From: Belliella pelovolcani
GTDB lineage: Bacteria > Bacteroidota > Bacteroidia > Cytophagales > Cyclobacteriaceae
Assembly (NCBI RefSeq): GCF_900156785.1
Contig: NZ_FTOP01000006.1
Coordinates: 124,001-188,000, forward strand
Direction of reading: 5' to 3'
DNA: 64,000 bases
Below, piece by piece: positions 1-64,000 of the stretch; position 1 is the first letter of the stretch, and each line of letters begins with the position of its first letter. Position numbers and translations under genes: made by a program. Under the pieces are notes generated by a model. It saw nothing but the letters and a program-made list of their open reading frames with translations. It was not told the origin of the DNA and made no database searches.

Positions 1-621
1 CTGAACTTGGGTCTGCTTGTCAGTGTGGGTCTAGTTCTGTTTGCTTTCGAATACAAGTCATTTGACGAACGTAATTTGAAAGACTTAGGACAAGTTGCCG
101 ACGATTTTGAGGAATTATTAGATATTCCGATCACGGAACAACCACCACCGCCACCACCGCCAGTGGAGCAGCCAATCATTCAGGAAATCCCTGATGAAAT
201 TGAAATCGAAGAGAAGATTGAAGTAAACTTTGACGTCGATGTGAAAGAAGAAACAGTCATCAAGGAAATCGTCATCTCAGATGCACCAGTTGTAGAAAAA
301 GCAGATGAAATCTTCGACGTAGTGGAAAATGCTCCAAACCCTCCAGGGGGTATGGAAGGTTGGAACGAATACTTGAGAAAAAATCTTAAGTACCCAACTC
401 AAGCTAGAAGAATGGGTATCGAAGGTACAGTATACGTGGTGTTCGTAGTGAATACTGATGGTACAATCCAAGACGTAGAAGTACTAAGAGGTATCGGAGG
501 TGGATGTGATGAAGAAGCTTTAAGAGTAGTTCAAAACGCTCCTAAATGGGAACCTGGAAAACAAAGAGGTAGACCAGTGAGGGTTAGAATGAGACTTCCA
601 ATCAGATTCAAACTTGGATAA
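1..621 (+). CDS. tonB: TonB-family energy transducer, 5' partial
   Basis: This protein links the proton motive force of the inner membrane to TonB-dependent receptors in the outer membrane. The reading frame is open at base 1, so the cytoplasmic start is missing. What remains begins inside the N-terminal anchor helix (LGLLVSVGLVLFAFEY). A proline stretch followed by VEQP comes next, then an acidic Glu/Ile/Val-rich periplasmic spacer, and a C-terminal TonB_C domain of about 85 residues with the typical YPTQARRMGIEGTVYV and WEPGKQRGRPV motifs. The TTG at base 7 could be read as a start, but the paralogue 260 bp downstream has about 20 residues before this helix, so partial is the better reading. 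A strong hairpin terminator follows. The TonB family call is secure; the receptor served is unknown. Confidence 0.9.
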   Translation: MNLGLLVSVGLVLFAFEYKSFDERNLKDLGQVADDFEELLDIPITEQPPPPPPPVEQPIIQEIPDEIEIEEKIEVNFDVDVKEETVIKEIVISDAPVVEKADEIFDVVENAPNPPGGMEGWNEYLRKNLKYPTQARRMGIEGTVYVVFVVNTDGTIQDVEVLRGIGGGCDEEALRVVQNAPKWEPGKQRGRPVRVRMRLPIRFKLG

Positions 622-628
622 AATATTT

Positions 629-653
629 AAAAGGGGCTTCCGCCCCTTTTTTT
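629..653 (+). terminator. Rho-independent terminator after the first TonB gene
   Basis: An AAGGGGC stem pairs with GCCCCTT across a TTCC loop, followed by a run of T. It sits eight bases after the stop codon, so the two TonB genes are probably separate transcription units. Confidence 0.85.
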
Positions 654-883
654 ATGCTTTTTCTTCAATCTTTAGATTGAAAATCAATCCATATTTTTCA
701 ACTATCCTTTATACACAACCTATGTTTTTAAAATATAATTTATTTTGTTAGTTTATTAAAATATTTTTAACTAACTTTTACTCTAATCAAATCTTCTAAT
801 AGAAAATTGATGATAAGCACCCCACATGGCTAGCATCATTAAAGGATGATTTGAATTATTCTTCACATTCTAAACTTGAAATC

Positions 884-1549
884 ATGGAAACCAAGAAATT
901 GCCAAAAGCAGATTTGACTACAAAATCAGGAATGTTCTTCAACATTGGATTAGTCATCAGTATTTCCCTTGCACTATTTGCCTTTAATTACAAGGTTTAC
1001 GAAAGAGAGAGTATTTTCAATGCTTCTACATTGGATATCAATGTTGAAGAAATGATAGAAATTCCAATCACAAATCAAACACCACCTCCACCCCCTATAG
1101 AGCAACCAATAATAAAAGAGATGCCCAATGAAATCGAAGTAGATAAATTTGAGTTTGTTATTGATGTAGATGTTCCAGATGAAATAGTGATCAGCGACAT
1201 CGAAATCGCTCCTCCTCCGATTGAGGATGTTGAAACCATATTTGATATTGTTGAATCAGCACCCCTGCCGGCAGGAGGTATGAGTGCATGGAATGAATAC
1301 TTGCAAAAAAATCTAAAATACCCAACCCAGGCAAGGCGTATGGGAATCGAAGGGACGGTCATTGTCGTCTTTGTAGTCAACATAGACGGATCCATTCAAG
1401 ACTTAGAAGTACTGAGAGGCATTGGTGGTGGATGCGATGAAGAAGCTTTGAGGGTCATCAAAAACGCCCCAAAATGGGAACCTGGCAAACAAAGAGGAAA
1501 GCCTGTTAGAGTGAGAATGAGAATGCCTGTCAGATTCAAGCTAGGCTAA
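884..1549 (+). CDS. tonB: TonB-family energy transducer (second paralogue)
   Basis: A complete TonB-type protein of 222 residues. It has a short basic cytoplasmic start (METKKLPKAD), one membrane helix (about residues 16-35), a PPPPP stretch, an acidic Val/Ile/Asp-rich spacer, and a TonB_C domain with YPTQARRMGIEGTV and WEPGKQRGKPV. I chose the ATG at 884 over an in-frame TTG at 851 because it gives the usual charged N-terminus. The C-terminal domain is nearly identical in protein to the upstream copy, but many third codon positions differ. This indicates an old duplication kept by purifying selection, not recent gene conversion. The spacers differ more, so the two copies may serve different receptors or different ExbBD complexes; that is inference. 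The 622-883 spacer is AT-rich and holds only the upstream terminator. Confidence 0.92.
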   Translation: METKKLPKADLTTKSGMFFNIGLVISISLALFAFNYKVYERESIFNASTLDINVEEMIEIPITNQTPPPPPIEQPIIKEMPNEIEVDKFEFVIDVDVPDEIVISDIEIAPPPIEDVETIFDIVESAPLPAGGMSAWNEYLQKNLKYPTQARRMGIEGTVIVVFVVNIDGSIQDLEVLRGIGGGCDEEALRVIKNAPKWEPGKQRGKPVRVRMRMPVRFKLG

Positions 1550-1556
1550 ACTTAAA

Positions 1557-1598
1557 AAACGAAGTCTATCTGAGTATTCACTTAGATAGACTTCGTTT
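1557..1598. terminator. Bidirectional terminator between tonB and yicC
   Basis: A perfect 15-bp stem (AAACGAAGTCTATCT, 1557-1571, with its complement at 1584-1598) and a 12-nt loop, with A-rich and T-rich flanks. It can end both the plus-strand tonB and the minus-strand yicC transcripts. Confidence 0.9.
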
Positions 1599-1616
1599 CC
1601 TTTAAGTTTCTATTTA

Positions 1617-2495
1617 TCAAAGGATATTCAAAGACTGCTCTTTGATCTTTTCCAACTCGTCCTTCATCACGATTACATATTTCTGCATGGAAGCATCGTT
1701 TGCTTTAGATCCGATGGTGTTGATCTCCCTGCCAATTTCCTGACAGATAAACCCAAGCTTTTTACCTTGTCCAGTACCTTCCTTTAGATTCTTTTCAAAG
1801 TAATCAAGGTGCGTGCCTAATCTTACGATTTCCTCAGTGATATCTACTTTCTCAAAATAGTAGATAAGCTCTTGCTCAAATCTATTTTTATCAAAGTCAT
1901 TTTCCTCAAGCCACTCTTTAAAATTATTTCTGATACGCTGTCTGATACGATCCTTTCGAATTGGGTCTTCAATTTTGACGTGCTTGAGGCCATCTCGTAA
2001 TACCTCTAAATTCTCATCAAACTTCCTTTCTAAGACTTCCCCTTCATCCGTTCTAAAAGCATCGCAACTAATCAAGGCTTCTTCTATCACTTTTTTGACT
2101 ACTTCCCAATCCTCAGCATTATTTGACTTCTCCATGGACTGCGTCATCACATTTGGAGACTGAATGGCTAGCTTGAATAAATCATCACTAGAGGCACCCA
2201 CTAACTCTGCCAAGGCAAGGTATTTTTGATAATATGCAGCAAATAGTGGTTCATTGAATCCAACAGGAAGATCTTCTCCCGACTTTTTAGAAAACTCAAT
2301 TGAAACATTGACTTTTCCTCTTTCCAATCTTGCACTCACAAGATTTCTGATTTCCAATTCTTTGTCTGAAAATTGCTTGGGACTTCTGATGGATAGGTCG
2401 AGAAATTTTGAATTCAAAGTTTTCACTTCCACACTTACTATGAAAGCTTCATCTTCAAAACCGGCCAATCCATAGCCTGTCATTGACTTAAGCAT
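1617..2495 (-). CDS. yicC: YicC-family endoribonuclease
   Basis: 292 residues, the usual YicC/YloC length. The N-terminus MLKSMTGYG is the family signature, and the C-terminus carries the conserved GKKLGFICQEIGREINTIGSKAND block of DUF1732. E. coli YicC has been described as an endoribonuclease acting on small RNA; the role here is inferred from family membership. It ends at the bidirectional hairpin shared with tonB. It is the first downstream gene of a minus-strand series that begins with the FAD oxidoreductase at 7 kb; 16 bp separate it from the TolB-like gene upstream, so co-transcription is plausible. Confidence 0.93.
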   Translation of the reverse strand: MLKSMTGYGLAGFEDEAFIVSVEVKTLNSKFLDLSIRSPKQFSDKELEIRNLVSARLERGKVNVSIEFSKKSGEDLPVGFNEPLFAAYYQKYLALAELVGASSDDLFKLAIQSPNVMTQSMEKSNNAEDWEVVKKVIEEALISCDAFRTDEGEVLERKFDENLEVLRDGLKHVKIEDPIRKDRIRQRIRNNFKEWLEENDFDKNRFEQELIYYFEKVDITEEIVRLGTHLDYFEKNLKEGTGQGKKLGFICQEIGREINTIGSKANDASMQKYVIVMKDELEKIKEQSLNIL

Positions 2496-2511
2496 AAAGG
2501 TTTTTTATTGG

Positions 2512-5500
2512 TTAGAAATTGTACCCTAAGGTCACATAAAATTTTAGATCATCTGTTTGATAATTTCGCACAGGTCTAGCTAGGTCTAATTTGACATAAT
2601 AGTTCAATAACACTGTCCTGATACCGGCACCATAACTCTGCAACCATGGGTTATTAAAATTATTCAAAGTGATGACAAAAGGTGAACCTTCTGTATTAAT
2701 GACCTCAGTATTTTGATCATTGACTCTTTCCCATGGTGGATTATCATTCCAAGATGATCCAATATCATAAAACCCTACTAATTGGAAGTTCTTAATAAAA
2801 TTTGAGGTGATATTGCCTCTGGATAAATAGGAGAAAAGAGGAATTCTCAATTCGGAAGTAAATGTGACTACATTTCGCCCTCTGATTTCATCATAATTAT
2901 ATCCTCTCAAATCTACAAACTCTGCAAAAAGAATATTAGAGTTCTCAAAGCCTCCTGCATTTCTTACTGGGGATGCTTCTGGCCTATTGCTAGGCGGGCG
3001 ATAGAACTGATTGAAGAGCCAGTTGTCCATTCCACCTACTAGGTAAGTCTGAGGGTTACTTCCAAAGAAAGAACCTGCAAACAACCTTGTCGCCAAAGTA
3101 ATGTTCTTATGAATTTTTTGATAGTTTCTAAAGTCAACATAAGCATTACTGAAGGATCTCTCACCTGCGTTTAGACCTTGATAGTGAACCACACCGATTT
3201 TACCTTTGAGTCCTTGCTGCATATATAGGCCAAGTTGCTCTGTTTTATCCACTACAAACTCAAACCTAGCACCAGCATAATTGACATCAAATCTATTTTG
3301 TTCAGGTACTACACCTCTCAAAATAGAGTCTGGATTTAAGTTAAAATATTGAGATTTGGCTACAAAAGGGGCTAACATCACACGGCTATGAACTGAGAAT
3401 GGATAAGAAAATCCAAGTTCAGTTTTTGTCAACACATACCTTTGGAAAGTCAAATCACCCTCAGAAACTTGAATGGATCTTCTATCGAACCTACCTCTGA
3501 GATCTACTCTACTTTTCAAATATTGATAATCAAAGAAAATATCACTGCCCGACCTAAAATCAAGCGTGGTCATCAAGCCTCCTTCAAAAAGATGGTTATC
3601 GAGAAGGTCTGACATTTTCCCATTCAGATTAATACCAAATCCTCTCAGTGGATCGACGACGAAGGTTGTCTTCAAGCTGGTAGTGATAAACTGAGGCGTC
3701 ATGATCGCAGGACCTACTACCCTTCGCTGCATATTTTGTCTTCTGAAATTATCCAGAAGCGTACTTCTTGAAGCAGCTTGCTGCGTCCTTTCTGTAGGCT
3801 GCGTCAATGGAGGAATGGTATCAAAGGTATAATTCTCTGTATCGATACCTCCCCTTCTCTCAAATCGAAGTCTTTCAGTATCTATACTTCCAGTTAAGTT
3901 ACCACTTGGTGGTACAGTATCTCTCTGAACCTGTTGCTGAGGCGTAGTAGACGCAGGGGGCCTAACACCCGTCTGACTGGTAGCTGGAGGTGTGGTAGTT
4001 CTTCCGCCTACAATCAAATCTTCCAAGCGGAGATTGAGACTTGTATCTCTTTTCACCTCTTCAGTCTTCAATTCTTGAATTGGTGTAGTAGTTGATTCTT
4101 TTTGTGTTCTTGTTTCTTGCTGCTCAACTCTTCTACTTGATATCCTCTGATTCAATTCCTTTGCTTGTTGAAGCTGTACCCTAGGAGTGCTTGGCGTGAA
4201 CTGATCAGCATTAGAATATGGCTCGACAATCAAGACGCTCTGGTTACCATCTCTATATGCATAAGCTACCCGATTCATTCTCGAATTGTAATCAAATGCT
4301 TCTAGACTCTTATTGAAAGCAGACATTTGGCTTGAAATAGCTCCATTCGAACTGGTCCTCATCAGGTTCATGATACCGCTCTGATCACTGAGATGAAGAA
4401 TGAAGTTAGCATTCATCACTGTTGGTCTGATGTTTCGATAATTGCTATTTGTCATCTTGGTGATGATCTCAGCGGAATCCGTCAAATCAATTCTGAATAA
4501 ATTAAAATAGTCGGGCAATTTCCTTATATCTGGATATCGCGTCATTACTGAATCAGGTAGATCGGTAGAATTTGAAGAAAAGATAATAGTAGAATCGTTC
4601 AAGAAAACTGGATGGAGGTTGTCAAAAACATCATTGGTCAATCTCTTACCTACTCCCCTTACATTCAAAGTATAAATATCTGTTTTGCCATTGGTCAATG
4701 CAGAGACCACCATGTTTCTACCAGAAGAATTATAATCAATACTCAATACCTGAGTTATATTTCTTAAGAAAATTTTGTCTTGATTTGAGCCATCAATCGC
4801 CCTTTGGATCAACGTAGTCGTCCCTCTTCTAAATGTAGCAATTGTCAGATTCAATGTATCTCTCCATGCTATCACAGGACTAGTAAGGTTAACTGGTTGA
4901 TCATCAGATCGGCTACCTCCAGACAGGATGGTTCTTTCTCTTTTGGTAGCGATTTCTTGAACTTGTACCTTATATTTCCCACCATTGTTGATCACATACG
5001 CTAGATGCTTGCCATCAGGACTGAATTTGATATCATTGATCGTTCCAAGATGAGCGCTTTTGGTTCTATTGACCTCGTTAGATTCATTAAAATCCTTGAA
5101 AGTCGTCAGTACGGACTCATTGGTTTGCTGGTAAAAATTCTGCCATTGTTCCTCGAAAATTCTAAAGTTCAAACCAATCGTGTTGGCAATGCTATTTTCT
5201 TCATTTCTATTAATTCTACTCAGATTGAGAATACTAGAAATATATCTTCTGCCATATTTCTCAGCTATGTAATTCCATATAGACTGTCCAACTAAAGCGG
5301 CTTCTTTTTCTTGTAAGCGATGGATTTTATGCTTTTTATCTCCTCTAAAATAATGCCGCATATAATCATCCATTTCCATACTCCAACCATATCCAAGATA
5401 CATAGCCGCCCCTTCTACATACCAATCAGGGAAACTATTGATAAGGTTCGCTTGAAAGGCATCTGCTATAGTAGCACCATAGAGCATTTCTTCTATGATT

Positions 5501-5937
5501 ACTTTAGATGTAGTGTAGATCAAATCTTTTTTGAACTGTTCCCATGTCCCTGCGAAAGCTACCTCTCCCAGTAATCGACTGAAAAATGTCTGACCGTCAA
5601 CTGTATACTCGTCTTTATTCAAGTTGAGATTACTTTGCAGAATTTCTTCTTGAGAATTATAAATAAAAATCTTAGGCTTAGTGTATGCAACATAACCTAT
5701 CATCTGTGTCAACCTATCGAATTCATTTTCAAGATAATCGATAGCCATTCTGGCATTATTGACACCTCCATCATAATAGTAGACTTCAAAATTATTTGAG
5801 CTAAAATAATACCACTCAATGTTTTTATGTTGTATTCTATTTTTACCAAATCGCTCTTGGTCAAACTGGGCATGAGCAGAACTGCCATACAGCATCAGGC
5901 CAATCAGTACAATTAAACAGCGTAAATTATGATTCAT
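2512..5937 (-). CDS. TolB-like / surface-antigen beta-barrel giant protein
   Basis: 1141 residues with a signal peptide (cleavage near SSAHA-QF, residue 23). The N-terminal 250 residues resemble peptidase-MA-like domains: PDWYVEGAAMYLG (residues 170-182) matches their WxxEG motif, but the HExxH zinc site is not visible where expected (IIEEMLY, 147-153), so it is probably not a protease. A beta-propeller TolB/WD40-like section follows (DIKFSPDGKHLAYV and later blades), then a low-complexity Thr/Gln/Pro/Arg-rich linker (about 595-740). The C-terminus of about 400 residues looks like an Omp85/surface-antigen beta-barrel, ending in the aromatic-terminated strand FYVTLGYNF. Bacteroidota homologues are usually called translocation protein TolB, but the barrel shows an outer-membrane protein. 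Function unknown; a role in surface protein assembly is a guess. Confidence 0.8.
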   Translation of the reverse strand: MNHNLRCLIVLIGLMLYGSSAHAQFDQERFGKNRIQHKNIEWYYFSSNNFEVYYYDGGVNNARMAIDYLENEFDRLTQMIGYVAYTKPKIFIYNSQEEILQSNLNLNKDEYTVDGQTFFSRLLGEVAFAGTWEQFKKDLIYTTSKVIIEEMLYGATIADAFQANLINSFPDWYVEGAAMYLGYGWSMEMDDYMRHYFRGDKKHKIHRLQEKEAALVGQSIWNYIAEKYGRRYISSILNLSRINRNEENSIANTIGLNFRIFEEQWQNFYQQTNESVLTTFKDFNESNEVNRTKSAHLGTINDIKFSPDGKHLAYVINNGGKYKVQVQEIATKRERTILSGGSRSDDQPVNLTSPVIAWRDTLNLTIATFRRGTTTLIQRAIDGSNQDKIFLRNITQVLSIDYNSSGRNMVVSALTNGKTDIYTLNVRGVGKRLTNDVFDNLHPVFLNDSTIIFSSNSTDLPDSVMTRYPDIRKLPDYFNLFRIDLTDSAEIITKMTNSNYRNIRPTVMNANFILHLSDQSGIMNLMRTSSNGAISSQMSAFNKSLEAFDYNSRMNRVAYAYRDGNQSVLIVEPYSNADQFTPSTPRVQLQQAKELNQRISSRRVEQQETRTQKESTTTPIQELKTEEVKRDTSLNLRLEDLIVGGRTTTPPATSQTGVRPPASTTPQQQVQRDTVPPSGNLTGSIDTERLRFERRGGIDTENYTFDTIPPLTQPTERTQQAASRSTLLDNFRRQNMQRRVVGPAIMTPQFITTSLKTTFVVDPLRGFGINLNGKMSDLLDNHLFEGGLMTTLDFRSGSDIFFDYQYLKSRVDLRGRFDRRSIQVSEGDLTFQRYVLTKTELGFSYPFSVHSRVMLAPFVAKSQYFNLNPDSILRGVVPEQNRFDVNYAGARFEFVVDKTEQLGLYMQQGLKGKIGVVHYQGLNAGERSFSNAYVDFRNYQKIHKNITLATRLFAGSFFGSNPQTYLVGGMDNWLFNQFYRPPSNRPEASPVRNAGGFENSNILFAEFVDLRGYNYDEIRGRNVVTFTSELRIPLFSYLSRGNITSNFIKNFQLVGFYDIGSSWNDNPPWERVNDQNTEVINTEGSPFVITLNNFNNPWLQSYGAGIRTVLLNYYVKLDLARPVRNYQTDDLKFYVTLGYNF

Positions 5938-5957
5938 TAGTCAATTCCACTTAGATT

Positions 5958-7010
5958 TTAAATATACTTAAAAAAACGACTTATGTTCACATCTGGATGG
6001 GGTTCATTTTTTTTTATCAACAAATCTATCATCATTTTACTGTAATACGGAATCAAAGAAACTCCTTTTGCCCCAAAACCATTGAAGATATAAACGCTTT
6101 CATGCTCAGGATGTTTTCCCAAAAATGGTCTCCTATCCTTGGTCGCAGGTCTGATCCCAGTTTTATGAACGACCACTTTTTTATTTTCAATATTGACCAA
6201 ATTATCCAACCTATCCAAAATCTCATTTTTAGCTCTCTCAGTTGGGCCCTGATCTAGGTCATGCCATGAATAAGTAGATCCCACTCTTAGAAGTTTGCTT
6301 GGCAATGTAATTCTAAACACGCCCCTATTGATAATTTCCTGAGGTTGAAAATCTTGTTCGATATCTAGAATCTCTCCTTTCACTGGAGCAAAAGGTAAAT
6401 CTCTAAAAAACTTACTTCCTAGACTACCCAAACCATTGCAATATACTACTCCCTTTGCTTGAATATCTTGATATTTTATTCCTGTTTTTTCTACGGTTAG
6501 CTGCGTTTCTTCATATTTCTCGAACCTTACTAAATTCCTTTCTGAAAGATAACGTGTGTACCCATCTAAAAGAACATTAATGTCTAGATAACCTGAAGTA
6601 TTGAGCAACACTCCACCAAATTCATCTTTCACCGCTTCAAAATATGACGAAGTTCTGATTTCTTTGAGGTAGGATACAAATTTTTCATCTCCACTATTCC
6701 CCATCCATTCATTTTGTTCTTCAATAGAAAGAAAAGGTCTGTAAATAGGATTTTTGTATAAAAACTTTGCTCCTAGTACACTTTCTAATTCTTCGTATAG
6801 CGGCTCTATTTCAGGAAAAAGTAAATCTGCATTCCATGTCTTGACCATTTTTCTTCCTGTCACAGGATTATAAAGGCCAGCAGCAATGCGACTACTTTGA
6901 TTTTGATTTGGCTGATCTATGACGATTACACGCTGTCCCGCTTGCATTAACCTATACGATAATACAGTACCTGCAATCCCTTGTCCGATGAGTAAAAAAT
7001 CTACTTCCAT
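5958..7010 (-). CDS. FAD-dependent oxidoreductase (DAO family)
   Basis: 350 residues. The N-terminal dinucleotide-binding fold begins FLLIGQGIAGTVLSYRLMQAG (GxGxxG) and continues with an acidic residue ending beta-2 (VIVIDQ). The C-terminus has the FAD-contacting TGIRPATKDRRPFLG and NGFGAKGVSLIPYYS blocks of the D-amino-acid oxidase/glycine oxidase superfamily. The ATG at 7010 is preferred to a TTG two codons earlier. It diverges from the metallo-hydrolase at 7070 with 59 bp between, which must hold both promoters, and lies 20 bp before the TolB-like gene. The substrate cannot be told from sequence; tRNA-modifying MnmC-type oxidases share this fold but lack support here. Confidence 0.82.
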   Translation of the reverse strand: MEVDFLLIGQGIAGTVLSYRLMQAGQRVIVIDQPNQNQSSRIAAGLYNPVTGRKMVKTWNADLLFPEIEPLYEELESVLGAKFLYKNPIYRPFLSIEEQNEWMGNSGDEKFVSYLKEIRTSSYFEAVKDEFGGVLLNTSGYLDINVLLDGYTRYLSERNLVRFEKYEETQLTVEKTGIKYQDIQAKGVVYCNGLGSLGSKFFRDLPFAPVKGEILDIEQDFQPQEIINRGVFRITLPSKLLRVGSTYSWHDLDQGPTERAKNEILDRLDNLVNIENKKVVVHKTGIRPATKDRRPFLGKHPEHESVYIFNGFGAKGVSLIPYYSKMMIDLLIKKNEPHPDVNISRFFKYI

Positions 7011-7069
7011 GCCCAAAAATAAATTCTTTCTTTGTTATTTTGACTGATAATCAAAAATCATTCTCTAGT

Positions 7070-7723
7070 ATGTTGCAACTTCGATCATTCACATTTAATC
7101 CATTCATGGAAAATACCTACGTCCTCTATGACGAAACCAAAGAGGCTGTGATTTTTGATCCTGGGTGTTATGAAAAAAGAGAGCAACAAACCTTGCAGGC
7201 ATTTGTAACAGCAGAAGGTCTTACGGTCAAATACTTGATCAATACCCATTGTCATATCGATCATGTTTTGGGAAATGCTTTTGTCAAAAGAACTTTCAAT
7301 GTCCCACTATTGATGCACCAATTTGAGATTCCTGTGCTCAAGTCTGTGCCTTCTTATGCTTCTAATTACGGATTCCCAGCATATGAAGAGTCAGAGCCTG
7401 AGCATTTGATTGATGAAAGTGATGAAATCAAGTTTGGTAACACAGTCCTAAAAATCCGTTTTGTTCCAGGACATGCTCCTGGACATTTGATTTTCTACAA
7501 TGAAAGTGCTAAAATCTGCATAGCTGGTGATACACTCTTTCAAGGGAGTATAGGTAGGACAGATCTCCCAGGTGGCGATCATCAAACCCTTCTTGATGCC
7601 ATCAAATCTCAGCTATTTACATTACCTGAAGATATGACTGTGTACTCAGGACATGGACCTGAAACAAACATAGGTCTTGAAAAAGAACACAATCCTTTTG
7701 TAGGAAAAAGAGCAAGATTCTAA
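7070..7723 (+). CDS. MBL-fold metallo-hydrolase (glyoxalase II-like)
   Basis: 217 residues with the metallo-beta-lactamase metal site THCHIDH (H60, H62, D64, H65), PGHAPGHLIFY and AGDTLFQGSIGRTDLPGG, a pattern typical of hydroxyacylglutathione-hydrolase-like enzymes. It probably hydrolyses a thioester, but the substrate is not fixed by the motifs. The ATG at 7070 is used rather than a TTG 30 bases upstream because its MLQLRSFTFNPFMENTY start matches the family's first strand. Its stop codon overlaps the pssA start (TAATG), so it is the first gene of the pssA-porU-porV-M16 operon. Confidence 0.9.
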   Translation: MLQLRSFTFNPFMENTYVLYDETKEAVIFDPGCYEKREQQTLQAFVTAEGLTVKYLINTHCHIDHVLGNAFVKRTFNVPLLMHQFEIPVLKSVPSYASNYGFPAYEESEPEHLIDESDEIKFGNTVLKIRFVPGHAPGHLIFYNESAKICIAGDTLFQGSIGRTDLPGGDHQTLLDAIKSQLFTLPEDMTVYSGHGPETNIGLEKEHNPFVGKRARF

Positions 7724-8424
7724 TGATCAAAAAACACATTCCAAACACCATTACTTGCCTCAATCTTCTTTCTGGAATGATTGGAATTTACTTTGTATTA
7801 AGTGGAGAAATTCACTACGGGCTTTATTTTATTGTCTTGGCAGCTATTTTTGACTTCTTAGATGGATTTGTAGCCAGGATGCTTCAAGTACATAGCGAAA
7901 TAGGCAAACAACTTGACTCCCTAGCTGACTTGGTGACATTTGGAGTATTACCTTCCTTCATCTTCTTCCAATGGATTTTAGAAATCTCTGAATTCAGCTA
8001 TTTCCCTTTCATTGCTTTTTCAATGGGTATTTTTTCTGCGATTCGGTTAGCAAAATTCAATGTAGACACAAGACAATCTGACAGATTTATAGGAGTTCCT
8101 ACTCCTGCAAATGCCCTTTTGATTGGTTCCATCCCCTTTTTAGTAGATCGATTTCCTGATATGGAGATTTGGTTGGTCACACCTGTTAGTCTGGCGGTGA
8201 TTGCTATTATCATGTCACTCCTACTTGTTGCCGAATTGCCTCTGATTGCCTTGAAATTCAAAAGCTTTGATTTCAAATCCAATGTCTTTCGGTATCTGAC
8301 CATTGGAGTAGCTTTGATCTGTATCGCATCATTGGGTTGGGCAGGTATTCCGATTACAATTATTTCTTATATTGCACTTTCTGTAGTGGAGGGAATGATT
8401 GCAAAAAATGATCAGAAGGCGTAA
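7723..8424 (+). CDS. pssA: CDP-diacylglycerol-serine O-phosphatidyltransferase
   Basis: 233 residues and strongly hydrophobic. It carries the full CDP-alcohol phosphotransferase motif DxxDGxxARxxxxxxxxGxxxDxxxD at D44, D47, G48, A51, R52, G61, D65 and D69. It transfers phosphatidyl from CDP-diacylglycerol to serine in the inner membrane, the first step to phosphatidylethanolamine. The sequence around NTITCLNLLSGMIGIYFVL is typical of bacterial PssA type II. About six to seven membrane helices can be seen. The start overlaps the preceding stop by one base and the 3' end overlaps porU by 17 bp, so translational coupling is likely. Confidence 0.93.
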   Translation: MIKKHIPNTITCLNLLSGMIGIYFVLSGEIHYGLYFIVLAAIFDFLDGFVARMLQVHSEIGKQLDSLADLVTFGVLPSFIFFQWILEISEFSYFPFIAFSMGIFSAIRLAKFNVDTRQSDRFIGVPTPANALLIGSIPFLVDRFPDMEIWLVTPVSLAVIAIIMSLLLVAELPLIALKFKSFDFKSNVFRYLTIGVALICIASLGWAGIPITIISYIALSVVEGMIAKNDQKA

Positions 8425-11400
8425 CATATTAGCTAGGGCATTCTTCGGGATACTCTTTTTTTTTCTCCTGGGAAATCATTTTGCATTTGCTCAAGAGCAA
8501 TATTTCAAATTCCCCGTAACCGTTGAGGGTGTGTACAAAATCAGTTCCGCTCAGCTCAATGCGATTGGGATCAGTGACATCAGAAATATCAGTATTTATG
8601 GCAATGCCGGCATGCTTGATCAAAAGCTTGACAGTGTTTCTTTAGGCTTGAGAGAAATCCCTGTCCAGGTGATTGACAATGAACTCTATTTTTTCTTAGA
8701 AGGCCCTCACACGGTTCGCGCAATTGAAAATACCTGGACTTATCATCATCACCATTACACAGATACACTCTACTACCTGATTGGCTCAAAAACTCCCTCT
8801 ATGAATATCCTCTTAGAGCCAAGCTCTACTAATACTTCGACAGGTTCTGTGTATCAAATTCTAACTAAAAAAGAGGAGACTATTAATATATTATCTTCCG
8901 GGAGAAAATGGTACGGATCTGCTTTCAATTCAGGGCAAGCTTACAATATGCAATTTGACCTTCCAGCTTCTCGTCAAGGCGATTTACTTCTTCAGTCTCA
9001 GGTCATGGCTCAGTCCCTACAGACTGCAAATTTTAGCTTATCTGTCAATGGACAAAGTCGAGCCAATTTCTCTATCCCTTCAATCCCCAATAGCATCTAT
9101 GGAATAAAGGGAAGGGAAGAAAACCTGCTCATTCAAATTCCCTCCCAGAGCCAAAACACTCTTTCTTACACACTAAATTTTCAAACGGCTGATGTCAATG
9201 GTACAGCCTATATAGACTACATATCTGTTGCCATCCCATTCAGCAGCAATAATTTACCGATAGGAATATTTCACCATCTTGGCGACTCACCTATAGTCAT
9301 TACCAAACCAGCTAATCTTAAAACTTGGAAGGTTAGTAATATGTATGACGTGAAAGAGGTTGAAAGCAATAGTCTCTTATCCAATGGTGAAAAAGTGGTC
9401 ACATTCAACCCTCAAAATACCCCAAGCATCAATCAATGGACTCCGGCAGCTCAAAATTTACGAAATGAAAGCATCAATAGCACTTTGATCATCATCAGTC
9501 CAGAGGCGCTACTATCTGAGGCCAATAGACTTGCCAATCATAAAAATAGCCTTGGAATATCTGCTCGCGTAGTCAGGTTGAGTGAAATTTTTGATGCTTT
9601 TGGTTATGGATCATATGATATTGTAGCCATTAGAAACTTTCTTGCTTACCACTATCATCAATCTGGCCAACTCAAGCATGTCTTGTTTTTTGGGAAAGGC
9701 ACTTTTGACTATAAAAGAAAAATCACCGGTGGTCGCCCAAACCTTGTCCCATCCTACAGCTCCAGAAATAGCTTGAATCCATTGGCAACATATTCATCTG
9801 ATGATTTTTTTGGGTTCTTAGATTTTGGTCAAGGTGAATGGGAAGAAAGTACTGCAGGGGATGAATCAATGAAAATTGGAGTTGGCAGAATCCCTGCGAT
9901 CAATCTTTCAGAGGCAAGAGAGGCCGTAAATAAAATCATAGCCTATGAAAGCAGAAAAAATCTAGCAGGGGACTGGAAGCGAAGAATTGCTTTTTTTGCC
10001 GATGATGGTGACAATAATATCCATTTAAATGATGCTGAGAATCATGCGCGATTTTTGAGTGAAAATCATCCTGAATACATTCTTGAAAAAATTTACCTGG
10101 ACAGGTATGAACAAATCAGATCAGCAGGTCGTCAATCCTCTCCACAAGCTAGAGAAGCTTTGAAAACTACCGTAGAAGAAGGACTTCTGATTCTGAATTA
10201 CATTGGGCATGGAAATGAAACCACTTTGACAGCAGAGCAAGTGTTTCAGATTTCAGATTTTAGGGATTGGCCAGAAAATGAACTATTGCCATTGCTGGTA
10301 ACTGCCACATGTGAATTTGGTAGGCATGACAGCCCATTTCTGAGATCAGGAGCAGAAGAAATGCTTTTTGCTCCAAATAAAGGCGCTATTGGACTTTTGA
10401 CGACTGGTAGACCAGTATTTAGTAGTATCAACTTCGCATTGAATAAGGCATTTATAGAAGATGTATTTCAGGAAGAGAATGGTGAACGGCTTGATTTGGG
10501 AGAAATTTTCAAACGAACCAAAAACAATAGCCTCAATGGTGCCTTCAATAGAAATTTCTCACTATTGGGTGACCCATCATTAAAACTGGCCATTCCTGAC
10601 CTCAATACTACAGTCAAAGAAATTCAAGATGTTCAACTTGAGCTCAGCATTGACACGCTACGGGCTATGCAACAAGTCAGAATCCAAGGTGAGATTCAAG
10701 ACCCAATGACTGGAGCAAAAATCATGAGGTTTGGCACTTTCAATCTAGAAATTAGAGATAAAAAAATCGAAGAAAGAACCTTAGGTGATGAAAGCACACC
10801 AACTAGCTTTCTAGAAGAAGGCAATGTTTTATTTAATAGTGAGGGTGTGTTTACCAATGGCGAATTTGATATTGATGTCTTTATCCCTCAGAATATTGAT
10901 TACGATTTTGGAGAAGGCAAGCTTAGAATATTTGCAATATTAGATGATGGTCTAGAGGCCATGGGAGCAAATAACATCACCATCGGAGGAACAGCAGCCA
11001 GTAACATCATAGATACCCAAGGGCCAGAAGTAAATTTGAAGTTTGGCTATGAATATGGAGAAGACTTGAGTCAGTTCAAGGCTTACAACATCAAATTACA
11101 AGCAGAGTTAAGCGATGAAAGTGGCATCAACATCTCTAACAACAACTTAGGTCAAGACATTTTGCTATATATTAACGACCAGGAACCAATCAATTTGAAT
11201 CGATTTTACAGGTCCACGCAAAACACATTCAAGCAAGGGATTTTGCAAGCGCCTGTATCAGGCCTGCAAGAAGGTGCGAATCAGATTATTTTCGAAGTAT
11301 GGGACAATGTCGGCAACAGTACCACAGTCCAAAGAGAGGTTATAGTAGACGGAAGTCAGCGCATCAAAATTCTCGAAAATATCACTTATCCGAATCCAAC

Positions 11401-11671
11401 AAGTGAATTGAGTAAATTTAAAATCAAACACAATAGACCTGGCGAAAACTTAATGCTTCAAGTTCGTGTTTTTACCTTGACTGGTAGTGAAATATTTAAA
11501 GCCAGCAGGCGTTATGTGATGGCTGATTACCTGTTAGATGATTTTGAGTGGAATTTTTTCCATTCCAAAACCAATTATCCCGTAAAAGGAACTTATATTT
11601 ACGAATTACAGCTCACTTCAGAATTGGACAACACCATGGATAGAAAGAGCGGAAAAATAATAATTAAATGA
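8408..11671 (+). CDS. porU: Type IX secretion system sortase PorU
   Basis: 1087 residues from ATG 8408, with a signal peptide (ILARAFFGILFFFLLGNHFAFAQ). PorU is the cell-surface C25 (gingipain-like) sortase that removes the C-terminal signal of T9SS cargo and attaches cargo to A-LPS. The C25 domain shows the catalytic pair: His601 in NYIGHGNET and Cys635 in TATCEFGRHDSP. The protein ends in a T9SS-type C-terminal domain (ITYPNPTSELSKFKIKHN to SGKIII), which PorU itself keeps. An in-frame TTG at 8399 would add three residues; ATG is preferred. The gene overlaps pssA at its start and porV at its end (ATGA), the common porU-porV arrangement. Confidence 0.95.
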   Translation: MIRRRNILARAFFGILFFFLLGNHFAFAQEQYFKFPVTVEGVYKISSAQLNAIGISDIRNISIYGNAGMLDQKLDSVSLGLREIPVQVIDNELYFFLEGPHTVRAIENTWTYHHHHYTDTLYYLIGSKTPSMNILLEPSSTNTSTGSVYQILTKKEETINILSSGRKWYGSAFNSGQAYNMQFDLPASRQGDLLLQSQVMAQSLQTANFSLSVNGQSRANFSIPSIPNSIYGIKGREENLLIQIPSQSQNTLSYTLNFQTADVNGTAYIDYISVAIPFSSNNLPIGIFHHLGDSPIVITKPANLKTWKVSNMYDVKEVESNSLLSNGEKVVTFNPQNTPSINQWTPAAQNLRNESINSTLIIISPEALLSEANRLANHKNSLGISARVVRLSEIFDAFGYGSYDIVAIRNFLAYHYHQSGQLKHVLFFGKGTFDYKRKITGGRPNLVPSYSSRNSLNPLATYSSDDFFGFLDFGQGEWEESTAGDESMKIGVGRIPAINLSEAREAVNKIIAYESRKNLAGDWKRRIAFFADDGDNNIHLNDAENHARFLSENHPEYILEKIYLDRYEQIRSAGRQSSPQAREALKTTVEEGLLILNYIGHGNETTLTAEQVFQISDFRDWPENELLPLLVTATCEFGRHDSPFLRSGAEEMLFAPNKGAIGLLTTGRPVFSSINFALNKAFIEDVFQEENGERLDLGEIFKRTKNNSLNGAFNRNFSLLGDPSLKLAIPDLNTTVKEIQDVQLELSIDTLRAMQQVRIQGEIQDPMTGAKIMRFGTFNLEIRDKKIEERTLGDESTPTSFLEEGNVLFNSEGVFTNGEFDIDVFIPQNIDYDFGEGKLRIFAILDDGLEAMGANNITIGGTAASNIIDTQGPEVNLKFGYEYGEDLSQFKAYNIKLQAELSDESGINISNNNLGQDILLYINDQEPINLNRFYRSTQNTFKQGILQAPVSGLQEGANQIIFEVWDNVGNSTTVQREVIVDGSQRIKILENITYPNPTSELSKFKIKHNRPGENLMLQVRVFTLTGSEIFKASRRYVMADYLLDDFEWNFFHSKTNYPVKGTYIYELQLTSELDNTMDRKSGKIIIK

Positions 11672-12879
11672 AAATATCGGTAAGCCATTTATTCAAGCCA
11701 TTTTTTGTTTCCTTGATCTGTTTTTCGTCTACAGAGCTTTTGGCTCAGAATTCTACGATTATCGCAGGACAAGATCCTAATAGACGGGTGATTACGACAG
11801 CCGTTCCATTTTTGAATTTTGCACCTGACAGCAGACACTCTGCTATGGGTGATGTGGGAGTTGCTACTTCTCCAGACGCTAATTCAGCACATTGGAATGC
11901 TGGTAAGCTTGCCTTTATCAAGGATGATATGGGTTTTTCATTATCATACTCTCCATGGCTAGGGAGACTGGTCAATGACATGTCTGTCAGTTATCTGACA
12001 GGTTATAAGAAGATAGATGAAAACTCTGCCTTTGGCTTCGACCTTCGTTATTTCAACATGGGAGATATTCAGCTGACTGATGGAAGAGGAAATGAGTTGG
12101 GAGAGTTCACACCAAGAGATATAGCCATAGGAGGTACATATTCTAGAAGATTATCTGAGAATTTAGGTTTAGGTATTTCAGCAAGATTCATCCATTCAAA
12201 CCTCTCTGGGAATATTTCTTCGGCTGGAGGAGCTGAAAGTAGACCTGGCATCACTGTAGGTACAGATGTAGGCCTATATTACAACAAAGACGTAATGGCA
12301 GGCAACAAAGAAGGCGAATGGTCTTGGGGAGTTGCCATCACCAATATAGGTCCAAAAATCACTTATAACAGCGCAGAAGATTTAGACTATATCCCTACAA
12401 ACTTTAGAATCGGTACAGCTTATCAAGTCAAATTTGATCAGTACAACTCTTTGACTTTTGCGCTAGATCTCAACAAACTAATGGTGCCTACCCCTCCCAT
12501 TTACAAAAGAAATGAGGATGGATCACTTTTCACTGACGAAAATGGAAATTTGGAAATTGAAGAAGGTAGAGACCCAAATAGACCACTGATTGCGGGGATG
12601 TTTGGTTCATTTGCAGATGCTCCAGGTGGTTTTAGCGAAGAGTTACAAGAATTGATGATCTCCTTTGGTATGGAATATCTATACAATGAAAAACTAGCCA
12701 TTAGAACTGGTTATTTTCACGAAAACATCAACAAAGGAGGCCGAAGGTACTTCACCATGGGTGTAGGTTTCAACTACAAAACTTTAGGATTTGATTTCTC
12801 TTACTTAGTTCCAATGGAACAAAATCACCCATTGGCAGAGACATTGAGAATATCACTAGGTTATAATATATCCAAATAA
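11668..12879 (+). CDS. porV: Type IX secretion system outer-membrane protein PorV
   Basis: 403 residues with a signal peptide ending near ELLAQ-NS (residue 27). PorV (LptO) is the FadL-like 14-strand barrel shuttle that collects cargo from the translocon and delivers it to PorU. The conserved start of the mature protein, ITTAVPFLNFAPDSRHSAMGDVG, and SPDANSAHWNAGKLAF are diagnostic. The C-terminus ends in the barrel strand LRISLGYNISK. It overlaps the porU stop by four bases (ATGA) and the M16 start by one base (TAATG), so the attachment complex and the next protein are made together. Confidence 0.95.
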   Translation: MKISVSHLFKPFFVSLICFSSTELLAQNSTIIAGQDPNRRVITTAVPFLNFAPDSRHSAMGDVGVATSPDANSAHWNAGKLAFIKDDMGFSLSYSPWLGRLVNDMSVSYLTGYKKIDENSAFGFDLRYFNMGDIQLTDGRGNELGEFTPRDIAIGGTYSRRLSENLGLGISARFIHSNLSGNISSAGGAESRPGITVGTDVGLYYNKDVMAGNKEGEWSWGVAITNIGPKITYNSAEDLDYIPTNFRIGTAYQVKFDQYNSLTFALDLNKLMVPTPPIYKRNEDGSLFTDENGNLEIEEGRDPNRPLIAGMFGSFADAPGGFSEELQELMISFGMEYLYNEKLAIRTGYFHENINKGGRRYFTMGVGFNYKTLGFDFSYLVPMEQNHPLAETLRISLGYNISK

Positions 12880-14150
12880 TGACATTAGATAGAAGCAAAG
12901 CTCCTGAATTTCTTATACCACAGGACATTCATCTTCCCAATCCCATCAAACGGACTCTGCCAAACGGAGTCCATTTGTATTTTATACCCACACCTGAAAT
13001 AGATGCCATTAGACTGGAAATCAATTCAGAAACGCAAAACTCATCAATTTCAGCCGATAAAAAACTAACCTCCTTTTTTACTTTACACATGATGATGGAG
13101 GGAACGAAGTCCATGGATGGCAGTGAACTGGATGATTTTTTTGATTTTTATGCAAGTGAAGTAGAAGTGCATGCAGGCTTTGAAAACAATAGCATTGCCT
13201 TGATCACGACCAAAAAACATTTCTCCAAGGTCATACCTGTATTCAGGTCATTACTGACAGAGGCTACTTTCCCTGAAAAAGAATTAGCCAAAAGAAAGTC
13301 TCAAAAAGCGCTCAACATCTCTATCCAAAGAGAAAAAACAGCTGTCCGAGCAAGTCAACTTTTCAGACAACAGCTATTCGGCCAAGACCATCCTTATGGT
13401 CAAATCGCAGAAGAAGCAGATGTGGAAAGTATTCAAAGAGATGATTTATTGAAGTACTACGAAACTTCTCTATTGATCAATCCAGAGATATTTCTCACAG
13501 GAAATGTGGATGCCGAAGAATTGGCGCTGATAGAAACCTACTTGGGTAGTCTAATCATTAATAAAGACAATAATCCAGCTTATACATTTGAAAACAAGCC
13601 TACCGCAAGACTTTATGAAGACAGAAAGGACGCTTTACAATCATCCATCCGAATAGGTTGTCACCTGATACCAAAAAGTCACCCTGACTACCATGCCCTC
13701 ACTGTGTTCAATACAATATTAGGTGGCTATTTTGGATCAAGATTGATCAAAAATATCCGAGAAGACAAAGGTCATACCTATGGAATATACAGTACCATTG
13801 GTTCTTTGCAAGGGTCAGATTACTGGGTGATCATGGCAGATGTTCAAAAAGCCTTTGTCAATGAAGTCATTGAGGAAATTTACAAGGAAATCAACCTGCT
13901 AAAAACTACTCCAGTTTCAGCCGAAGAATTAGAAGTGGTTAAAAACTACATGATCGGAAATTTCTTATCGACGTTTAGTAGTTCCTTTGAGCTTATCAAT
14001 AAATTCAAGTCTGTTCATCTTGCAGGTTTAGACATGAATTTTTACGAAGACAAGCTTGATTTTATTCGAGATTTCGAAGCAGAGGACATCCTTGCTGTAG
14101 GTCAGAAGTATTTTCTTAAAGATGATTTGATCGAAGTGATCGTTGGATAA
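12879..14150 (+). CDS. M16-family protein lacking the zinc site
   Basis: 423 residues with the two-domain fold of M16 (insulinase/MPP-like) peptidases: an N-terminal domain starting LPNGVHLYFIPTP and a C-terminal domain with GGYFGSRLIKNIREDKGHTYGIYS, where the conserved Arg/Tyr pair sits. The active-site motif HxxEH is replaced by FFTLH (66-70): the first His and the catalytic Glu are absent and only the last His remains. By sequence it should be a non-catalytic subunit, like mitochondrial MPP-alpha. No signal peptide is visible and no active partner lies beside it. It overlaps the porV stop (TAATG), linking it to type IX secretion by position. The last 49 bases overlap the convergent glycosyltransferase. 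Confidence 0.85.
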   Translation: MTLDRSKAPEFLIPQDIHLPNPIKRTLPNGVHLYFIPTPEIDAIRLEINSETQNSSISADKKLTSFFTLHMMMEGTKSMDGSELDDFFDFYASEVEVHAGFENNSIALITTKKHFSKVIPVFRSLLTEATFPEKELAKRKSQKALNISIQREKTAVRASQLFRQQLFGQDHPYGQIAEEADVESIQRDDLLKYYETSLLINPEIFLTGNVDAEELALIETYLGSLIINKDNNPAYTFENKPTARLYEDRKDALQSSIRIGCHLIPKSHPDYHALTVFNTILGGYFGSRLIKNIREDKGHTYGIYSTIGSLQGSDYWVIMADVQKAFVNEVIEEIYKEINLLKTTPVSAEELEVVKNYMIGNFLSTFSSSFELINKFKSVHLAGLDMNFYEDKLDFIRDFEAEDILAVGQKYFLKDDLIEVIVG

Positions 14151-15079
14151 AACCAAGAGAAATCCAACCGAAGCTTAGCAAAGAATTGATAAATCAGAAC
14201 TTTCATTGGTCTGGGCTTAATGCTTGTAGCAATCTTCAGTAATTCATCAGCAGACTCAAAGTTGGCAGACCATATGGCATGTTTGCACTCAAACAAAACT
14301 CTACTCAGAAGCGCTTGATCTTCCTCCTGAGTTTGATTCATAAATTTGATTTTCTGACAAACTTTTACCGTTGACGGAAGCATGCTTGAGTTTCGAGACA
14401 GGTATTGATTTGCAGAAAAAGCCTGTGCATGAATTCTTTTGATCACCCCTTGATGATCTGAAAATACTGCAGGATAATGACGTGTCAATCTTACTAGGAT
14501 ATCGAAATCCTCGTAAATCAATGTCTCATCATATCCTCCTAATTCTTTCAATATTTTTGAATCAAATATGACTGTAACTGCTGAAATAGGATTCCCCTTG
14601 ATGACTTCTTGGTAAAGACTTCCATTTTCTATAAACTTTTTTAAGTCTGAAACATGCTCTCTATTATAATAGGATCTAATCTTGCCAGCTTCATCCAATA
14701 ATTTGGCATCAGAAAAAGAAAATGCTGCATTTGGACTTTTCTGCAATGCCCGAATACTCTGCTCAATATGTCCTTCACAAAGCTGATCATCTCCTGAGAG
14801 ATCAATGATATAATCTCCTGAGATTTGCTTCAAACCCAGATTGAAAGCCTGACAATAATTTAGACTTTCTGGAAGATCGATAAATCTACACTCAAACTTT
14901 TCCTTGTTTGTGATCCAATTCTTGATTTTCTCTTTGGATGAATCTTGACTTCCATTGTCAATGATAATCAGTTCAATGTTGTGATAGCCCTGATTCAAAA
15001 CAGCATCCAAAGCTTCCTCCACAAAATCTGCTTGATTGAAAACTGTACAAATGATGGACACTTTAGCCAAAGATCCCAT
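14102..15079 (-). CDS. Family 2 glycosyltransferase
   Basis: 325 residues. The N-terminal GT-A fold begins KVSIICTVFNQADFVEEALDAVLNQ and continues IELIIIDNGSQDSSKEKI, with a metal-binding acidic cluster in YIIDLSGDDQL. The C-terminal third is helical and variable, as is usual for acceptor-binding regions. It probably adds a sugar to a surface glycan on the cytoplasmic side of the membrane. It starts one base after the FemAB-like gene stops, forming a three-gene unit with it and the FdtA-like cupin. Its 3' end overlaps the M16 gene by 49 bp on the opposite strand. Donor and acceptor cannot be predicted. Confidence 0.88.
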   Translation of the reverse strand: MGSLAKVSIICTVFNQADFVEEALDAVLNQGYHNIELIIIDNGSQDSSKEKIKNWITNKEKFECRFIDLPESLNYCQAFNLGLKQISGDYIIDLSGDDQLCEGHIEQSIRALQKSPNAAFSFSDAKLLDEAGKIRSYYNREHVSDLKKFIENGSLYQEVIKGNPISAVTVIFDSKILKELGGYDETLIYEDFDILVRLTRHYPAVFSDHQGVIKRIHAQAFSANQYLSRNSSMLPSTVKVCQKIKFMNQTQEEDQALLSRVLFECKHAIWSANFESADELLKIATSIKPRPMKVLIYQFFAKLRLDFSWFYPTITSIKSSLRKYF

Positions 15080-15080
15080 A

Positions 15081-16010
15081 TCAAAGTACTTTTACCCAAG
15101 TAGGCTTATTACAAAAAGCATCGGTATATTTATTCTTGAAGTAAATCAATTTATGATTTGGCTCATCATTGGATTCAGAAGATCCCAAATCAAGTAGACC
15201 CACTTTTTGCTCAGCAGCAAGCTTTAGCAGGTATGCCATCATCAATTGACCTGTAAGTCTGAGTTGATTCTTTGGATTGATTGCAGAATAAAAATAATAA
15301 AGGCTCTCACCAGTCAACTTGACCGTCAAAGCATGGGCAACTGCCGTCCCATTATGTAGGACTGTAATTACAAAATAGCGCTCGGGGTAAGTAGAAACTT
15401 GTTGTATAAGCCTGTTTTCATCCAAAGGCTGCTTATGTCCTCGATCATCTTTCCATGCAGCAATCTCCTCCAGAAATGTAAAACTCTGAATATTTCCAGT
15501 GGTCACATTAAATTTGTTTTCTTTCGCCTTTTTGTGGAGTTTATTGAAGTTTTGAGTGAGCCATTTCTTGATTCGCTTTTTACCACAGACCACCTGATGA
15601 TTGAGTAGGTTTTCTAATCCAAAACCTGACTTGAAGAGCAGATATGAAAATAAGTCTGCTTGATTTCCATAAGCAGCAGGTGCTTGGGTAATAGCAATCT
15701 TCTTTGCTTGCAACTGTGTAAGAGAGTCTAATAAAAATGAAATGAATTCACCCAAAACATCAGATGGAATACTTTCCTGCGTCCACAATCCGCCAAATGG
15801 CAAATTAGGTAAAGAATGGGCAAAATCATTTTCATCAATTGAAATGAAAAGTGAAGCCTTTTCTTGATCCTTCTTCCGTATTCTTCCAACCAAAAAAAGC
15901 TTGGCATCATTAGGCTTGAATTCTTGGAGAAAGTAATCATGCTGTTCATCTCTAACTTCAGACATCGTGAAACTATAATGTTCCAGACTATTTTTTTCAA
16001 ATTTGATCAT
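15081..16010 (-). CDS. FemAB/GNAT-like acyl- or aminoacyltransferase
   Basis: 309 residues. The C-terminal half has the GNAT/FemAB pattern: VAHALTVKLTGESLYYFYSA, then RLTGQLMMAYLLKLAAEQKVGLLDLGSSE and a closing HKLIYFKNKYT block with the lysine-rich FKxxYG-like end. Such proteins N-acylate amino sugars or peptidoglycan peptides. Here the neighbours (FdtA-like isomerase upstream with a 14-bp overlap, glycosyltransferase one base downstream) favour acylation of a surface deoxyamino sugar. No membrane segment is seen, so it should act in the cytoplasm. The superfamily is likely; the substrate is inferred from context only. Confidence 0.7.
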   Translation of the reverse strand: MIKFEKNSLEHYSFTMSEVRDEQHDYFLQEFKPNDAKLFLVGRIRKKDQEKASLFISIDENDFAHSLPNLPFGGLWTQESIPSDVLGEFISFLLDSLTQLQAKKIAITQAPAAYGNQADLFSYLLFKSGFGLENLLNHQVVCGKKRIKKWLTQNFNKLHKKAKENKFNVTTGNIQSFTFLEEIAAWKDDRGHKQPLDENRLIQQVSTYPERYFVITVLHNGTAVAHALTVKLTGESLYYFYSAINPKNQLRLTGQLMMAYLLKLAAEQKVGLLDLGSSESNDEPNHKLIYFKNKYTDAFCNKPTWVKVL

Positions 16011-16398
16011 AAGCTTGCTTATCTCTTATATAATCTGATTCCGAAAACTTACAATTCCCCAAACCCAGTAAAATAGCATCCTGCTGAAAACTTACTTCCG
16101 ACCAATGCATTGCAGGAAGGACTAGTCCTTGATCAGGCTGATCAAGCTTAAAACTAAACAACTCGCCTTTCTTATTTTCTAAACTCACTTGCAGAACACC
16201 TTGCAGTGCTACTAGAATTTGAACTTCCTCACGATGGGCATGTACTCCTCTGATGCCATTTTCTGGCACATTCGTAATCCAAAAAACCCGTTGAATTTCA
16301 AATGGCAATTGCTCTGAATGCTCAAGAAATCGGAGTTGACCTGTTTGCTGTACATCTCCTTGAATCTTGATTAGTTTTGGTGATTTAAAATCAATCAT
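15997..16398 (-). CDS. FdtA/QdtA-like cupin (dTDP-sugar ketoisomerase family)
   Basis: 133 residues, a single cupin domain. The motif NGIRGVHAHREEVQILVALQG includes the His53-x-His55 pair that FdtA/QdtA enzymes use to move the keto group of dTDP-4-oxo-6-deoxyglucose between C4 and C3. WxcM-like sugar-modifying cupins share it. It is the first gene of a minus-strand trio with the FemAB-like and glycosyltransferase genes. The dTDP-glucose synthesis genes and the aminotransferase that normally uses its product are not in this window, so the donor must come from elsewhere. The cupin family call is firm; the exact reaction is inferred. Confidence 0.8.
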   Translation of the reverse strand: MIDFKSPKLIKIQGDVQQTGQLRFLEHSEQLPFEIQRVFWITNVPENGIRGVHAHREEVQILVALQGVLQVSLENKKGELFSFKLDQPDQGLVLPAMHWSEVSFQQDAILLGLGNCKFSESDYIRDKQAYDQI

Positions 16399-16501
16399 AT
16401 CATTTCAAAAATAAGAATTTATAAGTATCCCAGTCATTCCATGATCAAAATAAATCTTTTGTTAATTTTAACTCCCAAAATCGAATAAATAATTTAACTA
16501 A

Positions 16502-17098
16502 ATGGAAGACACTTACCTCACATTAGCTCACAATTCAGAGGGCTTATACAAGGAAAAAGGCAGTAAATTTTTAGCCTTTGCATTTCCAGTAGTGAATGAA
16601 GAAGAAATCAAGTCCCATTTGGAGGCCTTGAGAAAGCAATATTATGATGCCAGACACCACTGCTACGCTTATATCTTGGGGAAAGATCAAGATTCCTATA
16701 GAGCAAATGACGATGGAGAGCCTAATCACTCTGCTGGCGACCCCATTTTAGGACAAATCAGATCAAACAACCTAACCAATACCTTGATAGTAGTGATTCG
16801 ATACTTCGGAGGCACCAAACTAGGGGTTGGAGGATTGATCTCAGCCTACAAAATCGCAGCTGCAGAAGCCATTACTAATAATGAAATCATAGAAGAAATC
16901 GTCAAAAACAAAGTTAAACTTCAATTTGATTACCTTTCTATGAATGATGTCATGCGATTGATCAAGGACATGGACTTGAAAATCCAAAATCAACAGTTCG
17001 ACAATACTTGCCTAATAGAATTGCTAGTGAGGGAAAGTATGTTAGAAGAATTTATAAATAAGATCGAAGACTTAGGCCAGGTCAATATTATCGATTAA
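16502..17098 (+). CDS. YigZ/IMPACT family protein
   Basis: 198 residues. The N-terminal UPF0029/IMPACT domain shows the diagnostic GEPNHSAGDPILGQIRSNNL and NTLIVVIRYFGGTKLGVGGL blocks; the C-terminal ferredoxin-like DUF1949 domain follows from about residue 135. The family is linked to translation control (IMPACT) in eukaryotes; the bacterial role is not settled. It stands alone on the plus strand, divergent from the sugar module, and its last 11 bases overlap the convergent exonuclease gene. Confidence 0.9.
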   Translation: MEDTYLTLAHNSEGLYKEKGSKFLAFAFPVVNEEEIKSHLEALRKQYYDARHHCYAYILGKDQDSYRANDDGEPNHSAGDPILGQIRSNNLTNTLIVVIRYFGGTKLGVGGLISAYKIAAAEAITNNEIIEEIVKNKVKLQFDYLSMNDVMRLIKDMDLKIQNQQFDNTCLIELLVRESMLEEFINKIEDLGQVNIID

Positions 17099-17690
17099 AT
17101 AAATCATCTAAATAGCCTTGATACTGGAGTTTTTTGTAAATCTCTAAGCAAACCCAAGCGTCTGTCGCGGCGTAGAGCTGCTGCTTTTCGGTCAACTCAG
17201 GTGCTTCCCAATTCGACACTTGTTCAGACTTAGACACTCTGAAATTGAGCACCATGGCGGCAAGGTTTCGTACGCCAATGTTCTCAAAACCTACTTTCTT
17301 CAATTCATCATTCAAATCAAAAAAACCTGCTGGCTTAAAGTCCGCTGCGTGTTTTTTCAATGCCCTCAAATCGTCTAATACTGCTGCTCCAATTTTCAAG
17401 ATGTCTGAATCTTCCATCAGTCGCTGAATGGGCTTTGGCAAACCAATTTCGTTAAGTCTGATCAAGTAAGCAATTTCAGGAGTGGATAGCTGTAGGAGAG
17501 CTACATAATTATAGACTCCTTTGCGAAATGCTGGCTTTGTCTCAGTATCAAATCCTATCAAATCATGAAAAGATAATTCCTCAACCATTTCATCAATTTG
17601 TTCTAAAGAATTGACCAAGACAATTTCCCCTTCAAATTGACCAATAGGTAGATTATTTACTTCTTCTTTTGTAATACGCTTCTGAATCAT
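17088..17690 (-). CDS. RNase D-like 3'-5' exonuclease (DEDDy)
   Basis: 200 residues, only the exonuclease domain: no HRDC domains, unlike full RNase D. The three motifs are present: GFDTETKP (Exo I, Asp and Glu), LDDLRALKK (Exo II Asp) and QQLYAATDAWVCLEIYKKL (Exo III Tyr-x3-Asp). It probably trims RNA 3' ends in the cytoplasm, though WRN-type DNA exonucleases share the fold. Its start overlaps the nhaC stop by four bases (ATGA), so the two are co-translated. Its 3' end overlaps yigZ by 11 bp. Confidence 0.88.
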   Translation of the reverse strand: MIQKRITKEEVNNLPIGQFEGEIVLVNSLEQIDEMVEELSFHDLIGFDTETKPAFRKGVYNYVALLQLSTPEIAYLIRLNEIGLPKPIQRLMEDSDILKIGAAVLDDLRALKKHAADFKPAGFFDLNDELKKVGFENIGVRNLAAMVLNFRVSKSEQVSNWEAPELTEKQQLYAATDAWVCLEIYKKLQYQGYLDDLFNR

Positions 17691-19168
17691 GCAGCAAACT
17701 CTTCTTTGATTTCAGCCATTTCTTCTTCCGAATAGTAATTGATCCCCAACTTGAGATAACCATACATGATTGTCATAAATGGACTGATGATATTGAAAAA
17801 ACAATACGGGGCGTAGGTCAAGGTAGCCACACCTAGTACGGATGCTTGAGTCGCACCACAAGTATTCCAAGGCACCAAAACAGAAGTCACTGTGGCACTA
17901 TCTTCTAAGGTTCGGCTCAGGTTCTCAGGCTTGAGTCCTCGTTTTCTATAGATATCTGCATACATTCTTCCGGGAACCAAAATCGCTAGATATTGATCGG
18001 AAGTAGTGACATTGAAAAACATACAAGTAGCCGCAGTAGAAGCAACTAGTGACCCAATCGAATGAACTTTCCTGATCACCGCTTCAGCTAAGACCGCAAG
18101 CATTCTACTCTCCTCCATGATTCCACCAAAAATCATGGCACAAATGATCAACCAGATGGTATTGAGCATCCCAGCCATTCCTCCTGTGATCAACAACTCG
18201 TTCACTACATCATTGGAAGTCACCACACTGATCTCTCCATAAAGTGCCATCATGACCGCTTTGAATGCACTGTAAGCATAGCTGACACCTTCTTCACTAG
18301 CTATCAAATAGATGATCTGTGGCTGAAAAATAATTGCAAATATCCCTCCTAGCAATGCCCCTGCCAATAAAGCAGGAACCGCTGGTACTTTTTTGATAAT
18401 CAATATCAAAACCACTACTGGAACGATAAACAACCAGCCATTGATATTGAATTTTTCTAAAATAACAGCAGAGATACCTTTAACTTGCTCGACAGAACCT
18501 TCTGCTCCTGTGGTAAAACCTATCACTCCAAAAATCACTAAGGTGATCAGAATTGAAGGAACTGTTGTCTTGGTCATGTGACGAATATGAGTGAAAAGAT
18601 CCGTCCCTGCCATAGCTGGAGCAAGATTGGTCGTATCAGACAATGGAGACATCTTATCTCCGAAATATGCTCCAGATATAATTGCACCTGCGATGATCCC
18701 TTCACCAAAGCCTAATGCTTTACCAATTCCCAACAGCGCTACGCCTACTGTTGCTACAGTAGTCCAGCTACTTCCTGTGGAAATAGAGACCACCGCACTC
18801 ACAATTACAGCAGCTATCAGGAATATGGTTGGATTCAAAACCTGCAGACCATAGTAAATCATCGCGGGTACAATCCCACTCAACATCCAAGTACCTGCTA
18901 ATGCGCCAATCAGCAACAAAATCAAAATACTTGACATCGCAGAACTGATACTTTTGACTATCCCATCTTGCAAGGTCTCCCATTTGATGCGAAGTCTGAA
19001 TACAGCAATCAAAGCAGCTACTGCAGATGATATCACCAAAACCATCTGATTGGAACCCTCAAGGCCATCTGTGCCAAAAATCCCTATATTGATCACTAAG
19101 AGAACGATTAAAAATAGGATTGGGATCAAAGCCTCAATCAGGCTGGGTTCTTTGCGAGTCTTAACCAT
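17687..19168 (-). CDS. nhaC: NhaC-family Na+/H+ antiporter
   Basis: 493 residues, with about eleven to twelve hydrophobic segments. Typical NhaC blocks are present: STGSSWTTVATVGVALLGIGKALG, GAIISGAYFGDKMSPLSDTTNLAP and VPWNTCGATQASVLGVATLTYAPYCFFN. It exchanges Na+ for protons across the inner membrane; some relatives instead exchange malate and lactate (MleN), so substrate choice is not certain. It precedes the RNase D-like gene with a four-base overlap. The upstream spacer to the oxidoreductase at 19230 is 61 bp with no clear terminator. Confidence 0.88.
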   Translation of the reverse strand: MVKTRKEPSLIEALIPILFLIVLLVINIGIFGTDGLEGSNQMVLVISSAVAALIAVFRLRIKWETLQDGIVKSISSAMSSILILLLIGALAGTWMLSGIVPAMIYYGLQVLNPTIFLIAAVIVSAVVSISTGSSWTTVATVGVALLGIGKALGFGEGIIAGAIISGAYFGDKMSPLSDTTNLAPAMAGTDLFTHIRHMTKTTVPSILITLVIFGVIGFTTGAEGSVEQVKGISAVILEKFNINGWLFIVPVVVLILIIKKVPAVPALLAGALLGGIFAIIFQPQIIYLIASEEGVSYAYSAFKAVMMALYGEISVVTSNDVVNELLITGGMAGMLNTIWLIICAMIFGGIMEESRMLAVLAEAVIRKVHSIGSLVASTAATCMFFNVTTSDQYLAILVPGRMYADIYRKRGLKPENLSRTLEDSATVTSVLVPWNTCGATQASVLGVATLTYAPYCFFNIISPFMTIMYGYLKLGINYYSEEEMAEIKEEFAA

Positions 19169-19229
19169 TAAATACTTCTTGGAAAATTTTTAAAGCTTGA
19201 AATTAATAAAATTTTGGAACTTTACAGCC

Positions 19230-20345
19230 TTAAAGTAAGTCAACCAGTTCAGTTCCTGCTTGCCAACCAATCGCTACCCCCATACCACCAAGCCTCACTC
19301 CTACTCCTATGTTTTCCGAAACTCTTTGGATGATTGGCTTTTTGGACTCTCCAAATGCCATGATACCAGTCCATTCCATTTCGAAGTCTACTTTTTGATC
19401 TGGAAAAACTATGGTACGAGTCAATTTTTCTAAATATGTTCTAAGAAGCGAATTCACCTCAAAAGTCTCAGTGCGTTCCCCTTCAAAATCTAAATTTCTT
19501 CCTCCGCCAATCAAGAGCCTATCCCCAACTACGTTTCTAAAGTACACATAGCCTTTGTCATAATGAAAAGCCCCCTCCCAAGGGATTTTATTTTGCATTG
19601 GCGTGCTGACCATCACTAACCCTCGTCCAGGAGTAATGTCTAACTCGGGGAAAAATCGCTTAGCAAAAGCATTGGTACAAATAGCGATTTTTAATGCCTC
19701 GAATTGAATTACATCATTGGTCAAAGGTTCTTTTACATGTATTTGTTGACCATCAATTCTGATGACCTCTGCACCGGTATGGAGCCTGATGCCTAGTTGC
19801 TGACACTTATCCCAAAGTGCAAGTATGTATTTCCCAGTATCTAATTCCCCTTCAAACTTATTGCGAACTATATGGAGCACGTCCTTGCCAAATCCATAGT
19901 GATGTATATTTTTCTCTACACTAAAAACATCCTTTCCAAACAAAGGCATTAACAATTTATTGATACGATTCATTTGATCTAAAGCCGAAACTTCTTGGCT
20001 CGTAATCAACTCAAATCCTCCTTTATCTTGGTAGCTCAATGTCTCATCTCCAAAAACCTTTCTGATCGCTAGCAGTCCTTGATAACGTTTTTCTACCAGT
20101 GCCAAGACCTCCTCTTCAGGCATCATGTTCAGATCATCAAGTATCTCAGTCAAGCTCCCAAAGCAGGCAAATCCTGCATTTTTTGTACTGGCACCAAAAG
20201 GAAAAACTCCTCTTTCCAAAATGGCTATGCTACTTTGAGGGAATTTCAATTTGTATTGAATTGCTGTGGACATTCCGACAATTCCTGCGCCGATTACAAT
20301 CAAATCATATTTAAGAAAATGAGTTTTCTCCCAGTAGCTTAGCAT
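19230..20345 (-). CDS. FAD-dependent oxidoreductase (DAO family)
   Basis: 371 residues. It has a Rossmann start YDLIVIGAGIVGMSTAIQYK, an acidic end of beta-2 (AILERG), the substrate-side ASTKNAGFACFGS motif typical of DAO enzymes, and a C-terminal FAD contact GVGVRLGGMGVAIGWQAG. It is unrelated in detail to the other DAO gene at 5958-7010. It probably oxidises an amine or amino acid with FAD. The substrate is unknown and the neighbours do not suggest one. Confidence 0.82.
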   Translation of the reverse strand: MLSYWEKTHFLKYDLIVIGAGIVGMSTAIQYKLKFPQSSIAILERGVFPFGASTKNAGFACFGSLTEILDDLNMMPEEEVLALVEKRYQGLLAIRKVFGDETLSYQDKGGFELITSQEVSALDQMNRINKLLMPLFGKDVFSVEKNIHHYGFGKDVLHIVRNKFEGELDTGKYILALWDKCQQLGIRLHTGAEVIRIDGQQIHVKEPLTNDVIQFEALKIAICTNAFAKRFFPELDITPGRGLVMVSTPMQNKIPWEGAFHYDKGYVYFRNVVGDRLLIGGGRNLDFEGERTETFEVNSLLRTYLEKLTRTIVFPDQKVDFEMEWTGIMAFGESKKPIIQRVSENIGVGVRLGGMGVAIGWQAGTELVDLL

Positions 20346-20434
20346 TATTTTATATTTGGTTCCATCAAATTTGAAGACTATTTATTAATTTAAGTCATAT
20401 TTTGCAAGGTCACACTACAAAACGCAAACTTATC

Positions 20435-20914
20435 ATGAGAAAAATAGAAACGCTACTTCATGAATATGGGCTCAGCCATCAAAATGAAACCAACAAAGCC
20501 ATTCACTGGATTTGTGTTCCCGCGATATTCTTCAGCATAGTAGGATTGATTTTCAGTATCCCATCAGGGGTTCTTGAAAGTTACCTCCCATTCTTAGGCA
20601 GTTTTGCCAATTGGGCTACGCTAATATTGATTGTAGTTCTTGTCTATTATGTTTCTATCTCACCACCATTGGCTTTGGGTATGTTCTTCTTTTCTGCTAT
20701 CTGCCTAGCACTTGCCAATCTCATTACCTTGATATCTCCGATTCCACTTTGGTTGATTTCCATTGGAATTTTTGTGATTGCTTGGATATTTCAATTTTAT
20801 GGTCATAAAATCGAAGGCAAGAAACCTTCCTTTCTCAAAGATGTTCAATTCCTTTTGATAGGCCCTGCATGGCTAATGCATTATATCTATAAAAAATTAG
20901 GCTTTGCTTATTGA
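20435..20914 (+). CDS. Mpo1-like DUF962 membrane protein
   Basis: 159 residues and four hydrophobic segments. The family pattern is clear: HEYGLSHQNETNKAIHWICVP at the N-terminus (H9, H15, N20, H24) and FYGHKIEGKKPSF before the last helix, which give the His ligands of the Fe(II) dioxygenase Mpo1. Yeast Mpo1 alpha-oxidises 2-hydroxy fatty acids released from phytosphingosine; the bacterial substrate is inferred. ATG 20435 is chosen over an upstream TTG (20402) because it gives the standard MRKIETLLHEY start. The gene stands alone; the 275 bases after it show no clear feature. Confidence 0.83.
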   Translation: MRKIETLLHEYGLSHQNETNKAIHWICVPAIFFSIVGLIFSIPSGVLESYLPFLGSFANWATLILIVVLVYYVSISPPLALGMFFFSAICLALANLITLISPIPLWLISIGIFVIAWIFQFYGHKIEGKKPSFLKDVQFLLIGPAWLMHYIYKKLGFAY

Positions 20915-21189
20915 TTAATAGGGAATTACAATTATCTGCAAATATACCACTTGACATATTCAGCACAAATATTCTTGCGGATAAAATTATTTGTTATCAG
21001 TCGATCTGTAATCAGTTCATCAATTGTTTCAAACACCCCATTTAGTTTAGCAACCGGTTTGAATTCAGAAATTCATTTAAGGAATTTCCATAACAGGAAT
21101 TAATTTCATCAATTCAATGAACCAATTAGATTCATGTATTTCGCATTTTATTTTTAACTTCGAATTGAATTCTAATTAAACTCTTTTTT

Positions 21190-23205
21190 ATGCTTGAATT
21201 AATCATTGCCAGTGCTGAAATCCCCTTACTTTCTGACATAGTAGTCATTTTTGGATTAGCTACGCTTGTGATTTTGCTATTTATGCGACTCAAGATTCCT
21301 ACCATCATTGGATTTCTATTCACTGGCGCACTTGCAGGCCCATATGGCTTATCATTAGTCAATGCTTCCACAGCGGTAGAAATGCTCTCAGAAGTCGGTG
21401 TAATCCTTTTACTGTTTGTGATAGGGATGGAGTTTTCACTGAAAAGCTTACTCTCTATCAAAAAGGCTGTTTTCATTGGCGGATCCCTACAAGTTGGGTT
21501 GACCATAGGCGCTACAGCTTTGTTGACCTATAGTTTTGGATTTGATTGGAATGTGGCCGTGTTCTTTGGCTTTTTGTTTGCCCTCAGTAGTACTGCCATA
21601 GTCTTGAAACTTTTGCAAGAGTCTGGACAAGTCAATACTATACCAGGAAGAACTACACTAGCAATCTTGATATTCCAAGACGTGGTGATCGTGCCTTTGA
21701 TGCTATTCACTCCTATGCTCGCGGGCGAATCGGATAATGTGGCTTTATCCTTACTTTACTTGGCTATCAAAGGAGCCTTGGTCGTATTGCTTACCATAGT
21801 CAGCGCCAAGTATATTATACCACAATTGCTATTCAGGGTTACCAAGACCAGAAATGAGGAGTTATTCCTTCTGAGTATCATTTTGACTTGTTTTGCAGTC
21901 GCCTATTTGACATCATTATTAGGGCTATCACTTGGGTTAGGGGCATTTTTGGCTGGATTGATCATTAGCGAATCAGATTATAGTCATCATGCAACTGGAA
22001 AAATTCTTCCATTCAGAGAGATATTCTTGAGCTTCTTCTTTGTATCTGTTGGGATGTTATTTGATATCACTTTTCTTTGGGAGCATATTTTCATTATTCT
22101 AGGGTTGACTTTACTGACATTTGCTGTGAAGTTTCTGTTAGTAGCTTTTTCTGTAAAAGCTATAGGCCAAGGATTCAAGGAAGCTTTTATGGTTGCCTTT
22201 TCTATTTTTCAAGTTGGGGAGTTTTCTCTTTTGCTTGCTAAAGAGGGGTTGAAATATGATTTATTAGATCCTGAGACATATCAATATTTCCTGGCTATCT
22301 CTATTTTGACCATGACAGTGACGCCATTTGTATTGAAGAAAAGAGAAAATCTTGCCTGTGGAATTCTTGACTTACCGCTTCCAGAGAGATTAGCTAATCG
22401 TCTCGTCAATAATGACCTACCTAATATTGAAATAGAAACAGACGAGTTAAAAGATCACTTAGTCATCATTGGCTTCGGTCTCAATGGAAGAAACCTTGCA
22501 AAAGCTGCCAAATCAGCCAATATTCCTTATGCCATCATTGAAACAAACCCTGAAACAGTTAAGCAAGAATCTCTAAAAGGGGAACCTATCATGTACGGAG
22601 ATGCAGCAAATGAAGCTGTTCTTGAGCATGTCAATATCCATAAAGCAAGGGTAGCCGTTATTGCCATTTCCCACCCAGAGTCTACCAAGAGAATTATAGC
22701 TTCCATAAGACATATTACTCAAAACCCTTATATTATTGTCAGGACAAGATACGTCGGTGAGATGGAGGCTAATCTAAAATTAGGAGCTAGCGAAGTAATC
22801 CCAGAAGAATTTGAAACATCCATCGAAATTTTCACTAGAGTTTTAGACAAGTATCTGATCCCAAAACATGACATCGAGGAGTTTACATTAGACATCCGGT
22901 CTGATAATTACGAGATGTTCAGGTCACTTTCTCCGGAGGGTCAATCTAAATTCAAAATTGACTTGCCTCAAATCAATTTTGTAAGCTTAAAAGTTGAAAA
23001 GGACTCGGGAGATGTGATCAATAAATCGCTGAAAGATGCTAAAATAAGGGAGAAGTTTGGTGTCAATATCGTCGCCATCAAAAGAGGGGACAAAACGACG
23101 GCGGAAATCACGGGTGAAGAGAAACTCAAATTAGGTGATATTGTCTACGTAGTTGGCAAACCTGCTAATCTGGAAAAATTCGAAGAAGAAATAGAGATAG
23201 ATTGA
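21190..23205 (+). CDS. CPA2-family cation:proton antiporter with RCK domains (KefB/C-like)
   Basis: 671 residues. The first 385 form a 12-13 helix Na/H-exchanger domain (for example FVIGMEFSLKSL, LALSSTAIVLKLL, FLAGLIISES). A regulatory RCK_N Rossmann domain follows (HLVIIGFGLNGRNLAKAAKS, about 412-530), then a TrkA_C/RCK_C domain (about 580-668, ending LKLGDIVYVVGKPANL). It exports K+ or Na+ in exchange for protons and is gated by nucleotide or another ligand on RCK. No KefF/KefG partner lies beside it. It ends two bases before the convergent patatin gene with no room for a terminator between them. Confidence 0.88.
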   Translation: MLELIIASAEIPLLSDIVVIFGLATLVILLFMRLKIPTIIGFLFTGALAGPYGLSLVNASTAVEMLSEVGVILLLFVIGMEFSLKSLLSIKKAVFIGGSLQVGLTIGATALLTYSFGFDWNVAVFFGFLFALSSTAIVLKLLQESGQVNTIPGRTTLAILIFQDVVIVPLMLFTPMLAGESDNVALSLLYLAIKGALVVLLTIVSAKYIIPQLLFRVTKTRNEELFLLSIILTCFAVAYLTSLLGLSLGLGAFLAGLIISESDYSHHATGKILPFREIFLSFFFVSVGMLFDITFLWEHIFIILGLTLLTFAVKFLLVAFSVKAIGQGFKEAFMVAFSIFQVGEFSLLLAKEGLKYDLLDPETYQYFLAISILTMTVTPFVLKKRENLACGILDLPLPERLANRLVNNDLPNIEIETDELKDHLVIIGFGLNGRNLAKAAKSANIPYAIIETNPETVKQESLKGEPIMYGDAANEAVLEHVNIHKARVAVIAISHPESTKRIIASIRHITQNPYIIVRTRYVGEMEANLKLGASEVIPEEFETSIEIFTRVLDKYLIPKHDIEEFTLDIRSDNYEMFRSLSPEGQSKFKIDLPQINFVSLKVEKDSGDVINKSLKDAKIREKFGVNIVAIKRGDKTTAEITGEEKLKLGDIVYVVGKPANLEKFEEEIEID

Positions 23206-23207
23206 AA

Positions 23208-25496
23208 TCAATTTGGATCTTCTAAAAATTGAATTTTAGTGATTTTATCTAATGCTGATCGATTTTGAATGCTATTGATATTTTCCAAAATGGAAACTTT
23301 CTCGCGTGCCGTCAATCTCCAATTAAGAGAGGCTCTCTGAATCTCTCTTTCTTGCTGACTAGCTTCTGAATTCTGAACTAACAATCCCCTATCCCTCAAA
23401 AAATCAGTAGTAGCGTACTCAAATTCTATCCTATCCAAATCAAAGGGAAGCCATTCTTTGTGTTTGTTGTATAATACCTCATTATTCAACGTCTGTACAT
23501 TATCCCAATTGATATAAATATTCTTCAATGGAGTAGCCATTTTTTGGAAAATAGTCGGCGGTAGTTTTGGGTCAATTTCCGAGAATTTTTCAGAATCGCG
23601 AATAGTAATTAGTGTGACGCCTGAGGTATTTTGATCGATCCAATCTTTGAAAACGTGAAGAAATCTGAGTGCATCTTGCATCCCAAAATTGTCAGACAAG
23701 CCTGAGTCCATCACTTCCATCTGCGGTTCGGATGGCAATTGTATGTGCGGGGTGATAAAAGGAAATGTGGCTCCCATTCTCAAAGCACTTATAAAATGAA
23801 GGTTATCAGCGTCCTGATGATGGAAAAATCGCTTGAAATCTATTCCTTGGCTTTTTTCATTTGGTCCATCTATTCTTCCTAAGGATACCCCCATATAACT
23901 AATAGAATGCGGTGATATCAATAATTTCCGGCCATCATTGGTGATCAATGGAGTCACCGGTAGCATGGGAATCAGGCTTTGTTCTTCTGGATCACGATAA
24001 GCAGAAATAGGTTTATCTAATACCCCTTTAGTATTGATATTGAGCTGTTTTTCAAAAGCAAATCCACGGTCTTGCAAATACCTACGGCCGTTGTATTCAT
24101 GATATTGATTTCTAATAACAAGATCATTGACCAATAGCGTGAAAATAATCGGGTTTAAGTTATCTGCTGAGATTTGATCTAAATATTTCTTATCTAATGG
24201 ATCAATATCCTCTCCCAATTGGGCTCTAAGATACAATTCTCTAAAAAAAGCAGCTCCAACTGTTCCACCTGAAGCTCCAGTGATCAGCTGAGTATGAGCA
24301 AAGGCTTGATTGTTAGACGCTTTTTGTATCTGCTGTAACACATGCAAAGTCCATAGCGCTGCTCTTTGCCCTCCTCCACTTGTAGTGATCATCAACATCC
24401 TAGGTTTACTACCCTGAGGAAACTTGGCCTTCCAGTTTTCTAAAATCCTCAGCGTGTTTTCTCTATCTTTTTGAAGTGTGTCTTTATGTAAATTCTGCTC
24501 CAAAGCTGCAATGTTATAGACAACTGGCTCCACATCATAGTCTAGCCCAATAGCAGCATGAGGTCTGTTCAAGATTGGGGAATTAGAAAAAGAGTTGAAT
24601 AAAACTAGGAACAAAATAATGATTAAAGTAGAATACTCTCTTAGCCAAAAAGCAACTGCCCCAACCAACATGGTGATGACAGCAAAGAGCAAAGTCGCAC
24701 TCGTCGCAGCGGGGATTTGTAATAATGGATAATCTCTGAAGAAACCTAAAAGTAAAATCAAACTAATTAGTATCGTCTGAATAATAAATAAATTGAGGTG
24801 ATTTTGGTCAAATACCCTAAGTAGTTGGTAAGGTTTGAATTTGGATAAATCCCTTCTGACCAATTCGATTCGAAGCCTGTAATCAATGTAATCAAGTACT
24901 TTATCTTTGGCATCTTTACTTTCTTGAATCCGCTTGAGCATGTTTGCCCTTGGAATTTTTGATCGCTTTAATCTTTTTTCAACTGAGTCTGCAAAGAGTA
25001 TAAAAAAGTCCTTATTGGTAAAACCAAAATAGAGAAATATCAAAGTATAAATCAGTATTGATCCCCCTGCAAAACCAAGGAAATATTGAAACACCTCTCC
25101 TGCTTCATGCTCATTGTCTAGTTGAAAATTGATAAAACTGTATAAATAAAGGATGTAAAAAGCCAGTGGAATGATAGCATTGTTGATACAAAACTGTATG
25201 AAAGGTCTCGGAATTACTGCCAGGAATTTGAATTTTGCACCATCGAGAATATAGGTCGTCATATGAAAGGACATGGTAAAAATACCCAAGGCAATCCCCA
25301 TCAAAAAAAATCCTTGCCAACTGACCTCATTAAGATATTCTGGATCAAGAAATAGATAAGGTATACCTAATACAGAGCCAAACTTTTGTAAAATAATCAA
25401 GGCTAAAATGACCCAAAGAAATAGTAAAGCAAGATTTTTCCTCAGATGAAGGATCAAAAGTTGAATTGGGAAACTATAATAGATTTTATTCCACAT
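23208..25496 (-). CDS. Multi-spanning membrane protein with C-terminal patatin phospholipase domain
   Basis: 762 residues. The first 310 contain about seven membrane helices. The rest is a patatin-like domain with an oxyanion loop SGGGQRAA (373-380), the nucleophile elbow GASGG (Ser409), and the catalytic Asp in VMDSGLSDN (Asp597, so DSG instead of the usual DGG/DGA). It should cleave acyl chains from membrane lipids on the cytoplasmic side, if the helices place the domain there. Most bacterial patatins are soluble or fused to an outer-membrane barrel, so an inner-membrane fusion is unusual. The gene is monocistronic and convergent with the antiporter. Confidence 0.82.
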   Translation of the reverse strand: MWNKIYYSFPIQLLILHLRKNLALLFLWVILALIILQKFGSVLGIPYLFLDPEYLNEVSWQGFFLMGIALGIFTMSFHMTTYILDGAKFKFLAVIPRPFIQFCINNAIIPLAFYILYLYSFINFQLDNEHEAGEVFQYFLGFAGGSILIYTLIFLYFGFTNKDFFILFADSVEKRLKRSKIPRANMLKRIQESKDAKDKVLDYIDYRLRIELVRRDLSKFKPYQLLRVFDQNHLNLFIIQTILISLILLLGFFRDYPLLQIPAATSATLLFAVITMLVGAVAFWLREYSTLIIILFLVLFNSFSNSPILNRPHAAIGLDYDVEPVVYNIAALEQNLHKDTLQKDRENTLRILENWKAKFPQGSKPRMLMITTSGGGQRAALWTLHVLQQIQKASNNQAFAHTQLITGASGGTVGAAFFRELYLRAQLGEDIDPLDKKYLDQISADNLNPIIFTLLVNDLVIRNQYHEYNGRRYLQDRGFAFEKQLNINTKGVLDKPISAYRDPEEQSLIPMLPVTPLITNDGRKLLISPHSISYMGVSLGRIDGPNEKSQGIDFKRFFHHQDADNLHFISALRMGATFPFITPHIQLPSEPQMEVMDSGLSDNFGMQDALRFLHVFKDWIDQNTSGVTLITIRDSEKFSEIDPKLPPTIFQKMATPLKNIYINWDNVQTLNNEVLYNKHKEWLPFDLDRIEFEYATTDFLRDRGLLVQNSEASQQEREIQRASLNWRLTAREKVSILENINSIQNRSALDKITKIQFLEDPN

Positions 25497-25599
25497 AGGT
25501 GATTATTGACAGAAATATAAGGTATTTCTCCTGATATCTACAAGCAAATGCGACTTAAGAAGGGTTTTGTAATTTTTACGGTAAATCGCATTATTGAGA

Positions 25600-25630
25600 T
25601 TGTGGCTTTTGTCAATAAAGCTTACCTTCG
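25600..25630 (+). promoter_or_regulatory. Bacteroidota-type promoter of the DUF4494 gene
   Basis: TTG (25600-25602), a 20-base spacer and TACCTTCG (25623-25630), one mismatch from the TAnnTTTG -7 consensus of the Bacteroidota primary sigma factor. Transcription would start about 15 bases before the ATG at 25652. Confidence 0.5.
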
Positions 25631-25651
25631 CAAGCATAAAATTGAAAAAAT

Positions 25652-26263
25652 ATGAGAGTTTGGTTCCTGTGTAAAGTAAAATACGCCAAAGAAAACGAAG
25701 AGGGCTTATTGAAAAATGTTTCAGAGCAATATCTGGTAGATGCTGTATCATTTACAGAGGCTGAAGCTAGGATTTATGATATGCTCGGCTCAGTTATTAG
25801 AGGGGACTTTCAAGTAACCAATATCAGTAAGAGCAATATCGTAGATGTGTTTTTCTTTGAAGATATCGATGTATGGCACAAATGCAAAATCACTTATATC
25901 ATCACAGATGCTGATAGTGGAAAAGAGAAAAAGGTGACGCAATTTATGCTTGTGACGGCACATGATGTAAAGGAAGCGTATGATCGGATCTATGAAAGTC
26001 TAGATAATATGCTTGTATCTTTCAGGGTCCCTGAAATTACCGAAAGCCCAATCGTAGAAGTATTCCCTTTTGAAAAAGACGATGAAGAATTGCTCCCTCC
26101 ACCTCCTGCCAATCTCAAACCTTTGAGTGAGGTCAAAGCTGATCAAGAAAGAAGAGAGGAGATTAGAAGAACCAATCAACCGACTGAAGAGATTGAAGAA
26201 GAAGAAGCTACTTTGACACAGTATGAAGCTGAGGACTCCGAAAATGATCTCAAAGAAGAATAA
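25652..26263 (+). CDS. DUF4494 domain protein
   Basis: 203 residues. The first 150 form the DUF4494 domain found almost only in Bacteroidota: MRVWFLCKVKYAKENEEG, LVDAVSFTEAEARIYDML and NIVDVFFFEDIDVWHKCKITY. The remainder is an acidic, Glu-rich tail that looks disordered (IEEEEATLTQYEAEDSEND). The domain has no known function; no membrane segment or signal peptide is present. The gene is monocistronic, with its own promoter-like sequence and a hairpin terminator shared with the convergent HD-domain gene. Confidence 0.88.
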   Translation: MRVWFLCKVKYAKENEEGLLKNVSEQYLVDAVSFTEAEARIYDMLGSVIRGDFQVTNISKSNIVDVFFFEDIDVWHKCKITYIITDADSGKEKKVTQFMLVTAHDVKEAYDRIYESLDNMLVSFRVPEITESPIVEVFPFEKDDEELLPPPPANLKPLSEVKADQERREEIRRTNQPTEEIEEEEATLTQYEAEDSENDLKEE

Positions 26264-26283
26264 AATCTAATTCAAAGATAAAA

Positions 26284-26320
26284 GCAAAAGGCCAACTTGA
26301 AATTCAATTTGGCCTTTTGC
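26284..26320. terminator. Bidirectional terminator
   Basis: A 12-bp perfect stem, GCAAAAGGCCAA (26284-26295) with its complement at 26309-26320, and a 13-base loop. It lies between the convergent DUF4494 and HD-domain genes. Confidence 0.85.
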
Positions 26321-26346
26321 AGTTTTTAGTTTTTAAAGTATTCTTA

Positions 26347-26946
26347 TTATTCACGCAATTGATGATCAATCACAAATTGGATTAAATCTTCAACAGGCAC
26401 AGCAGCTCTTTGAGAAGCATCCGAAATATCATCTCTACTTACCTGCGCAGCAAAACTCTTGTCCTTTAATCTTTTTTTCACTCCTTTGATTTCCATACCA
26501 TCGTAGCCATGAGGACGCATCAATGAATATGCATGAACAAACCCTGATAATTCATCAAATGCATATAGCATTTTATCCAACTCAGAGTCTGGATCTACAC
26601 CAAAATACCGAGGACCATGTGATGCTATGGCTTTGATCAATCTTGGATCCTGATTTCTTGCCTCTAGCTCTGCAATGATTTTCTTACAATGCTCATCTGG
26701 CCATTGATCCCAATCAGCGTCATGCAATAGTCCTGATAAGTGCCATAAATGTACTTCTTGGGAAGGTAAGCCTTTAGATTCTGCATATTTTTTCAATAAA
26801 TGACCTACTTGTTGCATATGAAAAAGTAGCTTCTCATTCTTTACCCAATCTCTCAAAAGATCCATGGCTTGCTCTTCTGACATGAGGTTTCCGATATGAT
26901 CTGAAGATCCAAATTCTGTTCTATTTAGTGGGTGAGTTAATTCCAT
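26347..26946 (-). CDS. HD-domain phosphohydrolase
   Basis: 199 residues. The metal site is visible as an early His (LLFHMQQVGH), the HD pair (LSGLLHDADWDQWPD) and a later Asp (YAFDELSGFVHAYSLMRP). HD proteins of this size hydrolyse nucleotides or related phosphate esters; the substrate is not known. The ATG at 26946 is used because the longer reading begins with TTG. It stands alone, convergent with DUF4494 and divergent from the PAS gene; the 122-base divergent spacer holds the PAS gene promoter. Confidence 0.8.
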   Translation of the reverse strand: MELTHPLNRTEFGSSDHIGNLMSEEQAMDLLRDWVKNEKLLFHMQQVGHLLKKYAESKGLPSQEVHLWHLSGLLHDADWDQWPDEHCKKIIAELEARNQDPRLIKAIASHGPRYFGVDPDSELDKMLYAFDELSGFVHAYSLMRPHGYDGMEIKGVKKRLKDKSFAAQVSRDDISDASQRAAVPVEDLIQFVIDHQLRE

Positions 26947-27021
26947 CTTGGTAAAATTCAAGTTTTTAATTTTAAATATATATTTATGTATTTCACAACA
27001 ATTATTTTGCTTTTTGTTTTA

Positions 27022-27049
27022 TTGTTTATAGATTTAATTATTACTTTTG
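27022..27049 (+). promoter_or_regulatory. Bacteroidota-type promoter of the PAS gene
   Basis: TTG (27022-27024), a 17-base spacer and TACTTTTG (27042-27049), an exact match to the TAnnTTTG -7 element. The expected transcript start is about 12 bases before the ATG at 27069, so the leader would be short. Confidence 0.6.
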
Positions 27050-27068
27050 ACCCATAACCTAGCCACTT

Positions 27069-28097
27069 ATGACAGCAATTGACCAAAGCGCGATTTTTGC
27101 ATCCAATTATTTTTATTTCATCCAAGTAGATCAAGATGGGATATTGCAAAATGCAAATCCAAACCTTAAGTCTCAACTTTCCTTGTTTCCGAATTCATTG
27201 ATTGGTCAAAGTCTTGAAGAAGTTCTATTTCCAAAGGATTTTTTAAATTATCAAAATTCTCTCAAAAATGCATTAGAAACCAGCGAAAGAAATTTCAAGA
27301 TTGACCTCAGAAAGATGAAATCAGATGGCTCAGACTTTCATTGGACTAGATGGGAATTTAGTATTGAAGCAAATACCAAAGGAGAAATCAAAATATCTGG
27401 TATTGGTCATGACATTTTAAAAAACAACGAGAAAACAATAGAATTCCCCAATTTCATCTACGAACACCAGATTAAAAATGAAATCATGGAAGGTTTATTT
27501 GAAGATAATTTGATTGGTTTTTGGCTTTGGGATATAGAAAACCAAAAAGACCAACTGAGTGTATCTCTCAAATATATGCTTGGCTATGATTATGAAGTAG
27601 AAGGAAAGTCGGAAGTCAAATGGCAAAGACATATTCACTCACAAGATAGGACCAAAGTACTGCAACAATTAGATGATCATTTTGCTAGTTATGGGAAAAT
27701 TCCATTTCATAGTGAAATGCGCGTGAGAACCTTACTAGGTAAGGAAATATGGGCAATCGCCTATGGTAAGGTGATCAAATGGGACAAAAACGGAAAGCCT
27801 GTCAACATGGTTGGTTGCTTCTTTGATGTCTCCGAAAAGAAAAAATCTGAGGCTATTCTTGAAAAGCAAAGTCAATTCCTGAAAGAACTTACTTTCAATC
27901 AGTCCCACTTAATGCGGTCCAAACTAGCCAATATCATGGGTATACTCGAAGTAATGCAACCAAAAAAGAGTCCTGAGGAACTCCCAGAACTCTTGGCTTT
28001 ATTAAAAGAAGAAGCATTCAAACTTGATAAGGCACTACAAGACAGCATACACTCTTCAAGTTCTCTAAACCAAAAGAACTTTGAAAACAATGATTAA
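27069..28097 (+). CDS. Two-PAS sensor protein with a DHp-like helix but no kinase domain
   Basis: 342 residues. PAS domain 1 spans about 10-118, PAS domain 2 (PAS_3 type, ENLIGFWLWDIENQ-like start) about 142-258, with WAIAYGKVIKWDKNGKPVNMVGCFFDVSEKKK as its typical end. A coiled segment then leads to FNQSHLMRSKLANIMGILEVM, which has the shape of a histidine-kinase phosphoacceptor helix (His280, xxRxxLANIxG). The protein ends 60 residues later with no HATPase domain. It may be a phosphotransfer partner or a sensor that pairs with a kinase elsewhere. No membrane segment. Its last four bases overlap the convergent DUF2911 gene. Confidence 0.82.
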   Translation: MTAIDQSAIFASNYFYFIQVDQDGILQNANPNLKSQLSLFPNSLIGQSLEEVLFPKDFLNYQNSLKNALETSERNFKIDLRKMKSDGSDFHWTRWEFSIEANTKGEIKISGIGHDILKNNEKTIEFPNFIYEHQIKNEIMEGLFEDNLIGFWLWDIENQKDQLSVSLKYMLGYDYEVEGKSEVKWQRHIHSQDRTKVLQQLDDHFASYGKIPFHSEMRVRTLLGKEIWAIAYGKVIKWDKNGKPVNMVGCFFDVSEKKKSEAILEKQSQFLKELTFNQSHLMRSKLANIMGILEVMQPKKSPEELPELLALLKEEAFKLDKALQDSIHSSSSLNQKNFENND

Positions 28098-28681
28098 TTG
28101 CCTAATCGCACTGTCAGTTTAAATCCTTTATTTGCCCATTTGAAGTGAATCTCTCCTCCACCATCGCCTTTACTGATCACTTCAAATTTCAATTGTTCTT
28201 CAGTTTCGTCCAAACTAACGGATGGTACTTCAAATCTGGCCACATCTTCCGCTTCATCATAATCATCGGCTAGATGCTGTTCATAATTGGTATTAAATAT
28301 AACGGTCCAGCTATCTTTCCGAGGAATCGTGAATAGCGCATATTTTCCTGCCGGTATCACTTCCCCCTCAATCTCAAGACCTTCATTGAAAGAAATACTG
28401 GTGGCCGAATGTGCCCCGGTTACCCATACTTCATCAAAGGCCACGAGTCCTCCGAAAATCTCTCTCCCTCTTACACTTGGTGCAGAATAGTCTATGTGCA
28501 CATGGTTGGACCCAATATTGGCCATGGCTGCCGTTCTTGGGCTTTTGGAATTGGACGCTCCAGCATGTGCACTATGGTCATGATGGGCATGTTCATCTTT
28601 TGCTACTTCCTTCTCCTCTGTCTTGTTGGAGGTGCAGGAGATACTTAATAATAGAGCGGCGATGATTAATTTATTTTTCAT
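28094..28681 (-). CDS. DUF2911 lipoprotein of the metal-efflux operon
   Basis: 195 residues with a lipoprotein signal (MKNKLIIAALLLSISC, Cys16). A His-rich metal-ligand-like stretch (DEHAHHDHSAHAG) follows, then the DUF2911 domain: HVHIDYSAPSVRGREIFGGLV, EVWVTGAHSATSISF and GKYALFTIP. The domain's function is unknown. The His cluster and its place as last gene of the Cus-type operon suggest periplasmic metal binding (inference). It is separated from cusB by a 210-base spacer that holds an inverted pair of AATATC-type arrays. It overlaps the PAS gene end by four bases. Confidence 0.85.
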   Translation of the reverse strand: MKNKLIIAALLLSISCTSNKTEEKEVAKDEHAHHDHSAHAGASNSKSPRTAAMANIGSNHVHIDYSAPSVRGREIFGGLVAFDEVWVTGAHSATSISFNEGLEIEGEVIPAGKYALFTIPRKDSWTVIFNTNYEQHLADDYDEAEDVARFEVPSVSLDETEEQLKFEVISKGDGGGEIHFKWANKGFKLTVRLGN

Positions 28682-28710
28682 GTTTTCCAGTTTAAATTCA
28701 CTTTTGAATT

Positions 28711-28890
28711 ATATAGATATTAGTTGATATTTAGATATTGGGATATTTCATAAGACTCTATATCAAAGTATCCAGGAATATCAATCACTATCTTAATCCT
28801 ATAAACTACTAATTTTTTGAATATTGAAGGTCGCCCGATAATTTACCGGACGAATATCCAAATATCAATTTAATATCAACCAATATCTAT
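28711..28890. repeat. Inverted pair of AATATC/GATATT arrays (cusB-DUF2911 spacer)
   Basis: Left arm 28711-28748 reads in GATATT orientation (for example AGATATTAGTTGATATTTAG). The right arm, 28853-28890, reads in AATATC orientation and ends two bases before the cusB stop codon. The arms are imperfect complements about 100 bases apart. The same motif fills the other spacers of the operon. Confidence 0.85.
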
Positions 28891-28891
28891 T

Positions 28892-30655
28892 TTAATGCTG
28901 ATGCCCCACCTGTACCTCCGCCTGGTTACCAGATGAAGAAGTCACCCTTTTCCCCGGCTGATAAGCTTCCCTGACTTCTCCACAGGTCAGCATCATGTCC
29001 CCGAAATATGGATTTCTGATTTCCTTTTCTGAGCTCAGCCAATAGGCTCCCTGGTCTTTGAAGGCCATGGGGCAATACTGACGGTAAATGGTGTTTTCCA
29101 CTACACCAAAGTATTCCACTGCTTCAATCAGGTTGTCCGAAAGGGTCTCGAAATGCTTTCTTTGCTCCTCTACATCTGAAGTCTGTGTGATTTTATCCAG
29201 ACTGCTCTGCATAGGTCTCAACAGTTCCATCCAAATATCATGGGCCTTTCCTTCCAAAAGCTTCATATCCACTTTGGCCAAACTGGCTTTGGCTGGACTG
29301 ATTGTTTTTTGGGTAGCATCCGCATCGGTTTTGACCAAGGCATCTTTGATGGGAAGATAGCTTTGAACAAAAGCCGTAAGCTGTTTTCTAAACTCTTCCG
29401 GTGTATCCAAAGTCTTCACTTCCGGCCTGGTCATCATGCTGTAATTTCCACTCAACTGTGCCGCTGCATCAATGGCAAAAACCCCATTACTAACCACCTG
29501 ATCACCTTCTTCTACTCCTGACAAAACCAAGTAGTCTTCACCTACCCTTGGCCCCAATTCTACCTCACGCATCTCAAATGCCGGAGCTTCCTTATCCCCT
29601 ACCTGCACATAGACCACCGATCTAGGCCCCGTCCAAAGTATCGATGTCTTTGGAATCATCAAACCTGACTGACCCGCTTGAGCAGTAGAGATATTGGCTG
29701 AGACAAACATCTCTGGCTTCAACTCAAAATTCCTGTTTACTGCTTCTGCCCTGACGCCTACAGTTCGGGTATCAGGATTCAAGACAGGGTCGATATAAGT
29801 CACCTTGGCCTTGAACTCCCTTCCAGGATAAGCAGAAACCGAGAAACTCAAATCATCTCCTTTGCGAATTGCCCCGAGATCAGATTCATAAGCGTCAAGA
29901 ATGACCCAAACATTACTTAAATCAATGATTTCAAACAAAGCCGATCCCCTACTCACAAAATCTCCCACTGCAATATTTCTTGCTGTCACCACACCCGCCA
30001 CATCAGCATAGACATCAAATTGGGTCTGAACCTGACCTGAACTTTCTATAGCAGCAATTTGCTCCTCTGAAATCTTCCAAAGTCTCAGTTTTTCTTTAGC
30101 AGCTTGGTACAAGGCCGGTTGGCGCTCTTTGATTTTGGCCGTTTCCAACAATTCCTTTTGGGCATTGACCAGTTCAGGGGAGTAGAGGGTCGCTAATTTT
30201 TCACCCCTTCTGATCTCCTGCCCGGTAAAGTTGACAAATAACTGGTCCACCCTTCCCGCATAATTGGCGGTAAGGCTTTTGACCCGCTGTTCGTTGGCTT
30301 GAATTTTCCCGGTCAGAGTTAGTTTTCCTGAACCTGATCCAGATTTCACCCTAGTGGTCTGCACATTGGATAATGCAACTGCCTCGGGAGTCATTTCCAA
30401 CACAAAAGGACTGGATTCTCCGCCCTTTTTATTGCTGACTGGAGTAAGTGCCATACCGCAAAGCGGACATTGCCCAGGTTCATTTTGACGGATTTGCGGG
30501 TGCATAGAGCAAGTATATTCCACACCGTTTTCGTCAATATGCGTATGCTCGTGGTCAGGATGCTCTTCTCCTCCTCCACGAATCAGATATCCCGCTACCC
30601 CTCCAAAAAGAAGACAGCTGAGGATTACGATTACTATTTGCTTATTTTTGATCAT
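28892..30655 (-). CDS. cusB: RND efflux periplasmic adaptor, CusB type
   Basis: 587 residues. It has an N-terminal anchor (IVIVILSCLLFGGVAGYLI) and a His-rich segment (EEHPDHEHTHID). A heavy-metal-binding domain follows (YTCSMHPQI...PGQCPLCGMAL, residues 47-70), then the membrane-fusion-protein hairpin, barrel-sandwich and beta-barrel regions to about residue 400. A C-terminal DUF3347 domain (about 415-560) includes CPMAFKDQGAYWLSSEKEIRNPYFG. It links CusA to the outer-membrane channel and hands Cu(I)/Ag(I) to the pump. It lies between cusC and the DUF2911 gene. The Cys/Met/His motifs fit copper or silver best, but no metal is proven. Confidence 0.92.
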   Translation of the reverse strand: MIKNKQIVIVILSCLLFGGVAGYLIRGGGEEHPDHEHTHIDENGVEYTCSMHPQIRQNEPGQCPLCGMALTPVSNKKGGESSPFVLEMTPEAVALSNVQTTRVKSGSGSGKLTLTGKIQANEQRVKSLTANYAGRVDQLFVNFTGQEIRRGEKLATLYSPELVNAQKELLETAKIKERQPALYQAAKEKLRLWKISEEQIAAIESSGQVQTQFDVYADVAGVVTARNIAVGDFVSRGSALFEIIDLSNVWVILDAYESDLGAIRKGDDLSFSVSAYPGREFKAKVTYIDPVLNPDTRTVGVRAEAVNRNFELKPEMFVSANISTAQAGQSGLMIPKTSILWTGPRSVVYVQVGDKEAPAFEMREVELGPRVGEDYLVLSGVEEGDQVVSNGVFAIDAAAQLSGNYSMMTRPEVKTLDTPEEFRKQLTAFVQSYLPIKDALVKTDADATQKTISPAKASLAKVDMKLLEGKAHDIWMELLRPMQSSLDKITQTSDVEEQRKHFETLSDNLIEAVEYFGVVENTIYRQYCPMAFKDQGAYWLSSEKEIRNPYFGDMMLTCGEVREAYQPGKRVTSSSGNQAEVQVGHQH

Positions 30656-30690
30656 TATACCTTTTTTAAAGTCTAACCATAATTCCTTTT

Positions 30691-30808
30691 GATGATAGAT
30701 ATTGATGGATATTAGATATTAATGGATATTGGGGTGCAACCAGTCAGAACCCTAATATCCAATATCCAAATATCAATCAGTATCCATTAATATCCATTAA
30801 TATCAATT
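30691..30808. repeat. Inverted pair of AATATC/GATATT arrays (cusC-cusB spacer)
   Basis: Left arm about 30691-30735 reads GATATT; right arm about 30752-30808 reads AATATC. They are near-complementary around a short centre containing CAACCAGTCAGAACC, and the GGGGTG/CACCCC ends also pair. The right arm contains AATATCCATTAATATCAATT (30789-30808) and touches the cusC stop codon. The 20-base string recurs exactly at 32924-32943. Confidence 0.9.
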
Positions 30809-32335
30809 TCACACCCCAACCAACGTTTCTAATCTCGCCAACTGAATCTCCCTCCCAATCCTCGTATTCAGCAAATTCAACCTGAAATCCAGTAATTCTC
30901 TTTGGATGCTCAGGATCTCTTCGAAGGAACTACCTTCCGTTGCGTATGAAGTCACGGAGAGCTCCAGTGTTTGCTCGGTCAATTCAATTTGATCTTGTAA
31001 GAGTCGGATTTTACGGTCAGCATCTTTGATGGCTACCAATATGGTTTCAAACTCGGTCTCCAAATTTCTTTGCAGATCTTCCTTCTGACGCTCGTTTGCT
31101 TCCCAGTAAAGCTTGGATTCTGCCTCCATGGCTTTGTACTTTTTGCGGTAAATCGGCAGGGAAACCGTTGCCATCGGCATGATCATGTTGTTGCCCATAC
31201 CAGCTGGCATGTAATCCATTCCACCCATACCTCCAGGCACGCCCATTTCAGGTCTTGGAGAAAATACCATATAATTCAACCCCAATCCAAACATGGGTTT
31301 ACCTTCCAATTTGGCCATTTCACCTTGCTTCTGATAGGCCAACCCTTCTTTTTCCAGCATCAACAGCATGGGATTGGTATCCAGGATTTGCTCGAGCATT
31401 TCCACTTCCCAGCCAATGGACTTTTGACTTTCTAACTGGCTTTCTATAGCTATGGCTTCATTTTTATCCCTGCCTAACAGTTGATTGAATTTTACTGTCA
31501 ATGGGCGTTTGTCTACCTCCAACTGTTCCAAATCAGACTCTAAAGCCTTGATCTGAACTTGCAGTCGGAGTACATCCGTGAGTTTACCGGAACCTCCACC
31601 CGAACCCATACTGTTCATGGCTGCACCTGAAGATTGCCCCGAGGAAGCAGCGGAAGAACCTCCACCTCCCATGCCCATCCCATCATCTCCACTGCCCTGC
31701 TGCATCGTCCGTGCTGGCCTCCTTACCGCTGATGAAACAGATGAAACAGCCTCAGAAGTACTTCCTCCCTGATAGCGGATGATGGCCAATTGCTCCAATG
31801 ATTTCAAAATCTCCAAATTGGATACGGTGATGTCAATGGTATTTTGCAATTGCTGTAATTGGAAGTAGGTTTCCTTGACCTGATACAGAAGCACATTACG
31901 CTGCTGTCTGAATTCCTCGTATTTGGCTCCCGCCATCAGGGTAGCTTCATCCTTCTGCGTCCTGAGCATCCCAAACCAAGGAAACATCTGCATCACCGAA
32001 GCCTCTGCCCGCTGATTCCCCATCAGCAATTCCATAGGTCTAGTAAATACACCGATATTTAATTGGGGTGATTCAAGACTTACTTGGTTTGTTTTTTCTA
32101 ATGAAGCCTGATACCCTTTAAAAGATGCTTGAAGTCCTGGATTATTTTCAGCTGCTTCTTCTAGGTATTGGTCTAAAGTTTGACCTTGGGCTAATCCTAT
32201 ATTCAACAGCCAAATAAACACTAGGAATAGATATTTGTGGATATTGGATATTGATTGATATTGTACCAGAGCTTTAAGCTGTTCCTTTGATTTCAGGCAT
32301 TCGGATAGGCAATATTTTTCTGTAAATCTGTTCAT
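30809..32335 (-). CDS. cusC: TolC-family outer-membrane channel, CusC type
   Basis: 508 residues. The mature protein has the TolC/OEP helical repeats (QTLDQYLEEAAENNPGLQASFKGYQASL at the start) and a Gly/Ser/Met-rich insert near residue 210-245 (GMGMGGGG). Another Met/Gly-rich stretch (GVPGGMGGMDYMPAGMGNNMIMP) may help metal passage. The start is odd: the signal-peptide-like helix (KYLFLVFIWLLNIGLAQG) begins only at about residue 34, and residues 24-36 are encoded by AATATC repeats. The ATG at 32335 overlaps the upstream gene's stop by four bases. A GTG just before FIWLLN would give a much shorter leader. It provides the exit duct for CusBA. Confidence 0.88.
   Translation of the reverse strand: MNRFTEKYCLSECLKSKEQLKALVQYQSISNIHKYLFLVFIWLLNIGLAQGQTLDQYLEEAAENNPGLQASFKGYQASLEKTNQVSLESPQLNIGVFTRPMELLMGNQRAEASVMQMFPWFGMLRTQKDEATLMAGAKYEEFRQQRNVLLYQVKETYFQLQQLQNTIDITVSNLEILKSLEQLAIIRYQGGSTSEAVSSVSSAVRRPARTMQQGSGDDGMGMGGGGSSAASSGQSSGAAMNSMGSGGGSGKLTDVLRLQVQIKALESDLEQLEVDKRPLTVKFNQLLGRDKNEAIAIESQLESQKSIGWEVEMLEQILDTNPMLLMLEKEGLAYQKQGEMAKLEGKPMFGLGLNYMVFSPRPEMGVPGGMGGMDYMPAGMGNNMIMPMATVSLPIYRKKYKAMEAESKLYWEANERQKEDLQRNLETEFETILVAIKDADRKIRLLQDQIELTEQTLELSVTSYATEGSSFEEILSIQRELLDFRLNLLNTRIGREIQLARLETLVGV
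32229..32262. repeat. GATATT array inside the 5' end of cusC
   Basis: Reads GATATTTGTGGATATTGG and continues with two more GATATT units on the plus strand. It lies inside the coding region and is inverted relative to the arrays at 32823-32945, so the two enclose the four-helix-bundle gene. Confidence 0.8.
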
Positions 32336-32724
32336 TTCAATTCTTTTTTTGAATTGTAAATAGATTGAATGTAGTTGTTGAGTTTGAGTGAAAGTTTGTC
32401 AGATAATTGCTTGAAGTCATCAAACTCCTCCTTTGAAATAATTTCTCTTTCAAGCATCAAGCTTAACCAGTGATTTGCGGACTCAATCATAGAACCTCTG
32501 CTATTGTAGAGAAACCTGATTCTATCCAGGTAATGAAAACGACCATAGGACTCAGCTATATTTGCCCCAATAGAATCCGTCGATTCAATAAATTGATCAC
32601 CAATTATTTTCCGTGTCTGCCAATCCATTTTTTTATAAATAACCCATCCCTTCCGCGACAGCTGTCTAGACAATTTATACACCTCCAAATCCTCCAATTT
32701 TATATACCCCTTTTTCTCTTCCAT
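32332..32724 (-). CDS. Four-helix-bundle protein (S23/IVP family)
   Basis: 130 residues with the typical start KLEDLEVYKLSRQLSRKGWVIYKK and the conserved QFIESTDSIGANIAESYGR and FLYNSRGSMIESANHWL blocks. The family was first seen encoded in 23S rRNA intervening sequences and includes Avd-like proteins of diversity-generating elements; its biochemical role is unclear. It sits between cusA and cusC, where no such protein belongs in a canonical Cus system. Oppositely oriented AATATC arrays flank it. The stop overlaps the cusC ATG (ATGA), so it may drive cusC translation. No reverse transcriptase or variable repeat is visible nearby. Confidence 0.88.
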   Translation of the reverse strand: MEEKKGYIKLEDLEVYKLSRQLSRKGWVIYKKMDWQTRKIIGDQFIESTDSIGANIAESYGRFHYLDRIRFLYNSRGSMIESANHWLSLMLEREIISKEEFDDFKQLSDKLSLKLNNYIQSIYNSKKELK

Positions 32725-32822
32725 ATCATTAAAAGATTACTTAAACCAAAGACTACTAATAACATTTACCCCATCTCCTCAATTGCCAACCAGCTAAATA
32801 TTCAAATTAAACGCCTGAAGAC

Positions 32823-32945
32823 CAGCCCAATATCTAATATCAATGAATATCCATCAAAACCCATAAGCACTTTCCCATAACCAAATAAACGTTTGATAAC
32901 CAAACCAATATCCACCAATATCCAATATCCATTAATATCAATTCT
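32823..32945. repeat. AATATC arrays in the cusA/four-helix spacer
   Basis: Two clusters in the same orientation: 32828-32853 and 32905-32943. The second contains AATATCCATTAATATCAATT (32924-32943), identical to 30789-30808, and stops six bases from the cusA stop codon. Confidence 0.85.
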
Positions 32946-32949
32946 AAAT

Positions 32950-35900
32950 CTATCTCCTTATCTGATACTCCCTAAGTTTCCCATAAAGCACCGGCACAAT
33001 AAATAGTGAGATAAGCGCCACCGTCATCCCCCCAAATGCTGGAATGGCCATGGGAATCATGATGTCGGAGCCTCGGCCTGAACTTGTCAATACTGGAAGC
33101 AAGGCCAATAATGTAGTTGCTGTTGTCATCAGGCAAGGTCTAACCCTTTTCAGTCCAGCTTCCAAGACTGCTTTTCGTACTTCTTTGGCATTCTCTGGCT
33201 GGATTTTTTCGAAGCTTTGTTTTAGATAGGTACCCATCACAACCCCATCATCGGTAGCGATACCAAAGAGGGCGATAAACCCTACCCAGACTGCCACAGA
33301 GAGATTGAAGGTGCGCATCTGGAATAGTTCCCGCATATTTGTTCCGAGGAAACTGAAATCAAAGAACCAGTCCTGCCCATATAACCACAGCATCATAAAG
33401 CCTCCTGAGAAAGCCATGGCAATGGCTGAGAAGATCATCAAAACCATGGCAGTAGACTTGAACTGAAAGTAAAGAATCAGGAAAATCACGGCCAAACATA
33501 GCGGTATCACTATCGCCAAACGCTTCTCAGCACGGATCTGATTTTCGTAACTTCCGGAGAAAGTGTAGGATACCCCGGTAGGTACTTTCAACTCACCGCT
33601 GTCAATTTTTTGCTGGATAAAGTTTCGCGCATCATCTACCACTGAACCCTCAGCAAAGCCATCTCGCCTATCAAAAAGCACATAACCCACCAAGAAGGTG
33701 TTTTCCCCACGGATCATCATGGGGCCAGGTCTGTAATTGATCTCTGCCAACTGACCCAAAGGTATCTGTGCACCTGTAGGCGTGCTGACCAAAATCCGCT
33801 TCAAAGCTTCGGGATCATCCCTGTACTCTCTGGCATATCGGGCACGGATGGCATAGCGCTCCCTGCCTTCCACCGTTGTGCTCAAGGTCATTCCTCCTAT
33901 AGCCACTTCGATAAATTCCTGCACATCGGCAATATTCAGCCCAAACCTACCCAGTTGGGTTCTATCCAAATCAATCTCCAAATACGGCTTGCCCAAAGAA
34001 CGGTCTGCAAAAACTGCCTCAGACTTTACGGAAGGCACTTCTTTCAACACCGACTCCAACTTCAAGCTGAAATCCTCTATGGTTTCCAAATCTGGACCAT
34101 ACACTTTCATCCCCATAGGAGCACGCATTCCCGTCTGCAACATCACCAAGCGGGTTTCGATAGGCTGGAGTTTAGGTGCGGAAGTTACCCCAGGAAGATT
34201 GGAGGTTCGCACCTGGATTTCATCCCAGATATCATCAGGCGTGCGGATTTCATCCCTCCACTGACGGAAGTATTGACCACGTCTTTCATTTGGCACCAAG
34301 TATTTGGCGACATTTCTAATCACCGACCTGCGCTGGGATTCCTCCATGTAATTCTTTTCTTCATCCCAAATAGCTCCATCCTGACGGTCATACCACCAAG
34401 TCTTACCATTAACTTCAAGCTGATAATTCCCCTCTCGATCTACTTCAAATCGGAGCTTGCGGGCATCATTATCCTGTAGGTATTCGGTCTTGTAATTGAT
34501 GATGTTTTCATACATAGACATGGGAGCGGGATCAAGCGGGCTTTCCGCACGGCCTGCTTTTCCAACCACCATTTCCACCTCCGGAATGGCCTGCACCAAC
34601 ATGTCAAGCTGTTTCACAATCTGCATATTGGCCTCCACGCCGGAGTGAGGCATAGAGGTAGGCATCAAGAGGAAAGAACCTTCATTCAAGGCAGGCATAA
34701 ATTCCTTGCCCATTCCCGGTAGTGCATGGCAAAGACCTGACCAAACAGAAGTTGTTCGGATATTCCACCCCACCTGATCGAAACCTTTGGCGACAAAGCC
34801 AAAAACACTATTGAATCCGAGCCAGATATTGGTAGCAAATAGGATAACCAATGCAGGAAGTAGAAGAAAAACTCTAGCATGCTCCAAACACCATTTCAGC
34901 ATGTGAGCATAATATTTGATGAATAAAGAGAAAAGACCCAAAACCAAACCCACTACCAGACCAATAAAAATAAAGTTAACGAATACAGATTGGGTCAAAC
35001 CCAAAGGCCTCCATTCAATCGCCAATAAAACGGATACTGCCACCACAGCTATCAGCATGGCAATCTGATTTTTGTATTGTCCTTCTCTGGTTTGTTTTGG
35101 GAAAAAGTGGTGGATCAAATGATTGACCGCAAAAGCCAACAAGACCCAACCTGCCCAAGGGAAGTAGAAAAGCAGCACAAAGCCCAAAACTGCCATGGCT
35201 ATATTTAGCACCATCTTATAATTCTTGGACTTCACCTTCGCACCAAACACCCAATGGGCAAAAGCCGGCATGAATACCAAAGTAAAGATCAAGGCAGCGA
35301 TCAAAGCAAAGGTCTTGGTATACGCCAATGGCCCGAACAACTTCCCTTCTGCTGCCTGCAAAGTAAATACAGGCAAGAAGCTGACAATCGTAGTCATCAC
35401 AGCCGTCAAGATCGCAGAACTCACCTCTGTAGTCGCATCGTAAATTACTTGTAGTTTGGATTTTTTATCATCCGATTCTTCTAGATGGCGAAGGATATTT
35501 TCATTCAAAATAATCCCCAAATCCACCATGGTTCCGATGGCAATGGCAATCCCAGATAGCGCCACTATATTCGCATCCACCCCCACATACTTCATCATGA
35601 TAAAGCACATCAAAACTGCCAATGGCAACAATGCAGAGATCAAAATCGAAGCCCGCAGATTATACACCATCACCATAATCACAATAATGGTGATCAAAAT
35701 CTGCAAGCTGATGGCTTCATTAAGCGTATTCAGGGTTTCCTTGATCAGGCCAGAACGGTCATAGAAAGGCACAATAGTCACCTTGGAGACCGTACCATCT
35801 TCCAGCGTTTTGCTCGGAAGTCCAGGAGAGATTTCATCGATTTTAGCTTTGAGGGCATCAATTACTTGAAGGGGATTATCCCCATAGCGAGCTACTACCA

Positions 35901-36816
35901 CGCCACCTACTGCTTCAGCACCACCTTTATCCAAAATAGCCCTTTCCGCCCTGCTTGCCGGCCCAATATTCACTTTGGCAATATCCCTGATTCTCAAGGG
36001 TACATTGTTGCTGGTTTTGACTACCGCCTTTTCGATATCCTCCAGAGACTTCACATAGCCCAAGCCTCTGACGATAAATTCCACCTGATTGATCTCCATG
36101 GTATTGGCGCCGATATCGAGGTTGGATTGCTTGATGGCATTCATCACCTGCATCATGGAGACGTTGTGGGCCTTCATGGCCACAGGATCCAGGTCCACCT
36201 GATATTCCTTGACATGCCCTCCTATGGTCGCTACCTCAGCAACTCCTTCTGTACCTGCGAGTCCATAGCGCACATAATAATCCTGAATGCTACGGAGTTC
36301 GTGCAGGTCCCAACCACCGACTGGATTGCCATTTTCATCTCTTCCTTCAAGTGTATAAAAATATACTTGCCCAAGACCTGTGGCATCTGGCCCGAGTTTG
36401 GGTTGCACCCCCTCGGGTAGCAATCCTGAGGGAAGTGAATTGAGTTTTTCCAAAATCCTGGATCGGCTCCAGTAGAACTCAATATCCTCTTCGAAGATGA
36501 TATAGATGGAAGAGAACCCGAACATGGAAGTGCTTCGAATGGATTTGACCCCTGGCATTCCCAAAAGGGAAGTAGTCAGCGGATAGGTAATCTGATCCTC
36601 CACATCCTGAGGAGAGCGTCCCATCCAATCGGTAAATACGATTTGCTGATTTTCCCCGATATCCGGAATGGCATCGACCGGCACAGGGTCATTGGGAAGA
36701 AAACCGGTGTTCCAATTGAAAGGAGCAGTCACTATTCCCCATGCCACGACGAGGACAAGTAGGATGACGGTGACCAGTTTATTTTCGAGGAAGAATTTTA
36801 TGGTTTTATTGAGCAT
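32950..36816 (-). CDS. cusA: Heavy-metal RND efflux permease, CusA/CzcA type
   Basis: 1288 residues, longer than the roughly 1040 of E. coli CusA. Family blocks are clear: VPVDAIPDIGENQQIVFTDW, the TM4 proton-relay Asp432 (GIAIAIGTMVDLGIILNEN), VVGKAGRAESPLDPAPMSMYENI and GIATDDGVVMGTYLKQSFE near the end. The extra length lies mainly at 528-635, where about four added membrane helices interrupt the usual link to the second half. A second stretch with a Trp/Tyr-rich segment (NGKTWWYDRQDGAIWDEEKNY) lies in the second periplasmic loop. It pumps metal from periplasm or membrane to the outside using protons. It is the first large gene of the operon; no adjacent regulator is present. Confidence 0.92.
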   Translation of the reverse strand: MLNKTIKFFLENKLVTVILLVLVVAWGIVTAPFNWNTGFLPNDPVPVDAIPDIGENQQIVFTDWMGRSPQDVEDQITYPLTTSLLGMPGVKSIRSTSMFGFSSIYIIFEEDIEFYWSRSRILEKLNSLPSGLLPEGVQPKLGPDATGLGQVYFYTLEGRDENGNPVGGWDLHELRSIQDYYVRYGLAGTEGVAEVATIGGHVKEYQVDLDPVAMKAHNVSMMQVMNAIKQSNLDIGANTMEINQVEFIVRGLGYVKSLEDIEKAVVKTSNNVPLRIRDIAKVNIGPASRAERAILDKGGAEAVGGVVVARYGDNPLQVIDALKAKIDEISPGLPSKTLEDGTVSKVTIVPFYDRSGLIKETLNTLNEAISLQILITIIVIMVMVYNLRASILISALLPLAVLMCFIMMKYVGVDANIVALSGIAIAIGTMVDLGIILNENILRHLEESDDKKSKLQVIYDATTEVSSAILTAVMTTIVSFLPVFTLQAAEGKLFGPLAYTKTFALIAALIFTLVFMPAFAHWVFGAKVKSKNYKMVLNIAMAVLGFVLLFYFPWAGWVLLAFAVNHLIHHFFPKQTREGQYKNQIAMLIAVVAVSVLLAIEWRPLGLTQSVFVNFIFIGLVVGLVLGLFSLFIKYYAHMLKWCLEHARVFLLLPALVILFATNIWLGFNSVFGFVAKGFDQVGWNIRTTSVWSGLCHALPGMGKEFMPALNEGSFLLMPTSMPHSGVEANMQIVKQLDMLVQAIPEVEMVVGKAGRAESPLDPAPMSMYENIINYKTEYLQDNDARKLRFEVDREGNYQLEVNGKTWWYDRQDGAIWDEEKNYMEESQRRSVIRNVAKYLVPNERRGQYFRQWRDEIRTPDDIWDEIQVRTSNLPGVTSAPKLQPIETRLVMLQTGMRAPMGMKVYGPDLETIEDFSLKLESVLKEVPSVKSEAVFADRSLGKPYLEIDLDRTQLGRFGLNIADVQEFIEVAIGGMTLSTTVEGRERYAIRARYAREYRDDPEALKRILVSTPTGAQIPLGQLAEINYRPGPMMIRGENTFLVGYVLFDRRDGFAEGSVVDDARNFIQQKIDSGELKVPTGVSYTFSGSYENQIRAEKRLAIVIPLCLAVIFLILYFQFKSTAMVLMIFSAIAMAFSGGFMMLWLYGQDWFFDFSFLGTNMRELFQMRTFNLSVAVWVGFIALFGIATDDGVVMGTYLKQSFEKIQPENAKEVRKAVLEAGLKRVRPCLMTTATTLLALLPVLTSSGRGSDIMIPMAIPAFGGMTVALISLFIVPVLYGKLREYQIRR

Positions 36817-36964
36817 AGTTTCTTGGACTAAATGCTGTTTTTCTGATTGAACTTTTGATTTTTAGAATCAGAAATTAATTGATATTCTGATACTTGTAGA
36901 TACTTAAACCCCAAAGTAAACCTATTATTTTGATAAAAGGGAAATAGCGGATAAAGCTATGGCT

Positions 36965-36997
36965 AGACCCGTCAGGTTTTGAAAACCTGACAGGTCT
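36965..36997. repeat. Palindrome of the AGACCTGTCAGGTTTT type
   Basis: 16-base arms (36965-36980 and 36982-36997) around one base, with one mismatch. The sequence AAAACCTGACAGGTCT belongs to a palindrome I recall as recurrent between genes in Bacteroidota. It could also end the transcript entering from the HYC_CC_PP gene. Confidence 0.8.
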
Positions 36998-37024
36998 TCA
37001 ACCTAAACTAGATGCAATAAATAA

Positions 37025-37060
37025 TTCTTTGCGGTCTTTGCGCCTTAGCGTCTTTGCGTG
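37025..37060. repeat. CTTTGCG repeat
   Basis: Three CTTTGCG units (37027-37033, 37036-37042, 37052-37058) within 36 bases. It is another short intergenic repeat type, directly downstream of the HYC_CC_PP gene. Exact genome copy number cannot be seen here. Confidence 0.65.
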
Positions 37061-37071
37061 AAACAAAAAAA

Positions 37072-37452
37072 TCAAATCAGAAATACCTGACAAAAAATAT
37101 AAATCGGCGTATTGTGAAATATAGGGGGAGAGGAATCAGCAAAAGCTGTTTTCTCGTCAAAAACAATAAAATTCAGGGGCAATTCAAATGAAAACTCAGC
37201 ATTCAATAATTCGAAAGTCTGAGGTTGGAAATTCAAAACATCGGAAACCTGCTGATCGGAATTCGGAAGCTCCAGATTGGAGACATCATCGCAACAACCC
37301 TGCATTGGAGTATTGGCCTCACAGCAGGATTTATACTCCGCAAAAACATTAATCCTCTGAAAATCATCTTCACAAAAATGCATGGAATAGCTCAACCCTG
37401 CGTTAAAAAACACATAGAAAACAAGGAGTGCTATTTTGATAAATGACTTCAC
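37072..37452 (-). CDS. HYC_CC_PP-family small secreted protein
   Basis: 126 residues with a signal peptide (MKSFIKIALLVFYVFFNAGLS) read from a GTG start. The mature part has the spaced motifs HFC (25-27), CC (43-44), CC (53-54) and a Pro-Pro near residue 108 (SSPPIFHN), matching the small Bacteroidota family named after HYC, CC and PP. Such genes sit beside heavy-metal pumps. The Cys and His residues suggest metal or redox sensing in the periplasm (inference). It is upstream of cusA, separated by 255 bases that hold a palindrome and a CTTTGCG repeat, so it may be transcribed alone. Confidence 0.72.
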   Translation of the reverse strand: MKSFIKIALLVFYVFFNAGLSYSMHFCEDDFQRINVFAEYKSCCEANTPMQGCCDDVSNLELPNSDQQVSDVLNFQPQTFELLNAEFSFELPLNFIVFDEKTAFADSSPPIFHNTPIYIFCQVFLI

Positions 37453-37696
37453 GATGAACTATTACGATACAAAGGTATGAAAGTTTTGATTGATAAATGT
37501 ATATAATTTTTGTTTGATTTAATAATATGCAACCTATCTATGAAAAGACAGAAACGAATAATGAGTCAAAAACAGTTTTGATACCTCTGATGACATTAAA
37601 TATGGAAATCCAAAAAGAATTCCGTTGTGGCCTTTTAGATTTTTGTATTGATCTATTTTAAATATATTTAAGAGTTTAAAATCACTCCAAAAACCT

Positions 37697-38221
37697 ATGA
37701 AAACATATATACCATTTATAATAAGCTTATTTTCAATCACCTTGTTCAGTCAAACCACGAAAGCACAAGTCGATCAAGGTGCTATAGATGCGACAGAGGC
37801 ATATTTTACAGCCAAGATGTGTGATGATTATGAAACACTGATCAACCTTACACTTCCAGACCTAATCGAACAGGCAGGGGGACGCGAACGTATGCGGAGT
37901 GCATTATCCAAAATTCACGACAATCAAAGAGCCAAGGGAATCTTACTTCAAGAATTCAAAATCAAAGAAGAAATCGAACAAGCTAAAACTAAATCAGAAA
38001 CACATGTCCTGATTCCTACTTTAACAGTCAGTAAAGTACCAGGCGGTAAAGTCACTGCAGAAAGTTATTTGATTGCTGTCGGAACAGAAGGAAATTCCAA
38101 ATGGTATGTCGTTGAAACTTCCTCTTTGAATGAATACAATATTCACAAAGTAATCGCCAATTGGGATAATAGTATAGTCCTTCCTTTCAAGAAATCACCT
38201 GTTTTCAAAGAGGATAAATAG
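37697..38221 (+). CDS. Secreted protein of unknown function
   Basis: 174 residues with a signal peptide ending near TKAQ-VD (residue 24). The mature part begins QGAIDATEAYFTAKMCDDYETLINLTLPDLIEQAGG, which resembles the helical start of NTF2/SnoaL-like or DUF-type stress proteins, and continues with a beta-rich part (THVLIPTLTV, ESYLIAVGTEGNSKWYVVET). I do not recognise the family securely. It stands alone, and ends four bases before the convergent LysR gene with no room for a terminator. Confidence 0.7.
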   Translation: MKTYIPFIISLFSITLFSQTTKAQVDQGAIDATEAYFTAKMCDDYETLINLTLPDLIEQAGGRERMRSALSKIHDNQRAKGILLQEFKIKEEIEQAKTKSETHVLIPTLTVSKVPGGKVTAESYLIAVGTEGNSKWYVVETSSLNEYNIHKVIANWDNSIVLPFKKSPVFKEDK

Positions 38222-38225
38222 TTTT

Positions 38226-39134
38226 TCAAGAGAAATTTTCCCTGATCAATTCATCCTTATGCTGCTCTAAGTAATCTAAATAGAGTTTTCCAACTGGAGA
38301 GAACTTCCGTCCTTTTAAATAGATTAAATTCCATTGTGTTTCGATTGGAAGATCTTTTACTGGAATAATCTTTAGCGATCCAGCTTTCAATTCATTTTTG
38401 ATACCTATCAAAGGCATAATTGAGCATCCCATCCCTGCAAGGACCGCTTGTTTTACCGCTTCATTTGATGTAAGAACGATTTTTTTTCTAACCGAGACCT
38501 TCTTTTCATTCAAATATCTCTCCATGTAGAGCCTAGTACCAGAACCCTCCTCTCTATAAATCAAGGTGATTTCTTCAAAAACACCTTCATCATAAAGCTT
38601 TTTTGATAACTCAAAATCTTTGTTCCCTACGAGGCAAAGTTGATTTGGCATCAATTCAATTCCCTCCACATTTATTGTCTCTGGCATTTTAGATACCAAA
38701 GCAAAATCAACTTCATTTGTTGATAAACTTTCTAGTACTTTAGCCTTATTGGTCACATCCAATTTGAGATCAACTTCTGGGTGCTGTTTTAGAAAGCCTG
38801 ATAAAAAATATGGCATCACATACTTCCCTGTAGAAACTACAGAAATTTTCAACTTCCCAGACATCAAACCTTTAAAAGCAGCAGTTTTATAATTGATTCC
38901 TTGTACCTCTTCGATGATCTTTTCAGCAGCAGCAGCAATTTCCCATCCAAAGTCCGTCACAATCAACTTCCTCCCAACTACCTCGGTCAGAGGAATTTCA
39001 AACTGATCTTGAAGATTTCTCAACTGAATAGAAACAGCAGGCTGAGTTAAATGCAATTCCTCAGCAGCCTTGGTGATGCTACTTGTCTCCGTGATCTTCA
39101 AAAAGATCATCAATTGATGTAGGGTATAATTCAT
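38226..39134 (-). CDS. LysR-family transcriptional regulator
   Basis: 302 residues. The winged-helix domain is at 1-60 (MNYTLHQLMIFLKITETSSITKAAEELHLTQPAVSIQLRNL), followed by a periplasmic-binding-like effector domain (about 90-295, MSGKLKISVVSTGKYVMPYFL). It resembles the CbbR/CmpR group, which controls carbon fixation and bicarbonate uptake. It diverges from the SbtA-type transporter with 229 bases between, so it probably regulates that gene. An inverted repeat ATAACA-N12-TGTTAT (39133-39156) overlaps its own start codon and could be an autoregulatory site. Confidence 0.88.
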   Translation of the reverse strand: MNYTLHQLMIFLKITETSSITKAAEELHLTQPAVSIQLRNLQDQFEIPLTEVVGRKLIVTDFGWEIAAAAEKIIEEVQGINYKTAAFKGLMSGKLKISVVSTGKYVMPYFLSGFLKQHPEVDLKLDVTNKAKVLESLSTNEVDFALVSKMPETINVEGIELMPNQLCLVGNKDFELSKKLYDEGVFEEITLIYREEGSGTRLYMERYLNEKKVSVRKKIVLTSNEAVKQAVLAGMGCSIMPLIGIKNELKAGSLKIIPVKDLPIETQWNLIYLKGRKFSPVGKLYLDYLEQHKDELIRENFS

Positions 39135-39156
39135 AACATTAGTTTATGTTTGTTAT
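39133..39156. promoter_or_regulatory. Possible LysR operator
   Basis: An inverted repeat ATAACA-N12-TGTTAT overlapping the lysR start codon in the lysR-sbtA divergent region. The spacing fits LysR sites loosely (T-N11-A), but in AT-rich DNA six-base arms can arise by chance. Confidence 0.35.
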
Positions 39157-39309
39157 TAAAATTATAAATAAAAATCAATGTATAAAACACTTCACATTTG
39201 CAACGAGAAAATTTTAAAGAGGTTATAAAAATCGAACATTTGGAGAATAAATAAAATGACAGTTTATACCCATTCATTTTCAATAAATACGTTTTTTTGT
39301 TCCCATGTA

Positions 39310-39317
39310 TAACTTTG
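39310..39317 (+). promoter_or_regulatory. Promoter -7 element of sbtA
   Basis: TAACTTTG matches TAnnTTTG exactly, 46 bases before the sbtA ATG. No TTG at the proper -33 distance is seen, which would fit an activator-dependent promoter. Confidence 0.45.
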
Positions 39318-39363
39318 ATAATTTTAATCTCTATATTCAAACCTAGTTCACCAACCAAAAAAG

Positions 39364-40323
39364 ATGAATTTTCAACTATTAATAGATAATCTAACCAACC
39401 CGGCATTATTATTTTTCATTTTAGGGATCATCGCTGTGAGGCTTAAAAGCGACTTAGAAATTCCTCCAAATTCCTCTAAGTTTATCTCACTTTATTTGCT
39501 TTTCTCAATTGGTTTCAAGGGAGGTCAGGAACTCGCACATAGTGAATTCGAATTGACAATTATATGGGCTGTGCTGTTTGGGATTTTTATAGCCTCCGCA
39601 ATTCCTCTATACACTTTCTTCATCATTAGGAAAAAAGTTGGGGTTGAAAATGCAGGAGCGATTGCCGCGGCTTATGGTTCTGTCAGTGCAGTGACATTCG
39701 TGACAGCTGTTACTTTTCTAGAGATTCAGGACATAGCCTTCAGTGGCTACATGGTGGCCATCATGGCTCTGATGGAAGCGCCTGCAATCATCATTGGCAT
39801 GCTGCTGATCAAAGTATATGGCGCTTCAAATGTTCTAGAAGTAAAACTCAAAAAAGTTGTAAGTCATGCATTCACCAATGGCTCAGTAGTCATGATTCTG
39901 GGTAGCCTTTTGATTGGTTTCCTTGCAAATGATCATGAAGCAGAAGGGATCAAACCTTTTACTACTGATATTTTCAAAGGGTTTTTGGCTATTTTCTTAC
40001 TTGATATGGGAATTTCCAGTGGTAAAAAACTCAAGGCATTCTTAGATTCTGGAAAATCCCTGGTTGTATTTGCCATTGTCATTCCTTTGATCAACGGCTC
40101 CTTAACTGCCTTGCTAAGTCAAGTGATCACAGACAATACCGGAGATCGTTTTATGCTAGCGATATTAGCAGCTTCAGCATCTTATATTGCAGTCCCTGCT
40201 GCGATGAAGATTGCAGTGCCAAAAGCTAATCCAGGACTCTTTCTACCGATGGCTTTAGCAGTGACATTCCCGATCAATATCACAGTAGGCTTCCCTATTT
40301 ATTATATTATCGCAGGCCTTTAA
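39364..40323 (+). CDS. sbtA: SbtA-type sodium-dependent bicarbonate transporter
   Basis: 319 residues and about ten membrane helices. The family start LLIDNLTNPALLFFILGIIAVRLKSDLEIP, LYLLFSIGFKGGQEL, AAYGSVSAVTFVTAVTFL and LPMALAVTFPINITVGFPIYY match the DUF897/SbtA family, which takes up bicarbonate with Na+ in cyanobacteria and many heterotrophs. No SbtB (PII-like) gene is adjacent. The bicarbonate could feed carboxylases such as those supplied with biotin by BirA (43.7 kb). Control by the divergent LysR is inferred from position. A strong bidirectional hairpin follows. Confidence 0.87.
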   Translation: MNFQLLIDNLTNPALLFFILGIIAVRLKSDLEIPPNSSKFISLYLLFSIGFKGGQELAHSEFELTIIWAVLFGIFIASAIPLYTFFIIRKKVGVENAGAIAAAYGSVSAVTFVTAVTFLEIQDIAFSGYMVAIMALMEAPAIIIGMLLIKVYGASNVLEVKLKKVVSHAFTNGSVVMILGSLLIGFLANDHEAEGIKPFTTDIFKGFLAIFLLDMGISSGKKLKAFLDSGKSLVVFAIVIPLINGSLTALLSQVITDNTGDRFMLAILAASASYIAVPAAMKIAVPKANPGLFLPMALAVTFPINITVGFPIYYIIAGL

Positions 40324-40330
40324 GAACATA

Positions 40331-40360
40331 AAAAAATCAGCCAAAAGGCTGATTTTTTTT
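40331..40360. terminator. Bidirectional terminator
   Basis: AAAAAATCAGCC (40331-40342), loop AAAA, then GGCTGATTTTTTTT. It serves sbtA and the convergent SDR gene. Confidence 0.9.
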
Positions 40361-40414
40361 ACAAGTTTCTGATTTTCCATTTTGCTTTCAGATAGCCCCA
40401 AAGTAGCTTGGGGC

Positions 40415-41287
40415 TTATTGCTTTTTTTCCCTTGAGGCCTCCAGCATATCCCACATTTCCTGAGGAATTGCTTCTAAATTATTGAATTCACCTGCACCTT
40501 GAAGCCACTCACCTCCGTCAATCGTCACCACTTCGCCATTGACATAAGCTGAATAATCAGACATCAGGTAGGCAGCCAAATTCGCTAATTCTTGATGCTC
40601 ACCTACCCTTCCTACAGGTACTTTCTTGGCTGGGTCAAATTTCTTCACCAAATCACCTGGTAAAAGCCTACTCCATGCACCTTCAGTTGGAAAAGGACCT
40701 GGTGCAATGGCATTGGATCTTATTTTATATTTGGCCCACTCTACGGCAAGTGACCTGGTCATGGCAAGAACGCCTGCTTTGGCTGCTGCACTTGGCACTA
40801 CATAGCCTGAACCAGTCCATGCATAAGTAGTCACAATATTCAAAAATGTGCCAGGTTGCTTTGCTGCAATCCACCTTTTGCCAGCTACCATGGTTACGTT
40901 GGCAGTACCTTTCAACACAATATCGATGACTGTATTAAATGCATTGGTTGATAAGCGTTCAGTAGGGCTGATAAAGTTACCTGCCGCATTATTGAGCACG
41001 CCATCCACTTTACCAAACAAGGCATCTGCTTCATCAAACATAGTTTCTACTTGCTCAATATCCCTCACATCACATGCCACTGCCAAGACCTTACCGCCTG
41101 TTTCTCTTTCCATTTCCTTGGCCGTCTCTTGCAAGACGTCTAGTTTTCTTGAAGTGATCACAAGGTTTGCACCAAGCTTCAGAAAGTACAAGCCCATGGA
41201 TTTACCAAGTCCTGTTCCTCCTCCAGTCACGACTATAGTTTTGCCCTTTAGGGCACCTTCTTTTAACATTCCTTCTGTATAGCTCAT
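40415..41287 (-). CDS. SDR oxidoreductase of the 2,4-dienoyl-CoA reductase type
   Basis: 290 residues. The NADP-binding start is VVTGGGTGLGKSMGLYFLKLGANLVITSRK. The classical YxxxK is replaced by S166-AAA-K170, and a Tyr sits 11 residues earlier (Tyr155 in TTYAWTGSG), the arrangement used by eukaryotic 2,4-dienoyl-CoA reductases. It should reduce 2,4-dienoyl-CoA during beta-oxidation of polyunsaturated acids in the cytoplasm. The C-terminal DGGEWLQGAGEFNNL is also family-like. The gene is alone. Other SDR uses cannot be excluded, but the catalytic geometry supports the call. Confidence 0.85.
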   Translation of the reverse strand: MSYTEGMLKEGALKGKTIVVTGGGTGLGKSMGLYFLKLGANLVITSRKLDVLQETAKEMERETGGKVLAVACDVRDIEQVETMFDEADALFGKVDGVLNNAAGNFISPTERLSTNAFNTVIDIVLKGTANVTMVAGKRWIAAKQPGTFLNIVTTYAWTGSGYVVPSAAAKAGVLAMTRSLAVEWAKYKIRSNAIAPGPFPTEGAWSRLLPGDLVKKFDPAKKVPVGRVGEHQELANLAAYLMSDYSAYVNGEVVTIDGGEWLQGAGEFNNLEAIPQEMWDMLEASREKKQ

Positions 41288-41409
41288 ATTTCTTCTTTTA
41301 AAAGATTTAATATATCAATTACTTCAAGCAAAAGAAAGAAAGCACTCGCCTTTTGGCATCATTTTTTTTATATCCTAAAGACCTTAAATTCGCAGTACAA
41401 ATCTATCCC

Positions 41410-42219
41410 ATGAAAAAACCGATTTTTCTTCTCTCCCTTGCTTCAATATTAGTATCATGTTCCAATGATGTAGAAAGAGCAATTACTACAGATTTACAAG
41501 TAGAAGGTAGAGAGCTATTCCGAACATCTCTTGCTTTGGAAGAGGGTTTACGATATGCTTTTTATAGCTTTGAAGAATACCATCAGGCGCTAACAGATAC
41601 ATTACCTGGATGTCCGTTGATAGAAATATCTGAGTTTGAACAAAAAGTCAAACTAACTTTTTCCAATGATCCGAATTGTCCAAGCCAAAAGGTGAGAAGA
41701 ACTGGAGTGATTAATTTAGACTTTTTCTCCTTTAACCTAAGGGATCGAAGAGTTTTACTCAGGTATGAAGACTACCAAGTCAATGACTTCAAAATACAAG
41801 GAGAGCGCGTATTTGATTCTTTTTCCAATGGGGATAATCAAAACAGCTGGATGGAATCCTTTGAAGACTTGGTCATTTTAGATCAGTTTGATAATAGCAC
41901 AAAAATCACAGGAAACTATGAACATCAACTTTTGAAAGTGGATAATCGAATTCAATCCTTTACCAGCAGTGGCAATCTATCAGGTAGAAATCTCACAGGA
42001 AGACCACTTAGAATGACTCAAATAGCTCCTAGGCAATATGTAATCAACTGTCTCGATGAAGGCTTTGTAATTGCTAGAGCCGGAGAGGAAGTATGGGAAA
42101 TCTTCAGAACATCAGACAGGTCTCTTGCACACAGATTGACACTTAGCATTGAAGACATATGTAACACCAAAGTTGCTATTCAGCTTTCTGATGGGAGGTT
42201 ACTGAGTTTTAGTTATTAA
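41410..42219 (+). CDS. Hypothetical lipoprotein
   Basis: 269 residues from ATG 41410, which gives a standard lipoprotein signal (KPIFLLSLASILVSC, Cys17); an upstream in-frame start at 41353 would bury it. The mature part is beta-rich and carries paired cysteines (PGCPLIEIS, DPNCPSQK) followed by RRTGVINLDFFSFNLRDRRVLLRYEDYQVND. I do not recognise the family. It is monocistronic with a strong hairpin immediately after the stop. Confidence 0.72.
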   Translation: MKKPIFLLSLASILVSCSNDVERAITTDLQVEGRELFRTSLALEEGLRYAFYSFEEYHQALTDTLPGCPLIEISEFEQKVKLTFSNDPNCPSQKVRRTGVINLDFFSFNLRDRRVLLRYEDYQVNDFKIQGERVFDSFSNGDNQNSWMESFEDLVILDQFDNSTKITGNYEHQLLKVDNRIQSFTSSGNLSGRNLTGRPLRMTQIAPRQYVINCLDEGFVIARAGEEVWEIFRTSDRSLAHRLTLSIEDICNTKVAIQLSDGRLLSFSY

Positions 42220-42249
42220 AAAAAGCTGGGCAAATGCCCAGCTTTTTTT
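42220..42249. terminator. Bidirectional terminator
   Basis: AAAAAGCTGGGC, loop AAAT, GCCCAGCTTTTTTT. It lies between the lipoprotein gene and the convergent ahcY. Confidence 0.9.
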
Positions 42250-42270
42250 AATCTCTTAGATTCATACTTT

Positions 42271-43590
42271 TTAGTATCTATAATACTCCGGTTTGAATGG
42301 ACCTTCTGGGGTCACACCTATATATTCAGCTTGATCAGCAGACAGGGTATCCAATTCTACTCCTAATTTAGAAAGGTGCAAAGCTGCCACTTTTTCATCC
42401 AAATGCTTAGGAAGTACATATACTCCTGGCTCATATTGATCTGTATTGGTCCAAAGTTCCAATTGTGCCAAAGTCTGATTGGTAAATGAATTAGACATTA
42501 CAAATGATGGGTGTCCTGTAGCACAACCCAAGTTCACCAATCTACCTTCTGCCAACACGATGATTTCTTTGCCATCTACATTGTAAAGATCTACTTGAGG
42601 TTTAATGACATCTTTGGTATTGCCATAGTTTTTGTTTAACCATGCCATATCGATCTCGTTATCAAAGTGACCGATATTACATACAATGGTTTTATCTTTC
42701 ATCGCTCTGAAGTGAGGCTCAGATATGATGTCTTTATTTCCTGTAGCAGTCACCACGATATCAGCTTCTTTGACTGCATCTACCATTTTCTTCACTGCAA
42801 AACCATCCATAGCAGCTTGAAGTGCACAAATTGGGTCGATTTCAGTGACAATCACTCTTGCTCCCGCACCTCTCAAAGAAGCTGCTGAACCTTTCCCTAC
42901 ATCACCATAACCAGCGACAACAGCAACTTTTCCAGCCATCATTACATCAGTAGCTCTTCTGATTGCATCTACCAATGATTCTTTACAACCATATTTGTTG
43001 TCAAATTTTGACTTAGTTACAGAATCATTCACGTTGATTGCAGGCATTGGAAGCGTACCTTTTTTCATTCTTTCATACAATCTATGTACTCCAGTAGTGG
43101 TCTCTTCTGATAAGCCTTTAATTCCGGCAACCAATTCTGGATAATTATCCAATACCATATTGGTGAGGTCTCCTCCATCATCTAAGATCATGTTTAATGG
43201 CTGTCTTTCCTCTCCAAAGAATATGGTCTGCTCAATGCACCAATCAAATTCTTCTGCAGTCATACCTTTCCAAGCATATACTGAAATCCCTGCTGCCGCA
43301 ATGGCCGCTGCTGCGTGATCTTGAGTAGAAAAAATATTACAAGACGACCAAGTAACTTCAGCACCAAGAGCTACTAATGTTTCTATCAAAACAGCAGTTT
43401 GGATAGTCATGTGAAGACATCCTGCAATTCTAGCACCTTTTAATGGCTGAGCAGCGCCGTATTCTTCTCTCAAAGCCATCAAACCTGGCATTTCTGCTTC
43501 AGCTAATTTAATTTCTTTTCTTCCCCATTCTGCCAGGGAAATGTCTTTCACCTTGTACTTGATGAATTTGTCGGATTTAATTTCGGACAT
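42271..43590 (-). CDS. ahcY: Adenosylhomocysteinase
   Basis: 439 residues. It hydrolyses S-adenosylhomocysteine to adenosine and homocysteine with bound NAD, keeping methyltransferases free of product inhibition. The NAD-binding Rossmann segment [33 protein letters not shown] and the family end [10 protein letters not shown] are clear; [20 protein letters not shown] near the N-terminus contacts substrate. It lies 79 bp downstream of birA on the same strand but has its own -7 element, so it can be transcribed separately. No SAH riboswitch is visible in the 79-bp leader. Confidence 0.97.
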
Positions 43591-43630
43591 GTTTTTTATT
43601 TTAATGAATTGATTTTCAAATTAGAACTCA

Positions 43631-43638
43631 CAAAATTA
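43631..43638 (-). promoter_or_regulatory. Promoter -7 element of ahcY
   Basis: On the minus strand this reads TAATTTTG, an exact TAnnTTTG match, 40 bases before the ahcY ATG. A -33 TTG at the normal distance is not evident. Confidence 0.45.
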
Positions 43639-43669
43639 GAGATTTTTGACTCAAAATAAAATTTGGAGA

Positions 43670-44425
43670 TCACAGGAATTTAACCTCCTTGAAGGCATAA
43701 TAGTTCTGACTACCCGTGTCTTTCTCAATTATCAACCTCCCATCCTCTTTGACACCCAAAATCTTCCCTTTAAACTTTTCTTTATCCTCAAAATCTCCCA
43801 TTTCATGGTACCTATACATATTCTTGAGATACTGATCTTTAATTGATTTTCGGTTTCCTTTTTTTAACTCTAAGTAATGAAACTCGAGTTTTTGAATCAA
43901 CTTTTCGAAAATTGCGTGCTTATCAAAATCAAAACCTGACAGATTTGACAAAGAAGTGGCAGTCTCTGTTTGGAAATATCGCTGATTGACATTCAGCCCA
44001 ATACCAATCACAGCGGACTCAATTTTACTTTGAGAAATTATATTTTCAATTAGAATCCCCGCAATCTTTCCATCATATTGATGGATAATATCATTGGGCC
44101 ATTTGACTTTCAAGCCCGCAATTATATCATCTATTGCCTCCAAAATCGATATAGACACTACCATATTGAGGTAAAATTGATCCATTGCATCAAGGAATCT
44201 TGGCATAAGAATGATTGAAAAAGTAAGATTCTTGCCTTCCTGACTTTCCCAAGTGTTCCCCCTTTGACCTTTGCCTTTGGTCTGATGATCAGTGATGACA
44301 ACACTCCCTTCAGCCACCTTTTTATCCTTGAGCATTTCCATGGCCAATTGATTGGTCGAATGACAGTCTGGCAGATAAATAACATCTTTCCCCAGAAATA
44401 AGGTATTGGCAAGGATTTTATACAT
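43670..44425 (-). CDS. birA: Biotin--[acetyl-CoA carboxylase] ligase
   Basis: 251 residues, the catalytic domain without the N-terminal DNA-binding domain of E. coli BirA. It has YLPDCHSTNQLAMEML, the biotinyl-AMP loop TKGKGQRGNTWES (a variant of GRGRxG) and KVKWPNDIIHQYDGKIAGILIEN with the catalytic Lys. A small C-terminal SH3-like cap follows. It attaches biotin to carboxylase carrier proteins in the cytoplasm. It diverges from rsfS with 87 bp between, the common Bacteroidota birA/rsfS/ftsH neighbourhood. Confidence 0.93.
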   Translation of the reverse strand: MYKILANTLFLGKDVIYLPDCHSTNQLAMEMLKDKKVAEGSVVITDHQTKGKGQRGNTWESQEGKNLTFSIILMPRFLDAMDQFYLNMVVSISILEAIDDIIAGLKVKWPNDIIHQYDGKIAGILIENIISQSKIESAVIGIGLNVNQRYFQTETATSLSNLSGFDFDKHAIFEKLIQKLEFHYLELKKGNRKSIKDQYLKNMYRYHEMGDFEDKEKFKGKILGVKEDGRLIIEKDTGSQNYYAFKEVKFL

Positions 44426-44512
44426 TTTTAATAGTTAATTTGTAATCCAATAGAGATATTTAAAAACTGCTAAGAGGCACGATTAAAGATTCAGTAAAAT
44501 TAAAGTAAAAAT

Positions 44513-44860
44513 ATGACAGCAGAAGAGCTGAGTAAAGTTATTGTAAAAGGAATGGAAGAAAAAAAGGCTTCCAACATCGTGGTGATGGATCTAAGAGATG
44601 TGAAAAATTCAATGACAGATTTTTTTGTGATTTGTTCGGGTAATTCAGATACACAAGTAGAGGCAATTGCAGATGCCGTAGAAGAAGAAGTCATCAAGAG
44701 CAACAAAGAAAAACCATGGCGTGTGGAAGGCAAAAACAATAATCAATGGGTACTAATAGATTATGTTAATGTTGTTGCCCATGTTTTTTTGAAAGATCAG
44801 AGAAGTTTCTTTGGTTTGGAAGAACTCTGGGGAGATGCCAAATTCACTTACTTGGATTAA
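44513..44860 (+). CDS. rsfS: Ribosome silencing factor RsfS
   Basis: 115 residues, the usual length. The blocks KKASNIVVMDLRDVKNSMTDFFVICSGNSDTQVEAIA and WVLIDYVNVVAHVFLKDQRSFFGLEELWGDAK are diagnostic. RsfS binds L14 (uL14) on the 50S subunit and blocks subunit joining when nutrients are low. It precedes ftsH by 70 bp on the same strand and may share its transcript. Confidence 0.96.
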   Translation: MTAEELSKVIVKGMEEKKASNIVVMDLRDVKNSMTDFFVICSGNSDTQVEAIADAVEEEVIKSNKEKPWRVEGKNNNQWVLIDYVNVVAHVFLKDQRSFFGLEELWGDAKFTYLD

Positions 44861-44930
44861 TCATCAGAATTGAACTTTCAACCCCTGATTTCGTTTTACA
44901 GAAGTTATATACCGCAATAAATATCAAGCG

Positions 44931-46976
44931 ATGAGCGAAAATAATAAAAACAAAAAATTCATTCCTAAGACACCTCAAAAGCCAAATCTACAACTTTGGT
45001 TGATCATTTCGGCAGTAGTTGTTTTGATAGGTGTGACTTGGTTTCAGCAACGAAACAATGTAATCAATATCACCAAGAGTAAATTTGAAGATATGTACTT
45101 AGCCAACGATGTGGCTAAGGTAATGATTATCAGAAATCAAAATAGAGTCGATATTACGCTTAATGAATCTGCTTTACAAAACGAAAGATATAAATCAGAA
45201 TTAGAAGGTAATAGTCCATTCTTTAACCCTGCCGGACCACATTATTCTGTTGAAGTAGCAAGTGCGGAGAAGTTTGCAACAGACTTTGAAGAACTTGAGG
45301 CTAAAGTTCCTGAAAACCAAAGGATTGGCTATAATGTAAAAAATGAAGAATCTTGGGGAAGTTGGTTTTCCAGCTTCGGATTCTTGATACTTTTATTTGT
45401 GCTTTTCTGGGTGATGATGCGCAGAATGGCGGGACCAAGTGGTCCTGGAGGACAAATATTTAATGTTGGCAAATCTAAAGCGCAGCTATTTGATGCGGAG
45501 AACAAGGTTAAAATTACATTTGACAATGTAGCTGGCTTAGATGAAGCAAAAGAAGAAATCCAAGAGATTGTAGAATTTCTAAAGAACCCCTCCAAGTTCA
45601 CCAAGCTTGGTGGTAAAATCCCGAAAGGAGCGTTATTGGTTGGCCCTCCAGGTACCGGTAAAACGCTTCTAGCAAAAGCAGTTGCTGGTGAAGCTGGTGT
45701 ACCATTCTTTACACTTTCAGGTTCTGATTTTGTGGAGATGTTTGTCGGTGTAGGTGCTGCAAGAGTAAGAGACCTATTCAAACAAGCTAAAGAAAAAGCT
45801 CCCTGTATCATATTCATTGACGAGATTGACGCCATCGGTAGATCAAGAGGTAAAGGTCAAATGCCTGGCTCCAATGATGAGAGAGAAAATACATTGAACT
45901 CACTCCTTGTGGAAATGGACGGTTTTGGAACTGATACCGGAGTAATTGTACTTGCTGCAACGAATAGACCAGATGTATTAGACTCTGCCCTCTTGAGACC
46001 AGGAAGATTCGATAGACAAATCAGCATTGACAAACCAGATATCGTTGGACGTGAGGCCATTTTCAAAGTTCACCTGAAGCCGATCAAAACTATTTCAGAT
46101 GTAGATGCCAAAAAATTAGCTGCTCAGACTCCAGGGTTTGCAGGAGCTGAGATTGCAAATGTTTGTAATGAAGCAGCATTGATAGCAGCTAGAAGAAACA
46201 AAGAAGCAGTAGATATGCAAGATTTCCAAGATGCTATCGATAGAGTGATTGGTGGATTGGAAAAGAAGAATAAAATCATCTCTCCGGAAGAGAAGAAAAT
46301 TGTAGCATACCATGAAGCAGGGCATGCAGTAGCTGGCTGGTTCTTGGAGCATGCAGATCCATTGGTAAAGGTGAGCATCGTGCCTAGAGGAGTAGCTGCA
46401 TTGGGCTATGCCCAATACCTTCCAAAGGAACAATTCTTGTATCAAACAGAGCAGTTGATAGACGAGATGTGTATGACCTTGGGAGGTCGTGCAGCAGAGG
46501 AAATTGTTTTTGGAAAAATCTCAACCGGTGCACTATCAGACCTTGAGAGAATCACCAAAATGGCCTATTCAATTGTTTCTATATATGGAATGAATGACAA
46601 AATAGGTAATGTATCCTTCTATGATAGCAAAGCATCTGAATTTAGAACCTCAAAACCATATTCAGAGAAAACTTCAGAGACCATCGATGAAGAGGTTAGA
46701 AAACTTATCACCGATGCTTATGATAGAACAAAAAAACTATTGACTGAAAGAAAACCTGAATTAGAAATATTGGCAAAGGAATTACTTGAAAAAGAAATTC
46801 TTTTCCAGACTGATTTAGAAAAATTGATCGGTAAGAGACCTTTCGGTAGGGAAACTACTTACGAAGCTTTCACGAGAAAAGTAGATGCAAACGATAAAGC
46901 TGCTGCAGAAAAAGCTGCCGCTGAATCAGAAAAATCAGTTGAAGAGCCAACCCAAATTGGAGAGAATAAAGATTAA
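44931..46976 (+). CDS. ftsH: ATP-dependent zinc metalloprotease FtsH
   Basis: 681 residues. It has a first membrane helix (about 21-38), a periplasmic domain, a second helix (about 149-165), an AAA+ domain with Walker A GPPGTGKT (238-245) and Walker B IIFIDEID, and the second region of homology [18 protein letters not shown]. The zinc site HEAGH is at 461-465. The C-terminal tail is Ala/Lys/Glu-rich. It degrades unassembled membrane proteins and regulators at the inner membrane. It follows rsfS and ends in a strong bidirectional hairpin. Confidence 0.97.
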
Positions 46977-47002
46977 GGCAGGGTAATTAGCTTGCTTTTA
47001 AA

Positions 47003-47033
47003 AAAGACCTCGGTTTGAACCGAGGTCTTTCTT
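47003..47033. terminator. Bidirectional terminator
   Basis: AAAGACCTCGG, loop TTTGAA, CCGAGGTCTTT, serving ftsH and the convergent floA. Confidence 0.9.
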
Positions 47034-47063
47034 GTTAATAATAGTAAATGGTATTTTAAATTT

Positions 47064-48077
47064 CTATTTCTTACCTCCTATTGTTCCTTTGGAACTATCA
47101 GAACTACCAGAATCATCTCCAGCGATAGTTGACCTCATATCCGTATCAGACTTGATGTTTTCCATCCTGTAATAGTCCATGATCCCCAAGTTCCCTGATC
47201 TAAATGCCTCTGAAATAGCTTTAGGAATATCTGCTTCAGCTTCGATAACTTTGGCTCTCATTTCCACTGATTTGGCTTTCATTTCTTGTTCTAGGGCTAC
47301 TGCCATAGCTCTTCTTTCTTCTGCTCTAGCTTCTGCTACTTTGAGATCAGCTGAAGCTTGATCAATCTGTAATTTGGCTCCAATGTTGGTTCCAACATCG
47401 ATATCAGCAATATCAATAGATAAGATTTCAAAAGCTGTACCTGCATCCAATCCCCTTTCCAATACTAGCTTAGATATTTTGTCAGGATTTTCCAATACAC
47501 TCTTATGATTCTGAGCAGAACCTATAGAAGTGACAATCCCCTCACCTACTCTTGCTAGAATGGTCTCTTCTCCAGCACCGCCTACCAACTGTGCGATATT
47601 AGCTCTTACAGTGACTCTTGCCTTGGCTATCAACTGAATCCCATCAGCAGCCACAGCGGCTACATTTGGTGTATTGATGACTTTGGGGTTTACAGATATC
47701 TGAACTGCTTCAAACACATCTCTACCTGCTAAGTCAATGGCCGTAGCCTGCTTGAAGCTCAAATTGATATTGGCTTTGTCTGCCGAAATCAATGCTCTGA
47801 TTACATTCGGGACATTCCCACTAGCCAGATAGTGCGTCTCTAGATCATTGGTAGTCAAATCAAGACCTGCTTTGGTTGCTGTAATCAAAGAGTTGACAAT
47901 GATGCTTGGTGGCACCTTTCTGATTCTCATCCCAATCAACTCACCAATCCCTACTTTTACATTCGAGAAAATTGCAGTGATCCAAAGATTGACTGGAACA
48001 AAGTACAAAAACACAAATAAGAGTATCAGCGCGGCAAATGCTGAAAATAAAATGAATGCCGAATTAGTCATGTCCAT
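47064..48077 (-). CDS. floA: Flotillin-like protein FloA
   Basis: 337 residues. One N-terminal membrane segment (about 8-30) is followed by the FloA/YqfA-type SPFH-like domain: [63 protein letters not shown] and the coiled, Ala/Glu-rich stretch with [21 protein letters not shown]. It forms membrane domains of lower fluidity that organise other proteins. It follows the NfeD gene by three bases, the usual flotillin-NfeD pairing. Confidence 0.95.
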
Positions 48078-48080
48078 AGT

Positions 48081-48542
48081 TTAACTTTTTACAATGATCG
48101 TATTATGTTCCAATTTAGTAATTATTAATTTCGTTCCTACTCTTATAAATCCTGAATCGGATTTTACTTCATATATTTTATCTAAAAACTCCGCTTTACC
48201 GATTGGTTTGATATCTGAAACAGCTATCCCCTCGATCCCAATTTCCAAGCCTTCCAAGCGATTGTCAAATGATCTACTTTTCATGGTGTCTGTCAAAGCA
48301 AACTTATTCCACACTCCTGATCGAAAACTGTAAACAAGTGCAGAGAAATTCAGCAATAAAGTAACTGTTAAAATTGCCCATGCAGTTCCTGTATCAAAAC
48401 TCACAAAACCATAATAAACCCCGCCAGCTGATACCAATAACCCGAAAATCCCAATGATTGTTGTTCCAGGTACAAAGAGGATTTCCGTCAATATCAAAGT
48501 GAGTCCAATCCCAAGTAGGGCTATAAGAATAAACCAAGTCAT
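48081..48542 (-). CDS. NfeD-family membrane protein
   Basis: 153 residues: three to four membrane helices (residues 1-75) and a C-terminal OB-fold (about 95-150: LEGLEIGIEGIAVSDIKPIGKAEF, SGFIRVGTKLIITKLEHNTIIV). This is the short NfeD form without the ClpP-like protease domain. It partners with the flotillin gene three bases downstream. Confidence 0.9.
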   Translation of the reverse strand: MTWFILIALLGIGLTLILTEILFVPGTTIIGIFGLLVSAGGVYYGFVSFDTGTAWAILTVTLLLNFSALVYSFRSGVWNKFALTDTMKSRSFDNRLEGLEIGIEGIAVSDIKPIGKAEFLDKIYEVKSDSGFIRVGTKLIITKLEHNTIIVKS

Positions 48543-49008
48543 TTTAATTTTTTTTTGAAAATACGAAGAAAGTGTAAAATTCGAAGTATCGTGATCGTAA
48601 ATATGATTGAGGATTTACACAACTTTGCCAGTAACTCTGTAAAAAACTAATTAGCTTAAGTATGATCCCGAGTCTTCGGGATTGGATTCACCTCGGACAA
48701 GTTACTTTTTGTTATCAGTTATTAGTCGATTAGTTACCAGGACATCTATTCCTGAAAAACAACATGCCATTTAGCTACTAGTGCGAAAGAGGAAATAGAT
48801 ATCATTGAAAAGAAAAAAACCTCTGGAGTAGGCTCAAGAGGTTTTTGGTTAATTTGATTATCCTTAATTGAGACAGTAAAATTTATTAACAATTCAATGC
48901 TTGCAAAAATCATTGACTGATGACTGTCAAAATTATATGAAGTCGCAAAGAGTATTGCAAATAGTTGCTGAAATGAAAGTGGATATATCTCGTTAGTAAT
49001 GTGGATGC
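48543..49008. other. 466-base non-coding region between proS and nfeD
   Basis: No convincing gene. It contains a small hairpin ATCCCGA-GTCT-TCGGGAT (48665-48682) enclosed by AGTAAC (48630-48635) and GTTACT (48701-48706), which could be part of a small structured RNA or a decayed repeat. It also holds TTATCAGTTATTAGTCGATTAG, similar in style to the GAGTTAT repeat near 57.9 kb, and a terminator-like hairpin (48815-48846). Confidence 0.5.
48815..48846 (-). terminator. Probable terminator downstream of proS
   Basis: AAAAACCTCT (48815-48824) pairs with AGAGGTTTTT (48837-48846) around a 12-base loop, 160 bases after the proS stop; on the minus strand it ends in U. Confidence 0.6.
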
Positions 49009-50490
49009 TTAATATGCTCTTGCAAAAAGCACCCTCCCGTTTGAAGGCTTTCCAGTCAGAACACAGGCTCCATTTTCTACTTTTTGATCTAAAGGAATAC
49101 ATCTTATTGTAGCCTTAGTAAGCTCTTTGATCTTTTCCTCAGTCTCAGAGGTTCCATCCCAATGAGCTGATACAAAACCCGTTTTATTTTCTAAAACATC
49201 TACAAACTCATCCCAAGAATTTACTTCTGTTGTCATATGTGCTCTAAAATCAAACGCTTTTTGATAGATCGTTGTCTGAATGGTATCCAGCATCCCTTCC
49301 ACATAGGCGTCTATTTCTATTTCGCTGAGATTGACGGTTTCTTTGGTCAATGTATCTCTTCTAGCGACTTCTATGGTGTTATTTTCTAAATCCCTTGGCC
49401 CCATCGCAATTCTCAATGGCACACCTTTGAGTTCATATTCAGCAAATTTCCATCCTGGCTTATGAGTATCCCTATGATCAAAATGCACAGAAATGCCTTT
49501 GACTTTTAATTTAGCCATGATTTCTTTCGCCTTTGCTTCAATCTTATCTAATTCTTCATCTGACTTATAGATCGGTACAATCACTACTTGAATAGGAGCC
49601 AATTTTGGAGGAAGCACTAAGCCATTATCATCAGAATGCGCCATGATTAAAGCGCCCATTAATCTAGTACTAACGCCCCAAGAAGTTCCCCAAACGTACT
49701 CTAGACCGCCTTCTTTAGAAGCGAATTTGACATCAAAAGCTTTGGCGAAATTTTGACCTAAGAAATGGGATGTTCCAGCTTGGAGTGCTTTTCCATCTTG
49801 CATCAAAGCCTCAATACAATAAGTATCTTCAGCTCCAGCAAATCTTTCATTGGCACTTTTCACTCCTTTGACCACTGGCATAGCCATGAACTGCTCTGCA
49901 AAGGTGGCGTATACATTGAGCATTTGTACTGTTTCATCAACCGCTTCTTGTTTAGTAGCATGCGCAGTGTGACCTTCTTGCCATAAGAACTCAGTAGTTC
50001 TTAAAAACAACCTTGTTCTCATTTCCCAACGAACCACATTAGCCCATTGATTGACGAGTAAAGGTAGGTCTCTGTAAGATTGGATCCAGTTTTTGTAAGT
50101 ACTCCAAATCACAGTCTCAGAAGTAGGTCTCACGATCAATTCCTCCTCTAATTTTGCTTCGGGATCTACAATGACGCTTTTACCATCTTCGGAATTTTTG
50201 AGGCGGTAATGGGTCACTACAGCACATTCTTTTGCAAAGCCCTCAACGTGACTAGCCTCTTTTGAGAGGAAGGACTTTGGGATAAAAAGTGGAAAATAAG
50301 CATTGCTATGACCTGTCTCTTTGAACATCCTGTCTAGCTCAGCTTGCATCTTTTCCCAAATAGAATAGCCGTATGGTTTGATCACCATGCAACCTCTGAC
50401 AGCAGAGTTCTCTGCTAGATCTGCCCTTTTCACTAATTCGTTGTACCACAAAGAGTAGTCTTCACTTCTTTTAGGCAATCCTTTGCTCAT
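49009..50490 (-). CDS. proS: Proline--tRNA ligase (eukaryote/archaeon-like short form)
   Basis: 493 residues. Class II motifs are visible: motif 2 around [31 protein letters not shown] and motif 3 [28 protein letters not shown]. There is no inserted editing domain between motifs 2 and 3, and a C-terminal zinc-like domain end ([20 protein letters not shown]) is present, as in the eukaryote-like type common in Bacteroidota. It charges tRNA-Pro. A minus-strand -7 element lies 54 bases upstream. Confidence 0.96.
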
Positions 50491-50543
50491 GATATTTGTT
50501 GATATAGAATTTCTAGTTATATTTCACCTCTAATTGAGGAGGG

Positions 50544-50551
50544 CAAATATA
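50544..50551 (-). promoter_or_regulatory. Promoter -7 element of proS
   Basis: On the minus strand this reads TATATTTG, an exact TAnnTTTG match, 53 bases before the proS ATG. Confidence 0.45.
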
Positions 50552-50619
50552 CTTCAAAAATAATAACCCTCTTAGATATGACACGTATAATAGTGTTAGA
50601 GATAGTAAACAACAAGAAA

Positions 50620-52005
50620 ATGAAACGATTACACACATTCTTAACGCTTGGAGCTTCTGCCATGATCGCATTGACATCATGCAGCACGAGTTACAATGCC
50701 ATGAGGGGTGAAACTGATGACCTCTACTTTATGGCTTCTGATGCAAGAATTGCAACGGAATTCGCTGTAAGCAACAACAATCCTCAGAACTTTAGACCCT
50801 TATCTGAAACAAACTCAGCGACATTTGAGCAGGAGAATTTCTCTGCTAGAAATGTAAACCCTGAGTTTATTGCCAGATATCAAGCCGAAAATAATACTTC
50901 AGAAGAGGGGACTGTATATTTTGATGACAATCAGGCACAGGCGACTGGAGAGAACAATCCAAATATCAACGTATATAATAACTACTATAGCAATCCTGGA
51001 GGTAACTTCAATACCTTTGGAGGTCCATTTATGAGCCCATGGATGATGGGTGGATTTTCACCATGGGGCATGGGAATGGGCATGTGGGATCCATTTTGGG
51101 GTCCAGGTTTTGGAATGGGTATGATGCCAGGAATGGGCTTCGGATTCAGACCAGGATTCAACTTGTCTATTGGTCTTGGATTTGGTGGTGGATTCGGTTG
51201 GGGCAACCCATGGATGATGCGCAGAGCTGGCTTCGGCTGGGGTGGTGGATTCTATGATCCGTTCTTCGATCCTTTCTGGCCAGGTATGGGTTTCAATAGA
51301 TTCGGCTGGGGAGGCTTTGGTCCCGCTTGGGGCTGGGGTGGTGGATTTGGAAGACCAATCTACATTTTACCTGGTAATGAATTTGCTAACAGACAAATCG
51401 TCAGAGGCGCAAGACCTACAAGAGGGTCAGCAATCGGTTCTACTGGAACAAGAGGAGGAAATGTGGCAACTGCTCCTTCTACCTCAAGAGCAGCTGCTAG
51501 AAGAGATGCCACTTCTGGAAGACAGGTAACGACTTCAACAAGAAATGCTAGGACTGATTTCAGTTCTTCTCAAAACGATTATTATACCAATTCAAGAAGC
51601 AGAACTGCTACAAATACCAGCTCAAGATCTGCTATACCATCTTCAAGAAACACTGGTTCTGCAGTAATGGATAGAGGATCTAACAGAGTTGGAAGTTCAA
51701 GTGCAGCACCTTCTTACAGAACGGTAGCTCCAAATAGAAATACAAGATCTACTATGGGAACTACACCTACAAGATCTTCATCACCAAGTTACAACAGAAG
51801 TGCTAGCCCTTCATATAATACTAGAACTGCTCCAAGTAGAAGTACTTATTCGCAGCCTGCGAGAACGACTACTCCATCAAGAAGTACTTATAGTCCTCCG
51901 AGCAGAAGTTCTGGAGGAAGTATTGGCGGTGGTAGTGTAGGTGGTAGCCGAGGAGGCGGTGGGGCAGTAAGCTCTGGCGGTTCTAGAGGCGGAAGAGGAA
52001 ATTAA
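50620..52005 (+). CDS. Low-complexity Gly/Met/aromatic-rich lipoprotein
   Basis: 461 residues from ATG 50620, giving a lipoprotein signal (TLGASAMIALTSC, Cys21); the upstream start at 50578 would bury it. Residues about 22-125 are Asn/Glu-rich. Residues about 130-250 are almost entirely Gly, Met, Phe, Trp and Pro (GFSPWGMGMGMWDPFWGPG and similar). After NEFANRQIVRG the last 200 residues are Arg/Ser/Thr/Gly-rich with repeated PSRSTYS and end in GGSRGGRGN. No catalytic fold is visible. The composition resembles disordered sticky or phase-separating proteins, so a surface or periplasmic matrix role is possible but unproven. It has its own terminator. The reading frame is unbroken and repeat-rich. 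Confidence 0.75.
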   Translation: MKRLHTFLTLGASAMIALTSCSTSYNAMRGETDDLYFMASDARIATEFAVSNNNPQNFRPLSETNSATFEQENFSARNVNPEFIARYQAENNTSEEGTVYFDDNQAQATGENNPNINVYNNYYSNPGGNFNTFGGPFMSPWMMGGFSPWGMGMGMWDPFWGPGFGMGMMPGMGFGFRPGFNLSIGLGFGGGFGWGNPWMMRRAGFGWGGGFYDPFFDPFWPGMGFNRFGWGGFGPAWGWGGGFGRPIYILPGNEFANRQIVRGARPTRGSAIGSTGTRGGNVATAPSTSRAAARRDATSGRQVTTSTRNARTDFSSSQNDYYTNSRSRTATNTSSRSAIPSSRNTGSAVMDRGSNRVGSSSAAPSYRTVAPNRNTRSTMGTTPTRSSSPSYNRSASPSYNTRTAPSRSTYSQPARTTTPSRSTYSPPSRSSGGSIGGGSVGGSRGGGGAVSSGGSRGGRGN

Positions 52006-52027
52006 AAAACTATCTCTTATATATTCA

Positions 52028-52062
52028 AACACCCAAGTTATTTGACTTGGGTGTTTTTTTAT
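52028..52062 (+). terminator. Rho-independent terminator
   Basis: AACACCCAAGT (52028-52038), loop TATTTG, ACTTGGGTGTTTTTTT, 22 bases after the lipoprotein stop. Confidence 0.9.
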
Positions 52063-52173
52063 TATTAAAGATTTTTCTGATGAATATTATCTTTTTTTCT
52101 ATTCTTGCGTTAATTAAGAAGTGTTAAGCATCATCTTTGTAAGATGCTTGAAAAATCAACCAAAATAATTTCT

Positions 52174-53667
52174 ATGACATTTCTCAAAAAATTATTGATA
52201 GGTGGGGCTGTAGTTTCAGCTTTTAGTCTTAATCATGTAAATGCGCAAACTAGTTTTCTCGATGATGCCCAGCTTTTCAGTCAATTCAGGTCTACAGGGT
52301 CAGCTAGAATAAATGCCCTCGGTGGCGCTCAAATGTCTCTAGGTGGAGATATTTCAAATATCCATAGCAATGCCGCAGGTTTAGGTTTCTTTAGGAGATC
52401 GGAGTTCTCCATTACCCCATCCTTTGCCGTGAATAATGCTCAGACCAATTTTCTAGGCCAGTTACAGGACGATAGAACGCCGAACTTTTCACTTCCTAAC
52501 CTAAGTTTGGTCATTGCCAAACCCAAAGGAGAACTTCAACCAGGTTCATTCAGAGGGGGGACATTTGGCGTTAGCTTCAACAGAATCGCAGATTTCAATA
52601 ACCAGTTTGGTTACTTTTCGGATATAAGAAATCAAAACTCTCTGCTTGATTTTTACATCAATCAATACACTGCTTTTGGAGAGCCACCTATTGGGGCTTC
52701 TGATGGCTTGGTTTTAGATATTGAATTGGTGCAAGGTAATCCGGGGACTGGTTATTTCAAAGACCCTGAGTATGTCTTTGGACAACCGTTTGCTGATGAA
52801 ACTATCATTACTGAAGGTGGTATAACACAAACCTCATTTTCCTATGGTGCCAATTTCGAAAACAAATTGTTTGTCGGTGGTGGCTTAGGCATACATTCTG
52901 TAAATTTCTTTCAAAACAGGGTATATGGAGAGGAGTTCTTGGATGGAAATAATGTAAGATCCCTTATCTATTCCATAGAAGATAATACGAGAATCAATGG
53001 ATTTGGAGCAAGTATCAATTTAGGTGTCATTTACAAGCCAATTGAAACAGTAAACCTTGGATTGAACTTCAAAAGCCCAACTTGGTATAGACTTAATAAA
53101 GAAGTAGATGCCAATATCATTGGTGAATTCTTTAATGAAAATGGGCAATTGACATTTACAGAAAGGGAATTCAGCAATGTTGAAATAAATACGACTACGT
53201 TGAGCACTCCTCTCTTATTGAGTGCTGGAGGTACATTCTTTGTGGGGAAAAGTGGATTTATCACAGCAGATATTGACTATGTGGACTACAGTCAAAACAG
53301 AATCAATTCCAGAGATTTTGACACCTCGTTTGACAATAGAGATTTTACGACATTTTTAGGTTCTACTTTCAATTACCGCGTAGGTGGTGAATATAGATTT
53401 GATATTTGGAGAATGAGGGCGGGTTATGCTTATTATGGCGATCCCACCACAGACACCTCTTTTGATAGAAGTATGCAGCGTATTACAGGTGGTGTAGGTG
53501 TTAGATTGAGTAGAATGTATATTGACTTTGCTTTGATCAATTCAAAATCAGACAATCTTTATAATTCTTACGCTATCATCAATAGTGCTAATCAGAATGT
53601 GGGACCATTCAGTGAAATCAGAAATAACATGACCCAAGGAATGGTGACAGTAGGATTTAATTTCTAA
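52174..53667 (+). CDS. FadL/OMPP1-like outer-membrane beta-barrel protein
   Basis: 497 residues with a signal peptide (LKKLLIGGAVVSAFSLNHVNAQ). The start of the mature protein, STGSARINALGGAQMSLGGDISNIHSNAAGLGFFRRSEFSITPSF, is the typical hatch-domain beginning of FadL-like Bacteroidota porins (sometimes called hemin receptors). Alternating beta strands continue to the end at GMVTVGFNF. It may import hydrophobic compounds. ATG 52174 is preferred over 52144, which adds ten polar residues before the signal. The last 11 bases overlap the convergent aroK. Confidence 0.83.
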   Translation: MTFLKKLLIGGAVVSAFSLNHVNAQTSFLDDAQLFSQFRSTGSARINALGGAQMSLGGDISNIHSNAAGLGFFRRSEFSITPSFAVNNAQTNFLGQLQDDRTPNFSLPNLSLVIAKPKGELQPGSFRGGTFGVSFNRIADFNNQFGYFSDIRNQNSLLDFYINQYTAFGEPPIGASDGLVLDIELVQGNPGTGYFKDPEYVFGQPFADETIITEGGITQTSFSYGANFENKLFVGGGLGIHSVNFFQNRVYGEEFLDGNNVRSLIYSIEDNTRINGFGASINLGVIYKPIETVNLGLNFKSPTWYRLNKEVDANIIGEFFNENGQLTFTEREFSNVEINTTTLSTPLLLSAGGTFFVGKSGFITADIDYVDYSQNRINSRDFDTSFDNRDFTTFLGSTFNYRVGGEYRFDIWRMRAGYAYYGDPTTDTSFDRSMQRITGGVGVRLSRMYIDFALINSKSDNLYNSYAIINSANQNVGPFSEIRNNMTQGMVTVGFNF

Positions 53668-54187
53668 GTAAAGTCATCAGCTCAGACATCAAAAGCTCAG
53701 TGGAGGGATCCTCACCACTGAGCTTTATTTTTGCCTGCTCGTAATATGGCCCTCTGACTGCTACCAAATCTTTGAGCTTAAGGGTGATTTCTCCTGCACT
53801 CATACCAAAAAACATGGGGCGCTGACTTGCTGAGTCTTTGGTCAGTCTTCTATGAATTGTTTCCAAAGGCACATCCAGAAATACGGCTATTCCCTTTTCA
53901 TTGATCAGCTCCATATTGTCATTGAAGCAAGGTGTACCTCCACCTGTGGATAGCACAAAACCCTCCACATTTTCCAAAACTTCTGCCAGATACTTGGTCT
54001 CAAGCTCTCTGAATTTACCTTCTCCATCTTCAGCAAAAATATCTTTGATCAATCTCCCCTCTTCTTTTTCGATATGGTGGTCCAAATCAATGAATACAAA
54101 ATTGAGTTCTCTGGCTAACTGTCTCCCAAAAGTAGATTTGCCTGAACCAGGCATTCCAACCAAGACTATTTTGAGCGGTAATCTCAT
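53657..54187 (-). CDS. aroK: Shikimate kinase
   Basis: 176 residues. Walker A GMPGSGKS (11-18), the shikimate-binding FIDLDHHIEKEEGR and GKFRELE, STGGGTPC, and the lid Arg in SASQRPMFF are all present. It phosphorylates shikimate in aromatic amino acid synthesis. It stands alone; the 202-base upstream spacer (54188-54389) has no gene but contains GACGGACATCTGACGACAGT-type sequence that resembles a decayed short repeat. Confidence 0.95.
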   Translation of the reverse strand: MRLPLKIVLVGMPGSGKSTFGRQLARELNFVFIDLDHHIEKEEGRLIKDIFAEDGEGKFRELETKYLAEVLENVEGFVLSTGGGTPCFNDNMELINEKGIAVFLDVPLETIHRRLTKDSASQRPMFFGMSAGEITLKLKDLVAVRGPYYEQAKIKLSGEDPSTELLMSELMTLLRN

Positions 54188-54389
54188 TTTGATAAGAGGA
54201 GAGGGTTAAAGATGAAGGTAATTTAAATTTGATATAGGGGGGGGTTAATACTATTATTATAGAAACCTTCGACGGACATCTGACGACAGTCAACAGCATT
54301 GTGTAGTATGCGCAGACCATAGTCAAGAATGCTGCGAAACATTTCAACACTAATTTTAATTCTTACTGTTAAGAAAGTGACTAATCATT

Positions 54390-55487
54390 TTACTTATAGA
54401 AAGATTTTATGGTCTCAGGAGATGGGGTGTTTCTGAAATGATATTTTTTCAAAACAGTCCCTTCATTGAGTAGCATCAGTCCTGGATTAGAGCGCATGAT
54501 TGTTTTCACTACAGTAGCATCTGCTTGGTAACCTATCAGGTTCCAATTTCGAGCATTCAAGAAGCTGTTGATCTCCTGCTGTGAAGAAGCTGCTACAAAT
54601 ACAACTTCTATTTCTGATGCAGTAAGTCCAGCAATAATTTGATCAAATTCCTCCAAGTAATCGGTGTTGATTTTAGAGAGATTGGTTACAAGGATCACTG
54701 CTTTTTTCCCAATAAGTATTTCCTCTGTAAAGTCACCTTCATCATTCCATACAGCAAAGTCAGAGATCTTTGGTAAGGCATCTTCATTTTTGAGCTTCAT
54801 ATCCACAAATTCATAATCACCTTCGGTAGGATATTGATCAAAAATGAATTCTTCTCCATTTTTTGTCATGATGTAACTGTATTCCAAGGGTGCGGAAGGT
54901 TGCATGTTAGTTGGGATATTCACACCTTCTTTGTAAGCTCTGAAGTCTATAAAGGGAAGATTTCTAATTGCTGTAATCGCTAAAGCTAGTGATAAAACCA
55001 ATGAAATCCTGACTGACCAGGCCGCCCATGTTTGTGTGTTGTTTTTGAGTTGATTCCGGAAAACAAAAAGAATCCCGATCATTACTAAGAGAACTATATC
55101 CTTGTAGAATGACTCCCAAGGGGTCAGTTTGATGGCATCTCCAAAACATCCGCAGTCTGTCACTTTATTGAAGTAGGCTGAATAGAATGTCAGAAAGGTG
55201 AAGAAAAGGATCATCAAGCCTAATGCCCAAACGGTGAATTTGAGTTTGTGCCCAAGAATCAGCATGATTCCCAAAACCACTTCAGCCACCACCATGACTA
55301 CGCCTATCTCCAAAGCCCAAGGCTTAAATACGGTAAAAAACCCAGCGATGTCATAGGAAAACACATCAAAGTATTCTTCGAGCTTGATCGCTGTACCAAC
55401 AGGATCATTGACCTTGATTAGTCCTGAAAAGATGAACAATCCACCTACGAGTAAGCGGATGATGTATAGTATTGCGTCTTTAAGCAT
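54390..55487 (-). CDS. BT_3928-like DoxX/MauE membrane protein with thioredoxin-like C-terminus
   Basis: 365 residues. The N-terminal four-helix DoxX/MauE domain (IIRLLVGGLFIFSGLIKVNDPVGTAIKLEEYF, then TVFKPWALEIGVVMVVAEVVLGIMLILGHK) contains a CxCFG motif (KVTDCGCFGDAIKLTPWESFYKD). The C-terminal third resembles a thioredoxin-like fold (ILIGKKAVILVTNLSKINTDYL) but lacks CxxC. The family is common in Bacteroidota and may use quinone/thiol chemistry in the membrane. It starts inside the last eight bases of the DUF1599 gene. Confidence 0.85.
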   Translation of the reverse strand: MLKDAILYIIRLLVGGLFIFSGLIKVNDPVGTAIKLEEYFDVFSYDIAGFFTVFKPWALEIGVVMVVAEVVLGIMLILGHKLKFTVWALGLMILFFTFLTFYSAYFNKVTDCGCFGDAIKLTPWESFYKDIVLLVMIGILFVFRNQLKNNTQTWAAWSVRISLVLSLALAITAIRNLPFIDFRAYKEGVNIPTNMQPSAPLEYSYIMTKNGEEFIFDQYPTEGDYEFVDMKLKNEDALPKISDFAVWNDEGDFTEEILIGKKAVILVTNLSKINTDYLEEFDQIIAGLTASEIEVVFVAASSQQEINSFLNARNWNLIGYQADATVVKTIMRSNPGLMLLNEGTVLKKYHFRNTPSPETIKSFYK

Positions 55488-56025
55488 GGTATCCTAATTT
55501 GATAAGGCAGAAAACTGCATAGTTGATCATGTCTTGGTAGTTGGCTTCAATACCCTCAGAGACGATGGTTTGTCCTTGGTTATCTTCAATTTGCTTCACT
55601 CGATAAAGTTTCATCAAGATAATGTCAGTCATAGAAGAAACTCTCATGTCTCTCCAAGCCTCACCATAGTCATGGTTTTTATTTTCCAAAAGGCCTCTTG
55701 TAGCATTGACCCATTGGTCGTAAAGCGGTTCAAGTTCTTCATAGCTTAATTCCAACCTTTCATCCTCTAGCATAGAAATTTGGATCAAGGCTATCAAGCA
55801 GTAGTTGATGATACCTACAAATTCGTCAGAAATGGGGTCATTGACTTTCTGATTGCCTTTATCTTGGATAGACCTGATGCGTTGGGCTTTGATGAAAATC
55901 TGGTCTGTGATAGAAGGGAGCCTTAGTATTCTCCAGGCAGTGCCATAATCAATTGTTTTCTTCTTAAAAAGTTCTTTACAAAGGGCAATAACTTGATTAT
56001 ATTCGCTGACGGTTTGCGTTTTCAA
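55480..56025 (-). CDS. DUF1599 protein
   Basis: 181 residues read from TTG 56025. Two similar halves each contain KKTIDYGTAWRILRLPSITDQIFIKAQRIRSIQ or NHDYGEAWRDMRVSSMTDIILMKLYRVKQIE, so DUF1599 is an internal duplication. The Asp/Arg residues suggest nucleotide or metal binding, but no function is known. A longer reading from 56103 would overlap the divergent folP start by 64 bp, so the TTG is preferred; it leaves only 14 bp between the two start codons. The gene overlaps the DoxX gene by eight bases. Confidence 0.82.
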   Translation of the reverse strand: MKTQTVSEYNQVIALCKELFKKKTIDYGTAWRILRLPSITDQIFIKAQRIRSIQDKGNQKVNDPISDEFVGIINYCLIALIQISMLEDERLELSYEELEPLYDQWVNATRGLLENKNHDYGEAWRDMRVSSMTDIILMKLYRVKQIEDNQGQTIVSEGIEANYQDMINYAVFCLIKLGYHA

Positions 56026-56039
56026 GGCAGTTTGATTTA

Positions 56040-56924
56040 ATGGACAACTTATTCTCTTCTTCTTCAGAAATCGAAGATAAATTATTTCCCCCAAAAATAA
56101 CACTTCGGAGTAAAGGAAAGCTATTTTTATTGGATAGACCTTGGGTGATGGGCATCATGAATATCACGCCAGATTCATTTTATGAAGGCAGCAGGGTGTC
56201 TCAGGACGAAGCTTTAATCTTGCATCAGGCAGAAAAAATGCTGGTATCAGGAGCAGATTTACTAGATATCGGTGGATACAGTAGCCGGCCTGGAGCCAAT
56301 GAAGTAAGTCTTGACGAGGAAATGTCACGCGTGCTCCCTGCCATAACAGCGATCAAACGTGAATTTCCTGAAGCGAAGGTTTCCATTGACACATTTCAGT
56401 CCAAGATTGCTTCGTCTGCCGTCCAATGTGGTGCAGATTTCGTAAATGATATCTCAGCTGGCACATTGGATCCTGACATGATCGAAACTGTAGGGAAGTT
56501 ACAAGTCCCTTATATCGCCATGCATATGAAAGGAACGCCTCAGAATATGCAAAATCAGACTGCCTATGATGACATTCTTTTGGAGATGATGAAATATTTC
56601 TCTGAAAAAATGAACGAATGCAAAAAAGCTGGCATTAATGATGTGATATTGGATCCTGGATTTGGTTTTGCAAAAACAATGGAGCAGAATTATTGGATAT
56701 TGAGGAATTTAAGCTATTTTAAGACTATCCAAGCTCCACTGCTTATCGGAGTATCTAGAAAGTCAATGATCTACAAAAAATTAGAAATAAATCCTGGCGA
56801 AGCGCTCAATGGAACTACTGCCTTGCATATGGCAGCCCTGATGCATGGCGCTCAAATACTGCGTGTGCATGATGTCAAAGAAGCCAAAGAAACTGTAACC
56901 TTATTCAAACAACTCTACCCTTGA
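56040..56924 (+). CDS. folP: Dihydropteroate synthase
   Basis: 294 residues. The signatures WVMGIMNITPDSFYEGSR (41-47 for NITPDSF), LLDIGGYSSRPGA and NDVILDPGFGFAKT are present. It joins p-aminobenzoate to dihydropterin pyrophosphate in folate synthesis. The first 30 residues precede the usual start, but ATG 56040 is the only good one. Its stop overlaps the cdaA TTG start (TTGA), which couples the two genes, as in many Bacteroidota. Confidence 0.95.
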   Translation: MDNLFSSSSEIEDKLFPPKITLRSKGKLFLLDRPWVMGIMNITPDSFYEGSRVSQDEALILHQAEKMLVSGADLLDIGGYSSRPGANEVSLDEEMSRVLPAITAIKREFPEAKVSIDTFQSKIASSAVQCGADFVNDISAGTLDPDMIETVGKLQVPYIAMHMKGTPQNMQNQTAYDDILLEMMKYFSEKMNECKKAGINDVILDPGFGFAKTMEQNYWILRNLSYFKTIQAPLLIGVSRKSMIYKKLEINPGEALNGTTALHMAALMHGAQILRVHDVKEAKETVTLFKQLYP

Positions 56925-57796
56925 ACTTACTTTTCAAAATAGGATTTTTAGAAATCTCCATTGTGAATATCATTGATATCACACTGGTGAGTATGCTCTT
57001 GTACCAAGTGTACAAACTCCTAAGAGGTAGTGTAGCAATCAAGATTTTCTTAGGGTTCCTATCCATATACTTGATTTACTTGATGGTTAGCGCTTTGAAA
57101 ATGGAGCTACTATCGATCATTTTGGGGCAATTTATGGGGGTGGGTGTCATTGCCGCCATCATTATCTTTGCCCCTGAAATTAGAAAATTTCTTTTGATCA
57201 TTGGTCGCTCTTCTATATTGTCCAATGAAAATGTTCTTCAAGAACTACTTTTTTGGAGGAAAAGAGAAACACAGGCATTCAATATCAATCCAATCATTGA
57301 TGCTGCCAAGTCTTTGTCGGGAACAAATATGGGAGCCTTAATGGTGATTTCGAGGAATTCAGAATTAAAGTTCTATGCTGAAAGTGGGGATTTGATGGAT
57401 GCACTGGTGTCCAAAAGGCTTTTGATTTCAATTTTCAATAAATATAGCCCTTTACATGATGGGGCAGTTATTATTTACAATGGTAAAGTGAAGGCGGCAC
57501 GTTGTATTCTTCCTGTGACAGAGCGGGATGTTCCGGCGCAGTTTGGGCTTAGACATAGGGCTGCGATAGGCATGTCTGAGGCAACGGATACGCTTGTATT
57601 GATTGTTTCGGAAGAGACGGGGCAGATTTCACTCGCTAGAAATGGTAAAATCTTGCATAATCTTTCTTTCCAAGAAGTACGTGAGTTTATCAATGATTAT
57701 TTGACGGGGGTGGATATTGACGATAAATTTGAACCAGTAACTGTCTACGAAAGAAACAGGTCAAAGAGTAACAGGTCTACTTCTAGTGCCTCTTGA
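56921..57796 (+). CDS. cdaA: Diadenylate cyclase CdaA (c-di-AMP synthase)
   Basis: 291 residues from a TTG that overlaps the folP stop. Three membrane helices (about 15-31, 38-57, 70-85) are followed by the DAC domain with LHDGA (Asp180-Gly-Ala) and GLRHRAAIG (Arg211-His-Arg), the two active-site motifs. It makes c-di-AMP from two ATP, which controls K+ uptake and cell-wall state. The C-terminal tail is Arg/Ser-rich. No c-di-AMP phosphodiesterase or CdaR lies beside it. The antiporter at 21-23 kb has an RCK_C domain, a known c-di-AMP target in other phyla; any link is inference. Confidence 0.95.
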   Translation: MNLLFKIGFLEISIVNIIDITLVSMLLYQVYKLLRGSVAIKIFLGFLSIYLIYLMVSALKMELLSIILGQFMGVGVIAAIIIFAPEIRKFLLIIGRSSILSNENVLQELLFWRKRETQAFNINPIIDAAKSLSGTNMGALMVISRNSELKFYAESGDLMDALVSKRLLISIFNKYSPLHDGAVIIYNGKVKAARCILPVTERDVPAQFGLRHRAAIGMSEATDTLVLIVSEETGQISLARNGKILHNLSFQEVREFINDYLTGVDIDDKFEPVTVYERNRSKSNRSTSSAS

Positions 57797-57799
57797 TAG

Positions 57800-58107
57800 G
57801 AAGATTGGGGGCTCGCGCAGATTTCGCTGATTTCACAGATTTATTTCTTTGGATGAATTGAGGGGCTAGGGATTGAGTTATTAAGTTATTGAGTTATTGA
57901 GTTATCAGTTGATTTGGGAAGAGGGATTGAAAGATTGGAAAATTAGAAGATTGGGGGCTCGCGCAGATTTCGCTGATTTCACAGATTTATTTCTTTAGAT
58001 GAATTGAGGGGGTAGGGATTGAGTTATTAAGTTATTGAGTTATTGAGTTATTGAGTTATCAGTTGATTTGGGAAGAGGGATTGGAAGATTGGAAAATTGG
58101 AAGATTT
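57800..58107. repeat. Two tandem copies of a roughly 150-nt repeat
   Basis: Copy 1 begins at 57800 and copy 2 at 57946 (period 146). Each holds GGGGGCTCGCGCAGATTTCG and TGATTTCACAGATTTA, an intergenic motif I recall as widespread in Bacteroidota, then octamers TGAGTTAT (four in copy 1, five in copy 2) and GGGATTG(A/G)AAGATTGGAAAA. The copies differ at only a few bases, so the duplication looks recent. This fills most of the 497-base space between cdaA and kbl. Confidence 0.9.
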
Positions 58108-58176
58108 AAAAAAAAGATAAGCTTCATAGAAAGTGGGATGGCTTCTAAAATAAAAAGGTCATTCATTTGTTTTAAT

Positions 58177-58212
58177 AAAAAAGTCAAAGGGATTAATCCC
58201 TTTGACTTTTTT
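58177..58212 (-). terminator. Terminator downstream of kbl
   Basis: An 18-base perfect palindrome half (58177-58194, AAAAAAGTCAAAGGGATT) with its complement at 58195-58212. It is symmetric, so it could act on both strands; it lies 82 bases after the kbl stop. Confidence 0.85.
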
Positions 58213-58293
58213 GTTAACCAAAGCTTAACTTTATCTGTATCAATCAAGCTTTCAAGATTTTCAATCAAGAGCCTTACTTTTTGTGTCTAACCA

Positions 58294-59490
58294 CTAAGAA
58301 ATCACACCTAGTTCTTTGCCTGCTTCAATGAAAGCATTGATGGCTTGGTCGAGATGGGCTTTTTCGTGTGCTGCCGATATTTGTACTCGGATTCTCGCTT
58401 GACCTTTTGGTACTACTGGATAGTAGAATCCGATCACATAGACTCCTTTTTCTAATAGCTTCTCAGCCATTTTTTGAGACAAGACTGCATCGTATAACAT
58501 GATGGGTACAATCGGGTGTTCTCCTGGCTTGATATCAAATCCTGCTTCAGTCATTTTGGCTCTGAAGTATTTGGTGTTTTCTTCCAATCGATCTCTCAGC
58601 TCTGTAGTCTCAGAAAGTAAATCAAAAACCGCGATAGAGGCACCTGTAATGGATGGTGCTAATGTATTGGAAAACAAATATGGTCTGGAACGTTGTCTGA
58701 GGATTTCGATAATCTCTTTTCTACCAGAGGTAAAACCACCAGATGCACCGCCTAATGCTTTCCCTAATGTACCTGTGATGATGTCTATCTTGCCCATTAC
58801 TCCTTTAAGTTCATGAACTCCTCTACCTGTTTTACCCATGAATCCGGTGGAGTGACATTCATCAGACATGACTAGTGCATGATATTTTTCTGCCAAGGCT
58901 ACGATCTTATCTAATTGGGCGATGGTACCGTCCATGGAGAAGACACCATCAGTCACAATGATTTTATTTTTCGCACCTTGGGCATCAGCATCCTGAAGTT
59001 GCTTTTCGAGGTCAGCCATATCATTATGTTGGTATCGGAAGCGCATGGCTTTACATAATCTCACTCCATCAATGATAGATGCATGATTCAAAGCATCTGA
59101 GATGATGGCATCTTCTGGACCAAGGATTGGCTCAAATACACCGCCATTGGCATCAAAAGCTGCCGCATAGAGGATGGTATCTTCTGTTCCTAAAAACTTA
59201 GATATTTTCTCTTCCAGTTCTTTGTGGATATCTTGTGTACCACAGATAAATCTCACAGAAGATAATCCAAAGCCATGACTATCGATGGCTGCTTTGGCTG
59301 CCCCGATGACTTGTGGGTGAGCGGATAGGCCAAGGTAATTATTGGCACAGAAATTTAGCACTTTCTGACCTCCAGCAATGGTGATTTCTGCGGCTTGTGG
59401 GGAAGTGATGATGCGTTCTTTTTTGAAAAGACCTGCTTCTTGAATTTCCTTTAACTCTTTTTCTAATTTGGGTTTCAATGTATCAAACAT
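58294..59490 (-). CDS. kbl: Glycine C-acetyltransferase (2-amino-3-ketobutyrate CoA ligase)
   Basis: 398 residues, the standard length. An alpha-oxoamine synthase with [12 protein letters not shown], the PLP-stacking His in [25 protein letters not shown] and the PLP Lys244 in GTLGKALGG. It cleaves 2-amino-3-ketobutyrate with CoA into glycine and acetyl-CoA. It is divergent from the threonine dehydrogenase at 59639, so the two enzymes of threonine breakdown are side by side and can share a 148-bp control region. Confidence 0.95.
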
Positions 59491-59561
59491 CTTTTTATTT
59501 ATTTTTTGTATTGTAAAATCAATTCAAACGCATTAAAATAAAAATCCTCAACTGAAATCCT

Positions 59562-59569
59562 TATTTTTG
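59562..59569 (+). promoter_or_regulatory. Promoter -7 element of tdh
   Basis: TATTTTTG matches TAnnTTTG exactly, 69 bases before the ATG at 59639. Confidence 0.4.
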
Positions 59570-59638
59570 CCTCAATCAATACCCAAATATATCAAAAGCT
59601 AGAGGGTCTAGGAAACCTAATAGATTGAAAGTTTTAAA

Positions 59639-60592
59639 ATGGAGAGAATTCTTATCATTGGTGCAGCTGGACAGTTGGGTTCAGAGCTGACACTTGCGCT
59701 GTCTCAGCAGTATGGTGGCGACCATGTGATCGCTACTGATATCAACCCGAAAGCCTTAGAGAAGTTTGATTTTTGTAAGACAGCAGTCTTAGACATCATG
59801 AATCAGGATGCTGTCAGGCAATTGGTCAAAACAGAAAATGTAAAACAGGTCTATCATCTAGCAGCTGTACTTTCTGCGACGGGAGAAAAGAATCCGCTGT
59901 TTGCTTGGCAGCTGAATATGGATAGTCTTTTGTTTGTCTTAGAGTTAGCCAAAGAATTCAAGATGGAGAAGATCTATTGGCCTTCTTCTATTGCTGTATT
60001 TGGGCCGAATACACCTAAGGTCAATACACCTCAATATTGTGTCAAAGAACCGAATACTGTCTATGGTATATCTAAGCAAGCCGGGGAAAGATGGTGTGAG
60101 TACTACTTTCAAAAGTTTGGTGTAGATGTGCGAAGTTTGCGGTATCCAGGCTTGATTGGATACAAGTCACTTCCCGGGGGAGGCACTACTGATTATGCCG
60201 TGGATATTTACCATAAAGCCATTGCTGGTGAGCATTTTGTGTCTTTTTTGAGGGCTGATAGTGCTCTGCCAATGATGTATATGCCTGATGCGATCAAGGC
60301 AACAATGGACTTGATGCATGCACCCAGAGAGCAAGTAAAAATCCGATCCAGCTATAATTTAGCAGCGATCAGTTTTACTCCGCGAGAGATATTTGAAAGC
60401 ATCAAAGTACATTATCCTGATTTTTCAATTTCCTACGAACCTGACTTTAGGCAAGCCATCGCTGATAGCTGGCCAGATAGCATTGATGATAGTAGTGCTA
60501 GAGCAGACTGGGGCTGGAAGCATGATTATGATCTGAAAAAAATGACAGCAGATATTTTGGCGAATTTGCCAGAGTATATGGTGAATTTTTGA
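59639..60592 (+). CDS. L-threonine 3-dehydrogenase (epimerase-like SDR type)
   Basis: 317 residues of the extended SDR/UDP-glucose-epimerase-like type: Rossmann GAAGQLGSE, catalytic YGISKQAGERW (YxxxK), and SLRYPGLIGY. This class of NAD-dependent threonine dehydrogenase is distinct from the zinc MDR enzyme of E. coli. Divergent kbl supports the assignment: threonine to 2-amino-3-ketobutyrate, then to glycine and acetyl-CoA. Cofactor NAD is inferred from the fold. Confidence 0.9.
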   Translation: MERILIIGAAGQLGSELTLALSQQYGGDHVIATDINPKALEKFDFCKTAVLDIMNQDAVRQLVKTENVKQVYHLAAVLSATGEKNPLFAWQLNMDSLLFVLELAKEFKMEKIYWPSSIAVFGPNTPKVNTPQYCVKEPNTVYGISKQAGERWCEYYFQKFGVDVRSLRYPGLIGYKSLPGGGTTDYAVDIYHKAIAGEHFVSFLRADSALPMMYMPDAIKATMDLMHAPREQVKIRSSYNLAAISFTPREIFESIKVHYPDFSISYEPDFRQAIADSWPDSIDDSSARADWGWKHDYDLKKMTADILANLPEYMVNF

Positions 60593-60689
60593 GGGAAAAA
60601 TTAGGGGAAAGGGAAAAGATTAAAGGGAAAAGGGTGCTACATGAAAAATCTCAAAAAGTAGTAAGTAGTTTGAAAACTGCAAGATTTAA

Positions 60690-60720
60690 GGTCCAAGTCT
60701 ATAGACTTGAACCAATTGGT
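60690..60720. repeat. Palindrome pair in the tdh/tetR spacer
   Basis: GGTCCAAGTCTA and TAGACTTGAACC (60690-60713, one mismatch) are followed at once by the perfect palindrome ACCAATTGGT (60711-60720). The first may be a terminator for tdh or a binding site. Confidence 0.5.
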
Positions 60721-60744
60721 TAAAGGAAATAGCTTTTGGAAAAT

Positions 60745-60772
60745 AAATAAAGCCTCAAATGGGGCTTTATTT
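60745..60772. terminator. Terminator at the tetR 3' end
   Basis: AAATAAAGCC (60745-60754) pairs with GGCTTTATTT (60763-60772) around TCAAATGG. It is symmetric and touches the tetR stop codon. Confidence 0.85.
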
Positions 60773-61373
60773 ATTTTAGAAACTTTTTATTAATAAAGGA
60801 GATGGCGTCTTTTATTTTTTGTTGATCTTGGGCAGTGGATAAGTCTAAGCCACAAAATGTTCCATTATTGGAAGCTGCATGCAGGCCTAGATAATACAAT
60901 GCGGCCACATTGATTGCTGAGATGGCACGAAAATCAACTTCTGTTTCCAGCATTTCTGATTGAAGCGCCTCAAAGAGTTTCTCCCCTACTTGTTCTCGCT
61001 TTTCAATGAATGACTTCATTAATTCATGCTCTTCAGACACACTCCAAAGCATTAATTTTTGGAATTGATGGTCCTTCAAAACCGTATCAAATTGTGTATG
61101 CAAATAATAGTCAATGATTTGCCTTAAGGAAAAAGGAGCATCATTTGAGATGGCATCATTGACCGCACTTACTCTTGCAGACCAATAATCTTTGTGGATA
61201 AAATAAGCTTCTAGTAAGTTTTCAAATGTTTCGTACTTTCTATAAATGTAAGACTTGTCCACCCCTGACTTCTTGGAAATGGCATTAATTCCAAGGGCAG
61301 CATGGCCCTTTTTTAAAAATAATTCTTCAATTGATGAGAATAATTTTTTGTCTTTAATACTTAACTCGGTCAT
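60771..61373 (-). CDS. TetR/AcrR-family regulator
   Basis: 200 residues. The helix-turn-helix is at about 25-47 (GINAISKKSGVDKSYIYRKYETFENLLEAYF); the rest is an all-helical ligand-binding domain with FSLRQIIDYYLHTQFDTVL. It starts 20 bases before the end of the oxoamine synthase gene, so it is translated with it and probably controls that gene or senses its lipid product (inference from operon position). TetR proteins with lipid ligands are common. Confidence 0.88.
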   Translation of the reverse strand: MTELSIKDKKLFSSIEELFLKKGHAALGINAISKKSGVDKSYIYRKYETFENLLEAYFIHKDYWSARVSAVNDAISNDAPFSLRQIIDYYLHTQFDTVLKDHQFQKLMLWSVSEEHELMKSFIEKREQVGEKLFEALQSEMLETEVDFRAISAINVAALYYLGLHAASNNGTFCGLDLSTAQDQQKIKDAISFINKKFLK

Positions 61374-62625
61374 TTATTTTTTTAATTGGAATTATTTGAT
61401 TTATTTCATTCAGTGCAGATATCACTTTATCTAATTGAGTTGGGGAGTGATTTGCAGTCAGATTGAATCTAATTCTTGCATCTTTTTTTGCCACCGCTGG
61501 ATACATTATTGGATTAGCATGTATTCCTCTTTCCAAAAGTAACTTACCTACTATTAATGTATTATTAATATCCCCAATCTTCACTGGTATTACAGCTGAA
61601 GAGGGAGAACCTATATCAAATCCATTTTGTGTCAAATTTTTCTTAAAGTAATTTATGTTACTCCATAAAACATCTTTATATAAAGTATTGTTTTCAATAA
61701 TTTCTAACGCCTTTAGGGCTCCAGCAATTGCTGGTGTAGAAGTAGTAGAAAATAAATGTTGTTTTGCTTGAAACTTGAGGTATCTAATAACATTTTTCTT
61801 CCCTACAACAAAGCCTCCTAAATTTCCAATCGCCTTGCTTAATGTACCTACAAATAAATCAATTTTATCAAAAGCATCAAATATTTCAACAACACCTCTC
61901 CCAGTTTTACCTACCACACCAATCCCATGAGCATCATCAACTGCGATCATCGCTCCGTATTTTTTTGCAAGAATGATAATTTCGTCTAATTTCGCTATAT
62001 CGCCATCTTGAGAATAAACACCGTCTACTATAATCATTTTAGTTCGATATTTATATTGAACAGAACTTAAAACTCTTTCAAGCATTTCCATATTGTTATG
62101 AAGGAATGTCTTCACATTAGTTAATTGACAACCTTCATAAATGCTTGCATGAACTGCCATGTCGAGTATTGCTATATCTTCTTTATTCAATAAAGCTTGA
62201 AAAGTACTGCTATTAGCTGTATATCCTGTATTAAAAAGAATAGTATCTTCTCCTTTGAAAAATAAAGATAACTTTTTTTCCAATTCCTCGTGATATATAA
62301 AGTGCCCACCAATTGCAGGTGAAGCAGCAGAACCAGTACCAAATTTAGTAATAGCATCAATTACAGCTTGCTTTACTTCTTCATTCTGAGTCAAACCCAA
62401 ATAGTCATTTGAGACGAAGCTAATAACATTTAGATTTTTCTTGAAATATGGTATTTGAATATTTATTTCTGACTTACAGCCATCGAATGAAGTTAGTCTA
62501 TAGTTGAGTTTTCCTTGGCTATGTAAATGATCTAAGTAATCAGAAAAATGATTTGCTTTGTAGTCAATTGTTTTGGATTCAATGTTTTCAAAATCCTTAA
62601 AACTTGCATTATTAAAATCAATCAT
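61354..62625 (-). CDS. Alpha-oxoamine synthase (possible serine/cysteate acyltransferase)
   Basis: 423 residues from ATG 62625; an upstream TTG at 62661 is less likely. PLP-dependent alpha-oxoamine synthase: VSNDYLGLTQ, FNTGYTANSSTF, the stacking His in AVHASIYEG, VDDAHGIG and the PLP Lys264 in GTLSKAIGN. It is clearly different from kbl, 1.8 kb away, and has about 60 extra residues before the core. It should condense an acyl-CoA or acyl-ACP with an amino acid. In Cytophagales the candidates are serine palmitoyltransferase and cysteate acyltransferase (sulfonolipids). AONS (BioF) is less likely without bio genes. Its base composition looks more AT-rich than kbl. Confidence 0.8.
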   Translation of the reverse strand: MIDFNNASFKDFENIESKTIDYKANHFSDYLDHLHSQGKLNYRLTSFDGCKSEINIQIPYFKKNLNVISFVSNDYLGLTQNEEVKQAVIDAITKFGTGSAASPAIGGHFIYHEELEKKLSLFFKGEDTILFNTGYTANSSTFQALLNKEDIAILDMAVHASIYEGCQLTNVKTFLHNNMEMLERVLSSVQYKYRTKMIIVDGVYSQDGDIAKLDEIIILAKKYGAMIAVDDAHGIGVVGKTGRGVVEIFDAFDKIDLFVGTLSKAIGNLGGFVVGKKNVIRYLKFQAKQHLFSTTSTPAIAGALKALEIIENNTLYKDVLWSNINYFKKNLTQNGFDIGSPSSAVIPVKIGDINNTLIVGKLLLERGIHANPIMYPAVAKKDARIRFNLTANHSPTQLDKVISALNEINQIIPIKKINDRVKY

Positions 62626-62949
62626 ACTTTTTTTACGTATAATAAAATATTTTTTACCCAAAAAGAAAATATTAACAAATATTTATTTTACTGAAACTTA
62701 ACAAATATTTTGATTTAGATAATTTTAAAAACATTAATTACATAAATTCATCATTTAAGAAATAATATATTAAAAATTGACAATTAATAATACATTATTT
62801 TAATTCCTTGAAACTATGAAATAATATTGAATCAAATAATTAAACACAAATAAAAAGGATGACTTTAAAAAGTTCATTTTTTTTTAAATATTAAAAAAAT
62901 TAAAATATAATCCATAAATTTGCTTAACTAAATGAACTGGATTAAAAAC
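62626..62949. other. Very AT-rich divergent intergenic region
   Basis: 324 bases, almost all A and T by eye, between the divergent oxoamine synthase and the winged-helix protein. It contains a plus-strand -7 element (62915-62922). No gene or stable hairpin is seen. The composition suggests acquired DNA or a regulated promoter region. Confidence 0.6.
62915..62922 (+). promoter_or_regulatory. Promoter -7 element that decides the start of the next gene
   Basis: TAAATTTG matches TAnnTTTG. Transcription from it would start near 62929, almost on the ATG at 62932, so the ATG at 62950 is the likelier start codon. Confidence 0.5.
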
Positions 62950-63339
62950 ATGGATAATATATCTGAAGAAGAGATAATTAGGTTTCTAAAAACAAAAAGG
63001 GAAGCCTTAATACAGGAGTTAGAGAAACTAGACGTAGCGCTAAATGCTATGACTGGGGTTGATTTCAACTCAATCCCAAAGTCTATTGATAGTTTACAAG
63101 AAGGATCAATTCCAGACCATTATTCATCCAAATTAAAATTAGACAAGAAAATCTTGTTTGCACTTAAAGAAATGGGGAAGGGAGATAAATCTGAAATCAT
63201 CCAAAAGATTCAGCAATTAGAACCCAAATCAGATATCAGTAAGTTGGAAAATTCTATTTCAGTTAGACTGAGTTACTTGAAAAACAATAATATTATCAAG
63301 GCAGATAAAAACGGAAGGAGTCTTTCGTATTTTTTATAA
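62950..63339 (+). CDS. Small winged-helix-like protein
   Basis: 129 residues from ATG 62950 (MDNISEEEIIRFLKTKREAL); an upstream ATG (62932) would sit on the predicted transcript start. The N-terminal third is a short coiled coil (KREALIQELEKLDVALNAM). The C-terminal half (LKLDKKILFALKEMGKGDKSEIIQKI, then ISVRLSYLKNNNIIKADKNGRSLSYFL) has the shape of a winged helix. Many Bacteroidota have such proteins as small regulators near lipid or mobile genes. I do not recognise a named family. It diverges from the oxoamine synthase operon and may control it. Confidence 0.6.
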   Translation: MDNISEEEIIRFLKTKREALIQELEKLDVALNAMTGVDFNSIPKSIDSLQEGSIPDHYSSKLKLDKKILFALKEMGKGDKSEIIQKIQQLEPKSDISKLENSISVRLSYLKNNNIIKADKNGRSLSYFL

Positions 63340-63437
63340 TGTGTTGATGTGCATTTATATTTTCAGGGAATTACAATGTTTAATTACTTAACTGTTTAGC
63401 GGGGGAAATGATGAGAAAAGGAAAAGAAATGGGGTGA

Positions 63438-63547
63438 AACCGTCTGACGGTTTATGTATGATCTTGAAAAATTTATGGGGGATTGTTGAACCGTCTGACG
63501 GTTTGGGGAGGGTCTTGAATTTTAACGAAGGGTTATTGAACCGTCTG
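63438..63547. repeat. AACCGTCTGACGGTT palindromes
   Basis: Two full copies (63438-63452 and 63489-63503) and a truncated third (63539-63547, AACCGTCTG), about 50 bases apart. Each is a palindrome apart from its centre base. It resembles short palindromic intergenic repeats that recur in Bacteroidota. Confidence 0.85.
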
Positions 63548-63582
63548 GGGAGGGGGGTGGAATGAGAGATCCAAACAATAAA

Positions 63583-63615
63583 AATCAAGGGAATCCGAGT
63601 CGGGTTCCCTTGATT
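63583..63615 (-). terminator. Terminator of the holin-like gene
   Basis: AATCAAGGGAA (63583-63593) pairs with TTCCCTTGATT (63605-63615) around an 11-base loop, 11 bases beyond the stop on the minus strand. Confidence 0.85.
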
Positions 63616-63626
63616 GGTTTTATAAG

Positions 63627-63869
63627 TTATTCATCTTTTTCAAGAGGGCTATCAATGGTTACTTGACTGATGCTGGTGATGATGACTCCAGCGGTGAGTA
63701 AGTAGCCTGCGGCAGTAGTTAAGCCTGCTGGGATTGTGACTGGTGCGGTGAGGATGGCTCCTCCTACTCCAGCCAAGATTAATCCTATCTGGCCTAGCTT
63801 CTGAAAGAAAGGTGGTGTTGGTTTTTTCCACCTAGTCTTGAGCTCTGTGAGCAGTTTGTTTACTTCCAT
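63627..63869 (-). CDS. Small two-helix membrane protein (holin-like)
   Basis: 80 residues from ATG 63869. A basic start (VNKLLTELKTRWKKPTPPFFQKLGQ) is followed by two membrane helices (IGLILAGVGGAILTAP and GLTTAAGYLLTAGVIITSISQV) and a short acidic end. Size and layout resemble small phage-derived holins found alone in Bacteroidota genomes. An ATG further upstream (63905) would start inside a heptamer repeat and is rejected. The next upstream gene on this strand is cut by the window edge. The holin-like call is inference; no lysis gene can be confirmed here. Confidence 0.5.
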   Translation of the reverse strand: MEVNKLLTELKTRWKKPTPPFFQKLGQIGLILAGVGGAILTAPVTIPAGLTTAAGYLLTAGVIITSISQVTIDSPLEKDE

Positions 63870-63879
63870 GTTAAATTTA

Positions 63880-63912
63880 GATATGAGATATGAGACATAA
63901 GACATAAGACTT
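63880..63912. repeat. Heptamer tandem repeat GAYATRA
   Basis: GATATGA twice, GACATAA twice, then GACTT: a seven-base period with drifting sequence, directly upstream of the holin-like gene. Confidence 0.75.
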
Positions 63913-63937
63913 GGGGCCTACTTAATGATAGGCGGGT

Positions 63938-64000
63938 TTAAGTCTTGGAAATCTTGCTTTCTAAACTGATCTGTTTGGCTTTGAGCCAGATGCAGAGTTC
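63938..64000 (-). CDS. Possible 3' end of a gene cut by the window edge
   Basis: Read from the edge, the minus-strand frame stays open for 20 codons (ending LKAKQISLESKISKT) before a TAA. It lies upstream of the holin-like gene on the same strand. It is too short to name; a peptidoglycan hydrolase would fit the neighbour but nothing in these residues shows it. Confidence 0.3.
   Translation of the reverse strand, partial: ELCIWLKAKQISLESKISKT

Follow-up and report, generated by a model that had tools for sequence, protein, structure and literature searches.

Although S23/IVP proteins were first described decades ago, no biochemical role has, to our knowledge, been assigned to them. The closest described system is the intervening sequence (IVS) of 23S rRNA: in the excerpt of PMC4990558, the S23 ORF occupies the loop of a stem formed by inverted repeats and excised by RNase III, heptamers of sequence GACAGAT precede the start codon, IVSs with an S23p ORF occur in Coxiella and Leptospira, the Coxiella ORF being said to decay, and a solved Xanthomonas relative is a homopentamer. 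The family profile, PF05635, is also described as Avd-like (excerpt of PMC10053308), and PF05635 genes occur in CRISPR-cas loci or are listed with CRISPR-linked domains, in excerpts of two papers where flanking motif arrays go unmentioned (PMC3936711, PMC10910872). In a library of open-access papers we found no description of motif arrays flanking S23 genes outside rRNA.

Here we describe an S23 gene enclosed by inverted hexamer arrays in a cus-type operon of Belliella pelovolcani, within a 64 kb stretch of DNA (the window). On balance, it is probable that the S23 protein and its arrays form a cognate pair, carried as an IVS-like cassette in a protein-coding operon, in which the protein would recognise the arrays.

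The element between cusA and cusC

The element, its gene-free counterparts and the host genes (named by resemblance) are as follows.

32225..32949, minus strand: whole element between cusA and cusC, its arms paired round the ORF in the predicted RNA fold
32332..32724, minus strand: S23/IVP four-helix-bundle gene, 130 aa (ORF, profile matches, fold model), candidate protein partner of the arrays
32907..32939, plus strand: outer 5' arm, AATATC x4 (GATATT on the coding minus strand), spacing 10-7-10
32829..32851, plus strand: inner 5' arm, AATATC x3
32230..32262, plus strand: 3' arm, GATATT x4 (AATATC on the coding strand)
30698..30804, strand not given: gene-free hairpin with the same arms (30698-30730 and 30754-30804), cusC-cusB spacer
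28716..28887, strand not given: gene-free arm pair downstream of cusB (28716-28747 and 28853-28887)
32950..36816, minus strand: cusA-like RND pump ORF, host gene
30809..32335, minus strand: cusC-like ORF, host gene
28892..30655, minus strand: cusB-like adaptor ORF, host gene

The initial annotation had placed the S23 gene between a GATATT array inside cusC and AATATC arrays on its other side, with close-set, gene-free arms in the other cus spacers, and both observations are borne out at the coordinates above. Read on the coding strand, the GATATT arms precede the S23 gene and the AATATC arm follows it. The 3' arm is in frame inside the predicted cusC ORF, where it codes for part of the N-terminal leader, and the S23 stop overlaps the predicted cusC start (ATGA). 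The window holds 132 copies of the hexamer where 59 are expected, and all seven of its dense clusters (at least three hexamers) fall within the cus operon; none of 200 windows simulated under a first-order Markov model holds any such cluster.

The 130-aa protein matches PF05635 (E 1e-20, 74.4 bits against a cut-off of 33.8) and TIGR02436 (E 3e-20, 72.3 bits; cut-off 24), and the scans returned one Pfam match (PF05635) and three NCBIfam matches, with no transposase among them. Its modelled monomer is a four-helix bundle (mean pLDDT 92.8) whose best structural matches in Foldseek are 2GSC (TM 0.84) and 2RLD (TM 0.75), so that profile score and fold both place it in the S23 / 23S_rRNA_IVP family. 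The gene is under purifying selection, with a median dN/dS of 0.06 (32 usable pairs of 55, with synonymous sites near saturation). PADLOC returned no match, and a known defence gene was therefore rejected; an Rfam scan of the cus operon (28000-37500) gave nothing up to E 0.1.

The architecture resembles that of the 23S rRNA IVS as excerpted in PMC4990558, in that an S23-family ORF sits inside stem-forming inverted repeats, with repeats ahead of the start codon, and the predicted fold encloses the ORF in repeats that pair as RNA. It differs in that the element lies in the mRNA operon spacer between cusA and cusC rather than in a 23S rRNA gene, its arms are arrays of spaced hexamers with gene-free arrays dispersed in the genome, and its ORF is under purifying selection, unlike the Coxiella ORF, which the same excerpt has decaying. 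A second comparison is with the Avd protein of diversity-generating retroelements, which shares the S23 fold (Foldseek 4DWL, TM 0.75, probability 1.00, E 0.008, weaker in E-value than the matches to 2GSC and 2RLD) but is 8% identical to the window protein; the neighbouring ORFs read beside S23 include neither a reverse transcriptase nor a template/variable repeat.

The window genome has seven S23 genes, the window copy included, and 36 array sites (65 overlapping matches; a reversed-pattern control gave none). Apart from the cus sites, none of these lies close to an S23 gene: the smallest other distance between a site and an S23 gene is 10.7 kb. No such hexamer cluster occurs within 1.5 kb of any of the remaining six S23 genes, which excludes AATATC as the motif of S23 genes generally; different motifs lie alongside them (by eye).

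Inverted arrays at S23 genes in general

The initial annotation had suggested looking for AATATC arrays beside other S23 genes. Inverted arrays proved to be common there, with motifs that differ by locus. We scored the 400 bp upstream of each gene against the reverse complement of the 400 bp downstream, with a threshold of at least 26, which was reached by 52 of 80 Bacteroidota S23 genes (among the matches listed) and by 9 of 119 other ORFs from the same stretches (Fisher p 3e-18); for the same 80 genes, direct and reversed controls reached it in 12 and 5 cases. The 80 genes are 7 from the window genome, 29 best-per-genome and 44 more among the matches listed (61 genomes), so that high-scoring members are over-represented. 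Two genes that scored below 26, that of L097, misplaced by a contig end, and one of L118, with 151 bp upstream, were kept within the 80. The arms are also polar: the upstream one is richer in G than in C in 48 of the 52 array-flanked genes (2 the reverse, 2 ties; Bacteroidota, among the matches listed).

A similar picture was obtained outside Bacteroidota, in six genomes with 6-9 S23 matches each, of which five are titled CPR/Patescibacteria and one (L058) bacterium only. Here 21 of 27 S23 genes reached a score of 26, against 2 of 35 other ORFs, and the upstream arm was richer in G than in C in 18 of the 21 (2 the reverse, 1 tie). These 27 come from the 30 of 48 matches that had loci, three being skipped for contig ends, and at least three of them repeat earlier loci (L325 is L060, L335 is L062 and L336 is L066). 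At nine loci from the contig scan, at least three of which are shared with the set of 27, the threshold was reached by 8 of 9 S23 genes and 5 of 42 other ORFs. In two large bacterial groups, inverted arrays of a short motif often surround S23 genes, the motif varying from locus to locus, and the existence of distant relatives with arrays of their own suggests that protein and repeat are a matched pair. The very small genomes G389-G394 (six, of 0.8-1.5 Mb, five titled CPR/Patescibacteria) have 6-9 PF05635 matches each.

Motif, protein clade and empty sites

The contig scan gave 23 loci related to the window S23 locus. The order CusA-S23-CusC is found at 12 of them, in 11 named Cyclobacteriaceae strains and one Cytophagales MAG, and at 10 of these 12 S23 is preceded by clusters of three or more GATATT and followed by such clusters of AATATC; L049 has a cluster of three only after S23, and L067, with a truncated S23, has none. 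Three of the remaining 11 loci, all CPR (L060, L062 and L064), have GATATT/AATATC clusters on both sides, with an additional AATATC array at L064 between the first arm and the S23 gene. The other eight have GAAATT, GAAATA or GTAATT repeats in seven cases and none that are clear at L057; at L063 the repeats lie before S23 only. At L049 (from 4001) and L205, S23 and CusC are fused in a single open frame (634 and 630 codons, respectively), in which the array is read through. Upstream of S23 at L169 and L217, GAAATA repeats are interleaved with short units, e.g. TACTTCGT and TGCTTCGC, that look by eye like tiny UUCG hairpins.

Within the cusA-cusC site, sampled in Cyclobacteriaceae genomes and one genome of the order, the motif follows the protein. 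GATATT is present on both sides at 13 of 13 loci whose S23 is 71-100% identical to that of the window (one truncated), GAAATT at the single locus with 65% identity, and GAAATA at 12 of 12 loci with 46-56% identity, a count that leaves out L214 because a contig end misplaced its downstream window. Away from the cus site (by eye), L170, L171 and L172, with S23 at 48-49%, have GAAATA at the first and GATATA/AGATAT-like repeats at the other two, and genomes G306 and G338 (S23 about 40%) have neither GATATT nor GAAATA. On an unrooted tree of 44 S23 proteins, eight motif labels require 9 changes against a shuffled mean of 22.5 (0 of 200 shuffles as low), although some labels were set by hand, L226 was left out and near-copies inflate the clustering. 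The Cyclobacteriaceae GAAATT protein groups on this tree with CPR proteins that are mostly GAAATT (weak support, 90/52), two CPR GATATT proteins branch first, on the far side of the Cyclobacteriaceae GATATT clade, and L060 (GATATT) is placed among GAAATT proteins. Among pairs at 55-70% S23 identity from different genera (a set among the matches listed), the arms are alike in 11 of 43. Motifs thus turn over fast across the wider S23 family, and a motif-protein match beyond the window clade was rejected, similarity dropping quickly with divergence.

The initial annotation had also called for empty sites in the cus operon, and these exist. CusA was found in 116 of 148 family genomes, and none of 26 S23-free cusA-cusC junctions, judged by counts and by eye, has a cassette like that of the window (three, L269-L271, are near-identical): gene and arrays are absent together, as elsewhere at this site they are present together. 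In 25 of the 26, cusC homology starts 67-201 bp past the CusA match; at L284 the distance is 351 bp, with five scattered hexamers. A few repeats at L264 may be a relic, and the array at L267 is a different one. Of the 26 junctions, four are second cusA copies in S23-positive genomes.

These junctions bear on the idea that S23 serves the cus operon as its resident regulator, binding the spacer array RNA and setting mRNA stability or the translation of cusC/cusB. Such a role would fit the recurrence of CusA-S23-CusC in Cyclobacteriaceae, in a single genome from a different family of the order (L168, by eye) and in L061, a Bacteroidales MAG, the order S23-CusC-CusB at L063 (cusA out of reach), the arrays in successive spacers of the operon, the ATGA overlap, the fused frames of L049 and L205, and the low dN/dS. 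However, all 26 S23-free junctions do without the gene, including the four in genomes that have it, CPR S23 genes adjoin other genes (by eye), and the 36 AATATC array sites are spread across the genome, and we consider a dedicated operon regulator unlikely.

Gene-free arrays and proposed recognition as RNA or DNA

AATATC tetramers of fixed spacing occur in 22 of 148 family genomes (reversed control, 0), and the S23 clade of the window (E <= 1e-20) in 34. All 22 fall within the 34 (p 6e-18, the genomes not being phylogenetically independent), as do all 24 genomes with at least 10 GAAATA matches. The GAAATA-type S23 is the one found in 11 of the 22 AATATC-tetramer genomes, and the GATATT-type S23 in 11 of the 24 GAAATA-rich ones: at the level of the genome, the match is to the S23 clade and not to the motif type. 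One genus fits by type, with 5 AATATC and 1 GAAATA matches in G379 (GATATT-type S23), 1 and 21 in G340 (GAAATA-type), and none of either in G269, whose S23 is truncated. A matching of gene-free arrays to the resident S23 genes over 460 kb of the window genome was rejected, the GATATT flank itself having no hit; at a score of at least 44, 3 of 7 resident flanks and 3 of 73 foreign ones had hits (reversed, 0), and a 12-mer version was noisy.

Flank enrichment, the tracking of clade by motif at one site, the nesting of array genomes within S23 genomes and the joint absence at empty sites support a repeat-protein partnership. It is broader than the one first proposed, AATATC itself being the motif of a single S23 clade and of some relatives in CPR. 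The contrary reading, in which slippage and recombination leave low-complexity arrays in spacers and S23 is merely a co-resident, draws on several facts: the majority of array sites lie at a distance from any S23 gene, and the cusC-cusB spacer of relatives is filled by arrays of other motifs, as at L046, whose S23 is the most similar to that of the window and whose spacer has both a GAAATA array and one of CTTATGTCTT type (the latter resembling by eye the flanks of L009, another S23 of the window genome). In addition, across a sample of 194 genomes from the order, 41 match a looser AATATC pattern, and many of these matches are plain microsatellites in genomes that lack this S23 (it occurs in 8 of the 194). 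The contrary reading is nonetheless very unlikely, given that the arrays are inverted about the gene on both sides with the G-over-C bias described above, that the motif tracks the protein clade at the cusA-cusC site, that spaced tetramers are absent from family genomes without the clade, and that other ORFs rarely have inverted flanking arrays.

The initial annotation further proposed an autonomous gene-bearing copy with the gene-free ones as its satellites, an idea that stays conjectural. Of 40 sampled distinct array sites across genomes, 28 have a single arm only; 13 of 43 tetramer sites fall within two dispersed repeat families of ~165 bp; and 11 of the 22 tetramer genomes have the mismatched S23 type. 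The sampled sites are mostly intergenic (38 of 40, against 50 of 200 random positions), and the single-arm ones have no strand preference (7 same, 10 opposite). The ~165 bp families end in short terminal inverted repeats, TGATTATCCGC..GCGGATATACA and TGATTATACGC..GTATATACAT, and have one central AATATC tetramer each; copies are seen in L016 and L021 around 1430-1600 (window genome) and also in L017, L020, L177, L178, L190, L039, L179 and L199. An Rfam scan of four array loci gave nothing at these repeats, and only two sub-threshold Phe_leader matches, at L021, about 1.2 kb from the array.

RAYT, with which the S23 protein had been compared, is an HUH transposase. The comparison with RAYT and REP/REPIN may hold at the genome level, where dispersed short repeats accompany the gene for the protein, although the S23 type fits the motif in only 11 of the 22 tetramer genomes and these are not phylogenetically independent; it fails on the protein, S23 being a four-helix bundle of different fold with no transposase profile match, and on the repeat, which is an array and not a palindrome.

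As RNA, the element (32225..32949) folds with its arms paired round the ORF at an MFE of -182.1 against -157.5 for shuffles (z -4.1, 0 of 20 as good), and the gene-free hairpin at 30698..30804 has a z of -3.5 (1 of 200 as good); for a 146-nt piece with one of the two arms at 28716-28887 the fold is no stronger than that of shuffles (z 0.2). When arms are exchanged between loci that share a motif, they pair as well as own-locus arms (p 0.37, 0.10). These swaps, together with the single-arm sites of either strand, leave RNA pairing as the sole constraint on the arms unsupported; that the motif is kept and exact pairing is not points to recognition by protein, as RNA, DNA or both. As to orientation, 43 of the 52 array-flanked S23 genes (among the matches listed) lie between two genes of the same direction as themselves and 3 between two opposite ones, the figures for 26 weakly flanked S23 genes being 12 and 7. 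Other gene triples are co-directional in 26 of 40, so the sense orientation in part reflects ordinary operon structure.

These results are relevant to a model in which an S23 oligomer binds the arrays as double-stranded DNA, in an architectural or site-marking role, with the element moved by another enzyme and the RNA hairpin incidental. The conserved motif with its inexact pairing, the lack of strand bias at single-arm sites, the fixed 10-7-10 spacing, and the tetramers found within dispersed repeats that end in short terminal inverted repeats would all suit it, but the 43 to 3 sense orientation, the folding of the element transcript, the rRNA precedent of processing as RNA, and the occurrence of Avd, of the same fold, in a ribonucleoprotein (from the titles of 8UB7 and others) argue against it, and we regard a purely DNA-level partner as rather unlikely.

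We favor the cognate pair. The S23 gene and its inverted arrays would be one cassette, sense-oriented in operon spacers, whose protein, perhaps a homopentamer like its Xanthomonas relative, recognises the short motif repeated in its own arrays, here GATATT in 10-7-10 spacing. The protein would bind the arrays directly, with RNA as at least one recognised form; it may act in trans on gene-free arrays, and the cassette may spread. More tentatively, the S23/IVP genes of Bacteroidota and CPR could encode the protein component of a very large class of sequence-specific repeat-protein cassettes, with a motif particular to every clade; such cassettes would sit sense-oriented in operon spacers and seed gene-free arrays, with the rRNA IVS as a special landing place. 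The tracking of protein clade by motif offers a testable ligand for each S23 subfamily. If true, the proposal would explain many short-motif spacer arrays in Bacteroidota and CPR genomes, would have implications for how rRNA intervening sequences arose, and would perhaps explain why PF05635 genes surface in searches for array-linked genes.

Other arrays are present in the window. At 57800-58112 a 146 bp unit, present twice, is composed of CGCAGATTT, ATTGAGTT and GATTGGAA arrays, and its GATTGGAA part resembles by eye the flanks of L013, an S23 gene of the same genome. At 37026-37059 there is a tandem array of TCTTTGCG, and similar CGCAAAG arrays are seen by eye in the cusC leader of L267.
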